46,598 nucleotides of DNA from Leeuwenhoekiella sp. (GTDB lineage: Bacteria > Bacteroidota > Bacteroidia > Flavobacteriales > Flavobacteriaceae). The DNA is taken from the NCBI GenBank assembly GCA_011050015.1, contig DRGP01000093.1:1-46598 (forward strand), read 5' to 3'. The translations under genes and the position numbers were made by a program. The notes under the pieces are model-generated. The model was given only the letters and a program-made list of their open reading frames with translations, searched no databases and was not told the DNA's origin. Shown here piece by piece: positions 1 through 46,598 of this stretch (position 1 is the stretch's first letter; every line of letters begins with the position of its first letter).

Positions 1-599
1 CCGCCTGCTTCGATCTTCAAGAAGTTACGCCCTATACCGTCTGATCGTAAATACTCGTCCTGAAGGCCATACCCTTCTTCATTAGGCTCAAATAGAACCG
101 CACCGCCACCATCGCCAAAAATAATACATGTAGTACGGTCTGTATAATCAATCACAGATGACATTTTATCTGCTCCTATAAGAAGGATTTTTTTATAACG
201 CCCAGACTCTATAAAAGCAGCAGCCGTGGACATGCCGTATAAAAAGCCTGAACAGGCAGCCTGAATATCATAAGAAAAAGCGTTTACAGCCCCTATCTGG
301 GTGGCTATATATGCTGAAGTAGAAGCCACGGGTAAATCTGGTGTAGTCGAAGCCAGCAAAACGAGATCAATCTCTGCAGGATCAAGTCCCTTTTTGTCCA
401 TAAGATTCTGAGCAGCCTGAATACCTAAATACGAAGTTCCCTTTTTGGGATCTTTAAGAATCCTTCGCTCTTTAATACCAGTCCTGGTCGTAATCCACTC
501 GTCGTTGGTCTCAACCATGGTCGCCAATATCTCGTTGGTAAGCACATAGTCTGGCACGTAAGCACCTACAGCGGTAATAGCTGCCTTGATTTTACTCAT
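1..599 (-). CDS. fabH: 3-oxoacyl-ACP synthase III (KAS III), 3' end missing
   Basis: Partial gene running off the left edge; about 199 N-terminal residues are visible of a family length near 330. It begins MSKIKAAITAVGAYVPDYVL, a typical KAS III start, and has ETNDEWITTRTGIKERR near residues 30-46 and the active-site cysteine in QAACSGF at residue 116. The enzyme condenses acetyl-CoA (or a branched acyl-CoA) with malonyl-ACP to start type II fatty acid synthesis in the cytoplasm. It lies downstream of DUF177 and rpmF on the same strand, the conserved bacterial block that couples ribosome and lipid genes. A terminator follows rpmF, so fabH may also have its own promoter in the 289-bp gap; none was convincing. 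The His and Asn catalytic residues lie beyond the window. Confidence 0.95.
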   Translation of the reverse strand, partial: MSKIKAAITAVGAYVPDYVLTNEILATMVETNDEWITTRTGIKERRILKDPKKGTSYLGIQAAQNLMDKKGLDPAEIDLVLLASTTPDLPVASTSAYIATQIGAVNAFSYDIQAACSGFLYGMSTAAAFIESGRYKKILLIGADKMSSVIDYTDRTTCIIFGDGGGAVLFEPNEEGYGLQDEYLRSDGIGRNFLKIEAG

Positions 600-843
600 A
601 TAAAGTATATTTCTGCGAAAAAAGTGTTTTTTGTAAAAAATGAATTGGAAAATTACTAAATCTTAGATAAACGGGATTGATAATTAACTTTTTTCATCTT
701 TTTAAAATCCATTCGACTTCACCGCGCTGTACTTCACTTTAAATAAATTCCCGAGTCGATCAGTTTATGACCAATTCAAGAATACATTAAATTAAGAAAA
801 GTTCTACAGAATAACCCTTTCTATCCCCGGGGCGTCATTAACG

Positions 844-866
844 AAAAAACTCCCAAAATGGGAGTT
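844..866 (-). terminator. Rho-independent terminator after rpmF
   Basis: Read on the minus strand there is a 7-bp stem (AACTCCC/GGGAGTT, 848-854 with 860-866), a 5-nt loop and a T run. It follows the rpmF stop by about 20 bases and separates rpmF from fabH. Confidence 0.75.
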
Positions 867-888
867 AGCTCGAGTGGTCATGAATAGC

Positions 889-1089
889 CTAGGCTACTTC
901 TTCGGCCTCTGCATTGTCAATAAGGACTTGCCCTCTGTAGTATAATTTACCCTCATGCCAGTGCGCACGGTGGTATAGGTGTGCCTCTCCTGTTGTCGCA
1001 TCTACAGCGATTTTAGGCATGGTCGCCTTATAATGTGTTCTTCTTTTATCTCTTCTGGTTTTCGAGATTTTTCTCTTGGGATGTGCCAT
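889..1089 (-). CDS. rpmF: 50S ribosomal protein L32
   Basis: A 66-aa basic protein starting [20 protein letters not shown], the standard L32 N-terminus, and the usual length for Bacteroidetes L32. It is a structural protein of the large ribosomal subunit. The zinc-binding cysteines found in some L32 proteins are absent (there is no Cys at all), so this is the zinc-independent form. It starts 9 bp after the stop of the DUF177 gene, so the two are almost certainly co-transcribed. Confidence 0.97.
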
Positions 1090-1098
1090 CGCCTTTTA

Positions 1099-1647
1099 TT
1101 ATTTATCTGTTAAAAAATCTTTTAATTTTTCCCAGCGGGGATCAATAGTTGAATCCTCATTTTCTTCCGCGGGTTTCTCTTTTCTTATACTTAGTTCTTC
1201 CAGCTTATCGAGCATATCAGACTGCAGGGTTCCATCTTCAACACCGGGGTGCACCCTTTTTGCAGGCATAGTGAGAACAATAAGCTCATAGATGTACTGT
1301 GCTATATTGAACTCAAACTCCCCGTGGGGAATGATAACAATATCCTCTAAATCGTCATTATATTCCTGACCAAACTTTACCACAAGCTTATAGGTGGCAT
1401 CCAGCGGATGATCATAGGGCTCATTGGTAAGGTCACAATTTACATTGACTGAACCGTGGGCGTGAAATATAAATTCAAGCAAGGTGGATTTTTTAATGAG
1501 CTTGACGTTTACAATAAGGTCAACCGCATTAAAATCATCATACTCGTAATTCTTAAAGAACGTATTGTCAATCTTATAATCAAGGTCGTGTTCCCCTTGC
1601 TTTAAACCGACAAACTGTATTGTAAAGGCTTTCAAATTATTCATCAC
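1099..1647 (-). CDS. DUF177 (YceD-like) protein
   Basis: A 182-aa acidic protein of the DUF177/YceD family, recognised from its position directly before rpmF and from the C-terminal stretch with TMPAKRVHPG, followed by a Lys/Glu-rich tail. In other bacteria and chloroplasts this family is linked to 23S rRNA accumulation or processing. The CxxC motif known from some members is not seen; only one Cys (VNCDL) is present. Two adjacent Met codons (1647, 1644) could serve as start. A good Bacteroidetes promoter and a leader hairpin lie just upstream, so this gene probably heads the DUF177-rpmF transcript. Confidence 0.85.
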   Translation of the reverse strand: MMNNLKAFTIQFVGLKQGEHDLDYKIDNTFFKNYEYDDFNAVDLIVNVKLIKKSTLLEFIFHAHGSVNVNCDLTNEPYDHPLDATYKLVVKFGQEYNDDLEDIVIIPHGEFEFNIAQYIYELIVLTMPAKRVHPGVEDGTLQSDMLDKLEELSIRKEKPAEENEDSTIDPRWEKLKDFLTDK

Positions 1648-1669
1648 TCAACTGCTTTCCTTGACAATT

Positions 1670-1688
1670 TTTGCATGCTCCATGCAAA
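1670..1688 (-). promoter_or_regulatory. Perfect hairpin in the DUF177-rpmF leader
   Basis: TTTGCATG/CATGCAAA forms an 8-bp perfect stem with a 3-nt loop (CTC on the plus strand). It lies between the -7 box (1710-1717) and the start codon (1647), so it would be transcribed in the 5' leader. It could be an RNA hairpin or a protein operator; its role is unknown. Confidence 0.5.
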
Positions 1689-1709
1689 TACCTTATGCTA
1701 AGGCGGGTG

Positions 1710-1739
1710 CAAAGATATAATTTTTTATTTAGTCAAAAA
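1710..1739 (-). promoter_or_regulatory. Bacteroidetes-type promoter for DUF177-rpmF
   Basis: On the minus strand there is a -33-like TTTTTG (1739-1734), a 16-bp spacer and TATCTTTG (1717-1710), which matches the TAnnTTTG -7 consensus of Bacteroidetes. It gives a leader of roughly 55 nt. Confidence 0.65.
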
Positions 1740-1813
1740 TTATGTTTCCCACTTTTTTATCCCTTTCGCCAGGTTTAACACTATAAAGAATTAGGCCTTA
1801 ATGATTTTGATTT

Positions 1814-2893
1814 TCACTCAAAGCGCTCGCGTCTGGATGAACTCGGCCTTCTTTTTTGTTTTCTTAGCACATCTTTAGTTAGTTTTTTATACTCCTTTCG
1901 CTTTTTAAAGATGGCAATCGCGGCATAGACCGCCTCTTTAAACGAACTGTGATCGGCGATCCCTTTACCAGCGATTTCAAAGGCTGTGCCATGGTCTGGC
2001 GAGGTCCTGATCCTTTCTAGACCAGCGGTAAAATTTACACCTTTACCAAAAGAGAGCGTCTTAAATGGGATCAATCCCTGATCGTGGTATGCCGCGATAA
2101 TGGCATCAAAATTTTTATAATTCCCACTGCCAAAGAAACTATCTGCCGCGTAAGGACCGTAGGCAAGCTCTCCTTTTTCCCTGATTTTTTCTAACGTAGG
2201 GATGAGCACTTCTTTATCTTCCTGCCCTATTACACCCCCATCACCCACATGCGGATTTATGCCCAAAAAGGCAATTTTTGGCTTTTCAACGCCAAAATCC
2301 TGTAAAAGGGTGTTATAAATGGTACTGTATTTTTTAGTGATAAGATCTACCGTAATTTTTTGAGCAACGTCCTTTACGGCAACGTGATCTGTGAGCAATC
2401 CTATTTTGAGACCTTCGGTGATCATAAACATAAGACTATCACCTTCCAGTTCTTGGTTTAAATAGTCTGTATGGCCCGGGAATTTAAAATCTTCAGCCTG
2501 AATATTTGATTTATTTATTGGGGCGGTGACCAGCACATCGATCTCTTTCAATTTTAATGACGCTACGGCGGCTTTTAGGGACTGTATGGCATATTTCCCA
2601 TTTTCCTTGGTTTCTTCCCCAAAATCTATCTGTGCCTTATCATCAAAAACGGTAATTACATTCACCTTTCCATCTAAAGCTTCTGCCGGCTCCTTAATAC
2701 CTTGAAATTTGATATTGATGTCAAAATGTTTCAGCAGAAAGCTCACTGTTTTGGCAGAAGCGAAAAATATGGGCGTACAAAATTCAAGGATGCGCTCATC
2801 TTCAAAAGTACGCAAAGCAATTTCACCACCTATACCATTAAGATCCCCTATACTAACACCGACTTTTATCTTCTTATTCTTTGTTTTTTTCAT
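1814..2893 (-). CDS. pdxA: 4-hydroxythreonine-4-phosphate dehydrogenase
   Basis: A 359-aa protein of the PdxA family, which oxidises 4-phosphohydroxy-L-threonine in the DXP-independent branch of pyridoxal phosphate synthesis (cytoplasmic, NAD(P)- and metal-dependent). Family signatures are the N-terminal VGVSIGDLNGIGGEI, TAPINKSN, FPGHTDYL (metal/substrate His), the glycine-rich LGINPHVGDGG and AAYHDQGLIPFK with the conserved metal-binding His. Length is normal, apart from a basic, Ser/Arg-rich tail after KKRKEYKKL. It is transcribed divergently from ribE across a 104-bp gap. The start at MKKTKNKK is the only reasonable Met. Confidence 0.95.
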   Translation of the reverse strand: MKKTKNKKIKVGVSIGDLNGIGGEIALRTFEDERILEFCTPIFFASAKTVSFLLKHFDINIKFQGIKEPAEALDGKVNVITVFDDKAQIDFGEETKENGKYAIQSLKAAVASLKLKEIDVLVTAPINKSNIQAEDFKFPGHTDYLNQELEGDSLMFMITEGLKIGLLTDHVAVKDVAQKITVDLITKKYSTIYNTLLQDFGVEKPKIAFLGINPHVGDGGVIGQEDKEVLIPTLEKIREKGELAYGPYAADSFFGSGNYKNFDAIIAAYHDQGLIPFKTLSFGKGVNFTAGLERIRTSPDHGTAFEIAGKGIADHSSFKEAVYAAIAIFKKRKEYKKLTKDVLRKQKRRPSSSRRERFE

Positions 2894-2958
2894 TATAAAT
2901 ACCTTTTTGATCTTATTTTAGCCATTTTTCGCATTATCAGATTTGTAATGGTATTGAC

Positions 2959-2966
2959 TAGCTTTG
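2959..2966 (+). promoter_or_regulatory. -7 box upstream of ribE
   Basis: TAGCTTTG matches TAnnTTTG 31 bp before the ribE ATG. I see no convincing -33 TTG at the expected distance, so this is tentative. No FMN riboswitch is present in the short leader. Confidence 0.4.
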
Positions 2967-2997
2967 CAAAGCAAAAGTACTTAATTAATACGCAACT

Positions 2998-3588
2998 ATG
3001 TTTACAGGAATTATAGAAGATCTGGGACGTGTAATCCAGTTAGAACCAGCGGGTGGAAACTTAGATATTACCATTAAAAGTAAATTGACCCAAGCATTAA
3101 AAATCGACCAGAGCATAGCCCACAATGGAGTTTGCCTCACCGTGATAGATCTTAAACAAGATACATACACCGTTACGGCCATTGAAGAAACACGGGCCAA
3201 AACCAACCTCAACAGCCTCAAAAAAGGCGATACTATAAACTTAGAACGTGCGATGATCATGGGTGCGCGCCTTGACGGCCACCTGGTGCAGGGACATGTT
3301 GACCAGACTGGAACCGTGACCGCTATAAAGCAGCAGGACGGTAGCTGGATTTTCAGTTTTACTTACGATGCTATCTCTGGAAATTTGACTATTGAAAAAG
3401 GCTCCATTACCGTAAACGGCGTAAGTCTAACCGTAGTAGATTCGGCAAAAGATAGTTTTAGTGTTGCCATTATACCCTATACTTTTAAACATACCACATT
3501 TGAGAATCTGAGTATAGGTGATAAGGTGAATCTAGAATTTGACGTTATAGGCAAATATGTAAGCCGTTTTATGGCATTAAAGCAGTAG
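2998..3588 (+). CDS. ribE: Riboflavin synthase, alpha subunit
   Basis: A 196-aa protein made of two tandem lumazine-binding repeats, the normal architecture. The first begins MFTGIIEDLG with VCLTV near residue 46; the second has HLVQGHVDQTG near residues 94-104, followed by ITVNGVSLTVVD. The enzyme dismutates two 6,7-dimethyl-8-ribityllumazine molecules to riboflavin and 5-amino-6-ribitylaminouracil. It stands alone, away from other rib genes, divergent from pdxA and convergent with a small membrane-protein gene whose 3' end overlaps it by 20 bp. Confidence 0.96.
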   Translation: MFTGIIEDLGRVIQLEPAGGNLDITIKSKLTQALKIDQSIAHNGVCLTVIDLKQDTYTVTAIEETRAKTNLNSLKKGDTINLERAMIMGARLDGHLVQGHVDQTGTVTAIKQQDGSWIFSFTYDAISGNLTIEKGSITVNGVSLTVVDSAKDSFSVAIIPYTFKHTTFENLSIGDKVNLEFDVIGKYVSRFMALKQ

Positions 3589-3802
3589 TTTTTTTCTTTC
3601 TTAAAAAGAAAACACCCAGCACCAATCCCATGATAAGAAGCACCCAAATATGTTCATCAATAGGCATGGGCAGACCTGGCGGTGGCGGTGGCGCATTTTT
3701 AGGTTGCGGTGGTGCATTTTGAGAACCCTGAGCATAGATAGTCGAGACTTCTCGTAAGAAAAGTATAATAGAGACCACTAAAAATTTGATTCTAAACACC
3801 AT
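3569..3802 (-). CDS. Small exported proline-rich membrane protein
   Basis: A 77-aa protein with an N-terminal signal peptide (hydrophobic residues 7-17, cleavage probably after IYAQ), a Pro-rich segment with NAPPPPPGLP near residues 40-50, one C-terminal transmembrane helix (IWVLLIMGLVLGVFFL) and a positive RKKK tail. Short proteins of this design are common orphan genes in Flavobacteriaceae; their function is not known to me. Its last 20 bp overlap the end of ribE on the other strand. Organised composition and normal signal-peptide design argue that it is real. Confidence 0.65.
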   Translation of the reverse strand: MVFRIKFLVVSIILFLREVSTIYAQGSQNAPPQPKNAPPPPPGLPMPIDEHIWVLLIMGLVLGVFFLRKKKTTALMP

Positions 3803-4262
3803 AACCGTATTTATCTGCTCTTCCTGACAGAAGTCAAAGACCCATCTTTATAACTGTGTATTTTGCTCTATTGCTTTTTATTTATCTGTGAGCGCAAATT
3901 CTACAGCTTGATTATCTTAGTGCTCAATATAAAAGAATCAAAACAGTTAACAAAATATTCACAGTTGCAAATATAGATAGAAAATTGAATAAACTAACTT
4001 TTTATCGTTAAAAACGATCTTTTTAACTGATAAAACAAGGAAATTCTTAAAATGAGTATGTCGCTAAAAATTTTATTGACGTAAGCTTACGTAGCGTTTT
4101 ATCCATCAAATATTTTAAATAGCTAATTTATTTAGCGATTTTGCATTGCTTTATTTTAACTTTTGCTTAAGTTTTTGAAGGAGTTCAATAGGTTGCAAAA
4201 ATACCTCAGCAATATACTTCACGTTTAAATCGCAATGATTCGTGGATAAATATGGCAAAGGT
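3803..4262. other. 460-bp AT-rich intergenic region
   Basis: No credible coding region. The one visible structure is a perfect 14-bp palindrome ACGTAAGCTTACGT at 4079-4092, a possible operator or a chance hit. The sequence presumably holds the promoter of the small gene to the left. Confidence 0.5.
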
Positions 4263-4763
4263 TTAGTCTGACGTAGAACGAATTTCTTTTACAGTAGAAA
4301 CTTCTACCGCACTCGCATTATTGCTAAAACTGTTTCTGATATATGTTAAAACATTAGCGATCTGAGCATCATCAAGCGAGCTAAAGGAAGGCATTACATT
4401 AGAATACGTTTGGCCATTGACTTTTATAGGTACCTCCGACGATCCTTTAAGCAATAAATTGATCAGTGGTTTCTTATCACCCAGGGCATAATCAGCTCCT
4501 TTCAACGGTGGATTTAGGTTAGGAACCCCTCCTCCATTCTTTTGATGGCAAACCGCACAGTTTTGCGTATACACAGATTCACCGGCAGCAATACTCTTGG
4601 CAGTAGCTGGATCTGGCTGTGGGACTTCTTCTTTTAAATCTTTTTTTTCAGTTGGGTTAGCGACCTCATCTTTAAGGTTAGTATCGCTTTTTTCTGAATT
4701 TTTACAACTTAAAAATGATAAGGTTAAGCAGATTATGGTTACTATTTGGAAAATTTTTTTCAT
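4263..4763 (-). CDS. Class I cytochrome c lipoprotein
   Basis: A monohaem cytochrome c. I place the start at MKKIFQIVTI (4763) rather than an upstream Met at 4805, because only this choice gives a clean lipoprotein signal peptide ending in LSFLSC (acylated Cys about residue 20). An acidic/Lys linker (residues 21-55) precedes the haem domain, with CAVCH at residues 69-73 and a probable axial Met in NVMPSFSSLDD. The protein would be membrane-anchored in the periplasm and pass electrons towards the respiratory chain. It lies about 100 bp downstream of the PQQ-type dehydrogenase gene on the same strand and is its likely electron acceptor (inference). Confidence 0.88.
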   Translation of the reverse strand: MKKIFQIVTIICLTLSFLSCKNSEKSDTNLKDEVANPTEKKDLKEEVPQPDPATAKSIAAGESVYTQNCAVCHQKNGGGVPNLNPPLKGADYALGDKKPLINLLLKGSSEVPIKVNGQTYSNVMPSFSSLDDAQIANVLTYIRNSFSNNASAVEVSTVKEIRSTSD

Positions 4764-4862
4764 TTGAATTTGAGATAAGGATATGAAAATTAAAACCTGA
4801 CACATTTGATTAAATGTATCAGGCCATTGCTTAAAGCATTATCAAGCCGCTTTCATTTTTCT

Positions 4863-6206
4863 CTAGAAATTTGAAGCCTGCGCGCTTGATTGTGCTGTGC
4901 TATTTTTATCATACAGAATCCTGTAGATACTCCCGCCTTTGTCATCAGAAACATAAAGCGATCCATCTGGTCCCTGGGCGAGACCTACCGGTCGGTGTTC
5001 CGCATCATTTGCTGAAGTCACGCTCTCAGAACCTTTAAATCCATCCGCAAAAACTTCAAAGTCTCCGCTGGGTTTTCCATTCTCAAAAGGTACAAAAGCT
5101 ACCATAAAGCCTTTTTGTTCCTCATTTCGATTCCAAGAACCATGAAAGGTTATAAAAGCACCATTTTTATACTTCGCAGGAAACATATCCCCAGTATAAA
5201 ATAACAATCCCACGGGAGCTATGTGTGCAGGAAATGCCATTACTGGATCTACCGGGGTTTCGTCACCAGATTTTTCTCCGTCACCACCATATTCTGGTGC
5301 TAAAATGTATTTATCTTTTGCCGGGTCATAATACTGGTAAGGCCAGCCTGCATTATCACCTTCTTTAAGCGCGTACATCGTTTCTGCCGGTAACTCTGAA
5401 GATTGTTCTTCAGTATAAAGATCAGGGTACAAACTGTGCAGTTGATCACGGCCATGCATCATGACAAATAACTCCCCTATTTTTTCATTCCATTCAAGCC
5501 CAACTACATTACGCAATCCCGTTGCAAAACGTTGCCCATCACTGTAGGTTTGTTTCAGTTTATCGGCTTTGAATTGCCATATTCCCCCAGCGGAATCAAG
5601 AACGGGACAAGGCCGCATACCTGGTGAACCCTTAGTTCTATCTTCTTCTTGGCAATTATTTGAATAGGCACCAATGTTTACATAAACATTTCCGGAAGTA
5701 TCAAAAGTGATTGATTTTGAATTATGCTGTCTTCGATCTAAAAGTCCAGAGATAATTGTATCTGGCTCTTCCTGGTTGACCGGCATACCATCAGCATCCA
5801 ATTGATATTTGAACACAGCAGAATTTGAACTCGTATAGAGTTCGTTTTTGTACAAGGCAATACCAGTCCCCCCATAATTGCCAAAGCCTGTTTGCTTATC
5901 CATACGACCATCACCGTTGCTGTCTTTTAAAACCACAACGCCCATGTTATTCTTAGCATCTGCTAGTTTTGCATAAAGAGTGCCGTTATCGCTTACAGCT
6001 ATATGTCGCACATTGCCAACGGTATCGGCGATACGTAGCGCACCAAAACCATTGGGCAGGGTAAGCTGGGCATTATCATTATCTGTTTTTACGGCCATAT
6101 CACCCGTTGGTTTCTGTTGCTTGTCGTTTTTACAAGCGGCAAGCGTAAGAATGCCGGCTGTAATCAGCAATCCTTTTTTAATAGAGGAATATAAATAGTG
6201 CTTCAT
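4863..6206 (-). CDS. PQQ-dependent sugar (sorbosone/glucose-type) dehydrogenase lipoprotein
   Basis: A 447-aa protein with a lipoprotein signal (LTLAACKND, Cys 25) and a six-bladed beta-propeller of the glucose/sorbosone dehydrogenase family. Typical segments are GLRNVVGLEWN, AGWPYQYYD, FPAHIAPVGLLFYTG, AFITFHGSWNR and RPVGLAQGPDGSLYVSDD. Members oxidise aldoses or aldehydes in the periplasm with PQQ as cofactor, giving lactones or aldonic acids. With the downstream cytochrome c it would form a respiratory sugar-oxidising module. No pqq biosynthesis genes are in the window, so PQQ would come from elsewhere or from the environment. The substrate cannot be read from sequence alone. Confidence 0.88.
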   Translation of the reverse strand: MKHYLYSSIKKGLLITAGILTLAACKNDKQQKPTGDMAVKTDNDNAQLTLPNGFGALRIADTVGNVRHIAVSDNGTLYAKLADAKNNMGVVVLKDSNGDGRMDKQTGFGNYGGTGIALYKNELYTSSNSAVFKYQLDADGMPVNQEEPDTIISGLLDRRQHNSKSITFDTSGNVYVNIGAYSNNCQEEDRTKGSPGMRPCPVLDSAGGIWQFKADKLKQTYSDGQRFATGLRNVVGLEWNEKIGELFVMMHGRDQLHSLYPDLYTEEQSSELPAETMYALKEGDNAGWPYQYYDPAKDKYILAPEYGGDGEKSGDETPVDPVMAFPAHIAPVGLLFYTGDMFPAKYKNGAFITFHGSWNRNEEQKGFMVAFVPFENGKPSGDFEVFADGFKGSESVTSANDAEHRPVGLAQGPDGSLYVSDDKGGSIYRILYDKNSTAQSSAQASNF

Positions 6207-6796
6207 TTGTGGTGTTTATTTTGATGGTTAGTACTAAAATAATTTTATTTAACTACAATGCGAAATTAGGGTGTTCGCCTCAAGCAGCAAATTTTCATTC
6301 TAGTATTATTTAAAATTTGGTTACAAACTAGGGCAGCCCATATTCCTACTAAAATGATTTATTTAAAATTAATGGAATAAAAGGCAGATCACATAAAATA
6401 TTATCTAAATCCATGTTAAATACCTTATGAAAAACCCTTAAGCTTTGCTTTGGCAAATATAAACTGACCCAAGGTTTTAAAAAAATGTGCATTTGAAGTA
6501 CCATTTATTAAATGGATTTGGTAATTTTTCAATCTATAATTATGATCGCGAAATGTTATTTTAGGCAACACTCATGCACGCCAGATATAGCTTCAAGTTT
6601 AAAATGGCATGAATAATCGATAATTAATAATTATTTGTACAAAAAACTAAAGCAGCTTGATGGGCAGCAACAACCAGAACTTTAATTAAAATCAGGGGGA
6701 TGATCTATACTAATGATTAACTTTAAGGCGATTAGTATTAAAATAAATTATTTAGCCAAGAATATTAAGAACAACCAATTTAAAACAGTACAGGTT
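6207..6796. other. 590-bp divergent intergenic region
   Basis: AT-rich regulatory region between the PQQ dehydrogenase (minus) and the semialdehyde dehydrogenase (plus). On the minus strand TATATTTG (6461-6454) matches the TAnnTTTG -7 box and could drive the PQQ dehydrogenase with a leader of about 250 nt. No gene is convincing. The frame of the aldehyde dehydrogenase is open back to 6713, but that extension is not like the family. Confidence 0.4.
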
Positions 6797-8350
6797 ATGA
6801 TTACAGGAAAAAGTTACATAGGAGGAGCATGGAAAATTGGTAAGGGCAAAGAATTCTCTGCTCAAAACCCAGTAACTGGAGAAAATGTCAATGTTTTTAA
6901 GGAAGTGGATCAACAACAGATAGAAGAAGCTGTTAGTGGTGCTAATAGTGCATTTGAGATCCTTAAAACAAAGGATATGGAAAGCCGCGCCCAATTATTG
7001 GACTCTATCGCGGAAGAGCTAGAGGCCTTAGGACCACAACTTATAGAAATTTGTGATAAAGAAACAGGGCTGGGTGAAGCTCGTATTACTGGTGAAAGAG
7101 GAAGAACCTGTGGACAATTAAGGGCATTTGCCACTTTAATTAGAAAAGGAGATTGGCAACAGGCAAGAATTGATACGGCCATTCCAGATAGAGAGCCCCT
7201 GCCTAAAGCTGATATTCGGCGTATTCTCCGGCCACTGGGAACAATTGCTGTATTTTCTGCCTCAAATTTCCCGTTGGCTTTTTCAACTTTAGGAGGTGAC
7301 ACTGCTTCTGCGATAGCAGCGGGCAACAGTGTTGTGGTAAAGGCACATCCCAGTCATCCCGGCACTTCCGAACTTTGTACCCAGGCCCTTGAAAAAGCTA
7401 TTGCAAAAAACAACTTTCCACCCGAAATGTTTGCGATGTTACAAGGGGCTTCTCCAGAAGTAAGCCAAGTCTTAGTGCAACACCCCCAGATACACGCGGT
7501 TGGTTTTACAGGTAGCACAGCTGTGGGTAGAATTTTATACAATTTGGGTGCATCGCGACCCAATCCAATTCCTGTATTTGCCGAAATGGGAAGTACCAAT
7601 CCTTTAGTGGTTTTGCCTAATGCGATTGCACAACGGGGAAATGATATCGCACAAGGTTTAGCGGGATCTATTACGCTGGGTACCGGTCAATTTTGTACGA
7701 AGCCAGGTTTAATTTTACTTCTGAAAGATGAACATAGTCCAAATTTTGTAAAAGATTTGACAAAGGCAATTGATTCTATCAATATTGGGCATTTTTTGAA
7801 CAAAAGGATAAAAACTAGTTTTAAAGATAGTATAGAAAAGACCAAGGCCGTTGAAGGTATAACAATGAAAGATGGAAAAGATGAAAGTGGAAAAATCTTT
7901 GAAATTGATGCCGGGCAGTTTTTACAGTCGCCCCGTCTGGAAGAAGAAATTTTTGGTCCTGCAGCAATTATAATTAGTTGTGAAGATATTGATCAATTAA
8001 TTGAAGTGATTGCAGGTTTCGGAGGTCATTTGACCGGAACGATACACTCTGATGAAGATATTGAACTAGCCAAAGTTATTAGTGCTATGGAGAGAAAAGT
8101 GGGAAGGATAATTTTGAATGGATTCCCCACTGGTGTAGAGGTTTGCCCTTCTATGCATCACGGTGGCCCCTATCCTTCATCTACTTTTGAAGCCACTACT
8201 TCTGTAGGTACTGCGGCAATTGAACGTTTTTGCACCGTTAAGTGTTATCAAAATATTCCTCAGGAACATTTGCCTTTAGCGTTGCGTAATAAAAATCCGA
8301 ATAATATTCTACGTATGGTGAATGGAACGTTTACCACAGATGATATTTAA
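6797..8350 (+). CDS. 2-oxoglutarate-semialdehyde-type aldehyde dehydrogenase (NADP+)
   Basis: An aldehyde dehydrogenase of 517 aa from the start at 6797 (MITGKSYIGGAWK), chosen because homologues begin there; an upstream in-frame Met at 6713 adds 28 non-homologous residues. Conserved sites are SNFPLAF (oxyanion Asn about 157), VVVKAHPSHP (cofactor Lys about 182), AEMGSTNP (general base Glu about 263) and GQFCTKPG (nucleophile Cys about 300). The HPSHP/FAEMGSTNP signature is that of the 2,5-dioxovalerate (alpha-ketoglutarate semialdehyde) dehydrogenase group, the last step of oxidative pentose, uronate or hydroxyproline breakdown to 2-oxoglutarate. It is followed 15 bp later by a FAH-family gene that could supply the semialdehyde. 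Confidence 0.88.
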   Translation: MITGKSYIGGAWKIGKGKEFSAQNPVTGENVNVFKEVDQQQIEEAVSGANSAFEILKTKDMESRAQLLDSIAEELEALGPQLIEICDKETGLGEARITGERGRTCGQLRAFATLIRKGDWQQARIDTAIPDREPLPKADIRRILRPLGTIAVFSASNFPLAFSTLGGDTASAIAAGNSVVVKAHPSHPGTSELCTQALEKAIAKNNFPPEMFAMLQGASPEVSQVLVQHPQIHAVGFTGSTAVGRILYNLGASRPNPIPVFAEMGSTNPLVVLPNAIAQRGNDIAQGLAGSITLGTGQFCTKPGLILLLKDEHSPNFVKDLTKAIDSINIGHFLNKRIKTSFKDSIEKTKAVEGITMKDGKDESGKIFEIDAGQFLQSPRLEEEIFGPAAIIISCEDIDQLIEVIAGFGGHLTGTIHSDEDIELAKVISAMERKVGRIILNGFPTGVEVCPSMHHGGPYPSSTFEATTSVGTAAIERFCTVKCYQNIPQEHLPLALRNKNPNNILRMVNGTFTTDDI

Positions 8351-8365
8351 TCCACCCCTATAAAA

Positions 8366-9559
8366 ATGGCAATAGATACTATAATTCCCGAAATGGGACA
8401 GGAAGGTACTTGGATAGGTAGGTGCTACATTCCTCAAAAACTGGCCTTCCGCGGGGTACCAGGACCTCATGTAATATGGGTGCATCAATCAAATGTTTAT
8501 GACTTATCCTACTACTTTAAAGCTACAGGTGAACTTATCAATACGCCTTCCTATAAAGACTTTTTAAAGGCTGAAGATCCCAATATTACTGAAGTAGGAT
8601 CTTTGCAAGATGTTTTAGAGAACTCCTTACATCACAAAAAAGATACAACCAAACCTTTTTTATTATCTCCAAATGATACGCAAGCTGTAAAGGCGTGTGG
8701 CGTTACATTTATAAAGAGTCTTTTGGAAAGGGTCATAGAAGAAAAAGCAAAAGGAGAACCAAAACTGGCTGTGCAGTTAAGGGATGAAATCACTTCGACA
8801 ATTGGAGCAAGTCTTAACAATGTCAAACCTGGCTCACCAAATGCAATTCGATTAAAAGATGAATTGCAAAAAAGAGGGATCTGGTCACAATATTTAGAAG
8901 TGGGTATTGGTAAAGATGCTGAAGTATTTACTAAAAGTCAACCTTTTTCATCTATCGGTTTTGGTGCGGAAATAGGTATTCATAGGGACTCTAGTTGGAA
9001 CAATCCAGAGCCAGAAGTCGTGTTGGCAGTTTCCAATAAAGGTGAAATAATGGGTGCTACCTTGGGCAATGATGTAAATTTAAGGGATTATGAAGGCCGG
9101 AGTGCACTACTTCTGGGTGAAGCCAAAGATCAAAATGGTTCCTGTGCAATAGGTCCATTATTCAGGATGTTTGATGAGACTTTCATCCTTGAAGATGTTA
9201 AGACTTCCAAGGTGTCGTTAACTATTGAAGGGGCTGATGGGTTTCTTCTAAATGATGCAAGTGATATGGGACAGATAAGCAGGTCTCCAGAAGAGTTGGT
9301 TAAGCAGGTAATAAGTGAGCATCATCAATATCCCGATGGTATTGTTCTTTTCTGTGGTACCATGTTCGCGCCCACGCTAGATCGCGGTGAAAAAGGATTA
9401 GGCTTTACGCATAAACTTCAGGATAAAGTGACCATTGCGTCTCCCATGTTGGGTGAATTAATTAATTGGGTGAATTTTGCAGATAAAATTCCGAAATGGG
9501 AATTTGGAATCAATGCTTTTGTGAATTTTGCTCTCAAAAGATTAAGTGACCAGAAATAA
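8366..9559 (+). CDS. FAH-family protein, probable 2-keto-3-deoxy-pentonate dehydratase
   Basis: A 397-aa protein whose C-terminal half (residues about 190-390) carries the fumarylacetoacetate hydrolase fold: GFGAEIGIHRDSSWNNPEPEVVLAV with the metal-binding Glu residues, GNDVNLRDYEG, and GIVLFCGTMFAP. The N-terminal half resembles the extra domain of the XylX-type 2-keto-3-deoxy-xylonate/arabonate dehydratases. Those enzymes yield 2-oxoglutarate semialdehyde, the substrate of the dehydrogenase encoded immediately upstream, so the pair makes a coherent two-step module in the cytoplasm. That assignment is inferred from family and neighbourhood; another keto-acid lyase or hydrolase role is possible. 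No signal peptide. Confidence 0.75.
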   Translation: MAIDTIIPEMGQEGTWIGRCYIPQKLAFRGVPGPHVIWVHQSNVYDLSYYFKATGELINTPSYKDFLKAEDPNITEVGSLQDVLENSLHHKKDTTKPFLLSPNDTQAVKACGVTFIKSLLERVIEEKAKGEPKLAVQLRDEITSTIGASLNNVKPGSPNAIRLKDELQKRGIWSQYLEVGIGKDAEVFTKSQPFSSIGFGAEIGIHRDSSWNNPEPEVVLAVSNKGEIMGATLGNDVNLRDYEGRSALLLGEAKDQNGSCAIGPLFRMFDETFILEDVKTSKVSLTIEGADGFLLNDASDMGQISRSPEELVKQVISEHHQYPDGIVLFCGTMFAPTLDRGEKGLGFTHKLQDKVTIASPMLGELINWVNFADKIPKWEFGINAFVNFALKRLSDQK

Positions 9560-10159
9560 AATCAGCAAAAGGAGGCATATAAATGCTCAATTATGAAGAT
9601 TAAAAATTGATAATTTTTTAATTGCGCCAAGTTTTTCTTTATGTGGGATAATTAAAAAAAATTAAGGTTTAGCCGAAAAATAACTTCTAGGAATTTTGCT
9701 TTTTATTACACTTTGATCTGATTTGAGGTCAAAAAATGCCGTTTTTTATAAATTCTTCACCGGTTTTCATTTCGATTTTCTCTATAAATCACCTTTTTTA
9801 GAACAAATCTTGACCGATTTTAGCCTAAAACAGCAAGATTTTGCTTCCATTATAAACAATTTTGAAATTTTTGTTTTTCGCTTTTACAGTTAGTTTTGAT
9901 CATTTCATAGAGGTTTTTAAAGCGAATCAGCAATTTTTAACATATACAAATCCTTTTCAAGTTCGGCAATACCAAATCCAATCTTTTTGCTTTCTTTAAA
10001 ATATTTCTTAAAAAAATTTTGTTAATAATATTTTTTTGTAAAAAAAATAACAATTTGATACATTGCTTATCATCAATATTATGATTAAATAATTATCTAG
10101 ACTCTGTATTGAGATAAATGTAAATTTTACAAATTAACGTTTAAGTAATAGCTCGTATA
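9560..10159. other. 600-bp strongly AT-rich intergenic region
   Basis: No open frame with plausible coding character. It holds many A/T runs and would contain the promoter for the ECF sigma gene. No clear terminator follows the FAH gene. I see no RNA gene or repeat. Confidence 0.45.
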
Positions 10160-10663
10160 ATGACTAATGAAAACACATCTATCTTGAAAGAAATGTTTGT
10201 AAAACATTATCAGGAGTTGTGCTTGTTATCTTTTAGTTATTTAGGCGACTTAGATGATGCCAAGGATGTTGTACAAAACATTTTTATTAAGCTTTTGCAA
10301 AAAGAACAGCATGAACCTTTTAGAAATCTCAAAAGTTATATATGCACAGCTGTGCGCAATGAGAGCTTAAAAAAAATAAGGAGTAATAAAAAAACCTATA
10401 GTGTAAACTATTACGCTGCAGAGAATCCATCCTTTGAAAATGAACTCATACAGGAAGAAATTTCCGAAAGGATATTAAAAGAAATAGAAACTCTGCCCGA
10501 TAAAAATAGAAGCGTCTTTAAGCTTTGTGTACTAGAAGGGATTAAGTATGAAAATGCCGCAGAAATACTTGGAATTACCGTTAATACCGTGAAATATCAT
10601 TTAAAGAAATCCTTTAAAATACTACGGGTAAATTTAAAGGATATCTATTTATTGATCTTATAA
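10160..10663 (+). CDS. ECF RNA polymerase sigma factor, FecI-like
   Basis: A 167-aa sigma-70 family protein with region 2 at residues about 12-75 (YLGDLDDAKDVVQNIFIKLL) and region 4 at about 110-160 (LPDKNRSVFKLCVLEGIKYENAAEILG then TVNTVKYHLKKS as the recognition helix-turn-helix). Bacteroidetes ECF sigmas of this kind activate the SusC/SusD operon next to them when the partner FecR-type anti-sigma is relieved by a signal from the outer membrane. The FecR gene follows after 112 bp and a SusC with an STN domain comes next. Confidence 0.92.
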   Translation: MTNENTSILKEMFVKHYQELCLLSFSYLGDLDDAKDVVQNIFIKLLQKEQHEPFRNLKSYICTAVRNESLKKIRSNKKTYSVNYYAAENPSFENELIQEEISERILKEIETLPDKNRSVFKLCVLEGIKYENAAEILGITVNTVKYHLKKSFKILRVNLKDIYLLIL

Positions 10664-10775
10664 CTAAGATATTTTCAAAAAATTATCAAAAATTATCAAA
10701 ATATCACTACCCGCTTTCTTCCTTTTTAGGTCTTATTAGAAAAGGGGTGCTTTGCTTCTTTAAATTAAGAACGTT

Positions 10776-11984
10776 TTGATAGTAAAAATAATCTTCAAAA
10801 AATTAAGGGGCCATTTAAATAAAGAAGAGGAAATTCTTTTTAAAAAATGGTTGGCCAGTAATAAAGAAAATCCTCTAACCTATAAAAGGCTAAAAGACTA
10901 TCAGCATTACTATGGCAAACTTCCCAATATACATAATCTAAATCCCAACGAGGCATGGGAGGCAATCACTACCGCACTACAAAAAAATAAATCAAAGAAG
11001 CACCCTAGGAACTTCAATTCTGGATTACTACGTTATGCGGCGATATTCATCGGTGTAGTGGGAAGCGTCATTTTTTATAGATCATTAGACCGCAATGCAG
11101 GTATATCACCTCAACAAGATTCGACCAAAATAATTTTAGAACTAAGCAACGGTGAAACACAACTGCTTTCTCAACAGGGCACTACTACAATTTTAAATTC
11201 CCATGGTCAAGTCCTCGGTAAGGAAGGAGATGGTATTGTTGATTACACACAAAATGAAAGTAAGGCAAATGAAAAGGTAGTGTTGGAGTACAATACGATT
11301 AACATACCAAATGGAAAAACATTTAAAATTGTACTATCTGATGGAACTCTAGTATACCTAAATTCAGGATCCTCATTAAAATATCCCACAAAATTCCTCC
11401 CTGGAAAAAAAAGAGAGGTAATCCTTACCGGCGAAGCATTTTTTGATGTTCAAAAGAATGAAAACAGTCCATTTATTGTAACCTCAGGTAATATGGGTAT
11501 TCGAGTATTGGGAACCAGGTTCAATGTAAGTTCTTATCCAGAAGATTCTGATCAAACAACTGTTCTAGTAGAAGGTTCTGTACGTCTTTATGAAGCGGGA
11601 ACAATATATGATCAGGATAAAACGACTTTACTTTCCCCAGGATTCAAAGCAGATTGGGATGATGACCTAAAAAAGATGAGTTTGAAAAAGGTGAATACAG
11701 ATCTGTATACGGGATGGACTGAAGGCAAATTAATTATGAAAAAAATGAATTTTGCTTCTATCGTTCAGCGGCTACAGCGTCATTATGGTGTAAAGATTAA
11801 CAATGAATATGAAGCATTGAACGACAGAATCTTTACTGCAACTTTTGAAACGGAAACCATTAAGGAAGTAATGGAGACATTTACTATTGAAACCCCTTTT
11901 AAGTATGATATCAATGGGGCTGAAATTCACATTTACAAACCATTAACCGTAAAACACGACCATGCCCATGAAGCAAAAAATTGA
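10776..11984 (+). CDS. FecR-family anti-sigma factor (TTG start)
   Basis: A 402-aa inner-membrane regulator. The cytoplasmic N-terminal segment (residues 1-85) is followed by a transmembrane helix (YAAIFIGVVGSVIFY), a periplasmic FecR domain (about 175-270, LSDGTLVYLNSGSSLKYP, GEAFFDV) and a C-terminal DUF4974-like domain (about 325-395). No ATG is available near the start: an in-frame stop sits at 10761-10763 and the first good codon is TTG at 10776, so translation may be deliberately weak. It should hold the ECF sigma inactive until the SusC-like receptor signals through its STN domain. Confidence 0.9.
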   Translation: MIVKIIFKKLRGHLNKEEEILFKKWLASNKENPLTYKRLKDYQHYYGKLPNIHNLNPNEAWEAITTALQKNKSKKHPRNFNSGLLRYAAIFIGVVGSVIFYRSLDRNAGISPQQDSTKIILELSNGETQLLSQQGTTTILNSHGQVLGKEGDGIVDYTQNESKANEKVVLEYNTINIPNGKTFKIVLSDGTLVYLNSGSSLKYPTKFLPGKKREVILTGEAFFDVQKNENSPFIVTSGNMGIRVLGTRFNVSSYPEDSDQTTVLVEGSVRLYEAGTIYDQDKTTLLSPGFKADWDDDLKKMSLKKVNTDLYTGWTEGKLIMKKMNFASIVQRLQRHYGVKINNEYEALNDRIFTATFETETIKEVMETFTIETPFKYDINGAEIHIYKPLTVKHDHAHEAKN

Positions 11985-12058
11985 TCATAATCCTATATAA
12001 ACAAACATTGTTTTGTTAATGCAGCAACTTTGAAGTAACCAATAATTTACTATATGAT

Positions 12059-15000
12059 ATGGAAAATTACAGACACATAAGGTTATTCTTGTCCGATTCA
12101 ATAAAATTGGGTACAAGAACCAAGCTTTTTATCTTCTTATCAATAACGACCCTTTTTTCCCTACAAGCGAAATCGTTTTCGCAGAAGAAAAAAGTAACCT
12201 TCAACCTGGAAAATGTTCAGATGCTAAGGATAATGGAGGAAATTGAATCAATAACCGATTTCAAATTTCTTTATGATATTAATAAAATTGACACTTCGGT
12301 AATAGAATCAATCAAAGTAAAAAATACTCCGCTTGATGATGTCCTTGCCATTCTTTTTAATGGTTCTAACGTCGATTTTATTTTTAAAGGAAATCAAATT
12401 GTATTAAAGCTAAAACCAGAACTTCCAGACAAAGGACTGGGTGAACAGAATAAGAGAAGGGCTGAAACCACCCCGGTTCAGACAATTATTACAGGAACCG
12501 TAACCGATAGTAACGGCTTGCCAATTCCCGGAGTTTCGGTAGTTGAGAAAAACACGACCAATGGTACCGCAACTGATTTTGACGGTAATTATTCAATTAC
12601 TCTGAATCAGGCAAATGCAGCATTGGTTTTTAGTTTCGTTGGGTTTGCAACGAAAGAAGTCGCTGTGCCGGATTCTGGTTCTTTAAATGTTACGATGACA
12701 GAAGATACACAAAATCTTGACGAGGTTGTGGTAACTGCGCTGGGGATAAAACAAGAGGTCAGAAAATTAGGTTACTCGATTGCCTCAGTTGATGCTGAAG
12801 AAGTAAACATAAATCGTTCATCAAATTTCATGAACTCCTTACAAGGTAAGGTAGCTGGTGTTAATGTATCTGGTCTAAGTACCGGTCCGGGTGGATCTTC
12901 TAAAGTTCGTATTCGGGGTCAGTCTTCCATATCCGGAACTAACAATCCATTGATAGTGGTCAACGGTGTTCCTATTGATAATTCCAGTTTTGGGACCAGT
13001 ATAGGAAGCAGCAGCAGTGAACTGGGCACAAATAGCGGCGGTGTAACTTCAGACGGTGGAGATGGCTTCTCCAGTATCAATCCTGACGATATTGAAAGCA
13101 TGACCATTCTTAAAGGTGCTACAGGCGCTGCATTATACGGTTCCCGTGCAAAAGATGGAGTCATTATGATTACAACCAAAACCGGGGGAACGGGTAAGGG
13201 TATCGGGGTTAGCTATACCATAAGTATGGCGAATCAAAACCCTCTGGATTTTACTGATTTTCAATACGAATATGGACAAGGGGAGAACGGGGTTAGACCA
13301 ACTTCGCCAAATCCCACCTCAGGCCAATGGTCATTTGGTGAAAGGTTTGAACCGGGATTGACCCAGGTATTGTTTGATGGTATTGAAATTCCCTATGTGC
13401 CTGTTTATGATAACATCAAAAAATTCTACCGCCAGGGATTAGATATAACCAATTCAATTTCTCTTTCTGGGAACGGTGAAAATGGTGGCTTTAATCTTTC
13501 TCTGTCCAATCTGGAGAGCACTGGTATTACACCCAACAATAAATTTGAACGGATCAATGTTAGTTTGGCAGGCAATTACAACCTGACGGAAAAACTTTCA
13601 TTTGCTACGAGTATTAATTACTCCAATGAGCTGAATATTAACCCTCCTAACGTAGGTCAACAGGATAATACAATCTCAGTATCCCTTTATAATCTAGCCA
13701 ACTCGATGCCACTGGATTTGCTGGATGCAAACAAGTTTGATGAAAATGGTAATGAATACGTATACTCTCGTTTCAGAAATAGGACCAATCCTTATTTTAC
13801 ATTGAGTGAACAATTCAACACCATCAGGAGAGATCGTATTTTTGGGAATGCCTCCCTAAAATACAATTTTCTTCCCTGGTTGTTTGTACAGGCAAGAGTA
13901 GGACAAGATTACTGGTCAAGAGACCAGGAGTATAACGGTTTCCCAACGGGCCAGGCGGCAATAGGACCGGCACCTGAAGGTTTCGTCAATGGTTCTTATA
14001 CCCAGGAAGTGCGTAGGTTCAGGGAGACCAATATCGACTTTTTATTTTCGGCAGATACTGATTTAAGTGATGATTTTGGTCTTGCCGTCCTCTTTGGTGG
14101 GAACCGATTATACCGTAGGGCAGACCTCAACAGGGTAAATGTTACTGACTTTGTAATACGCGATCTGTACACCGTACAAAACGGGCGTGTAAAGGATCCC
14201 ATTTATAATTTATCAGAAAGGGCTGTCAATTCATTATATGGGTCTGCCGATCTTTCCTTTAAAGAAACTTTATACCTAACGGGAACTTTACGTAATGACT
14301 GGTTTTCAACGCTTTCTCCAGCAAATAGAAGTATTTTATATCCTTCTCTATCGGCCAGTTATGTTTTTTCAAATAACCTGAATAGCGACTGGCTAAGCTT
14401 TGGTAAGTTAAGGGCCGCTTATGCAGAAGTGGGTAGTGATACAGATGTGCCCCCTTACTCAAACACGTTGTTCTATAACATAAATGCTAATTTCTTTGCA
14501 AATTCTAATGGTCAACTGCAACCGGTAGCCGGTCCGAATACGAATACCTTGCCTAACACGAACCTGAAGCCAGCACGTGTGACCGAAACAGAATTAGGAT
14601 TAGATATACGTATGTTCAAGAGCAGGGTAAACCTTGATCTGAGTGTTTATCGTAAAAGCACTTTTGACCAGATTATACCTGCACAGATTTCAAATACCTC
14701 TGGCTTTGTAAGTACCTTGATCAATAGCGGGGAGAGTAGAAGCGACGGTGTCGAGGCTCTTTTGACACTGGTACCCGTAAAGAATGACAATTTTCAATGG
14801 GATATCACCCTTAATAATTCCTATAACAAAACTAAGGTAATCAGTCTACTCAGTGACGAGCAAGGGGAGAGCATCTTAGTGGGTACACATGCCTTCAATG
14901 GGTTCTTGTTTCAGGTTGTAGGTAAGGAAATAGGGCAACTGGCTGGATTTGGCTTCAAAAAAGATGAACAGGGCAGACAGATATTTGGATCGGATGGCAG

Positions 15001-15565
15001 ACCATTGAGAACAGATGAAATTGTTTTTTTTGGTAGCGCCCTGCCCAGGTGGGTAGGTGGTATTACCAATACTTTTAGATATAAGGACTTTAATGCTTCT
15101 TTTCTTATTGATTTTAAATTAGGGGGGAAAATGATTTCAGGTACAAACTTTAATGCGGTTAGGCATGGTCTTCATAAAATGACCTTACCCGGAAGAGAAA
15201 CCGGGGTAGTTGGAGAAGGTGTCAATGAGGCCGGTCAACCTAATACAGTTGCAACTCCCTCGCAAACGTATTGGGAAGTGGTACGTTCACAGCAATTGAT
15301 AGAACCCATAGTCTATAATAGCGGGTTTTGGAAATTTAGACAACTATCTATTGGTTATAACTTCCGTCAATTCATTCCTGAAAATTCTCCACTTCAATCG
15401 GTAACATTAAATGTATTTGCCAATAATCTTTTCATTATAAAGAAATGGGTACCTAACATTGATCCAGATTCCTTTGGTTATAGTTCAGACAATGTGTCCG
15501 GTCTAGAATCTACAGGAGTACCTACCACAAGAAGTATTGGGTTTAACCTAAACTGCAAATTTTAA
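12059..15565 (+). CDS. SusC/RagA-family TonB-linked outer-membrane transporter with STN domain
   Basis: A 1168-aa outer-membrane protein. Order: signal/hydrophobic segment (about 22-42), STN signalling domain (about 45-118, FNLENVQMLRIMEEI, NTPLDDVLAILF), carboxypeptidase-D regulatory-like domain (about 143-216, TGTVTDSNGLPIPGVSV), TonB box region (DEVVVTALG, about 221-229), plug (to about 375) and a beta-barrel ending in FNLNCKF. SusC proteins import glycans or other large solutes together with a SusD lid. The STN domain is the part that talks to FecR, which fits the sigma/FecR pair upstream. The substrate is unknown; the neighbours suggest a sugar acid or an oligosaccharide containing one. 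Confidence 0.95.
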   Translation: MENYRHIRLFLSDSIKLGTRTKLFIFLSITTLFSLQAKSFSQKKKVTFNLENVQMLRIMEEIESITDFKFLYDINKIDTSVIESIKVKNTPLDDVLAILFNGSNVDFIFKGNQIVLKLKPELPDKGLGEQNKRRAETTPVQTIITGTVTDSNGLPIPGVSVVEKNTTNGTATDFDGNYSITLNQANAALVFSFVGFATKEVAVPDSGSLNVTMTEDTQNLDEVVVTALGIKQEVRKLGYSIASVDAEEVNINRSSNFMNSLQGKVAGVNVSGLSTGPGGSSKVRIRGQSSISGTNNPLIVVNGVPIDNSSFGTSIGSSSSELGTNSGGVTSDGGDGFSSINPDDIESMTILKGATGAALYGSRAKDGVIMITTKTGGTGKGIGVSYTISMANQNPLDFTDFQYEYGQGENGVRPTSPNPTSGQWSFGERFEPGLTQVLFDGIEIPYVPVYDNIKKFYRQGLDITNSISLSGNGENGGFNLSLSNLESTGITPNNKFERINVSLAGNYNLTEKLSFATSINYSNELNINPPNVGQQDNTISVSLYNLANSMPLDLLDANKFDENGNEYVYSRFRNRTNPYFTLSEQFNTIRRDRIFGNASLKYNFLPWLFVQARVGQDYWSRDQEYNGFPTGQAAIGPAPEGFVNGSYTQEVRRFRETNIDFLFSADTDLSDDFGLAVLFGGNRLYRRADLNRVNVTDFVIRDLYTVQNGRVKDPIYNLSERAVNSLYGSADLSFKETLYLTGTLRNDWFSTLSPANRSILYPSLSASYVFSNNLNSDWLSFGKLRAAYAEVGSDTDVPPYSNTLFYNINANFFANSNGQLQPVAGPNTNTLPNTNLKPARVTETELGLDIRMFKSRVNLDLSVYRKSTFDQIIPAQISNTSGFVSTLINSGESRSDGVEALLTLVPVKNDNFQWDITLNNSYNKTKVISLLSDEQGESILVGTHAFNGFLFQVVGKEIGQLAGFGFKKDEQGRQIFGSDGRPLRTDEIVFFGSALPRWVGGITNTFRYKDFNASFLIDFKLGGKMISGTNFNAVRHGLHKMTLPGRETGVVGEGVNEAGQPNTVATPSQTYWEVVRSQQLIEPIVYNSGFWKFRQLSIGYNFRQFIPENSPLQSVTLNVFANNLFIIKKWVPNIDPDSFGYSSDNVSGLESTGVPTTRSIGFNLNCKF

Positions 15566-15577
15566 AGAAAAAAGATC

Positions 15578-17110
15578 ATGAAAAATATATACAACAGTTG
15601 TTTCGCAATTGCTTTGGCCTTTATGACCTTATCCTGTGAAAATGATTTTGAAGAAATTAATACTAATTCGGTAGATCCCACGAGTGCAAGTGTAAATCCG
15701 GTATTTTTACTGAATAATGCCATAATTAACACCTCGTTTTCCAATGCGCAGTTAATATATGATCTGGGAATCGTACAACAGGTTATTTCCCCAAATTCAG
15801 GTGTTTTGACAGGTGCCAATTATAATCAGGATAACCGGGATGTAACCGATGATCATTGGGTAAAATACTATGAAAATGTCATCAAGAATACTGGTGATAT
15901 TATAGGACAATTACAACTGGAAGATGCGCCAGAGCGTCCCAATCTTCTAAGTATGACCAGGTTGGTTAAAGCTTTGACATTTATGATCCTTACAGATGAG
16001 TATGGGGATATTCCATACTTTGAAGCCGGTCAAGGGATCTATGAACAGATCGTTCTGCCAAAATACGATGCTCAAGAGGATATTTACCTAGATTTAATAA
16101 AGGAAGTTAGGGAAGCGGTTGCCGGTTTCAACGGGTCTGCAATAATGGAGTCGGGAGAAGTGATGTACTCTGGTGATATTTCAAAATGGCGAAGATTCGG
16201 TAATTCCCTATTGCTTAGATTAGGAATGCATCTTACAGAAGTAGACCCTGCTCTAGCGCAACAAGTAGTAAGTGAGGCTTTTGCGGCGGGCGTAATGCAG
16301 TCTAATGAGGATAATTATGTGGTACGCCATGATAATAATTATAGCAACAATAATGGTGCACTTCTAAATGCTACAGAGGCAAATAACCTATATCTTGTGG
16401 ATACCTTTGTTGATTTTCTCTCCCAAACCAATGATCCCAGGTTAGGTGCGTTGGCAATCAGATATACCAATGCCGCTTCCGGCCCAGACCAGACACAGGA
16501 TAATGGTTCTACAGATCCAGATAATCAAATTGGGATGCCTATGGGTTATGATAATGGAACAATAGGCACTGTGACTCAGAGTTTGGGACTTCCCAGCTTT
16601 TATGCCTTTTCCCAAATTGATCGTTACCGGGTAGCACGGCAAGCAGCGCCCATGTTTGTCGTAACGCATGCCCAAACGCAACTATTACTCGCAGAAGCAG
16701 CAGTAAGGGGCTGGATTTCAGGAAATCCCACAGTGTATTATAATACAGGCGTAAGAGCTCATATGGAATTGATGGTGCAATACGATACTGCTTCAGAAAT
16801 TCCTGCCGCTGATATAGATACCTATCTAGCTGAAAATCCGTTGAATCCTGCTAATGCCTTAGAACAAATTGGGGAGCAGTACTGGGTAGCTTGTTTCCTA
16901 AACGGACCAGAAGCTTTTGCTAATTTCCGAAGGACCGGTTTTCCAGTTTTAACTCCTAATTCCTATCCATCTCAGGACATTTCAGGAGACTTTATCAACA
17001 GACTTACTTATCCAAATTCAGAAGTAGCTACAAACAGCAGCAATTTGAGTGAAGCTGTCTCTAGAATGGGGGCGGACAATTTAGACACCAAAGTTTGGTG
17101 GGATGAATAG
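15578..17110 (+). CDS. SusD/RagB-family substrate-binding lipoprotein
   Basis: A 510-aa lipoprotein (signal peptide ending in MTLSCEN) that starts 12 bp after the susC stop. It has SusD-like features: an N-terminal NSVDPTSASV segment, FMILTDEYGDIPYFEA around residue 130 and MFVVTHAQTQLLLAEAAVRGW around residue 360 (the TPR-like helices). It forms the lid over the SusC barrel and binds the substrate at the cell surface. Length is normal. Confidence 0.93.
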   Translation: MKNIYNSCFAIALAFMTLSCENDFEEINTNSVDPTSASVNPVFLLNNAIINTSFSNAQLIYDLGIVQQVISPNSGVLTGANYNQDNRDVTDDHWVKYYENVIKNTGDIIGQLQLEDAPERPNLLSMTRLVKALTFMILTDEYGDIPYFEAGQGIYEQIVLPKYDAQEDIYLDLIKEVREAVAGFNGSAIMESGEVMYSGDISKWRRFGNSLLLRLGMHLTEVDPALAQQVVSEAFAAGVMQSNEDNYVVRHDNNYSNNNGALLNATEANNLYLVDTFVDFLSQTNDPRLGALAIRYTNAASGPDQTQDNGSTDPDNQIGMPMGYDNGTIGTVTQSLGLPSFYAFSQIDRYRVARQAAPMFVVTHAQTQLLLAEAAVRGWISGNPTVYYNTGVRAHMELMVQYDTASEIPAADIDTYLAENPLNPANALEQIGEQYWVACFLNGPEAFANFRRTGFPVLTPNSYPSQDISGDFINRLTYPNSEVATNSSNLSEAVSRMGADNLDTKVWWDE

Positions 17111-17204
17111 CCTCATAAATATCGCACGAACCATTACATGTAATAAAAATAAATTGGCATTAAGCATTTATAAAACAGCATATTAATCACAAAAATAGCC
17201 TACC

Positions 17205-18704
17205 ATGGAAAATAGATTACAAAAATTGATCACGAAGTTCAAAAAAGAGGAAGATGATTATTCTGAAAATAGGAAAGCAGAAATGAATCATCCAAATACG
17301 ACAAACGATAGAAGGAATTTTTTAAAGAAAACAGCATTGGGTGGTATTGGGCTATCAAGTTTTGCCGGCTATTCCTTTCAAGATACGGTGGCCCATACTA
17401 CAGGAAAGGTCAACCGGGCCTCTGCACCATCAGAATTGAAAATAACCGATATGCGTTATGTATTGACTAGAGTGATGGGTGGTACCGCAATTATCCGTAT
17501 AGACACAAATCAAGGAATATACGGCCTTGGAGAGGTAAGGGATGCCGCTGATGTACGGTATGCGCTGATGTTAAAAAGTCGAATTCTAGGGGAAAATCCA
17601 TGTAATGTCGAGAAGATTTTCAAGAGTATCAAACAGTTTGGCGGGCCTTCACGGCAAGCTGGTGGCGTTTGTGCGGTAGAAATGGCGTTATGGGATCTTT
17701 GCGGCAAGGCTTATAATGTTCCCGCCTGGCAACTACTGGGTGGTAGATATCGGGATAAAGTACGTATGTATGCAGATACCCCAGAGGCTAAATCTCCTGA
17801 TGAACAAAAAAAACTTATCGATTTCCGTGTCAACGAACAAGGATATACTTGGCTTAAAATGGATGTTTCCATTGGAGAATTAAAAGGAAAACAGGGCACC
17901 GTCGTAAACGGCAAGTTTTGGGAAGATAAGAATGGCAATCTGAACCAATGGGGTGATCGAAGAAATTATATGAACTATGGCAATACGATGCATCCTTTTA
18001 CTCAAATTCAGATTACTGAAAAAGGTCTGGAGGAATTACAACAAGTGGTAGAGGATGTACGAAACATGGTAGGTTATGAAATTCCCATTTCAACAGATCA
18101 TTATGGCCATTTTGACTTAAACAACAATATACGTTTGGCCAAAGCCTTAGAAAAGTACAGGTTAGCCTGGTTTGAAGATATGGTGCCTTGGCAATATACA
18201 GAACAATGGAAAACCATTACCAATTCCATCGAAACACCTACCACCACCGGTGAGGATATTTATTTATTGGAAAATTTTAAGCCCTTGATAGAACAACGTG
18301 CCGTTGATATCATTCATCCGGACCTGGCTTCTTCAGGAGGACTTCTGGAAACCAAGCGCATCGGTGATTATGCTGAAGAATTTGGGGTGGCCATGGCCAT
18401 GCACCAAGCAGGAACACCGGTATCATTTATGGCAAATGTGCATTGCGCCGCAGCAACACAAAATTTCTTAGCGTTGGAGCATCACTCGGTAGACTTACCC
18501 TGGTGGGAAGATTTGGTGAAAACTGTAGGCGGATTCAAAATGATTGACAAGGGTTTTGCTACCGTTCCGTTAACAGCGCCAGGTCTTGGAATTGAACTTA
18601 ACGAGGAAGTGTTAAAACAGCATATTGACCCAAGGGATAAATCCTATTTTGCCCCAACTAAAGAATGGGACGAACTTAAATCCCACGACAGGACCTATAG
18701 TTAA
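17205..18704 (+). CDS. Exported enolase-superfamily (mandelate racemase-like) acid-sugar dehydratase
   Basis: A 499-aa protein. A Tat-type leader, DRRNFLKKTALGGIGLSSFAG (about residues 35-55), follows an unusually long N-terminus; an internal Met at 17283 would give a normal Tat leader and may be the true start. The enolase-superfamily barrel shows a KxD motif (WLKMDVS), metal ligands in STDHYGHFD, WFEDM and TTGEDI, and an Asp/His pair in IIHPDL and MAMHQAG. Such enzymes abstract a proton alpha to a carboxylate and usually dehydrate aldonates to 2-keto-3-deoxy acids. Export by Tat is unusual for the family and places the reaction in the periplasm. The substrate cannot be fixed from sequence. 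Confidence 0.82.
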   Translation: MENRLQKLITKFKKEEDDYSENRKAEMNHPNTTNDRRNFLKKTALGGIGLSSFAGYSFQDTVAHTTGKVNRASAPSELKITDMRYVLTRVMGGTAIIRIDTNQGIYGLGEVRDAADVRYALMLKSRILGENPCNVEKIFKSIKQFGGPSRQAGGVCAVEMALWDLCGKAYNVPAWQLLGGRYRDKVRMYADTPEAKSPDEQKKLIDFRVNEQGYTWLKMDVSIGELKGKQGTVVNGKFWEDKNGNLNQWGDRRNYMNYGNTMHPFTQIQITEKGLEELQQVVEDVRNMVGYEIPISTDHYGHFDLNNNIRLAKALEKYRLAWFEDMVPWQYTEQWKTITNSIETPTTTGEDIYLLENFKPLIEQRAVDIIHPDLASSGGLLETKRIGDYAEEFGVAMAMHQAGTPVSFMANVHCAAATQNFLALEHHSVDLPWWEDLVKTVGGFKMIDKGFATVPLTAPGLGIELNEEVLKQHIDPRDKSYFAPTKEWDELKSHDRTYS

Positions 18705-18719
18705 AGAAGATGTGCATCC

Positions 18720-18740
18720 CCCTGCATTAAAAATGCAGGG
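18720..18740 (+). other. Stable intercistronic hairpin
   Basis: CCCTGCATT/AATGCAGGG forms a perfect 9-bp stem with an AAA loop just after the first dehydratase gene. No T run follows, so it is more likely an mRNA-stabilising or processing hairpin than a terminator. It lies at the start of a 194-bp gap before the RraA-like gene. Confidence 0.5.
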
Positions 18741-18898
18741 AGAAAAGAAACTTAAAAATTAATTCTTATGCTGAGAATAAATTTTTAGTCCGAATTTGGC
18801 AAGCGAGTTCCACATCATTAAGAGTTCATTGCCATACTTATAACAAGCATTTAAGTAGTAAAAATATTCCTTAGAGGAATACCAAACAAGAACAGAAA

Positions 18899-19840
18899 AT
18901 GAAGAATATTAAATTAATGACATTATTATTTTGCTTTCTTGGTTTTTATCAAGTAAAAGCACAAGGGGTTACCGCAACCCCGGAACAAATAAAAGAACTA
19001 ACTTCTAATTGGACGGGAGAACGTTTTGATGACGGGAGACCAAAAGTTTCTGATGCCTTATTGGAGCGAATGAAAAATATTCAAATTGAGGAGGCATGGG
19101 GCTTTTTGAGAGGAAAAGGTTATAACAATCAATATGAAGGCCAATGGGAAATCATTCATCCCGAAAGTGCCATGACAGGTAGGGTAGTTACAGCCCAGTA
19201 CATGCCCTCAAGACCAGATTATCAACGAGTTGTTAAACTTAATGGGGCTAAGGAGAATCGTGATACCATTGGTGGAAGCAATTCGTGGCCTATTCAACAA
19301 CTTGTTTCTGGAGATATATACGTAGCAGATGGATACGGTAGGATCATAGATGGGACACTCATAGGTTCTAATTTAGGAAATGCTATTTATGCTAATTCTG
19401 GCAATGGGGTTATTTTTAACGGAGGTGTTCGGGATGTCGCCGGTCTCCTGGATGTAAAAGGTTTTAATGGATGGCACAAAGGTGCCGACCCTTCTTATTT
19501 GCAAGAGGAAATGTTGACGAGCATCAATATGCCCATTCGAATTGGCAGGGCTACAGTTCTACCGGGTGATGTCGTATTGGCGAACCAGCATGGCACTATT
19601 TTTATTCCTTCCTATTTGGCTTCGGAATTGGTACTTTCTTCAGAAATAGTTGGTCTTAGAGACCGTTTTGGATTTCAAAGATTACGTGAAAAAAAATATA
19701 CTGCAGGCCAGATCGATACCAGGTGGACTGAAGAAATAAAAGATGATTTTGAAAATTGGTTAAAATCGTACCCGGATAACCAATTGCCCATGACCAGAAA
19801 AGAACTCAACGATTATATGGCTTCTAAAAAGCAAAAATAA
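18899..19840 (+). CDS. Exported RraA-like (demethylmenaquinone methyltransferase-fold) protein
   Basis: A 313-aa protein with a signal peptide (about residues 1-21, cleavage near VKAQ) and an RraA-like domain: GNAIYANSGNG, NGGVRDVAGL with the conserved Arg-Asp, and PGDVVLANQHGTIFIP. RraA-fold enzymes are class II pyruvate aldolases (4-hydroxy-4-methyl-2-oxoglutarate aldolase) or oxaloacetate decarboxylases; others only regulate RNase E. The signal peptide makes an RNase role very unlikely and points to cleavage or conversion of a keto acid in the periplasm. A clear paralogue lies at 22808-23755. Confidence 0.8.
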   Translation: MKNIKLMTLLFCFLGFYQVKAQGVTATPEQIKELTSNWTGERFDDGRPKVSDALLERMKNIQIEEAWGFLRGKGYNNQYEGQWEIIHPESAMTGRVVTAQYMPSRPDYQRVVKLNGAKENRDTIGGSNSWPIQQLVSGDIYVADGYGRIIDGTLIGSNLGNAIYANSGNGVIFNGGVRDVAGLLDVKGFNGWHKGADPSYLQEEMLTSINMPIRIGRATVLPGDVVLANQHGTIFIPSYLASELVLSSEIVGLRDRFGFQRLREKKYTAGQIDTRWTEEIKDDFENWLKSYPDNQLPMTRKELNDYMASKKQK

Positions 19841-19869
19841 TTTGATGAATCAAAGCTTATAATTTTACT

Positions 19870-20343
19870 ATGAAAAAACAACATTTAGTTTATCGAAAAT
19901 TAAGATCAGGAATATCATTATGTATGGTATTAATATTTATGTCATGTGCGTCAAACAATATGCTAGCTCAAAATGATAGTAAAGTAAAGGGAGAAATTGA
20001 AAATTCAGTCACTCAATTATATACTGCAATGGTTGAAAGAAACAAGGATTTACTTGAAGATTTAACCATGGAAAAATTAACCTATGGTCATTCTAGCGGT
20101 AAAGTTGAAAATAAATCGGAGTATGTGGATGGTGTAATAAATGGATCTTTTCAATTTTCATCAATTACACCTGTTAATCAAACTATAACAACATCGGGAA
20201 AGGTAAGCATCGTCAGGCATATTTTTAAAGGCGAAGGCACAAATAACGGCTCACCAGCAGAGGTGAATATTGGATGTGTGCTTGTTTTTCAAAAGCAAAA
20301 TGAAGGTTGGAAATTACTGGCTAGACAGGCATTTAAACTCTAA
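19870..20343 (+). CDS. NTF2-like/DUF4440 lipoprotein
   Basis: A 157-aa protein with a lipoprotein signal (LIFMSCAS, Cys about residue 26) and a small cone-shaped alpha/beta domain typical of the NTF2/SnoaL/DUF4440 group (VTQLYTAMVERNKDLLEDLT, and C-terminal VLVFQKQNEGWKLLARQ). The group includes isomerases, dehydratases and non-catalytic ligand binders, so the exact role is open. It sits 29 bp after the RraA-like gene and 11 bp before the transporter gene, so it belongs to the same operon and acts in the periplasm. Confidence 0.75.
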   Translation: MKKQHLVYRKLRSGISLCMVLIFMSCASNNMLAQNDSKVKGEIENSVTQLYTAMVERNKDLLEDLTMEKLTYGHSSGKVENKSEYVDGVINGSFQFSSITPVNQTITTSGKVSIVRHIFKGEGTNNGSPAEVNIGCVLVFQKQNEGWKLLARQAFKL

Positions 20344-20354
20344 TTCATTAGACA

Positions 20355-21461
20355 GTGAAAAAAATAAATATATATTCGTCTTCTTTGGCCTTAGCGGCTC
20401 TATTGTTTATCGTTATCATCGGCATGATTCTTACAGGGAATCTAGAACATGCTGGCCTTTTGATTCTTGGTTTTTTTGCATCGCTGGCCCTGGGCTTTAA
20501 TGGCTACAAAAAAACGAAAGGCTTGATATTTACCACTATGATTTTTGCTGGGGTTACCGGGGCGCTCTATTATCCCCAATACTTTACTAATATCAAGGAT
20601 TTTCAATTCACGGTACTTATAATACCGCTCATTCAGATTATCATGTTCGGCATGGGCACAACGATGAGTATTAAAGATTTTGCCGTCGTATTTAAAGCAC
20701 CTAAGGGGGTTATCATTGGGGTTACTGCTCAATTGCTCGTCATGCCTCTAATGGGTTATTTTTTAGCCCAAATAAGTAACTTTCCACCAGAAATCGCAGC
20801 AGGAATTGTACTTATAGGCTGTTCTCCCAGTGGGGTCGCATCTAATGTTATGGCATTTTTAGCCAATGCAAATGTTGCTCTTTCAATAACTATCACATCA
20901 ATAGCTACGTTATTAGCGCCCTTTTTAACACCGCTTATGATGAAAATCTTTGCGGGCGAATTTATTGAAATTGAAGTGCTTGCCATGATGTGGAGCATCG
21001 TAAAGATGATTATTATTCCCATTGGGGCAGGTCTCCTTTTCAATAAACTTTTTGGGAGTAGTGTTAAATGGCTTGGAAGAGCCATGCCTTTGATTTCTAT
21101 GCTAGCCATAGGATTAATAATAACAATTATAACGGCAGCTGGCAGGGATAGTTTATTGGAAATAGGGGGGATTTTGATGCTATTGGTGCTGATACATAAT
21201 ATATTCGGCTATTTTCTGGGTTATTGGTATGCACGACTATTTAAAATGTCTGAAATGGACGCGAGAACAATTGCAATTGAAGTGGGAATGCAAAACGGAG
21301 GGCTGGCATCTGGTATAGCCAACAGTTTGGGGAAAATAGCAACCATGGGACTAGCTCCAGCCGTATTTGGACCGTTAATGAACATCACAGGTTCCATTCT
21401 GGCCTCTTATTGGCATGGTAAACCAATTGAGGAAAAAAAGGGTGCCATTATAATTGATTAA
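20355..21461 (+). CDS. BASS-family (bile acid:Na+ symporter-like) transporter
   Basis: A 368-aa inner-membrane protein with about ten hydrophobic helices. Sodium-symporter fold signatures are MFGMGTTMSIKDF and LIGCSPSGVASNVMAFLANANVALS (first crossover region), and a second crossover near IEVGMQNGGLASGIA. BASS proteins co-transport organic anions such as bile acids, pyruvate, pantoate or 2-keto acids with sodium. The start is GTG at 20355, 11 bp after the upstream stop. In this locus the likely cargo is the keto acid made by the periplasmic dehydratases (inference from context). KdgT-like function is plausible but this is a different family. Confidence 0.85.
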   Translation: MKKINIYSSSLALAALLFIVIIGMILTGNLEHAGLLILGFFASLALGFNGYKKTKGLIFTTMIFAGVTGALYYPQYFTNIKDFQFTVLIIPLIQIIMFGMGTTMSIKDFAVVFKAPKGVIIGVTAQLLVMPLMGYFLAQISNFPPEIAAGIVLIGCSPSGVASNVMAFLANANVALSITITSIATLLAPFLTPLMMKIFAGEFIEIEVLAMMWSIVKMIIIPIGAGLLFNKLFGSSVKWLGRAMPLISMLAIGLIITIITAAGRDSLLEIGGILMLLVLIHNIFGYFLGYWYARLFKMSEMDARTIAIEVGMQNGGLASGIANSLGKIATMGLAPAVFGPLMNITGSILASYWHGKPIEEKKGAIIID

Positions 21462-21498
21462 TAACAAAATTTATCCTTTCTAACTATCACATACAACT

Positions 21499-22776
21499 AT
21501 GAAAAATTCAAGAAGAGATTTTCTAAAAAAATCAATGATCACTACTGCATTATCTACTATGCCTTTTGTTAACTATGGTAAAACCTTTGAAAAAGCGGTC
21601 GATCATGCTCCAAAAATGTCGGCACCTGCTGATCTCAAGATTACCGATGTAAAATGCGGGTACATAAGAGGTGGGCATAGCCTTTTCGTAAAAATATATA
21701 GTAATCAAGATATTGTGGGACATGGGGAAGGCGTAGATGCAACGCCCGGCACTTATTATCTGGTGAAAATGCTTGGAGATAGATTGAAGGGTGAAAGTCC
21801 ATTAAATGTAAATAGACTTTTTGAAGATCTTAGAAAAAGGGGTTTTTTTGAGGGCGCACAATCTGGAATGTATGTTGCCGTGCTCACGGCAATTGAGACA
21901 GCCTTGTGGGATTTAGCCGGTAAATCATTGGGTTTACCAGTTTACCAATTATTAGGTGGTAAATTTAGAGATAATATCAGGGTTTATATGGATACTGCGT
22001 TATATCAGAATAACCTGCCAGAGCCTAAGGATTTTGCCGCTGCCGCCAAGGAGGCTACCAATATGGGTTTTACAGCGGTAAAATTTGATCTGGATCAGGC
22101 CAATGACCCCAATAAATATGATAAGTACAATTGGACAGCTGGTCCTGCCGAAATACAGCGCATGTATGATCAAATGGCAGCAGCACGAGAAGCCGTAGGT
22201 CCAAACATAGATATCTGTGCAGATATGCATGGTAGGTATGATGCCATAACCGGTGAGAAAGCAGCTAGAATATTGGAACCTTTGAACATGATGTGGTTGG
22301 AAGAACCCATAGCAGCAGAAAACACAGATGCCTATAAAAAAATCACACAATCTACCAGTACTCCTATTTGTGCGGGCGAAAACCATTACCTGGCCTATGG
22401 CTTTAGACCGTTATTGGAAGATGGCGCAGTAGATATCATAATGCCCGATCTACAAAAGGCCGGTGGTCTTGGAGAAGCACAGCGCATAGCTAATTTAGCC
22501 AACTTATATTACGTGCCTTTTGCTCCACATATGGTAGCATCGTTTCTAGGAGCTATGGCTTCCTGTCATGTATGCGCATCGGTTCCCAATTTTATGATTC
22601 TTGAATGGCAGATTTATTTTGAAAAAGATCCTATGTTTAAGGAAATAATAACCTATGATGGGCCTATGGTAGAAAATGGATTTATTACCCTATCGGAAAA
22701 ACCAGGAATTGGCGTTGAAATAAATGAGGAAGGCATGCGTAAATATGCAGATAAAAATGTTCCTTTCTTCAAATAA
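21499..22776 (+). CDS. Second exported enolase-superfamily dehydratase (gluconate/galactonate dehydratase-like)
   Basis: A 425-aa protein with a Tat-like leader (SRRDFLKKSMITTALSTMPF). The enolase-superfamily domain has FTAVKFDLD (KxD), CADMHGRYD, WLEEPIA and CAGENHY as the metal-binding series, DIIMPDLQKAGG, and FAPHMVAS with the likely catalytic His. The AVKFD, EEP and GEN pattern is that of the D-galactonate/D-gluconate dehydratase side of the mandelate racemase subgroup. It is 38 bp after the transporter gene. Two different exported dehydratases in one operon suggest either two substrates or two epimers of one sugar acid. A strong terminator follows. Confidence 0.85.
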   Translation: MKNSRRDFLKKSMITTALSTMPFVNYGKTFEKAVDHAPKMSAPADLKITDVKCGYIRGGHSLFVKIYSNQDIVGHGEGVDATPGTYYLVKMLGDRLKGESPLNVNRLFEDLRKRGFFEGAQSGMYVAVLTAIETALWDLAGKSLGLPVYQLLGGKFRDNIRVYMDTALYQNNLPEPKDFAAAAKEATNMGFTAVKFDLDQANDPNKYDKYNWTAGPAEIQRMYDQMAAAREAVGPNIDICADMHGRYDAITGEKAARILEPLNMMWLEEPIAAENTDAYKKITQSTSTPICAGENHYLAYGFRPLLEDGAVDIIMPDLQKAGGLGEAQRIANLANLYYVPFAPHMVASFLGAMASCHVCASVPNFMILEWQIYFEKDPMFKEIITYDGPMVENGFITLSEKPGIGVEINEEGMRKYADKNVPFFK

Positions 22777-22786
22777 TCAAAATAAG

Positions 22787-22826
22787 GGACTTGGTAAGAA
22801 CAGTTTTTTACCAAGTCCTTGTTTTT
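22787..22826 (+). terminator. Terminator ending the sugar-acid operon
   Basis: An 11-bp perfect stem (GGACTTGGTAA, 787-797, with TTACCAAGTCC, 808-818) and a T-rich tail. It overlaps the last codons and stop of the convergent RraA-like gene, so the two transcripts share it. Confidence 0.75.
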
Positions 22827-23755
22827 AAAAGCTCTTGTATTTGCTCTTTGGGTACCGGAAGTTCATCAATATGTTCATTGAGCCATTTTGAAAAATCTTT
22901 TTCAATCTCTTCAGACCATCGATTATCTATTTCACCAGCCGTATATTTTTGTTCACGTAATTTTTCATGACCAAACATATCCCTTAAACGCACTATTTCA
23001 GAAGTTTTTACCACGCGTTCCGCAAGGTGCGGAGGTATAAAAATAACGCCCCCATCGCGGCCCAGTACTATATCACCAGGCATAACGGTCGCCATGCCTA
23101 TTCGCGTAGGGGTGTTGATTCCAACTAATGTGGTGTTCAATTGGCCATCGGGATCATTTAAATGATGGGAAGGGTGGTAGCTCCTAAAAAAAGAAGTAAA
23201 TCCACCTATTTCCTTAAGTCCTGCAATATCCCTTATGGCTCCATCATATACAATTCCATTACCGGTTTTGGCATAGATAGCGTTACCAAGGTTGTCTCCA
23301 ATGGTTGGTCCATCAATGTGTGCACCAAATTGATCTACTACGTACACATCACCCTTTGTGAGGAGTTCTAGGGGCCATGAATTTTGAGATTTTATACGCC
23401 CGTCCCTATTATGCCCCCTATCATCAATGGCTCTATGAATATCGGGTCTGCCAGGCATAAAGACTGCCGTTACAGCTCGTCCTACAAGTACACTATCGGG
23501 ATTAATGGTCTGCCAGTCTTCAGAATATTGATACTTGAAATTTTCACCTTTTAAAACAGCCCAAGCCTCTTCAAGAGTTACCATTTTCATGCGGTTTAGT
23601 ATGGCATCAGATACATTTGGACGGCCATCGTCAAAACGCTCTCCCTTCCATTCAGGCGTTAAAAAGACAAGCTCCTCTTTTGTAATTTGCTGGGAATAGT
23701 TAGGGATTGTGATTCCAAAAAGAAATAAGATTAGGGTCAGTTTATAGAATTTCAT
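22808..23755 (-). CDS. Second exported RraA-like protein
   Basis: A 315-aa paralogue of the protein at 18899-19840: shared WKGERFDDGRP/WTGERFDDGRP, EEAW, YDGAIRDIAGL with the RD pair, PGDIVLGRDGGVIFIP and a QKYTAGEI(D)xRW segment. An N-terminal signal peptide (to about NYSQQ) exports it. The same keto-acid aldolase or decarboxylase role is suggested. It is transcribed towards the main operon, so it is separately controlled; its stop lies inside the shared terminator hairpin. Confidence 0.8.
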   Translation of the reverse strand: MKFYKLTLILFLFGITIPNYSQQITKEELVFLTPEWKGERFDDGRPNVSDAILNRMKMVTLEEAWAVLKGENFKYQYSEDWQTINPDSVLVGRAVTAVFMPGRPDIHRAIDDRGHNRDGRIKSQNSWPLELLTKGDVYVVDQFGAHIDGPTIGDNLGNAIYAKTGNGIVYDGAIRDIAGLKEIGGFTSFFRSYHPSHHLNDPDGQLNTTLVGINTPTRIGMATVMPGDIVLGRDGGVIFIPPHLAERVVKTSEIVRLRDMFGHEKLREQKYTAGEIDNRWSEEIEKDFSKWLNEHIDELPVPKEQIQELLKTRTW

Positions 23756-24147
23756 AAGATTTTTAATTCGTTAGCTGAAAGAAGTAAAATTTAATATGAT
23801 CAATTTAAAAGTGTATCTGTAAGATAATCATAATCAATGAATAAAACAGCTAAAAAATAATGATTACTCTTCATTATTTCATTTAAAATAAGTAAAATTT
23901 AAAAATGAAATATACTTTATCAAATTATGTTGACAAATTGATCAAAAGATAGATATCCCACACTTACTCTAGCCATGCTATGCAAAAATCCTTTGTAAGA
24001 GAATATTCAACTTATTAACAATTTTTAAAATCGCTAATGAAATACTGCAGTAAATTAATATTTAAAATCTTTGGAGAATCTGGTAAGCGTTTTTAAATTT
24101 TAAACCGTTACCGAAACATAAACTTGTAAGATGAAAATTATATAAAT
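23756..24147. other. 390-bp AT-rich intergenic region before the element
   Basis: Non-coding. It should hold the promoter of the minus-strand RraA-like gene; only imperfect TAnnTTTG-like boxes are visible. It marks the last host sequence before the displaced tRNA-Asp end and its terminator. Confidence 0.4.
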
Positions 24148-24183
24148 AAAAAAGCCTGTAAATCATTGATTTACAGGCTTTTT
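24148..24183 (-). terminator. Original terminator of the tRNA-Asp gene, displaced by the insertion
   Basis: Hairpin GCCTGTAAAT/ATTTACAGGC (24154-24178) flanked by A and T runs; it works as a terminator on the minus strand. It lies 21 bp beyond the displaced tRNA 3' end and closely resembles the hairpin at 40615-40650, which now follows the intact tRNA. Confidence 0.75.
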
Positions 24184-24204
24184 AGTGTTATTTGGATTTC
24201 TCCA

Positions 24205-24228
24205 AGCGGTCTGGACGGGACTCGAACC
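24205..24228 (-). repeat. Left attachment repeat (displaced tRNA-Asp 3' end)
   Basis: 24 bp identical to 40673-40696, covering the acceptor strand and the 3' half of the T arm of tRNA-Asp. Similarity continues, less perfectly, on the left through a hairpin (24144-24204 against 40611-40672). Confidence 0.88.
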
Positions 24229-24282
24229 AAGGGAGGGAATGCCCTTTTTTCAGGGCTTTTCGACGGTTTGTTTTTTGTGATT

Positions 24283-24298
24283 CACCGAATCGTTCACC
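24283..24298 (+). repeat. Candidate integrase arm-type site (left end)
   Basis: CACCGAATCGTTCACC differs by one base from CACCGAAACGTTCACC at 40556-40571 near the other end. Such matched short repeats inside both ends are what an integrase N-terminal arm-binding domain would bind. Confidence 0.5.
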
Positions 24299-24485
24299 AG
24301 AATTGAAAATTTAACAGTTTTGGGATTTTATTAATAAAGGATAATAGCATTTGCTATCATATGGGATAATCTATCTTTTATTTTAAGCCCTCTTGATTTA
24401 AAGGCACAAATGTTAAGGTGTTAAGCTTTCGGTAAAACCTACCTAGATAGATGAAATACTGTTTACCAAATGTTGATCAAGTAGT

Positions 24486-25676
24486 TTAATATAAAAAGCC
24501 GAAAAGCCAAAGTGGAAGCTTGGTTACGGGAAATTCCACATTGTCTGCAACCACATAAGCATTTAGAATGTTTTTGATCTGTTTAGATGTTTTGTCCTTG
24601 CCCCCTACTTCAAAAGTGTATTTATCATCGATCAGAAAATCGCCTTTCTTGGGATAAGCGATCTGATGCCCTACCGCAACTTGAGATAGAAAAAAAGTCT
24701 CTCTTAAATTCCCTGTATTCGGTGACTGTTCAGAAAAAATAAATGCTAGGTTGGGATTGTCCAGATATATTTTTTCCGGCTTTTGAAGCAGGGCCACACT
24801 AATACCAGAAGGGTATAAAAGCCTTATTAATTGAGCTTGTTCTAGATAGTGCAGGTATTGTACCACTGTATTGCGATGAATGCCGCTCTTTGTGGCAATT
24901 GCGGTAATATTGGGCTGGAAAGGTACGTTTGCCGCCAAAATGCTTAAAAGTTGCAATATTTTTTTAGCGTTGCGAATGTCGAATCCCTTGATCTCCGCCA
25001 TATCATATTCTACAATCAAACGTGTCAACTGCTGCAAACGTGTGGCATAACCTTGTTTATCTTCCAATGAAAAGGGATAGTATCCATATTGCAGATAGTC
25101 GCGGAAATGCTTGAGGGGCCTGAAATTTTCTGGAAATAGGGCTGCCCAATTACGGTTTGGCAAAAGTATATGCGATAGTTTTAAAGCTGGGTACTCTAAT
25201 ATATTATTAAACTCTAAATACTCGCGAAACGAAAGGCCGTGCAATTGATACATGAGCATACGCCGGCTCAGGTCTCCAGACTCCCTGGCAATGTCGATAA
25301 TGGAAGAGCCGGTAAATACAATATTCAGCTTGGGGTAAAAATCATAAAGATTTTTGATTTGAACTGACCAGTTCTCATACTTGTGTACCTCGTCAAGAAA
25401 AAGGTGGGTACCGCCCTGCTTATAAAACTGTTCGGCGGTTTCTACCAAGGTATTGGAGTTAAAATAAAAATCATCCAAAGACCAATAACTGGCTTGATCA
25501 GGGGGAAGCTGTAATTGGTTGAGTCTTTGAAGCAGCATAGTAGTCTTACCCGTACCGCGCGAGCCCTTGATGCCTATCAGACGGTTCTTCCAATTGATCA
25601 CGGTATAGAGATAACGTCGCCTGCTAAGGGCAACATTTTCCACTAATTGAGCCGATTTTTCTAATAATTGATCCAT
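24486..25676 (-). CDS. AAA-family ATPase with DUF4143-like C-terminus (copy 1)
   Basis: A 396-aa ATPase. Walker A is GSRGTGKT (about residues 38-45), Walker B is LFLDEVHKYENW (about 92-103) and a sensor-like IVFTGSS follows. A winged-helix-like region with NITAIATKSGIHRNTVVQYLHYLEQA (about 255-280) precedes a C-terminal domain with GDF and TFEVGGKDKT, a possible PD-(D/E)xK-type core, and the protein ends in LPLWLFGFLY. This AAA_14/DUF4143 type is common in prokaryotes and poorly understood. It is a diverged paralogue of the next gene, with the same ending. Two 18-bp palindromes sit directly before its ATG. Confidence 0.85.
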   Translation of the reverse strand: MDQLLEKSAQLVENVALSRRRYLYTVINWKNRLIGIKGSRGTGKTTMLLQRLNQLQLPPDQASYWSLDDFYFNSNTLVETAEQFYKQGGTHLFLDEVHKYENWSVQIKNLYDFYPKLNIVFTGSSIIDIARESGDLSRRMLMYQLHGLSFREYLEFNNILEYPALKLSHILLPNRNWAALFPENFRPLKHFRDYLQYGYYPFSLEDKQGYATRLQQLTRLIVEYDMAEIKGFDIRNAKKILQLLSILAANVPFQPNITAIATKSGIHRNTVVQYLHYLEQAQLIRLLYPSGISVALLQKPEKIYLDNPNLAFIFSEQSPNTGNLRETFFLSQVAVGHQIAYPKKGDFLIDDKYTFEVGGKDKTSKQIKNILNAYVVADNVEFPVTKLPLWLFGFLY

Positions 25677-25678
25677 TG

Positions 25679-25729
25679 TGCATTTTTAAAAGTGCAATTT
25701 AATGTAAATATTGCATTTTTAAAAGTGCA
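25679..25729 (-). repeat. Two 18-bp palindromic repeats before the copy-1 ATPase
   Basis: TGCATTTTTAAAAGTGCA occurs identically at 25679-25696 and 25712-25729, exactly 33 bp apart, with the first copy ending 3 bp from the start codon. Each is a near-palindrome (TGCA..TGCA around TTTTAAAA). Likely an operator pair or a leader-RNA element of this gene. Confidence 0.8.
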
Positions 25730-25939
25730 AAGTTGTATTTGTTGATAGCGATGAAAATTCATGAGGTTCTATTCTCGAAATTATACCTTTAGATCGGGAA
25801 TTCAACGACTGCGTTAGGAGTATTGTGTTTTCTATCTGAACTTACCATATTTCAATTCCTCTATGATTCGATTGGAGGTTAAGAATGGCTTTCTTAAGTG
25901 AAATTGGAATCGATATTTTTTAAATTAATGATTCATAGG

Positions 25940-27142
25940 TTAATATAAAAATCCAAAAAGCCATAGGGGAACGGTATTGGCAAACCCGAACTCTATATCG
26001 TCCTTGGCCAAAAATCCATTTTTGACATCTTTAATTTGTTTAGAGGTCTTGTTCTTACCACCTACTTCGATAGTGAAATCAAATTCCGGTAGATAGAAAT
26101 CCCCTTTGGAAGGAAGCTTTAAAGCTACTTCTGCGTTGGAGAGTTGATTGAACAGAAAGGTCTCTCGGATATTCCCGATGTTTGGCATACTTGAAAAGGT
26201 GTAGGCTAGATTGGTGTTTTCCAGAAATATCTTTGCCGGTTTTTGAAGTGCCGAGGTGCTTTTTCCCTGTTTGGTCAAGGTATTGATCAGCATTGCCTTC
26301 TCTAAATGATCGAGCCAGATATATACAGATTCCCGGCTTACATCCAGTTTTCGCGCCAATGAGGAAATATTAGGCTGAAAGGGAATGGATTGCGCGATAA
26401 TACCCAACAACTGTTTTACCTTATATGCGGTAGATTTAGAGTAATTTTCGATAAAGGTCAGATCATTTTCTAGTATTGTCGTGATGACCTGTTGCATTCG
26501 TGGAACTAGATATTCTTTGCCTCCTTCTTCCTTGAAAATAGGTAGATATCCATAGTGCAGATACTTTTTAAATAGGGGCAGTGGCTGAATTCCGTTCATG
26601 ATAAACTCTAAGCTCTTGCTGCTAGATTCGAAAAGCGATTCTACTGGTATTTGGGGGAAATCCTTCGAGGTGGTAAGCTCCAAAAACTCCCTAAACGAAA
26701 GGCCGTAAAGTGTATATGGGATTACCCTACGCGAAAGATCAGATTCTCCCCTAAATATATCCAGCGCAGATGATGAGGTGAAAATCACTTTCATATCCTG
26801 AAAACCGTCATAAATCAATTTCAGTTCACGGGACCAATTTGGGTATTTATGAACCTCATCGATATATAAATGTCGGCCTCCATGCTGGTAAAAAGTCGTT
26901 GCAAGCTCAAATAATGTATTAGAATAAAACCAGTTATGGTCAGCGGTTACGTATAAGGCTTCAGAGGGGCTTTTCCCGCTGTTCCTTATGTGCTGGAGCA
27001 GAAGCGTGGTCTTGCCCGCACCACGTGGACCTTTTATGGCTATCATGCGCAGGTTCCAGTCAATTTTATCGTATAGATAGCGTTGATAGCTTGGCTGGTG
27101 CTGGTTCCTTAGTAATAGATAATATGCGATGAGCTCATCCAT
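25940..27142 (-). CDS. AAA-family ATPase with DUF4143-like C-terminus (copy 2)
   Basis: A 400-aa paralogue of the preceding ATPase with the same layout: Walker A GPRGAGKT, Walker B LYIDEVHKYPNW, sensor VIFTSSS, a winged-helix region NISSLARKLDVSRESVYIWLDHLEKA, then GDF and TIEVGGKNKT, ending VPLWLFGFLY. Sequence is clearly diverged from copy 1, so this is an old duplication or two separate acquisitions. It is 263 bp upstream of copy 1 on the same strand and has its own, different palindromic repeats. Function unknown; ATP-driven action on DNA or on a protein partner is possible. Confidence 0.85.
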   Translation of the reverse strand: MDELIAYYLLLRNQHQPSYQRYLYDKIDWNLRMIAIKGPRGAGKTTLLLQHIRNSGKSPSEALYVTADHNWFYSNTLFELATTFYQHGGRHLYIDEVHKYPNWSRELKLIYDGFQDMKVIFTSSSALDIFRGESDLSRRVIPYTLYGLSFREFLELTTSKDFPQIPVESLFESSSKSLEFIMNGIQPLPLFKKYLHYGYLPIFKEEGGKEYLVPRMQQVITTILENDLTFIENYSKSTAYKVKQLLGIIAQSIPFQPNISSLARKLDVSRESVYIWLDHLEKAMLINTLTKQGKSTSALQKPAKIFLENTNLAYTFSSMPNIGNIRETFLFNQLSNAEVALKLPSKGDFYLPEFDFTIEVGGKNKTSKQIKDVKNGFLAKDDIEFGFANTVPLWLFGFLY

Positions 27143-27146
27143 GATA

Positions 27147-27230
27147 TGTAATTATACAATTACAAATATAGTTTAAAAATGTAATGCGCACCTTACAATT
27201 TAAATATTAAAATGTATTTTTTACATTACA
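27147..27230 (-). repeat. Three 18-bp palindrome-like repeats before the copy-2 ATPase
   Basis: TGTAATTATACAATTACA (27147-27164), TGTAATGCGCACCTTACA (27180-27197) and TGTATTTTTTACATTACA (27213-27230) share TGTA...TTACA ends and start exactly 33 bp apart, the first only 5 bp before the ATG. Layout is the same as at copy 1 but with a different sequence. Confidence 0.78.
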
Positions 27231-27464
27231 AATACTATAAATTATAATTCTGATCATAGACAACTTAATAGTCTTGTGTTTAAGATTTAAGTATTGATAA
27301 CTTTTTAGAAATTAATCTGAATAAAATAGCTGAATTTGTAAGGTACCTTGAGATGTTTTTTTTATTTAAAGTCTTAAAATATAGAACTATATAATTTCTC
27401 TTGATTTTTGAAATAATCGTAAATTAAATATTTTTAAGTGTTTCAGAGTCCTTTAAAGAGTTTG

Positions 27465-27472
27465 TATTTTTG
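27465..27472 (+). promoter_or_regulatory. -7 box of the DUF4007 operon
   Basis: TATTTTTG matches TAnnTTTG, 13 bp before the ATG at 27486; a TTTC at 27441-27444 could serve as a weak -33. The transcript would have almost no leader. The surrounding 343-bp gap (27143-27485) is AT-rich and otherwise holds only the palindrome array of the divergent ATPase. Confidence 0.5.
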
Positions 27473-27485
27473 TTAAAAATTTAGT

Positions 27486-28319
27486 ATGAAATTTTCAGGT
27501 CACGATACTTTTCATTGCCGATTATTTTGGCTTAAGAAAGGGTACGATTATATATCATCAGGTAATAAATTTAAAGATGATACAGGTGTTTATATTGGTG
27601 TAGGAAGAAATATGGTTAATTCTATCAGGTTTTGGTTAATGGCCTTTGGTATTGCTGACGACAACTATAACATTAAAGACTTATATAAAAAACTTTTAGA
27701 TGATAGTGGATGGGATCCTTATATAGAGAATGGAGGAACACTTCTTTTGTTACACCACGAATTATGTACAAATAATTATGCTTCAAGTTATAATATCATT
27801 TTCAGAGAATTTAGAAAGGTTAGACCAGAGTTTTCAAAGGATAATTTTGTAGAATATATCAAAACTCTAGATTCAAGCGTAAATGAAAATTCCTTGGAAA
27901 AAGATTTTTCAGTATTTCTGAGGATGTATGGCGAGACAAAAAATAAAATCGAGGATGGATACAGCGGTTTATTAACAGAGTTGTCGTTCTTACAAGAGCT
28001 TGGGAAAAATCAAAATGAAAAGATACTTTATCGAATCGAGAATAAATCCCAACAAGATCTTCCAATTGAGATATTACTTTACTGTATATTGACTAACCCT
28101 GACTATGGTAATTCAATAAGTTTTAAAAATTTCTATTCGGATAAAAACGGTATAGGTAATATCTTTTGTCTTGACCAAGATGTTTTAGAAACAAAACTTG
28201 AAGAACTTTCTGATCAATATGGAGAGATAAATTATAATAGCGAAGCGGGCGTGAAAGAATTGCAATTTAAATCAAAACCCGACCCATTCGTTGTTTTAAA
28301 TAGTTATTATTATGCATAA
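27486..28319 (+). CDS. DUF4007 protein, SspB-like candidate
   Basis: A 277-aa protein with the DUF4007 hallmark N-terminus (FSGHDTFHCRLFWLKKGYD) and GVGRNMVNSIRFWLMAFGI around residues 37-55, a helix-turn-helix-like part. DUF4007 proteins are found beside PAPS-reductase-like enzymes in DNA phosphorothioation clusters; from memory the nickase-like SspB of Ssp systems is of this type, which should be verified. It is the first gene of a compact operon, overlapping the ATPase gene by 8 bp. Codon use and base composition are AT-rich like the rest of the operon. Confidence 0.8.
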   Translation: MKFSGHDTFHCRLFWLKKGYDYISSGNKFKDDTGVYIGVGRNMVNSIRFWLMAFGIADDNYNIKDLYKKLLDDSGWDPYIENGGTLLLLHHELCTNNYASSYNIIFREFRKVRPEFSKDNFVEYIKTLDSSVNENSLEKDFSVFLRMYGETKNKIEDGYSGLLTELSFLQELGKNQNEKILYRIENKSQQDLPIEILLYCILTNPDYGNSISFKNFYSDKNGIGNIFCLDQDVLETKLEELSDQYGEINYNSEAGVKELQFKSKPDPFVVLNSYYYA

Positions 28320-31300
28320 GACAATGACTTCCATAAATATAATACGAGATAGTGAAGCAAATCTTCGGTATTTTGTTACGCCTAACGCTGTAAAGACCAG
28401 TCAGCATATCTTTGAAAATTTTGACAAAGGATATCATTCTTTTAATATAATTGGATCATTCGGAACAGGTAAATCCTCATTTTTATGGGCTTTGGAAAGA
28501 TCTCTAAAAAAAGATGAATCTTATTTCGATACCAAATTTAATGGTAGAACCGATTTTCTAAAAATAGTTGGCGATTATCAGTCTTTACGTACTGCATTGT
28601 ATAATGAGTTGGATGTGAAGGAAGATCTTTCTGGCAATCAAATGCTTTTTAATAAAATCTATGAACGATATGAAAAAGCCAAAGCCAAAAATGGATTATT
28701 GGTAATTGCGATAGATGAGTTTGGAAAATTCTTAGAATATGCTGCGAAAAACAATTCTGAAGAAGAACTATACTTTTTACAGAAATTGGCGGAATTTATT
28801 AATGAGGCCAGCAGAAATATCATATTAATCACTACACTTCATCAAAATTTAGAGTCTTATGCCTATAACTTAGAAAAAGCTCAAATTCAAGAATGGAGAA
28901 AGGTTAAGGGTAGATTTATTGATTTAACTTTTAACGAGCCGGTTGAGCAATTAATTCTATTGGCTTCTAAGGCCATTGATCATCCAAAAGGCAAAAAGGT
29001 AAAACATCATACCAGTTCCTTTATTAAAGAGTTTGACCTTTTTAGTTTTCAAGAAGAAAATCTAAAATCAATAGAATCAAATCTCTTTCCATTAAGCGCA
29101 ATTAGTGCTTATTCTCTCGCCAACTCTTTGCAGAGATATGGACAAAATGAGCGTTCTTTATTTACATTTTTAAATTCCATTACCTTTTCTAAATTCATAG
29201 AATCAGGAACACCTTTCGAACTTCCCGAAGCGTATGATTACTTGTTTGAAGAGTTTTACGGATTTATTACTAGTAAGAATAATCCAGACTATACTAATTG
29301 GGCCAGTATAAAAAATGCTCTCGAAAGGGCTGAACTGCTTACTGAAACAGGTGGCTCGCTGATTCAAGAACTTTTAAAGTCAATTGGGCTTCTCAATATA
29401 TTCGCAAAGAAGAGTGCTAAGATTAATCATGAATTTTTTCTAAATTATTTTTCTTCTAAATTCACATTAGAAGACATAGAAAATGCTCTTTTGCTGCTTC
29501 AAAAAAATCAGATTATCCGATTTAGCAAGTTTAACAAGTCTTTCAAACTTTTTGAAGGAACCGATTTGGACATCGAAGGAGAAATATCTAAAGCGGAAAA
29601 TAAGATTGGTGGAATAGATATTCTCAAAAAATTAAGCTCTCATTTCGATTTCCCTGTAATAATAGCAAAGTCTACCACTTATAGAACCGGTACACCAAGA
29701 CTGTTTCAGTTTTTATTGTCAGATGAACCTATTTTTCAAACACCGAAGGGACAAATAGACGGTTTTATCAATTTGATTTTCACTCAAGAAGGGATCGATC
29801 AAGAGAAGCTTTGTTCAAAAACATCTAATTCTAGCACATTGAGTGGTTACTTTACTAATACTGCTGGAATTTTTGAGACATTGTTTGAAATTGAAAAGAC
29901 AAATGAAGTATTAAAAAGCATTCAAGGAGAAAAAGACCTCGTAGCCATACGTGAATTAAAATCCATTATCCGCAGTAACGAAATACTGCTGAACCATTAT
30001 GTAATGAATAGTTTATACACTAATCGCGTAAAATGGTTTTGTAATGGTCAAGAAATACAAATTGACAGTAAGCAAGTCTTTAACCAAGCACTCTCAACGA
30101 TTTGCTTTGATGTATATTCTTCAACGCCAAACATTCAAAATGAACTTATAAATAGACATAAGACCTCTGGGTCTATTTCTTCTGCAAGAAAAAGTTTTTG
30201 GACTGCTCTAACAAATAATTTTCATCTTGAGGATTTAGGTTTTCCAAAAGATAAATGGCCAGCCGAAAAAACCATTTACTATTCCCTTCTCAAAAAAACC
30301 GGAATACATAGGGAAATTGATGGTATCTATACCTTTTCACTTCCAGCAGATGAAGGTTTTCATATACTTTGGAATATCAGTATGGACTTTTTGAATCAAA
30401 CAAAGTCTGCTGAGAAAAGATTGATAGAATTTAATCAAGTGCTTTCATCAGCCCCATTAAAATTGAAACAGGGGATTATTGATTTTTGGGTGCCGACTTT
30501 TTTGTTTATTAAGCGAGGGGATTTTGCATTATTCAACAGTAATGGTTTTGTTCCTTATTTGGATGAAACTATTCTTCATATGATGACTAGAAACCCAAAA
30601 GAGTTTTCAATCAAAAGTTTTGAGCTCAATGAGCTTAGATTAAATCTTTTCAATAAATATCGGGATCTCTTAAGACAGGAAAATAAGAACAAACTTGATA
30701 CGGATTCCTTTATAGAAAGCATCAGACCACTATTGATATTTTATAGAGACTTAACCGATTATAGTCAAAATACATTGACCGTTTCGCCCGAAGCTGTGAA
30801 ATTGCGTGAAGCAATTAGCAAGGCAAAGGATCCCGAAAAAACATTTTTTGAGGCATTTCCCGAATCATTGGGATATTCACTGAAAGATTTGGGAGAGGAT
30901 AACAGCCTTTTTGAAGATTATGTATTTGCATTTCAGAATGCTATTGAAGAAATTAAAAATTCTTATTCTGACTTATTGGATAGATTTGAATTGTTTATTT
31001 GTGATGAGATATTAGGGGAAAAGCTAAATTTTGAGAACTATAAAAATAGGCTGCAAAATAGATTCCGATCTATTAAGGAGCATCAGGCACTTACTCGGCA
31101 CAAGATATTGCTTTTAAGAATTAACTCGAATCTTGATGATAGAGATAGCTATTTAATGTCTTTAGCTCAAGCTTTACTTGGGAAGCCTTTGAATACCATC
31201 AAAGATCCTGAAGAAAGAATGCTTAAAGACAAATTTTTTACAATTGCCAGAGAGTTAGATAATCTTACAGATTTAGATAGGGTTAGAGTGAACGATGACG

Positions 31301-31500
31301 ACTTCTTGATGAAGTTACAACTAACTACAGCTAAAGACGGTGGAATGGAACGTATCCTGAGACTTAATCCAAAACAAAGGATAGAGGTTGAAAAAAGGAT
31401 GATAAAATTATCGGAGTCTCTAGATAATGATGGTAGTCTCAAAATACCTATATTGGTGGCACTATTAAAAAAAGAATTAGACAAGGATGAAGAAGCCTAG
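28312..31500 (+). CDS. Large P-loop ATPase of a phosphorothioation-like defence operon (SspC-like position)
   Basis: A 1062-aa cytoplasmic protein. Walker A is GSFGTGKS at residues 48-55 and Walker B is LLVIAIDEFGKF with D136/E137, followed by a sensor-like IILITTLHQN. The remainder is long and helical, without a domain I can name. The size and N-terminal NTPase recall BrxC/PglY and SspC-type ATPases of defence islands. It overlaps both neighbours (8 bp upstream, 14 bp downstream), which implies translational coupling. A Met at 28324 is an alternative start. It probably supplies energy or a scaffold for the DNA modification step. Confidence 0.8.
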   Translation: MHKTMTSINIIRDSEANLRYFVTPNAVKTSQHIFENFDKGYHSFNIIGSFGTGKSSFLWALERSLKKDESYFDTKFNGRTDFLKIVGDYQSLRTALYNELDVKEDLSGNQMLFNKIYERYEKAKAKNGLLVIAIDEFGKFLEYAAKNNSEEELYFLQKLAEFINEASRNIILITTLHQNLESYAYNLEKAQIQEWRKVKGRFIDLTFNEPVEQLILLASKAIDHPKGKKVKHHTSSFIKEFDLFSFQEENLKSIESNLFPLSAISAYSLANSLQRYGQNERSLFTFLNSITFSKFIESGTPFELPEAYDYLFEEFYGFITSKNNPDYTNWASIKNALERAELLTETGGSLIQELLKSIGLLNIFAKKSAKINHEFFLNYFSSKFTLEDIENALLLLQKNQIIRFSKFNKSFKLFEGTDLDIEGEISKAENKIGGIDILKKLSSHFDFPVIIAKSTTYRTGTPRLFQFLLSDEPIFQTPKGQIDGFINLIFTQEGIDQEKLCSKTSNSSTLSGYFTNTAGIFETLFEIEKTNEVLKSIQGEKDLVAIRELKSIIRSNEILLNHYVMNSLYTNRVKWFCNGQEIQIDSKQVFNQALSTICFDVYSSTPNIQNELINRHKTSGSISSARKSFWTALTNNFHLEDLGFPKDKWPAEKTIYYSLLKKTGIHREIDGIYTFSLPADEGFHILWNISMDFLNQTKSAEKRLIEFNQVLSSAPLKLKQGIIDFWVPTFLFIKRGDFALFNSNGFVPYLDETILHMMTRNPKEFSIKSFELNELRLNLFNKYRDLLRQENKNKLDTDSFIESIRPLLIFYRDLTDYSQNTLTVSPEAVKLREAISKAKDPEKTFFEAFPESLGYSLKDLGEDNSLFEDYVFAFQNAIEEIKNSYSDLLDRFELFICDEILGEKLNFENYKNRLQNRFRSIKEHQALTRHKILLLRINSNLDDRDSYLMSLAQALLGKPLNTIKDPEERMLKDKFFTIARELDNLTDLDRVRVNDDDFLMKLQLTTAKDGGMERILRLNPKQRIEVEKRMIKLSESLDNDGSLKIPILVALLKKELDKDEEA

Positions 31501-32626
31501 ACACATATTAGGTATTTCGGGAGGGAAGGATAGTGCCGCTTTAGCCATCTATCTAAACGACCGTTACCCACAAATCGATTTTCAATATTATTTCTGTGAT
31601 ACTGGTAAAGAATTGGATGAAACCTATGAATTGATAACTAGTATTGAATCTTACTTAGGGAAATCTATAAAAAAACTTGACAATCCTGAGATTAATAGTA
31701 CCGGGGATGACCCATTTGATTTTTATTTCAAATCATTCAGGGGTTATTTGCCTTCTCCCCAAGCGAGATGGTGCACGGCCTTAATGAAACTTAAACCGTT
31801 TGAAAAGTTTGTCAATGGGGATTCTGCAATTTCGTATGTAGGCATTAGGGGCGATGAAGATAGGGAAGGTTATATCTCCAGGGAAAATAATATACAATCT
31901 ATATTTCCTTTTAGAAAAAACATCTGGAGCAATGACGTTCTGCTCAAGTTTTTTGATCCAAAAAATCAACCAAAAGTATCCGAATATTTTAATCAATATT
32001 TTAGTGGAGAAAACTTGGATAGAGTCCTTTCATATTTGAAAGAACCCATTTCCTTTGATAGAAATCATAAAGCTGAAACGGAAAAGACTTTAAAACACAA
32101 AGTCAATAGCTCTCTCAATGTTGGTATTCCTGAGTTTAACAGAACCGTATTTGATTTTTTAAAGACAACAGATTATCCCTTGGCTTCCGAGATTGATTAT
32201 GCTCTATTAGACAATGAAGATGTTTTGGTCAGGGATGATATTTTTAAAATACTACGAGAATCTGGAGTTGGCGTACCGGCCTATTATGAGAAGGTTGAAT
32301 TTGAAGTTGATGGGCAAAAAGGCGAATATGCAAGAAGTCGATCTGGATGTTATTTTTGCTTTTTCCAACAGAAAATAGAGTGGATATGGCTTTACGAGCA
32401 ACATCCAGAAATGTTCAAAAAAGCGATGACTTACGAAAACGAGGATGAACTATTTACTTGGGTGCCCAATGAGTCCTTAAAAGAATTAGTACAACCACAG
32501 CGCATTAAACAAATTAAATTAGGCCATATACAACGATCTAATAAAGAAAAATCTAAATCATCTCCTTACCTTTTAGATATTTTGGAAGGTACAGAAAGGG
32601 ATGGTTGTAATACTTGTTTTTTATAA
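31487..32626 (+). CDS. PAPS-reductase-fold (DndC/SspD-like) sulfur-transfer enzyme
   Basis: A 379-aa ATP-pyrophosphatase-fold protein with the PP-loop SGGKDSA at residues 11-17, GIRGDEDREGY at about 119-129, and cysteines arranged as C96, C288xxC291 and C374xxC377, suitable for an iron-sulfur cluster. DndC and SspD use this fold and such a cluster to activate DNA for sulfur insertion, giving phosphorothioate backbones. Metabolic PAPS reductases are shorter, and no sulfate-assimilation genes are near. The gene overlaps the ATPase gene by 14 bp. No cysteine desulfurase (DndA/SspA) is encoded in the window; a host IscS/SufS could supply sulfur. Confidence 0.88.
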   Translation: MKKPRHILGISGGKDSAALAIYLNDRYPQIDFQYYFCDTGKELDETYELITSIESYLGKSIKKLDNPEINSTGDDPFDFYFKSFRGYLPSPQARWCTALMKLKPFEKFVNGDSAISYVGIRGDEDREGYISRENNIQSIFPFRKNIWSNDVLLKFFDPKNQPKVSEYFNQYFSGENLDRVLSYLKEPISFDRNHKAETEKTLKHKVNSSLNVGIPEFNRTVFDFLKTTDYPLASEIDYALLDNEDVLVRDDIFKILRESGVGVPAYYEKVEFEVDGQKGEYARSRSGCYFCFFQQKIEWIWLYEQHPEMFKKAMTYENEDELFTWVPNESLKELVQPQRIKQIKLGHIQRSNKEKSKSSPYLLDILEGTERDGCNTCFL

Positions 32627-32629
32627 ATT

Positions 32630-33748
32630 ATGAATTACTCTTTCGAAGAAATTACGATCCGTGACCTAACTGAATGGGTTGAAAGTAAAAAGATAGATTT
32701 AAATCCGTCATACCAGAGAAACTTTATTTGGTCAACAAAAGATCAAAGTGAATTGGTAGATACTATTTTAAAAGGTTTTCCACTTCCAAGTTTTTTTATT
32801 TATATAAAGCCATCAGGGGAATTCGAAATGGTCGACGGCCAGCAAAGAACCACAACTATTTATAATTTCGTGAAAGGAAAAATAAATTCCACAAATGAAT
32901 TCAATAAAACAAATTTTGCAGGTGTAAATCGGGAAGTTTTGGAATATAAACTGCCGATAATTTTTATAAAAGATATTGACAAGCCAGAGCTTCTAAATGA
33001 ATTCTACGTTTTAATAAATAAGAAAGGCAAACACCTCAATATTCCAGAAGTCAATAAATCTGCATATCACGACAAGTTATTCTTAAAATTGGCGAATGAG
33101 GTCTTAACTTATCAAGAGTTCATAGATTTAAATTTATTTACAGAAGCTACTGCCAGAAGGATGAATGATAGGGGGTACGCTGAAGAGTTGCTAGCATATC
33201 TTCAAGTGGGTGTGAAGGAGAAAAGGAATTCAGTTAAGACACTATTAGAGGATGATATATCTGAGGAAGAATATGAGATTCTTAAGCAAGATTTTCAAAG
33301 GATTATAGACAAAATTCATAAACTCAATGCATTTTATCCGTTAAAAAGCACGAGATATAAGCAAAAAAACGATTTCTACACGCTCTTTTCATATATCAAT
33401 GAAAATATGGATTTAGAAGATGATATAATGTTGTATCAGTATAGAATCTTGTTACTTCTTAATAAAGAAGATAGTGATGGAAGACAGTTTATTCGACCGA
33501 GCAATGAAGATTGTGCTCCCTTAAAAGAGTATGCAATAAACTGTGTATCTCAATCGAATTCTAAAGCAGCAAGGCATAAAAGGTTAGATTTCTTTAACTC
33601 AATATTAAAAAATAGAGACCTAAACAAAAACGAAACTTTAAAAGAAGTCCTTGTATTTCTTAGTAATATCTACGATCCATCAGGAATTGGAATAAAAAAG
33701 ATAAATGGTTATGAACTAATTGATTTAGAGCTTTTATTAGATGAATAA
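32630..33748 (+). CDS. Short DUF262 (ParB-like) protein without an HNH domain
   Basis: A 372-aa protein with the DUF262 N-terminal domain: NPSYQRNFIW (about 25-34) and VDGQQRTTTIYNF (about 68-80), the nucleotide-handling DGQQR motif. In Ssp systems, SspE has DUF262 followed by a C-terminal DUF1524 HNH nuclease and senses phosphorothioated DNA. Here the protein stops after the helical middle part; I find no His-Asn-His nuclease motif. It starts 3 bp after the DndC-like stop and overlaps the kinase gene by 8 bp. It may be a sensor that acts through the kinase rather than a nuclease (inference). Confidence 0.8.
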   Translation: MNYSFEEITIRDLTEWVESKKIDLNPSYQRNFIWSTKDQSELVDTILKGFPLPSFFIYIKPSGEFEMVDGQQRTTTIYNFVKGKINSTNEFNKTNFAGVNREVLEYKLPIIFIKDIDKPELLNEFYVLINKKGKHLNIPEVNKSAYHDKLFLKLANEVLTYQEFIDLNLFTEATARRMNDRGYAEELLAYLQVGVKEKRNSVKTLLEDDISEEEYEILKQDFQRIIDKIHKLNAFYPLKSTRYKQKNDFYTLFSYINENMDLEDDIMLYQYRILLLLNKEDSDGRQFIRPSNEDCAPLKEYAINCVSQSNSKAARHKRLDFFNSILKNRDLNKNETLKEVLVFLSNIYDPSGIGIKKINGYELIDLELLLDE

Positions 33749-34772
33749 TTTCACATTTCCAGCAAACAAGACATATTTCAGGGGCAAAATTCAAAATTTT
33801 TATTTTAATAAAAGTCGAAAATTTAAATCTTTTGAAATAGATATATTAGATCCTAAGGATAATCTTATAAATATAGATAATATTGACTACTACTTTACCT
33901 ATTTAACCACTAGTGGTAAGAATAAGGGAGGAAATTCAATTATTTTAAAACTTTATGAAAGTCAAAATATCAATTTGTCTGATATAGAATATGATGAGCC
34001 TAATTTAATACTGAAAATATTAAAATTTCCGAAGGCTCTAAATGAATTCTTACAGTTTAAATCGGAGAAGAGATTTAAAAAGGAAATCAGTGCCCTAAAA
34101 GAATGTAAAAAAAGGAGATTTCAAAATATAATAGAAATTGAGAACGATGGTATCTGCAAAATATTTAACTCCAAAAAGCGTAAATTCGAGGAGTATCTAT
34201 ACTATACAATGGAGTATGCAGAATTTGATCTTAAACAGTTTTTGGAGGCTAATGTAAATCTTTCTCTTGATGAAAAAATAGGGTTGTGCTTAAGTTTATC
34301 TCAAGGTATTGAGGAGTTAAAATCAATTGGATATTATCACAGAGATATAAAACCTGATAATATATTTGTTTCAAATGGAAGCTGGAAAATTGGTGACTTA
34401 GGACTAATATCTGAAAGAGAAGACGATGAACAAATTGATAAAGCTAACGAATTTATTGGTCCCAGGGGTTGGCATTCTCCCGAAGCGATGAATAAGTATT
34501 TGTGTGAGGGAAAAAACTTTGAATTTTCACACGACTGTAATTTAGATCATCAATCAGATATATTCCAATTGGGTAAGGTTTTTTGGTATATTCTCCAAAA
34601 TAATGCACCAACAGGAGTTTTTCGGCAACAAGATACATTTATTAAGCAAAATGATATATATCCAATCGTGCGAACGATGCTAAATTATTCCAAGAAAAGA
34701 AGGTATGATAATATATCGGAGGTAATCAATTTATTGAAGCCAATAGAAAGAAAATTACAATTGGTAGTTTAA
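33741..34772 (+). CDS. Hanks-type Ser/Thr protein kinase
   Basis: A 343-aa protein. Residues 1-85 form an uncharacterised N-terminal part; the kinase domain follows with the ATP-binding Lys about 92 (LILKIL), a Glu about 115, HRDIKPDN at 200-207, DLG at 219-221 in place of DFG, and SPEA (246-249) for APE. All catalytic residues are present, so it is likely active. There are no transmembrane segments or PASTA repeats, so it is a soluble kinase, unlike the housekeeping PknB type. Kinases occur in several phage defence systems (for example PglW and Stk2). It is the last gene of the operon, overlapping DUF262 by 8 bp. Confidence 0.85.
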   Translation: MNNFTFPANKTYFRGKIQNFYFNKSRKFKSFEIDILDPKDNLINIDNIDYYFTYLTTSGKNKGGNSIILKLYESQNINLSDIEYDEPNLILKILKFPKALNEFLQFKSEKRFKKEISALKECKKRRFQNIIEIENDGICKIFNSKKRKFEEYLYYTMEYAEFDLKQFLEANVNLSLDEKIGLCLSLSQGIEELKSIGYYHRDIKPDNIFVSNGSWKIGDLGLISEREDDEQIDKANEFIGPRGWHSPEAMNKYLCEGKNFEFSHDCNLDHQSDIFQLGKVFWYILQNNAPTGVFRQQDTFIKQNDIYPIVRTMLNYSKKRRYDNISEVINLLKPIERKLQLVV

Positions 34773-34775
34773 GCA

Positions 34776-37277
34776 TTACTCCCCAATCCCCTGCATCATT
34801 TCCTCCATCCCACCAAAATTTAAAATAAAGGTAGAATAATAATTGTCGAAAAGATCCTTCAAATACTGTCCTAGATCAACGTGCTCAGGGTCATCTTTCC
34901 CTTCAATATTTTGCATAATTTGATAGCCCCTGTTTTTGGTAATCGTGTAAAGAAAGAGTGTGTGAAAATATACCGAAGTAAAATATTTTCGACTGGAAAA
35001 TTCCAATTGCTCTTGGTTTGGGTTTTTATATTTGGACTTGAATGTTTTCAGTACTGTACTATCCATATTTACAAAAATACGGGTTAATGTTTCGCCTTGA
35101 GCTTCAGGGATCATAACAGTTTTATAGTTGGCGTCTAAACTTGTTGCAGTCTCTACTTCTTCCCAAGAAACCTGATTTTCAGCGTTTTCATCTGGATTTT
35201 TGTACATAAAAACCAATTGCGGTAAGCCGAGATTTTCATTTTCATCTTCTTCTTTTGGCACCTTTGTTTTTGGTTTGTTTTTCTCGGCGATTTTAACCCA
35301 AAAGATTTCATCAAAATCATCACCAGGTGCAGATAGCGAAACCTTCATTTGAACACTATCTCCTACTTTCAATTCATCTTTTGGGTTCAAGGCAATTTTA
35401 ATCTTTCCTTTATTAGGGCTGCTTTTTACAATATTAAAAAGCTCTGTGGGATCTTTCGGTAATCCAGGAGCACTCCCTCCTTCGGTTTCATTAGAAGTAA
35501 TATTTAAAATTGAAATAGTCAAATCGCCAGGTTCTTCTGTTCTATCAAAATAATCATTTTCAACGTCTGTGCTAAATTTGATAGTCTTTTCACCATCCAA
35601 AGGGATTTTAGCAACCTCGGTCTTTCCATTGTTTTTGGCATCAATCTTAAATTGGGATGGAAATCTTTGTGGGTTAAAGGGAGTTTCTTCCTTTTTATTT
35701 TGATCACCTTTTTTCGTGGAACTTGGTTTTTTCTCTTTGTTTTGGAGATCAAGCTTGAATGTTTGGTTAAGAAGCTTCAAAAGATCTGAATCGAGAGGTA
35801 GATTTTTAGTAAAGTTTTTTAGTAAGTCCTTCGTATTTGAAGAAGTGTCGATATCGACCGCCTGCTTTCTTTGCTTTTCAATTTCAGCAAGGCGACCATC
35901 TTTCTTACTTAATTGACTTGCCAAATAGGATCTCAAAAACTGAGTTTCCTCTCCATCCTTTAGTCGGTCTCTGGAGGCCATAAATAATTCTTTCCGAAAG
36001 TTATAATCCAGATCGGTGCAATCTACGTGTATCAGCAAATGACTTTTGAGTAGGTTTAACTTTAAGGAACGGGTTATGAATTCCGAAGTATAGTGCCCAT
36101 GTACTTGTCCATTAAGCGAAAAAAGAACAGCCATTGAATTTTTAAAATAGCGATTCTGTATTACTTGTTTACTTCGCTTCAAATCGAAGTCGCGAATCTT
36201 TGTTTTAAAAACAAAGCAGGAGACCTTCATTTTTCCAAATTTATCATCCACAAATTCTTCCGAAAATTTATCATCCAAATAATCATCTTCCTCACTACTC
36301 AATCTTCTTTTTAAACCGAATAAGTCTTTTACAAGAACATTATTATTCGGATATCTGATTGATGTGTCTTTCGTTAGGATCGGCAAAGCAGGATGAAATA
36401 AAAATTCGTTAATGCTTTGATTTAAGTCCTGAGCAAAGCCAGAATACCCTTTTGGAAATTGATAGGAGTATAACTTTAAAACTGTTCCGGTTCTAAACGT
36501 TTCACCTTCAAGACCTAATTCCAAACCGGATGTTGGGAAGGACGCGATTTTTTCATCAAATAACAAATACTCATACCAAGTTTCTTTTGCTTGATCAGTT
36601 TCTCTTTTTGGGTGTTCGCGTATCAAGGTAAACCCGAAATCCCCTTTATTGTCAAATCTTTTAGAAGCTATTAGCTGATAACGTTTTCGGCCACAAAAAA
36701 CGATTGCGCCGCTACCTCCCATATTATATTTTCCCTGAACAAAATGGACATTGTTTTTATTTCCTCGTAAGAGGGAAAGAAATGTTGATTCAAAATCTTC
36801 TGGATGTTGACCTTCGCCATTGTCGTAAACTATTACAGAAGTTGGATAACTGTTTCTGTTATTTCGTGGACCGCGGCCATCAGCAATTATTTGGATTTCT
36901 GTGGCCTGTTTCTTTCTCTGTTTAGCCAAATCCCAGTTATGGTTGGGATAGAATTGCTCAATGGCCTCATCCATTGACTTAGGCGCTAAATTTGATTTTG
37001 GATCGATTCCAGCTTCTAAACACTTTTTTGTAAGCAAGGCATCAATCGAATTGGTGACTTTTTCAATGAGGGCACCAATTGGATTAGATTGTTGGTTTTT
37101 TACTACACCATAATTGCTATCATTCCCCCCTAAAGGCTTCCAATTCTTATCTTCAAAAATGTTTGGATAGTTAACTATAATTTCGTCTAATTTCTCTTCA
37201 TCTGGAGCTTTAAAAAGTAATTGAAAAAGGTGTTGCAAATCTGGCTTAGATTCTGAATTGGTAAAAAGATCATTCAT
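34776..37277 (-). CDS. GHKL (Hsp90/MORC-fold) ATPase
   Basis: An 833-aa protein with a Bergerat ATP-binding fold: N-box IEKVTNSIDALL (E72, N76), DNGEG at 152-156 and GKYNMGGSGA at 182-191. After the ATPase and a transducer-like domain (to about residue 450) comes a Lys-rich linker (about 500-530), a beta-rich segment and a helical C-terminus with many Tyr residues. The family outside the ATPase is not known to me. Its stop codon is 3 bp from the convergent kinase stop, so it appears to have moved as a unit with that operon. Such ATPases recur in defence islands as effectors or switches. It is 25 percent or more of the cargo and intact. Confidence 0.85.
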   Translation of the reverse strand: MNDLFTNSESKPDLQHLFQLLFKAPDEEKLDEIIVNYPNIFEDKNWKPLGGNDSNYGVVKNQQSNPIGALIEKVTNSIDALLTKKCLEAGIDPKSNLAPKSMDEAIEQFYPNHNWDLAKQRKKQATEIQIIADGRGPRNNRNSYPTSVIVYDNGEGQHPEDFESTFLSLLRGNKNNVHFVQGKYNMGGSGAIVFCGRKRYQLIASKRFDNKGDFGFTLIREHPKRETDQAKETWYEYLLFDEKIASFPTSGLELGLEGETFRTGTVLKLYSYQFPKGYSGFAQDLNQSINEFLFHPALPILTKDTSIRYPNNNVLVKDLFGLKRRLSSEEDDYLDDKFSEEFVDDKFGKMKVSCFVFKTKIRDFDLKRSKQVIQNRYFKNSMAVLFSLNGQVHGHYTSEFITRSLKLNLLKSHLLIHVDCTDLDYNFRKELFMASRDRLKDGEETQFLRSYLASQLSKKDGRLAEIEKQRKQAVDIDTSSNTKDLLKNFTKNLPLDSDLLKLLNQTFKLDLQNKEKKPSSTKKGDQNKKEETPFNPQRFPSQFKIDAKNNGKTEVAKIPLDGEKTIKFSTDVENDYFDRTEEPGDLTISILNITSNETEGGSAPGLPKDPTELFNIVKSSPNKGKIKIALNPKDELKVGDSVQMKVSLSAPGDDFDEIFWVKIAEKNKPKTKVPKEEDENENLGLPQLVFMYKNPDENAENQVSWEEVETATSLDANYKTVMIPEAQGETLTRIFVNMDSTVLKTFKSKYKNPNQEQLEFSSRKYFTSVYFHTLFLYTITKNRGYQIMQNIEGKDDPEHVDLGQYLKDLFDNYYSTFILNFGGMEEMMQGIGE

Positions 37278-37314
37278 AAGAAAAATTGATTTTCAATACT
37301 ATCAATTTTTTCTT
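37278..37314 (-). promoter_or_regulatory. Inverted repeat touching the start codon of the GHKL ATPase gene
   Basis: AAGAAAAATTGAT (37278-37290) pairs with ATCAATTTTTTCTT (37301-37314), with one bulged base and a 10-nt spacer. It begins immediately next to the ATG. It could be an operator or an RNA hairpin that hides the start. Confidence 0.5.
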
Positions 37315-37388
37315 AAAAATCATAGATAATGATAATTTTTTTGATTTTGATTTTCAAACCATTGCTATTGAATATTGTATCAGGTTTC

Positions 37389-38073
37389 TTAAAACGGCTC
37401 CTCATAATTCTGATCGTTGTTAAACTTAACCCTACTCCGACCCCAATCGCCGGGATGGGCCATTGGTTTTGATTTAGGCTCTTTTTTTATTTCATCGGCC
37501 TTTATTATCCAACTTTTCGCACAGGCCTGCCAATCTTCAATGAGATATTTCCCGCCCATCTTCCAACCTACGGCCTCATAGTACCAAAAGAATTTTTTCC
37601 CTCACTCACCGGCCATTTTCGCCCTTTAAAATACTCGACCACCACTTGTTCATTTTTTGGACTAGATCGTTTAGAGCTGTTTATATGTTTTATATTATGT
37701 TTGTTTAAAGAGGCCAATTTTTGGACAAGTGGTTGTTCATTTTCTGGTTGACCCAAGTCCATTTTTTGGTCAACTCTGGCACAAAAATGGACATTCTGAT
37801 CTTTGACCCTCGGGCGGGGTCATGGGATGGTCGGTAATCCAGATAACCGTAGGCATTCAGTTCGACCATCCGTTTATGATAGGTGGTCTTTGAGCGTATC
37901 TTTGCTAGGCGCATTACCTCGCTGCCACTGACCGCGAAAAACTCCGGGAAGCGCTGGCTGTTCCAAAGTTCGAAGAATGCAAGGTAAAGGCTACTGTGGA
38001 CAGCGGTGATCCTGCCGTCCCCTCTAAATCTTGAAAATGCCCCGTTGAGCTGTGTGATATAGTTGACCTCCAT
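37389..38073 (-). pseudogene. Mobile-element HTH/replication-type gene broken by two frameshifts
   Basis: The N-terminal part (38073 to about 37768, MEVNYITQLNGAFSRFRGDG, then a winged-helix-like SEVMRLAKIRSKTTYHKRMV) is a protein found next to bfmA/btgA in Flavobacteriia mobile elements. The reading then moves to a second frame (QPENEQPLVQKLASLN, VVEYFKGRKWPVSE) and to a third (FFWYYEAVGWKMGGKYLIED, ending NYEEPF). Both breaks fall at runs of six A (plus-strand T runs 37762-37767 and 37593-37598), and adding one A at each restores a single frame of about 228 aa. It is probably a decaying gene; slippage at the A runs is a less likely alternative. Confidence 0.75.
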
Positions 38074-38075
38074 AG

Positions 38076-38465
38076 TTATGAGTTTTGATTGTTTTCCGTT
38101 GATTTTAAAGATTCTTGGATATCCTCCGGCTTCTTTTCCACCATCAGAGATTTCTTTTTGGGCTCGGCCGCTTCAAATAGCGATTGCATCATAGCGGCCG
38201 TCGGTCTGGTCTGCGTCCTTTCGATATCCTTTAAAATGGCGATAACGCTATTGATCCTCTTTTTGACCAGGCTTTCCAAAGTCCGCACCTGTGGCTCGAT
38301 AGATTCGCCCGGTGATATCCCGTTGGCCTCAAAAAACTCCAACATGGCAAGCAGTGTCATGGACTGGAACCTGGAGATCGACCGGGAATATCCCCTGAAT
38401 TTCTTGGCCACGGATCTCTTGATGCTCAGGCTCTCGAACCGTTCCTTTTTATATTTCTTATCCAT
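38076..38465 (-). CDS. BfmA/BtgA-family mobilisation protein
   Basis: A 129-aa basic protein with SLSIKRSVAKKFRGYSRSIS (about 13-32) and SMTLLAMLEFFEANGISP (about 35-52), the ribbon-helix-helix-like pattern of BfmA/BtgA proteins that bind oriT in Bacteroides mobilisable elements. The C-terminal half is a coiled, charged segment ending in Gln/Ser/Asn. The partner relaxase (BfmB/BtgB) is not encoded nearby. It lies 2 bp upstream of the broken gene on the same strand and has a repeated 16-bp motif at its start. Confidence 0.8.
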   Translation of the reverse strand: MDKKYKKERFESLSIKRSVAKKFRGYSRSISRFQSMTLLAMLEFFEANGISPGESIEPQVRTLESLVKKRINSVIAILKDIERTQTRPTAAMMQSLFEAAEPKKKSLMVEKKPEDIQESLKSTENNQNS

Positions 38466-38522
38466 TTTTTCGTGAAAAATTTGTTGATTTTACTGGGCTG
38501 AGGCCGTTTTTTCGTGAAAAAT
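38465..38522 (-). repeat. Two 16-bp repeats at the bfmA-like start, 42 bp apart
   Basis: TTTTTTCGTGAAAAAT occurs at 38465-38480 and 38507-38522. Each is a near-palindrome (TTTTTC..GAAAAA). Likely a binding site of the mobilisation protein itself (autoregulation or part of oriT). Confidence 0.65.
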
Positions 38523-39254
38523 CACCTGACCAAAACGATGGCAACTAAGTCAATCGCTTTTAAATCATTGAATAACAATGTTTTGAAAAGGAACAGAATA
38601 TGGAAACGCGGCGCAGCCCGTTACCCTCTTGCTACTCCTTTTTCGTCCCACTCAGGCGGGACGAAAACTTCGTTCAATTTGGCTGGGCGCCAATTGCTTT
38701 TTTTTCGGAACAACATATTCCGGCCTGTAAAAAAATAGATGGTACAGCTATCAGCGAAAGTCAAAAATGGGATAGCTATATAAAATTATGTGTATTGTAA
38801 TTCAGCAATCTAAGATACATATTTTTTTAGAATATCCCACCCCCCTTTCATTTTGAACACTTCTCCAATAATTCTTTACTTTTGAGTGATTTACTTATTA
38901 TATCCCGAGCGTTTTCCTTTTGGCACCACGCCTTTTTTGATGTTTCTGTATGATCTCGCGCTGTCCCGCTTTTGATTTACTTCCCATAGCGCCCTCGCCG
39001 TTACCTTTTTGTTGCGGGACATTTCCAACATTTAAAATTGTGGAGGACGTATAAAAGGTGCGAGGGACGAGCCCGGTTATGCCGTTCGTTCAACTTTTAA
39101 ATGTTGGTTCTTTGCAGACCAAAAAAGGGAAGTGCGGAGAGGGTGGAGGTGGTATTTCCTAAAAGACTTTCGGGAAGTCCAGAAACATGGGGTGCGGGGT
39201 CAAATCTTTGAATGAAATCGAGTTTTCCGATCCTGTTTTACTTTAGAACCACAA
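38523..39254. other. 730-bp non-coding part of the mobility module, possible oriT
   Basis: GC-richer than the cargo. Small frames exist, for example a basic 43-aa frame on the minus strand (38891-39022, MSRNKKVTARALWEVNQKRD...) that may be a remnant of a mobility gene, but nothing I can support as a gene. The hairpin at 38642-38669 is the main structure. Position beside bfmA makes this the best place for an origin of transfer. Confidence 0.45.
38642..38669. repeat. 10-bp perfect inverted repeat, candidate oriT hairpin
   Basis: TTTTCGTCCC (38642-38651) and GGGACGAAAA (38660-38669) with an 8-nt loop. No T run follows on either strand, so it is not a usual terminator. Its closeness to the bfmA-like gene suggests a transfer-origin structure. 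Confidence 0.5.
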
Positions 39255-40421
39255 CTACCTACCTTTAAGTATAGGCTCCTTTTGTTTCAAAATATCCATA
39301 TCCGTACTGATCTTGGTGTCCAGGACCTTAACATATAGCTGTGTGGTCTTTAAAGAGGTATGCCCAAGCATTTTGCTCACCGTTTCTATGGGAACGCCAC
39401 GGGAAAGAGTGACTGTCGTTGCAAAGGTGTGCCGGGCCAAGTGCGTGGTAAGGTGCTTTTTTATCCCGCAGACCGCCGTAATCTCCTTGAGGTACGCGTT
39501 TGATTTTTGATTGCTGAATACCGGAAGCAGTGTTTTGCCGGCAACCACTTCGGGATGGTTTTCATATTTGGTAAGAATGCCATCAGCCGTATCTAGGATT
39601 GGGATGCTACTCAGCGTATTGGTTTTTTTACGTTTTATCTTTATCCAGCGCTCCCCGTTGAGCCCCATCACAATGTCGTCCTTTGATAGCCGGTTCACAT
39701 CGGCATAGGCCAAACCGGTAAAGCAACAGAACAGGAATATATCGCGCACAAGATCGAGCCGGTCAATGTCAAATTCCTTGGCGACCATAATATTCAGTTC
39801 CGAAGCGGTCAGGAATTTGCGCTCTTTTGTCCGCCAGTTCGATTTCCAATGAAAGAACGGATCCCGGTCGACCCATTGGTTAGCATAGGCGATGCGCATG
39901 ATCTTTTTGAAGTTTACGATATATTTCGTCGTTGTATTGTGGCTGCACTCCTTTTCAGATTTCATGTAATGCTCAAAGCCGGAGATAAACTGATAGTCCA
40001 CTTCACGGACGGGGATATCCTTTTTCTGCATAGAAAATTGGATATAGCTCGCAAGATGCCTTTTACAGGCCTCGTAGCGCGTCAGGGTGCCTTTTGAATA
40101 TCCTTTGCCAACAAGAGACCTTATTTTGTCATTGTGCTCTGTAAAGATCGCTAAGAGCATTTTCTGTTCCGCACGAGCATATCATGTATCTCATAAATGC
40201 GGGTGCGTATGTCGTCAAGATGGCGGTTTATCATCTTTCCCTCCGCGCTTGAACCCGGAATTTTTCCAAGTTTGGAATTCCATTTTTGAGCGGTCGTGTG
40301 CTGGGGTCGAAAACTCGCTACGCCTTTGATCTACTGTGATGCGGGCATAAATTGTTGGGAGGTTTGTCGATTTGTTTCCCCTATTTCTAAGAAAAAACAA
40401 GATTGAGAAGGTGGAATACAT
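39255..40421 (-). pseudogene. Tyrosine recombinase (integrase) with two compensating frameshifts
   Basis: The C-terminal 301 aa (from 40160) contain a SAM-like core-binding domain and the catalytic domain: HLARHTF (His and Arg of box II), LGHTSLKTTQLY (His and the Tyr nucleophile), and TGLAYADV where box I Arg is absent, as in several Bacteroidetes integrases. The N-terminal arm domain starts at 40421 (MYSTFSILFFLRNRGNK, ITVDQRRSEFST) but shifts frame at an A5 tract (plus-strand T run 40283-40287), continues as KWNSKLGKIPGSSAEGKMIN and HLDDIRTRIYEIHDMLV, and shifts back near 40169. One extra and one missing base explain it. The intact part lacks the arm-binding domain, so integration is probably impaired. 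It lies next to the attachment site. Confidence 0.8.
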
Positions 40422-40525
40422 ATCTTTTTGGCTTTAAATTCGCCAAATAAGGTACGATATTTTCTTTTTATAAATGTTAAATAAATCGCGCAAACCTCTA
40501 TAATTTAACAATTTGCAGGTGTTCT

Positions 40526-40571
40526 GGTGAACGTTTTTCTTGCAAAGGCGGCGTCCACCGAAACGTTCACC
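40526..40571. repeat. Inverted repeat, candidate integrase arm sites (right end)
   Basis: GGTGAACGTTT (40526-40536) and AAACGTTCACC (40561-40571) are perfect 11-bp inverted copies. The second copy extends to CACCGAAACGTTCACC, matched with one change at the left end (24283-24298). Confidence 0.55.
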
Positions 40572-40614
40572 TTTTATATGGCATTATATGCCTTTATATG
40601 ACACTAAATAAAAT

Positions 40615-40650
40615 AAAAAACCCTGTAAATCATATGATTTACAGGGTTTT
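40615..40650 (-). terminator. Terminator after tRNA-Asp, supplied by the element
   Basis: A perfect 26-nt palindromic hairpin (40621-40646, CCCTGTAAATCAT half-site) flanked by A6 and T4, working as a terminator on the minus strand. It replaces the displaced original at 24148-24183 and is similar to it. Confidence 0.75.
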
Positions 40651-40672
40651 AACGCTATTTGGAATATCTCCT

Positions 40673-40696
40673 AGCGGTCTGGACGGGACTCGAACC
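40673..40696 (-). repeat. Right attachment repeat (inside tRNA-Asp 3' end)
   Basis: 24 bp identical to 24205-24228. It overlaps the last 22 bases of the intact tRNA gene, so the insertion rebuilt the tRNA. Confidence 0.88.
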
Positions 40697-40748
40697 CGCG
40701 ACCCCATGCGTGACAGGCATGTATTCTAACCAACTGAACTACCAGACC
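40675..40748 (-). tRNA. tRNA-Asp (GTC)
   Basis: A 74-nt cloverleaf on the minus strand. The acceptor stem is GGTCTGG/CCAGACC with discriminator G; the D arm has AGTTCAGTTGGTTAG; the anticodon stem-loop ATGCCTGTCACGCAT has anticodon GTC; the T arm has GGGTTCGAGTCCC. CCA is not encoded (GCT follows). It is the insertion target of the element on its left. Confidence 0.97.
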
Positions 40749-40854
40749 AAAAATTTGAAAATGCAAGAAAGCGCTCAGGGCTGTTACTTTCTTGCGGGTG
40801 CAAATATAGCGCCTTTTTTAAAGTAGGCAAACTATTTTCACAAAAAATTTTGGC

Positions 40855-41784
40855 TTACAAAAATTTGCGCCTTTCTACTAGAAAAGCTGTTAATATTGGG
40901 GCAAATCCTCTATTAATATCTGCAGGTACATACGTAATATTATATTGGGCGCAGCGTAGTTTTAAAGCCTCAAAATAATCGGATACTGCCCGCTTATAAT
41001 TCGTTTTGACCGTATCTGCATATATATTGATAAAATTGCCCGTCTCCATATCTACAAAACGTTTTGGAGCATTATCAAAATCAAAGTTGAGTTCCTTATC
41101 ACCATCATAGGTGTGAAAAAGGATTACTTCATGCTTATTATATTTGAGGTGCTGCAAGGCTTCAAAAATACGATTCTGTTCTATTTCATTCTGAAAAAGA
41201 TCACTGAACAGAAAGACAAGCGATCTTCGTTTAAGCTTTTCAGCAATAAGATGCAGATTGGCATAAGTTTCAGTTTGAACCTGCTCCTGTTGATCCGTCA
41301 ATGTCTTATTCAGTTGATCAAGCAACATGTGACGGTGACGGTCACTCCCTTTTTCTGGGGCATAATATTCAAATTCTTCACCATAAATGCTCAGGCCTAC
41401 TGCGTCGCGCTGTTTTTTCATAAGATGCATTATAGCAGCCGAAGCAAGTACCGCAAACGCCATTTTATTGGGCGCATTGAGATTTACCTCCTTCAGCTTC
41501 GGGTAATGCATAGAACTACTGTTGTCAAGTATTACATGACAACGCAGATTGGTTTCTTCCTCGTAACGCTTTGTGTAAAGCTTGTCGGTACGGGCATAAA
41601 GCTTCCAGTCTATGTGCTTTGTGCCCTCTCCCTTATTGTACACTTTATGTTCGGCAAATTCAGCAGAAAAACCATGAAAGGGACTTTTATGCATCCCAGA
41701 TATAAAACCTTCCACCACCTGTCCCGCCAGCAATTCTAAATTATTGAATCCCGAAATACTGTTGAGCTGCGCCTGAAAGTCCAT
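40855..41784 (-). CDS. DUF58 (vWA-like) protein
   Basis: A 309-aa cytoplasmic protein of the DUF58 family. It has the signature around residues 54-72 (GEGTKHIDWKLYARTDKLY), followed by a von Willebrand A-like domain with CHVILDNSSSMHYP (DxSxS metal site, about residues 84-97). In Bacteroidetes such genes usually accompany a MoxR AAA ATPase and BatA-like proteins; neither is in the window. Role: probably a chaperone-like metal-dependent factor, not defined. It starts 43 bp downstream of the clpP stop on the same strand. Confidence 0.88.
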   Translation of the reverse strand: MDFQAQLNSISGFNNLELLAGQVVEGFISGMHKSPFHGFSAEFAEHKVYNKGEGTKHIDWKLYARTDKLYTKRYEEETNLRCHVILDNSSSMHYPKLKEVNLNAPNKMAFAVLASAAIMHLMKKQRDAVGLSIYGEEFEYYAPEKGSDRHRHMLLDQLNKTLTDQQEQVQTETYANLHLIAEKLKRRSLVFLFSDLFQNEIEQNRIFEALQHLKYNKHEVILFHTYDGDKELNFDFDNAPKRFVDMETGNFINIYADTVKTNYKRAVSDYFEALKLRCAQYNITYVPADINRGFAPILTAFLVERRKFL

Positions 41785-41827
41785 AGTGATTATGTTTGAT
41801 TACCCCATAATAAAAGAGTTCTCACGC

Positions 41828-42373
41828 TTATTGAACGCCGTCTACAATGCCGTACTCTACAGATTCTTCCGCACTCATCCAGTGGTCACGGTTAAAGTCC
41901 TTCATCACTTTTTCAAATTTCTGCCCACAGTTTTTGGCCAGTATCTCCGCACTCAATTCTTTGGTTTTTAAAATTTCCTGAGCGGTAATCTCTATATCAC
42001 TGGCCTGACCACGCGCACCACCACTGGGCTGGTGTATCATCACCCGGGCATGTGGTTGTATAAAGCGTCTACCCTTTGCGCCTACTGAAAGCAAAATACT
42101 TCCCATGCTGGCCGCAAGACCGGTACATATGGTAGAAACCGGACTCTTTAATGATTTAATCGTGTCGTAGATAGAAAATCCGGCGGTTACATAACCACCG
42201 GGACTATTGATGTAAAACTGTATCTCATCGTTGCCCACGGCGTCCAGATATAATAAACGATCTACTACATGCTTTGCGCTCTTATCATCAACTTGCCCCC
42301 ATAAAAACACTTTGCGGCCTTCTAATAAAGTAGCGTCTATTAAATCCTGTGGTTTTGTTTTCTTGTTTTCCAT
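41828..42373 (-). CDS. clpP: ATP-dependent Clp protease proteolytic subunit
   Basis: A 181-aa serine protease subunit. The catalytic triad is visible: Ser89 in GLAASMGS, His114 in MIHQPSGG and Asp163 in NRDHWMS. It has INSPGGYVTAGFSIYD, typical of ClpP. It forms a 14-mer with ClpX or ClpA/C to degrade unfolded or tagged proteins in the cytoplasm. It is slightly shorter than the usual 193-224 aa because no long propeptide is present. Bacteroidetes often have two ClpP genes; which one this is cannot be told, and no clpX or tig is adjacent. Confidence 0.93.
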   Translation of the reverse strand: MENKKTKPQDLIDATLLEGRKVFLWGQVDDKSAKHVVDRLLYLDAVGNDEIQFYINSPGGYVTAGFSIYDTIKSLKSPVSTICTGLAASMGSILLSVGAKGRRFIQPHARVMIHQPSGGARGQASDIEITAQEILKTKELSAEILAKNCGQKFEKVMKDFNRDHWMSAEESVEYGIVDGVQ

Positions 42374-42453
42374 AATATATATTCTTCGATAGCAATTTTT
42401 GCCTTGGAGCTATTTCTATCTATTTTTCTTATTGTTTATTTATGTACTAAAAT

Positions 42454-42482
42454 AAAAAAGGCCTGGCTTTGCGCCAAACCTT
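42454..42482 (-). terminator. Terminator after trxA
   Basis: On the minus strand a 10-bp stem with two G-U pairs (AAGGTTTGGC/GCCAGGCCTT, loop GCAAA) is followed by six T. It lies 25 bp past the trxA stop. Confidence 0.7.
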
Positions 42483-42506
42483 TATCTTAATATTCTTTAA
42501 TATTGA

Positions 42507-42824
42507 TTACAATAATTTATCTATAGCCTCTGCATACACATTTTTTGCAGCAACACCTACCTGACGTCCTACAACCTCTCCATTTTGAAACATGAGAACC
42601 GTTGGGATATTACGCACGCCAAATTTTGCAGCATATTCCTGATTTGCGTCAACGTCTAGTTTTCCTATTATCGCTTTACCGTCGTATTCTTTACTTATTT
42701 CTTCGATGACGGGACCTACCATTCGGCAAGGGCCGCACCACGCTGCCCAAAAATCTACAAGTACGGGCTTGTCTGACTTTAAAACGGTTTCGTCAAAATT
42801 AGCGTCTGTTATCTCTAGTGCCAT
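42507..42824 (-). CDS. trxA: Thioredoxin
   Basis: A 105-aa protein of standard thioredoxin length with the redox motif WCGPC (Cys30, Cys33), FWAAWCGPCR, the conserved KLDVDANQEYAAKFGVRNIP with the cis-Pro, and G near FQNGEV. It is a general cytoplasmic disulfide reductase working with thioredoxin reductase. It appears to be a single-gene transcript with its own -7 box 30 bp upstream and its own terminator. Confidence 0.96.
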   Translation of the reverse strand: MALEITDANFDETVLKSDKPVLVDFWAAWCGPCRMVGPVIEEISKEYDGKAIIGKLDVDANQEYAAKFGVRNIPTVLMFQNGEVVGRQVGVAAKNVYAEAIDKLL

Positions 42825-42853
42825 ATTTTTATCTTTTATGTTGAATAATTAAG

Positions 42854-42861
42854 CAAATTTA
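42854..42861 (-). promoter_or_regulatory. -7 box of trxA
   Basis: TAAATTTG on the minus strand matches TAnnTTTG about 30 bp before the trxA ATG. The -33 region is poorly matched. Confidence 0.45.
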
Positions 42862-42989
42862 GTCAATTATTGTTCCACCGTCGCTATAGGGTAAATTAGA
42901 TTTGATTATCTGCCAATTGGTCATATTTATAGTGTTGTAGTCTCAAAAACCATTTTTAAATCCATTTCTTTTATTTATTACGGCTTTCA

Positions 42990-43109
42990 ATGGAAAAGGA
43001 CTTTCATAATCATCTATATATGGACTACTCACGAGCTATGATGTGGAAGAAAAGTCATTTTGACCCAAATGATTGGGGAATAGTACCCACTGGCGAGATT
43101 TATATGTAA
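42990..43109 (+). CDS. Possible 39-aa small protein upstream of recX
   Basis: ATG at 42990 to TAA at 43109, beginning MEKDFHNHLYMDYSRAMM and ending GIVPTGEIYM, rich in His, Met, Trp and Tyr. It lies 9 bp before the recX start, so it could be translated from the same mRNA or be a remnant of a larger gene. I know no homologue. Supported only by the open frame and its position. Confidence 0.3.
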   Translation: MEKDFHNHLYMDYSRAMMWKKSHFDPNDWGIVPTGEIYM

Positions 43110-43118
43110 TTTTACCAC

Positions 43119-43598
43119 ATGCAGCCCAAAGTAAAGATATATACGGTTGACGAAGCTCGTCAAAAGCTAGAAAATTACTGCATTTACCAAGACCGATGCT
43201 ATAAAGAGGTGCGCGAAAAACTCTATGGTATGCGTATGATCCCCGAAGCGATTGAGCAAATTACCATACACCTCATAGAAGAAAAATACCTCAACGAAGA
43301 ACGTTTTGCCCGGAGTTTTGCCCGCGGAAAGTTTAAAACTAAAAAATGGGGAAAAATCCGGATCATTAGAGAATTGCGCAGCCGCGAAATTTCTAAACGC
43401 AATATTGATCTTGCCTTACAGGAAATCAATGAAGAAGATTATCTCGCCACCTTTGAAGCATTAGTAGAAAAGAGAATGTCTCAACTCACTTCTGAAAGAA
43501 ACAAGTATAAAAAAAGAAAGAAACTCGCTGATTATATGCAGTACCGTGGTTGGCCCATGCACTGGATTTATGAAAAGACCAAGGAATTAATTCCTTAA
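43119..43598 (+). CDS. recX: RecX-family regulator of RecA
   Basis: A 159-aa helical protein of the RecX family: ARQKLENYCIYQDRCYKEVREKL is the first three-helix repeat, LIEEKYLNEERFARSFARGKF the second repeat with the YLNDxRFA-type signature, and KWGKIRIIRELRSREIS follows. RecX binds RecA filaments and limits recombination. Length is typical. Its last 4 bp overlap the convergent GGGP synthase gene. No recA is in the window. Confidence 0.9.
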   Translation: MQPKVKIYTVDEARQKLENYCIYQDRCYKEVREKLYGMRMIPEAIEQITIHLIEEKYLNEERFARSFARGKFKTKKWGKIRIIRELRSREISKRNIDLALQEINEEDYLATFEALVEKRMSQLTSERNKYKKRKKLADYMQYRGWPMHWIYEKTKELIP

Positions 43599-44311
43599 AA
43601 GTGGTCATTTTCAAGAGCTGTGCCCACCACGACCATGGTTGCGCCAGCCTCATAAATTTCAAGCATTTTTTTACGGTCTCTGATCCCGCCACCTACCACC
43701 AGCGGTATGCTCAGCACATTACTTACTTCTTTAATAATAGATGTAGCAACAGGGTTAAGCGCGCCGCTACCAGCTTCCAGATAAATAAGTTTTTTACCGG
43801 CATACTGTCCTGCCAGCGCGGTGTGCAAGATATCGTCAAGGGCATCTGTACGCATGGGGGCTGTGCCACTTACAAGCTGTACACTGGTTTCGTTTCCACC
43901 GTCTATGAGCATATAGCCCGTTGGGATCACTTCTAGCTGAGATTGCTTTAGATAAGGAATAGACTTCACCTGTTCACCGATAAGGTAATCTGGGTTACGA
44001 CCAGAAATCAAACTTAAAAAAAGCAAAGCATCTGCACCGGGCACTACTTGCTTATGGTTACCGGGAAATAATAAAACCGGCAATTGGGTGTGCTGTTTTA
44101 TAGTCTTTACGCATGCCTCAGTCATAGATCTGGCGCCGGTACTTCCGCCTACGAGAATATGAGTGGTAAAATGGGGGATTTTTGCTAAAAAACGGTCAAT
44201 TTCAGCTGTTTTTTGACGTTGGGGGTCAATAAGTACGGCAAAAAGTTTTTCACCGTTTGACGCTGCTTCGGCTATCTGACTATAAATATTGGGAACAGTG
44301 ATTACAGCCAT
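43595..44311 (-). CDS. Geranylgeranylglyceryl phosphate synthase family (PcrB-like) protein
   Basis: A 238-aa TIM-barrel prenyltransferase. Signatures are FAVLIDPQ at the start of the barrel (metal Asp), HILVGGSTGARS, LLFPGNHKQV, IPTGYMLIDGG, YLEAGSGA and the phosphate-binding VVGGGIRD plus GATMVVVGTALEN. Bacteroidetes members make (hepta)prenylglyceryl-phosphate-type products; their physiological role is not settled. It is 3 bp downstream of the PPTase gene on the same strand, so they form a pair. No signal peptide. Confidence 0.9.
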   Translation of the reverse strand: MAVITVPNIYSQIAEAASNGEKLFAVLIDPQRQKTAEIDRFLAKIPHFTTHILVGGSTGARSMTEACVKTIKQHTQLPVLLFPGNHKQVVPGADALLFLSLISGRNPDYLIGEQVKSIPYLKQSQLEVIPTGYMLIDGGNETSVQLVSGTAPMRTDALDDILHTALAGQYAGKKLIYLEAGSGALNPVATSIIKEVSNVLSIPLVVGGGIRDRKKMLEIYEAGATMVVVGTALENDHF

Positions 44312-44314
44312 AGC

Positions 44315-44947
44315 TTATTCCTTAAGGGCATAAACGCAGGTAAAGCCTTCAAATTCGGTAAAAACCACCTTATAATGGCTTTCCTTTCCGTGATAATTAA
44401 TGGTCGCCGTGGTATGGCCATCTTCAAAACTAAAATCAGCTACGTTGATGTGTTGCAAAAAGCTGAGTCCCTTTACCCCATATATTTTATACAATGATTC
44501 TTTAGCCCCCCAGACAATGGTAAGTTTGCGCATGACTGCGTCATCATTAGCCAGTGTTCTGTATTCACGAATTGGTGTAAATTTTGACGCGATTTTTAAA
44601 ATCTTCTCCCGTTGTTTTTCTATATCTATCCCTACCGGTGTGGTCTTGCTTATGATTATTGCGGTAAATTCGTACGAGTGGGTAATGGAAATAAAATTAC
44701 CGTCTTTAAGATGCGGTTTGCCAAAGTCATCATAATACATATCATGATCCACATAACCCTGTTGGGCCAGCAAATGGCGTATGCTCATAAAAGCGCGCTG
44801 GTGCAGCTGTGATTTCATACCCTTAAAACGTTCCTCACAATGACCGGTAAGTTGTACTCCTTCAGTAAGTTCCGCGAGGGTTTCCGCTACTTTCCATATT
44901 GCTATGGAAGTTTTTTCATTTACTGTTATAATTTTGTAAAGTGGCAC
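44315..44947 (-). CDS. 4'-phosphopantetheinyl transferase superfamily protein
   Basis: A 210-aa protein with the superfamily motifs VGIDIE (metal Asp/Glu) and [12 protein letters not shown] (WxxKES). It transfers phosphopantetheine from CoA to a carrier protein, either ACP or a secondary-metabolite carrier. The upstream HEYD/YEFT area (DDFGKPHL and [12 protein letters not shown]) is also typical of Sfp-type transferases, and the length fits. It stands divergent from ahcY with 61 bp between the two starts. Confidence 0.88.
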
Positions 44948-44967
44948 GCTAACTATCGGATTATATG

Positions 44968-44975
44968 TACTTTTG
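44968..44975 (+). promoter_or_regulatory. -7 box of ahcY
   Basis: TACTTTTG matches TAnnTTTG 33 bp before the chosen ahcY start at 45009. The same box argues against the longer frame from 44973, which would begin inside it. Confidence 0.45.
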
Positions 44976-45008
44976 AAGGTAAACTATGAATTAACAAAGA
45001 TAAATAAT

Positions 45009-46325
45009 ATGTCAACGAAAACATTGGAATACGTACCTTATAAAGTAAAAGATCTTTCGCTTGCCGCCTACGGAAGAAAGGAAATGGAACTCGCCGAAGC
45101 TGAAATGCCGGGTCTTATGTCCCTTCGTGAAGAATACAAAAATGAGCAGCCGCTCAAGGGTGCTCGCATCGCGGGTTGCCTGCACATGACTATTCAAACC
45201 GCTGTGCTTATTGAAACCTTAATTTCTCTGGGCGCGGAAGTAACCTGGAGTTCTTGCAATATTTTCTCTACACAGGATCACGCCGCCGCTGCGATCGCAG
45301 ATGCAGGTATTCCTGTTTATGCCTGGAAAGGGATGAATGAAGAAGAATTTAACTGGTGTATTGAGCAGACGCTTTTCTTTGGTGAAGACCGCAAACCACT
45401 CAACATGATCCTTGACGATGGCGGTGATCTTACCAATATGGTTTTTGATAAATACCCGGAATTAACCGATGGTATCAATGGTCTTTCTGAAGAGACTACC
45501 ACCGGTGTGCACCGTCTTTATGAGCGCATGAAAAAAGGAACACTTGCCATGCCTGCCATTAATGTTAACGATAGTGTGACCAAATCTAAGTTTGATAATA
45601 AATACGGCTGCCGCGAGAGTGCTGTAGACGCGATACGTCGTGCGACAGATGTGATGCTTGCCGGTAAACGCGTTGTGGTTTGTGGTTATGGTGATGTAGG
45701 TAAAGGTACCGCACAATCTTTTAAAGGTGCCGGTTCTATTGTGACCGTTACTGAAATTGATCCTATCTGTGCGTTGCAAGCCGCTATGGATGGGTTTGAA
45801 GTGAAAAAACTGGAAACAGTACTTCCCAAAGCAGATATCGTTATTACTACTACTGGAAATAAAGGTATTGTACGTGGTGAACACTTTGAGGCGATGAAAG
45901 ATAAGACCATCGTTTGTAACATAGGCCACTTTGACAACGAGATCGCCGTTGCATGGCTCAATGAAAATTATGGCGACACTAAAGATGAAATCAAACCTCA
46001 GGTAGATAAATATACGATTAATGGCAAAGACATCATCCTGCTTGCCGAGGGTCGTCTTGTAAATTTGGGCTGTGCCACGGGGCACCCTAGTTTTGTAATG
46101 AGTAACTCTTTTACAAATCAGACTTTAGCACAAATTGAGCTTTGGACCAATCCTGACAAATACGAAAACAAAGTGTATATGTTACCAAAACATCTGGATG
46201 AGAAAGTAGCAAAACTACATTTAGAAAAAATAGGTGTTGAGCTTACAGAACTTTCTGAAGAACAGGCCGAATATATTGGCGTAGAAGTCGATGGCCCGTT
46301 CAAACCAGAATACTACAGATATTAA
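45009..46325 (+). CDS. ahcY: Adenosylhomocysteinase
   Basis: A 438-aa enzyme that splits S-adenosylhomocysteine into adenosine and homocysteine (reversible, NAD+-bound), keeping methylation going. Start at [13 protein letters not shown] (45009) is chosen over the in-frame Met at 44973, which would overlap the promoter box and add 12 unlike residues. Signatures: [52 protein letters not shown] with catalytic Lys and Asp, CGYGDVGKG for NAD+, and the C-terminal KPEYYRY needed in the neighbouring active site. Complete, and followed by a terminator. Confidence 0.97.
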
Positions 46326-46354
46326 AATTCAGGATTTTGAATGATGAATTATTT

Positions 46355-46382
46355 AAAACCCTGCTGGTATTAGCAGGGTTTT
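46355..46382 (+). terminator. Terminator after ahcY
   Basis: A perfect 11-bp stem AAAACCCTGCT/AGCAGGGTTTT with a 6-nt loop, 30 bp after the ahcY stop. Confidence 0.85.
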
Positions 46383-46430
46383 CATGTTTAAAAACGGTTC
46401 TTTTAAGGCTTAAAACGATCAAAAATGACC

Positions 46431-46457
46431 AAAAAACCCCGCAAAAGCGGGGTTTTT
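46431..46457 (-). terminator. Bidirectional terminator between ahcY and the convergent gene
   Basis: CCCCGC AAAA GCGGGG with A6 before and T5 after it; it works for the minus-strand gene ending at 46490 and also backs up the ahcY terminator. Confidence 0.8.
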
Positions 46458-46489
46458 GTATTCTTATAATCTTGCCTTTCGGCTTCATT

Positions 46490-46579
46490 CTAATTACCCA
46501 GAACAACCGTACGCTGTTCAAATTTGTAATTATGTATAGCTTCCTTGATATGTGCCATACCTTCTTCACGGCTTTGAGC
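46490..46579 (-). CDS. C-terminal fragment of an unidentified gene at the contig edge
   Basis: An open minus-strand frame runs from the edge to a TAG at 46490-46492, giving about 29 residues with AQSREEGMAHIKEAIHNYK and ending TVVLGN. It is followed by a strong terminator, so it is a real gene end. Too short to identify. The frame continues artificially into the adapter. Confidence 0.55.
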   Translation of the reverse strand, partial: AQSREEGMAHIKEAIHNYKFEQRTVVLGN

Positions 46580-46598
46580 CTGTCTCTTATACACATCT
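46580..46598. other. Nextera transposase adapter, sequencing artefact
   Basis: CTGTCTCTTATACACATCT is the 19-base Nextera mosaic end. Translated on the minus strand it begins MCIRDR, a well-known artefact in protein databases. It is not genomic. Confidence 0.97.

Follow-up and report, generated by a model that had tools for sequence, protein, structure and literature searches.

The window, meaning the whole 46.6 kb stretch of Leeuwenhoekiella sp. DNA that was analysed, carries a pair of related ATPase genes, each preceded by a short array of dyad-symmetric sites (Table 1). The encoded proteins are 45% identical. Both were assigned to AAA_14 by Pfam (copy 1, 1.5e-26, 93.4 bits; copy 2, 1.2e-27, 96.8 bits; gathering cut-off 27). 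The DUF4143 match scored 33.7 bits (3.6e-8) in copy 1 and 24.0 bits in copy 2, the latter below the gathering cut-off of 28.1. The preliminary description of two AAA/DUF4143-like ATPases is borne out with that qualification. The two copy-1 dyads are identical to each other, the three copy-2 dyads are related, and the two sets differ in sequence. The 18-bp sites were verified at the positions first given for them, with a step of 33 bp in all three intervals. They had been called palindromes; dyad symmetry is present at all five, in imperfect form (6–8 of 9 pairs). The first site of each array had been placed 3–5 bp from the ATG, a figure counted in coordinates; it does adjoin the ATG, and the actual gap is 2 bp for copy 1 and 4 bp for copy 2. 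The entire window was scanned at lags of 20–60 for paired 18-bp dyads in which the outer four bases per side were paired and identical. Qualifying pairs were found at lag 33 alone (starts 25679, 27147 and 27180).

Table 1. Features of the ATPase pair and its upstream sites (window positions).
Feature	Positions	Strand	Basis or remark
ATPase copy 1 (P0001, 396 aa): AAA_14 P-loop, winged-helix region, C-terminal DUF4143	24486..25676	-	Pfam, PADLOC, AlphaFold2
Predicted helix-turn-helix codons, copy 1 residues 257-280; recognition helix 268-280 including N269	24837..24908	-	DSSP of model and covariation
Site 1a, 18-bp palindromic, TGCATTTTTAAAAGTGCA	25679..25696	.	8/9 complementary pairs; 2 bp to ATG
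Site 1b, identical copy of 1a, 33 bp off	25712..25729	.	8/9 complementary pairs
ATPase copy 2 (P0002, 400 aa)	25940..27142	-	Pfam AAA_14, PDC-S01
Site 2a, TGTAATTATACAATTACA	27147..27164	.	8/9 pairs; 4 bp to ATG; -7 box ends in the site's outer TG
Putative -7 box TATATTTG, matches TAnnTTTG	27163..27170	-	Start 6 bp before site 2a; read from sequence
Site 2b, TGTAATGCGCACCTTACA	27180..27197	.	7/9 pairs
Site 2c, TGTATTTTTTACATTACA	27213..27230	.	6/9 pairs

The region adjoining the ATPase pair is a defence island. Homologues of SspB, SspC and SspD (phosphorothioate-type defence) lie beside the pair at 27486-32626 (+), and this operon is followed by a GmrSD_N/NsnA-like gene and then a protein kinase. 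A mobilisation protein of the BfmA/BtgA family is encoded at 38076-38465 (-), which suggests that the island is mobile.

Homologues were drawn from 80 named contigs, whole genomes and five viral contigs; some sources yielded little (one added genome search gave one new locus, phage records gave 2 loci, and the order of genome G475 comprised 9 genomes). Each upstream region was tested for a pair of windows that are both palindromic and share one sequence, with every distance between 15 and 70 bp allowed. The first set retained 221 of 248 matching frames once incomplete ends, genes with <100 bp of upstream sequence and identical proteins had been removed. A score of at least 5 was reached by 100 of these genes; the distance was exactly 32 or 33 bp in 93 of them, 64–66 bp (double that step) in six and 58 bp in one. 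Shuffled upstreams reached this score in 8 of 884 cases, and at 32 or 33 bp in 0 of 884. Among the 243 non-identical proteins of the enlarged set, 98 had their repeat at 32 or 33 bp, 8 at 64–66 bp and 1 at another lag. Because some of the 243 genes are near-identical, counts were also taken after a 60% identity filter (n = 108; 45 at 32 or 33 bp, 4 at 64–66 bp, 0 elsewhere). The outcome that had been named beforehand as telling against the preliminary interpretation, namely homologues lacking periodic palindromes upstream, did not occur. Upstreams of neighbouring genes in the first set passed at any distance in 9 of 294 cases. At 32 or 33 bp, 337 neighbour upstreams gave three matches. One is the gene of the window itself, retrieved a second time; the other two are the two sides of a single intergenic region whose divergent gene encodes another AAA_14/DUF4143 ATPase. 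All three are thus at DUF4143 ATPase genes, and there was no match away from the superfamily among those neighbours. Periodic dyads are a feature of the ATPase family. No account of these arrays was found in the open-access papers that were searched.

Arrays were accepted upstream of 136 genes, with 2 sites in 92, 3 in 36, 4 in 7 and 6 in 1; among the 107 of 243 genes that were not accepted, a number have degraded sites by eye. The longest array seen (L048, upstream of 3001) has six dyads, spaced successively by 33, 32, 32, 33 and 33 bp. Each site has the form TG-NNNN, 5–6 central bases and NNNN-CA, for a length of 17 or 18 bp. Steps between called sites were 33 bp (105), 32 bp (72) or longer (13). 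Since the acceptance rule asks for steps of ~32.5 bp, the spacing and arm conservation of accepted arrays are partly built in, and the unbiased evidence for spacing is that of the lag scans (221, 243 and 108 genes). Identity between neighbouring sites was 0.80–0.98 in the arms, 0.46–0.69 in the centre, 0.51–0.61 in the four flanking bases per side and 0.24–0.44 in the linkers, five or more bases outside. Linkers conserved this poorly rule out an origin of the arrays by tandem duplication.

A+T-rich upstreams, and an outer TG that partly coincides with the -7 promoter box, could in principle let chance, duplication or promoter composition produce such patterns. The shuffles, which gave nothing at 32 or 33 bp, exclude a chance origin together with the neighbour upstreams, the lag scan of the window and the identity-filtered set; the linkers and the recurrence of the same pitch in other phyla and in archaea (see below) also count against an explanation of this kind, whose probability is negligible.

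The arms vary between genes, with 43 distinct four-base half-site cores among the 136. Half-site similarity was flat at 0.31–0.46 for proteins below 50% identity and rose to 0.68 at 50–60% and 0.86 above 60%. A core was common to 1 of 24 within-genome pairs, counted in a hand-listed set of genomes, versus 4.8% of all pairs. There is no excess here, and selected avoidance of cross-talk within genomes was set aside.

An AlphaFold2 model of copy 1 was obtained with pLDDT 89.6 and pTM 0.89. Secondary structure assignment by DSSP placed a helix-turn-helix in this model (helices 257-264 and 268-280, followed by strands). Solved folds were compared in a second look at Foldseek matches, from which a missing fold cannot be called absent; the best were SSO1545 (2fna; Z 15.3, 260 residues, rmsd 4.2) and PABY2304 (2qen; Z 15.1, 255 residues, rmsd 3.8), with CED-4 and plant NLR proteins at Z of about 13–14 over 250–273 residues. 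The domain arrangement of CED-4 and NLR proteins is termed NBD-HD-WHD, and STAND NTPases carry in addition a C-terminal superstructure of repeats. The NBD-HD-WHD fold of STAND NTPases was recovered in the model (SSO1545, Z 15.3; CED-4, Z about 14). The model has no STAND-type C-terminal repeats; its winged helix is followed by a mixed alpha/beta stretch of ~100 residues. The ATPase is best described, as modelled, as a STAND-like module with a predicted helix-turn-helix in place of the WHD. The active site of PD-(D/E)XK enzymes follows the pattern D ... E-x-K. In an alignment of 51 of the 82 available proteins, D346 and E356 are invariant and K362 is near-invariant, and the residue two after E356, where PD-(D/E)XK enzymes have lysine, is a near-invariant glycine. 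This substitution makes nuclease activity in the subfamily appear doubtful.

The -7 promoter element of Bacteroidetes has the consensus TAnnTTTG. Of the 136 array-bearing upstreams, 109 have this motif in their final 110 bp, versus 7% of shuffled ones. The box starts exactly 6 bp before a site in 58 of these 109 promoters, so that the first TG of the site completes the box; the window's copy 2 belongs to this overlapping type (site 2a). In 31 of the 109 the box starts 22–27 bp past the start of the nearest called site. In most box-bearing promoters the sites thus lie on or upstream of the box, where distal sites should escape transcription, and an RNA hairpin was set aside as the function of the dyads. 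The next dyad upstream of a box-overlapping one, 33 bp away, should cover the -33 region. In this commonest layout both the -7 and the -33 elements would be covered and RNA polymerase excluded, and we propose autorepression on this ground. The main rival to autorepression is activation, in which the ATPase would bind its own array and switch its promoter on in a self-reinforcing manner. STAND regulators of the MalT type activate promoters, and the 31 promoters with a box downstream of the nearest site have a geometry that would suit an activator. The 58 overlapping promoters do not, since a protein bound on the -7 box normally blocks polymerase, and activation is judged distinctly unlikely.

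The arrays are private to these ATPase genes as far as they were searched. In the window's own assembly (82% complete) there was no further copy of the copy-1 site with <2 mismatches and no other such two-site pair. Fifteen genomes with TGCA-type sites were searched throughout for the two-site pattern (TGCA half-sites, 33 bp, at most 1 mismatch). It was present at an ATPase gene in 15 of 15, and in none of them away from ATPase genes or a decayed copy. Three of these genomes gave second places. In G704 this is one array of three sites that was counted two times, in G1047 another pair within the same upstream, and in G1045 (L309:5169-5219) an array preceding a second ATPase copy that has decayed and lost its start codon. 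About 20 codons of the decayed copy are left after the array, and it adjoins a plus-strand gene pair that we take to resemble an AbiE-type pair.

The surviving array before a decayed gene would suit a different role, in which array and ATPase form a site-recognising unit for self-marking, homing or partition and the DUF4143 domain acts in a nuclease-like way at the sites. Plasmid copies exist, and the ATPase family is patchily distributed (40 of 296 phylum genomes, 69 of 396 class-sample genomes and 21 of 397 genomes of the taxonomic family, obtained at differing E-value limits), which would also suit this role. No two-site arrays were found away from the gene in the 15 genomes, the sites are phased to the promoter, and the E-x-K lysine is replaced by glycine; together these make a marking, homing or partition unit very unlikely. 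Site marking, which the preliminary description had entertained, gained no support of its own.

Covariation between the ATPase and its half-sites was analysed in 121 of the 136 arrays, retained after an 85% identity filter. In a sliding-window scan with overall similarity removed, local protein similarity tracked half-site similarity best at residues 256-282, and a repeat of the scan again peaked within 259-280. The top association among 22,841 residue-base pairs links N269, the second residue of the predicted recognition helix, to a C at base 3 of the half-site; this C was present in 53 of 73 genes with N269 versus 3 of 48 without. For the best-called sites the proportions were 37 of 44 versus 2 of 32 (first of 15,720 pairs). 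Within one 12-gene cluster C was found in 6 of 7 genes with N269 and 0 of 5 without; the seventh has a mixed site that was mis-registered by the caller. The window copies obey the same rule (HRN with TGC in copy 1, SRE with TGT in copy 2). Shared ancestry inflates this association. The window-scan peak did not reach significance against permutations of half-sites among 48 clusters, 240 of 500 of which attained the observed value. With one gene per cluster, the N269–C3 pair had a median p of 3.5e-4 and ranked 4th–22nd of 12,600–15,300, and a column scan at 50% clustering placed 0 of 2 strong pairs inside the helix-turn-helix. Residues 128 and 174, outside the helix-turn-helix, rank next after N269, and half-sites are predicted no less well by residues 220-245 than by the helix (p 0.003 vs 0.007–0.01). 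The nearest neighbour by whole protein also predicts half-sites better than that by helix window (mean 0.565 vs 0.472). Covariation of helix and arms is supported, and the case that the ATPase reads its own sites is fair, not conclusive. The earlier suggestion that each ATPase co-evolves with sites of the same architecture and its own sequence is supported by these associations and by the array test.

Binding by the ATPase itself is a step that we infer, and another host regulator could occupy the arrays instead. Many such regulators would be needed to account for the 43 distinct cores, and they would have to act solely at these genes in the genomes searched, on bases that covary with the ATPase's own helix and at a pitch that is the same in some archaea. 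A separate host regulator is accordingly regarded as highly improbable.

In the reading that we consider probable, private, phased operators let a STAND-like, sequence-specific DNA-binding ATPase regulate the promoter of its own gene. The winged helix (the WHD of NBD-HD-WHD) would read the TG-NNNN half-site, with one dimer per dyad. Contacts between the ATPase domains of neighbouring dimers, which would lie on one face of the helix at 32–33 bp or about three turns, would allow cooperative, possibly ATP-dependent assembly into an oligomer on 2–6 dyads, and these inter-dimer contacts would fix the pitch at about three turns. The arms and the recognition helix would drift together, and we propose that each lineage has in this way acquired its own private address. 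The self-regulating system envisaged in the preliminary description is supported by the number of homologues that carry arrays, the helix covariation and the position of a site on the -7 box; a role in defence would be a further, conditional step. We also considered a more elaborate arrangement, in which the NLR-like ATPase would polymerise on the helically phased dyads of its array, the array being both operator and docking platform, and would stay silent and inactive there until this platform is disturbed by incoming foreign DNA, damage to the chromosome or an altered nucleotide state, whereupon it would be released or derepressed. The diversifying address would in that case mean that arriving copies need not silence resident ones. 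This arrangement is unlikely, if less so than activation.

Several known systems share parts of the autoregulatory arrangement that we favour. C proteins of restriction systems and ParA are autoregulated repressors with tandem phased operators over their own promoters. They have tandem own-promoter sites in common with the window ATPases, to which they are unrelated as proteins; the ATPase arrays differ in keeping the 32/33-bp pitch while the arms diversify, across phyla and two domains of life. The archaeal AAA+ or Walker-type ATPases SSO1545 and PABY2304 are the closest solved folds, yet are only 18 and 15% identical and were absent from the best 60 of 136 profile matches, and we know of no operators for either. 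CED-4 and plant NLR proteins have the NBD-HD-WHD arrangement in common with the window ATPases, which are without their repeat sensor domain; to our knowledge, the winged helix of CED-4 and NLR proteins does not read private operators. The potato NLR Rx1 is reported to bind and bend DNA (PMC4599002). Mycobacterial IniR, a regulator able to bind a promoter, has an ATPase domain resembling SSO1545; it differs in its length of 818 aa, its separate LuxR-like DNA-binding domain, its MalT-like sensor and its control of another operon, iniBAC (PMC5760070).

Both window proteins match the PDC-S01 models of PADLOC (E-values 9e-32 for copy 1 and 6.1e-27 for copy 2, PADLOC's own cut-offs aside). According to the available portions of its description, PDC-S01 combines an ATPase domain with the PD-(D/E)-X-K superfamily and is a phage-defence candidate without established function, most PDCs awaiting validation; in frequency it ranks fourth among the defences of prokaryotes as a whole, archaeal systems numbering 9,986 and bacterial ones 29,494 (PMC12988326). 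Those same portions describe no operators, DNA specificity or regulation for it (PMC12988326). A private operator array would give such proteins a likely ligand, a ready reporter and a sequence-based prediction of binding specificity, and a large family without an assigned function would become directly testable. The arrays could also be used to find ATPase genes or their remnants and to correct start codons, and they would suggest that the winged helix of STAND/NLR proteins can be a diversifying, sequence-specific DNA reader.

The upstreams of canonical DUF4143 ATPases, none of which reaches 250 bits with the subfamily profile, were scanned for direct repeats. The gene starts are approximations derived from a Walker-A rule, and the set retains no Gracilibacteria genes. 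The set comprised 81 entries, including one window-derived locus, then 79 (25 matches), and 78 after duplicate removal. Among the 78, 24 had a direct repeat with a step of 32 or 33 bp (shuffles: mean 0.4, maximum 2). Eight other lag pairs gave 0 or 1, lags of 22/23 gave 6 and lags of 40/41 gave 5. Repeats at 22/23 or 40 bp, approximately two or four helical turns, were seen for example at L314, L369, L350, L093 and L100. By subset, repeats at 32 or 33 bp were found in 5 of 18 genes from the window's own family and in 19 of 60 from genomes reached through named loci; matches include Treponema, Marithrix, Omnitrophota and Chlorobiota, and the repeat was found in 0 of 5 Campylobacterota genes. 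In G1058, the Gracilibacteria genome of L081, in-frame stops interrupt 6 of 7 DUF4143 matches and all are TGA, which fits a genetic code that assigns TGA to an amino acid.

Thirteen plasmid-borne relatives were examined, the DUF4143 domain aside. The strongest repeat lay at 32–34 or 66 bp with a score of at least 11.5 in 8 of 13 (a count made without shuffle comparison), and the archaea among these eight are Methanomethylovorans, Methanosphaera, Haloferax and Haladaptatus. The other 5 of 13 were without the repeat (Acinetobacter, Thermococcus, Sulfuricurvum, Bandiella) or had it only weakly (Arcobacter cloacae). On the Methanosphaera plasmid (L382, upstream of 1129), three near-identical repeats precede an archaeal AAA ATPase gene exactly 32 bp apart. 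On the Arcobacter cloacae plasmid (L393:1393-2652), a related ATP-binding gene lies between cas3 and cas4. The Thermus thermophilus plasmid gene TT_P0211, with AAA_14, DUF4143 and HTH motifs, is tabulated among expression changes with a value of 6.6 in a section on the presence of plasmid DNA (PMC4406477).
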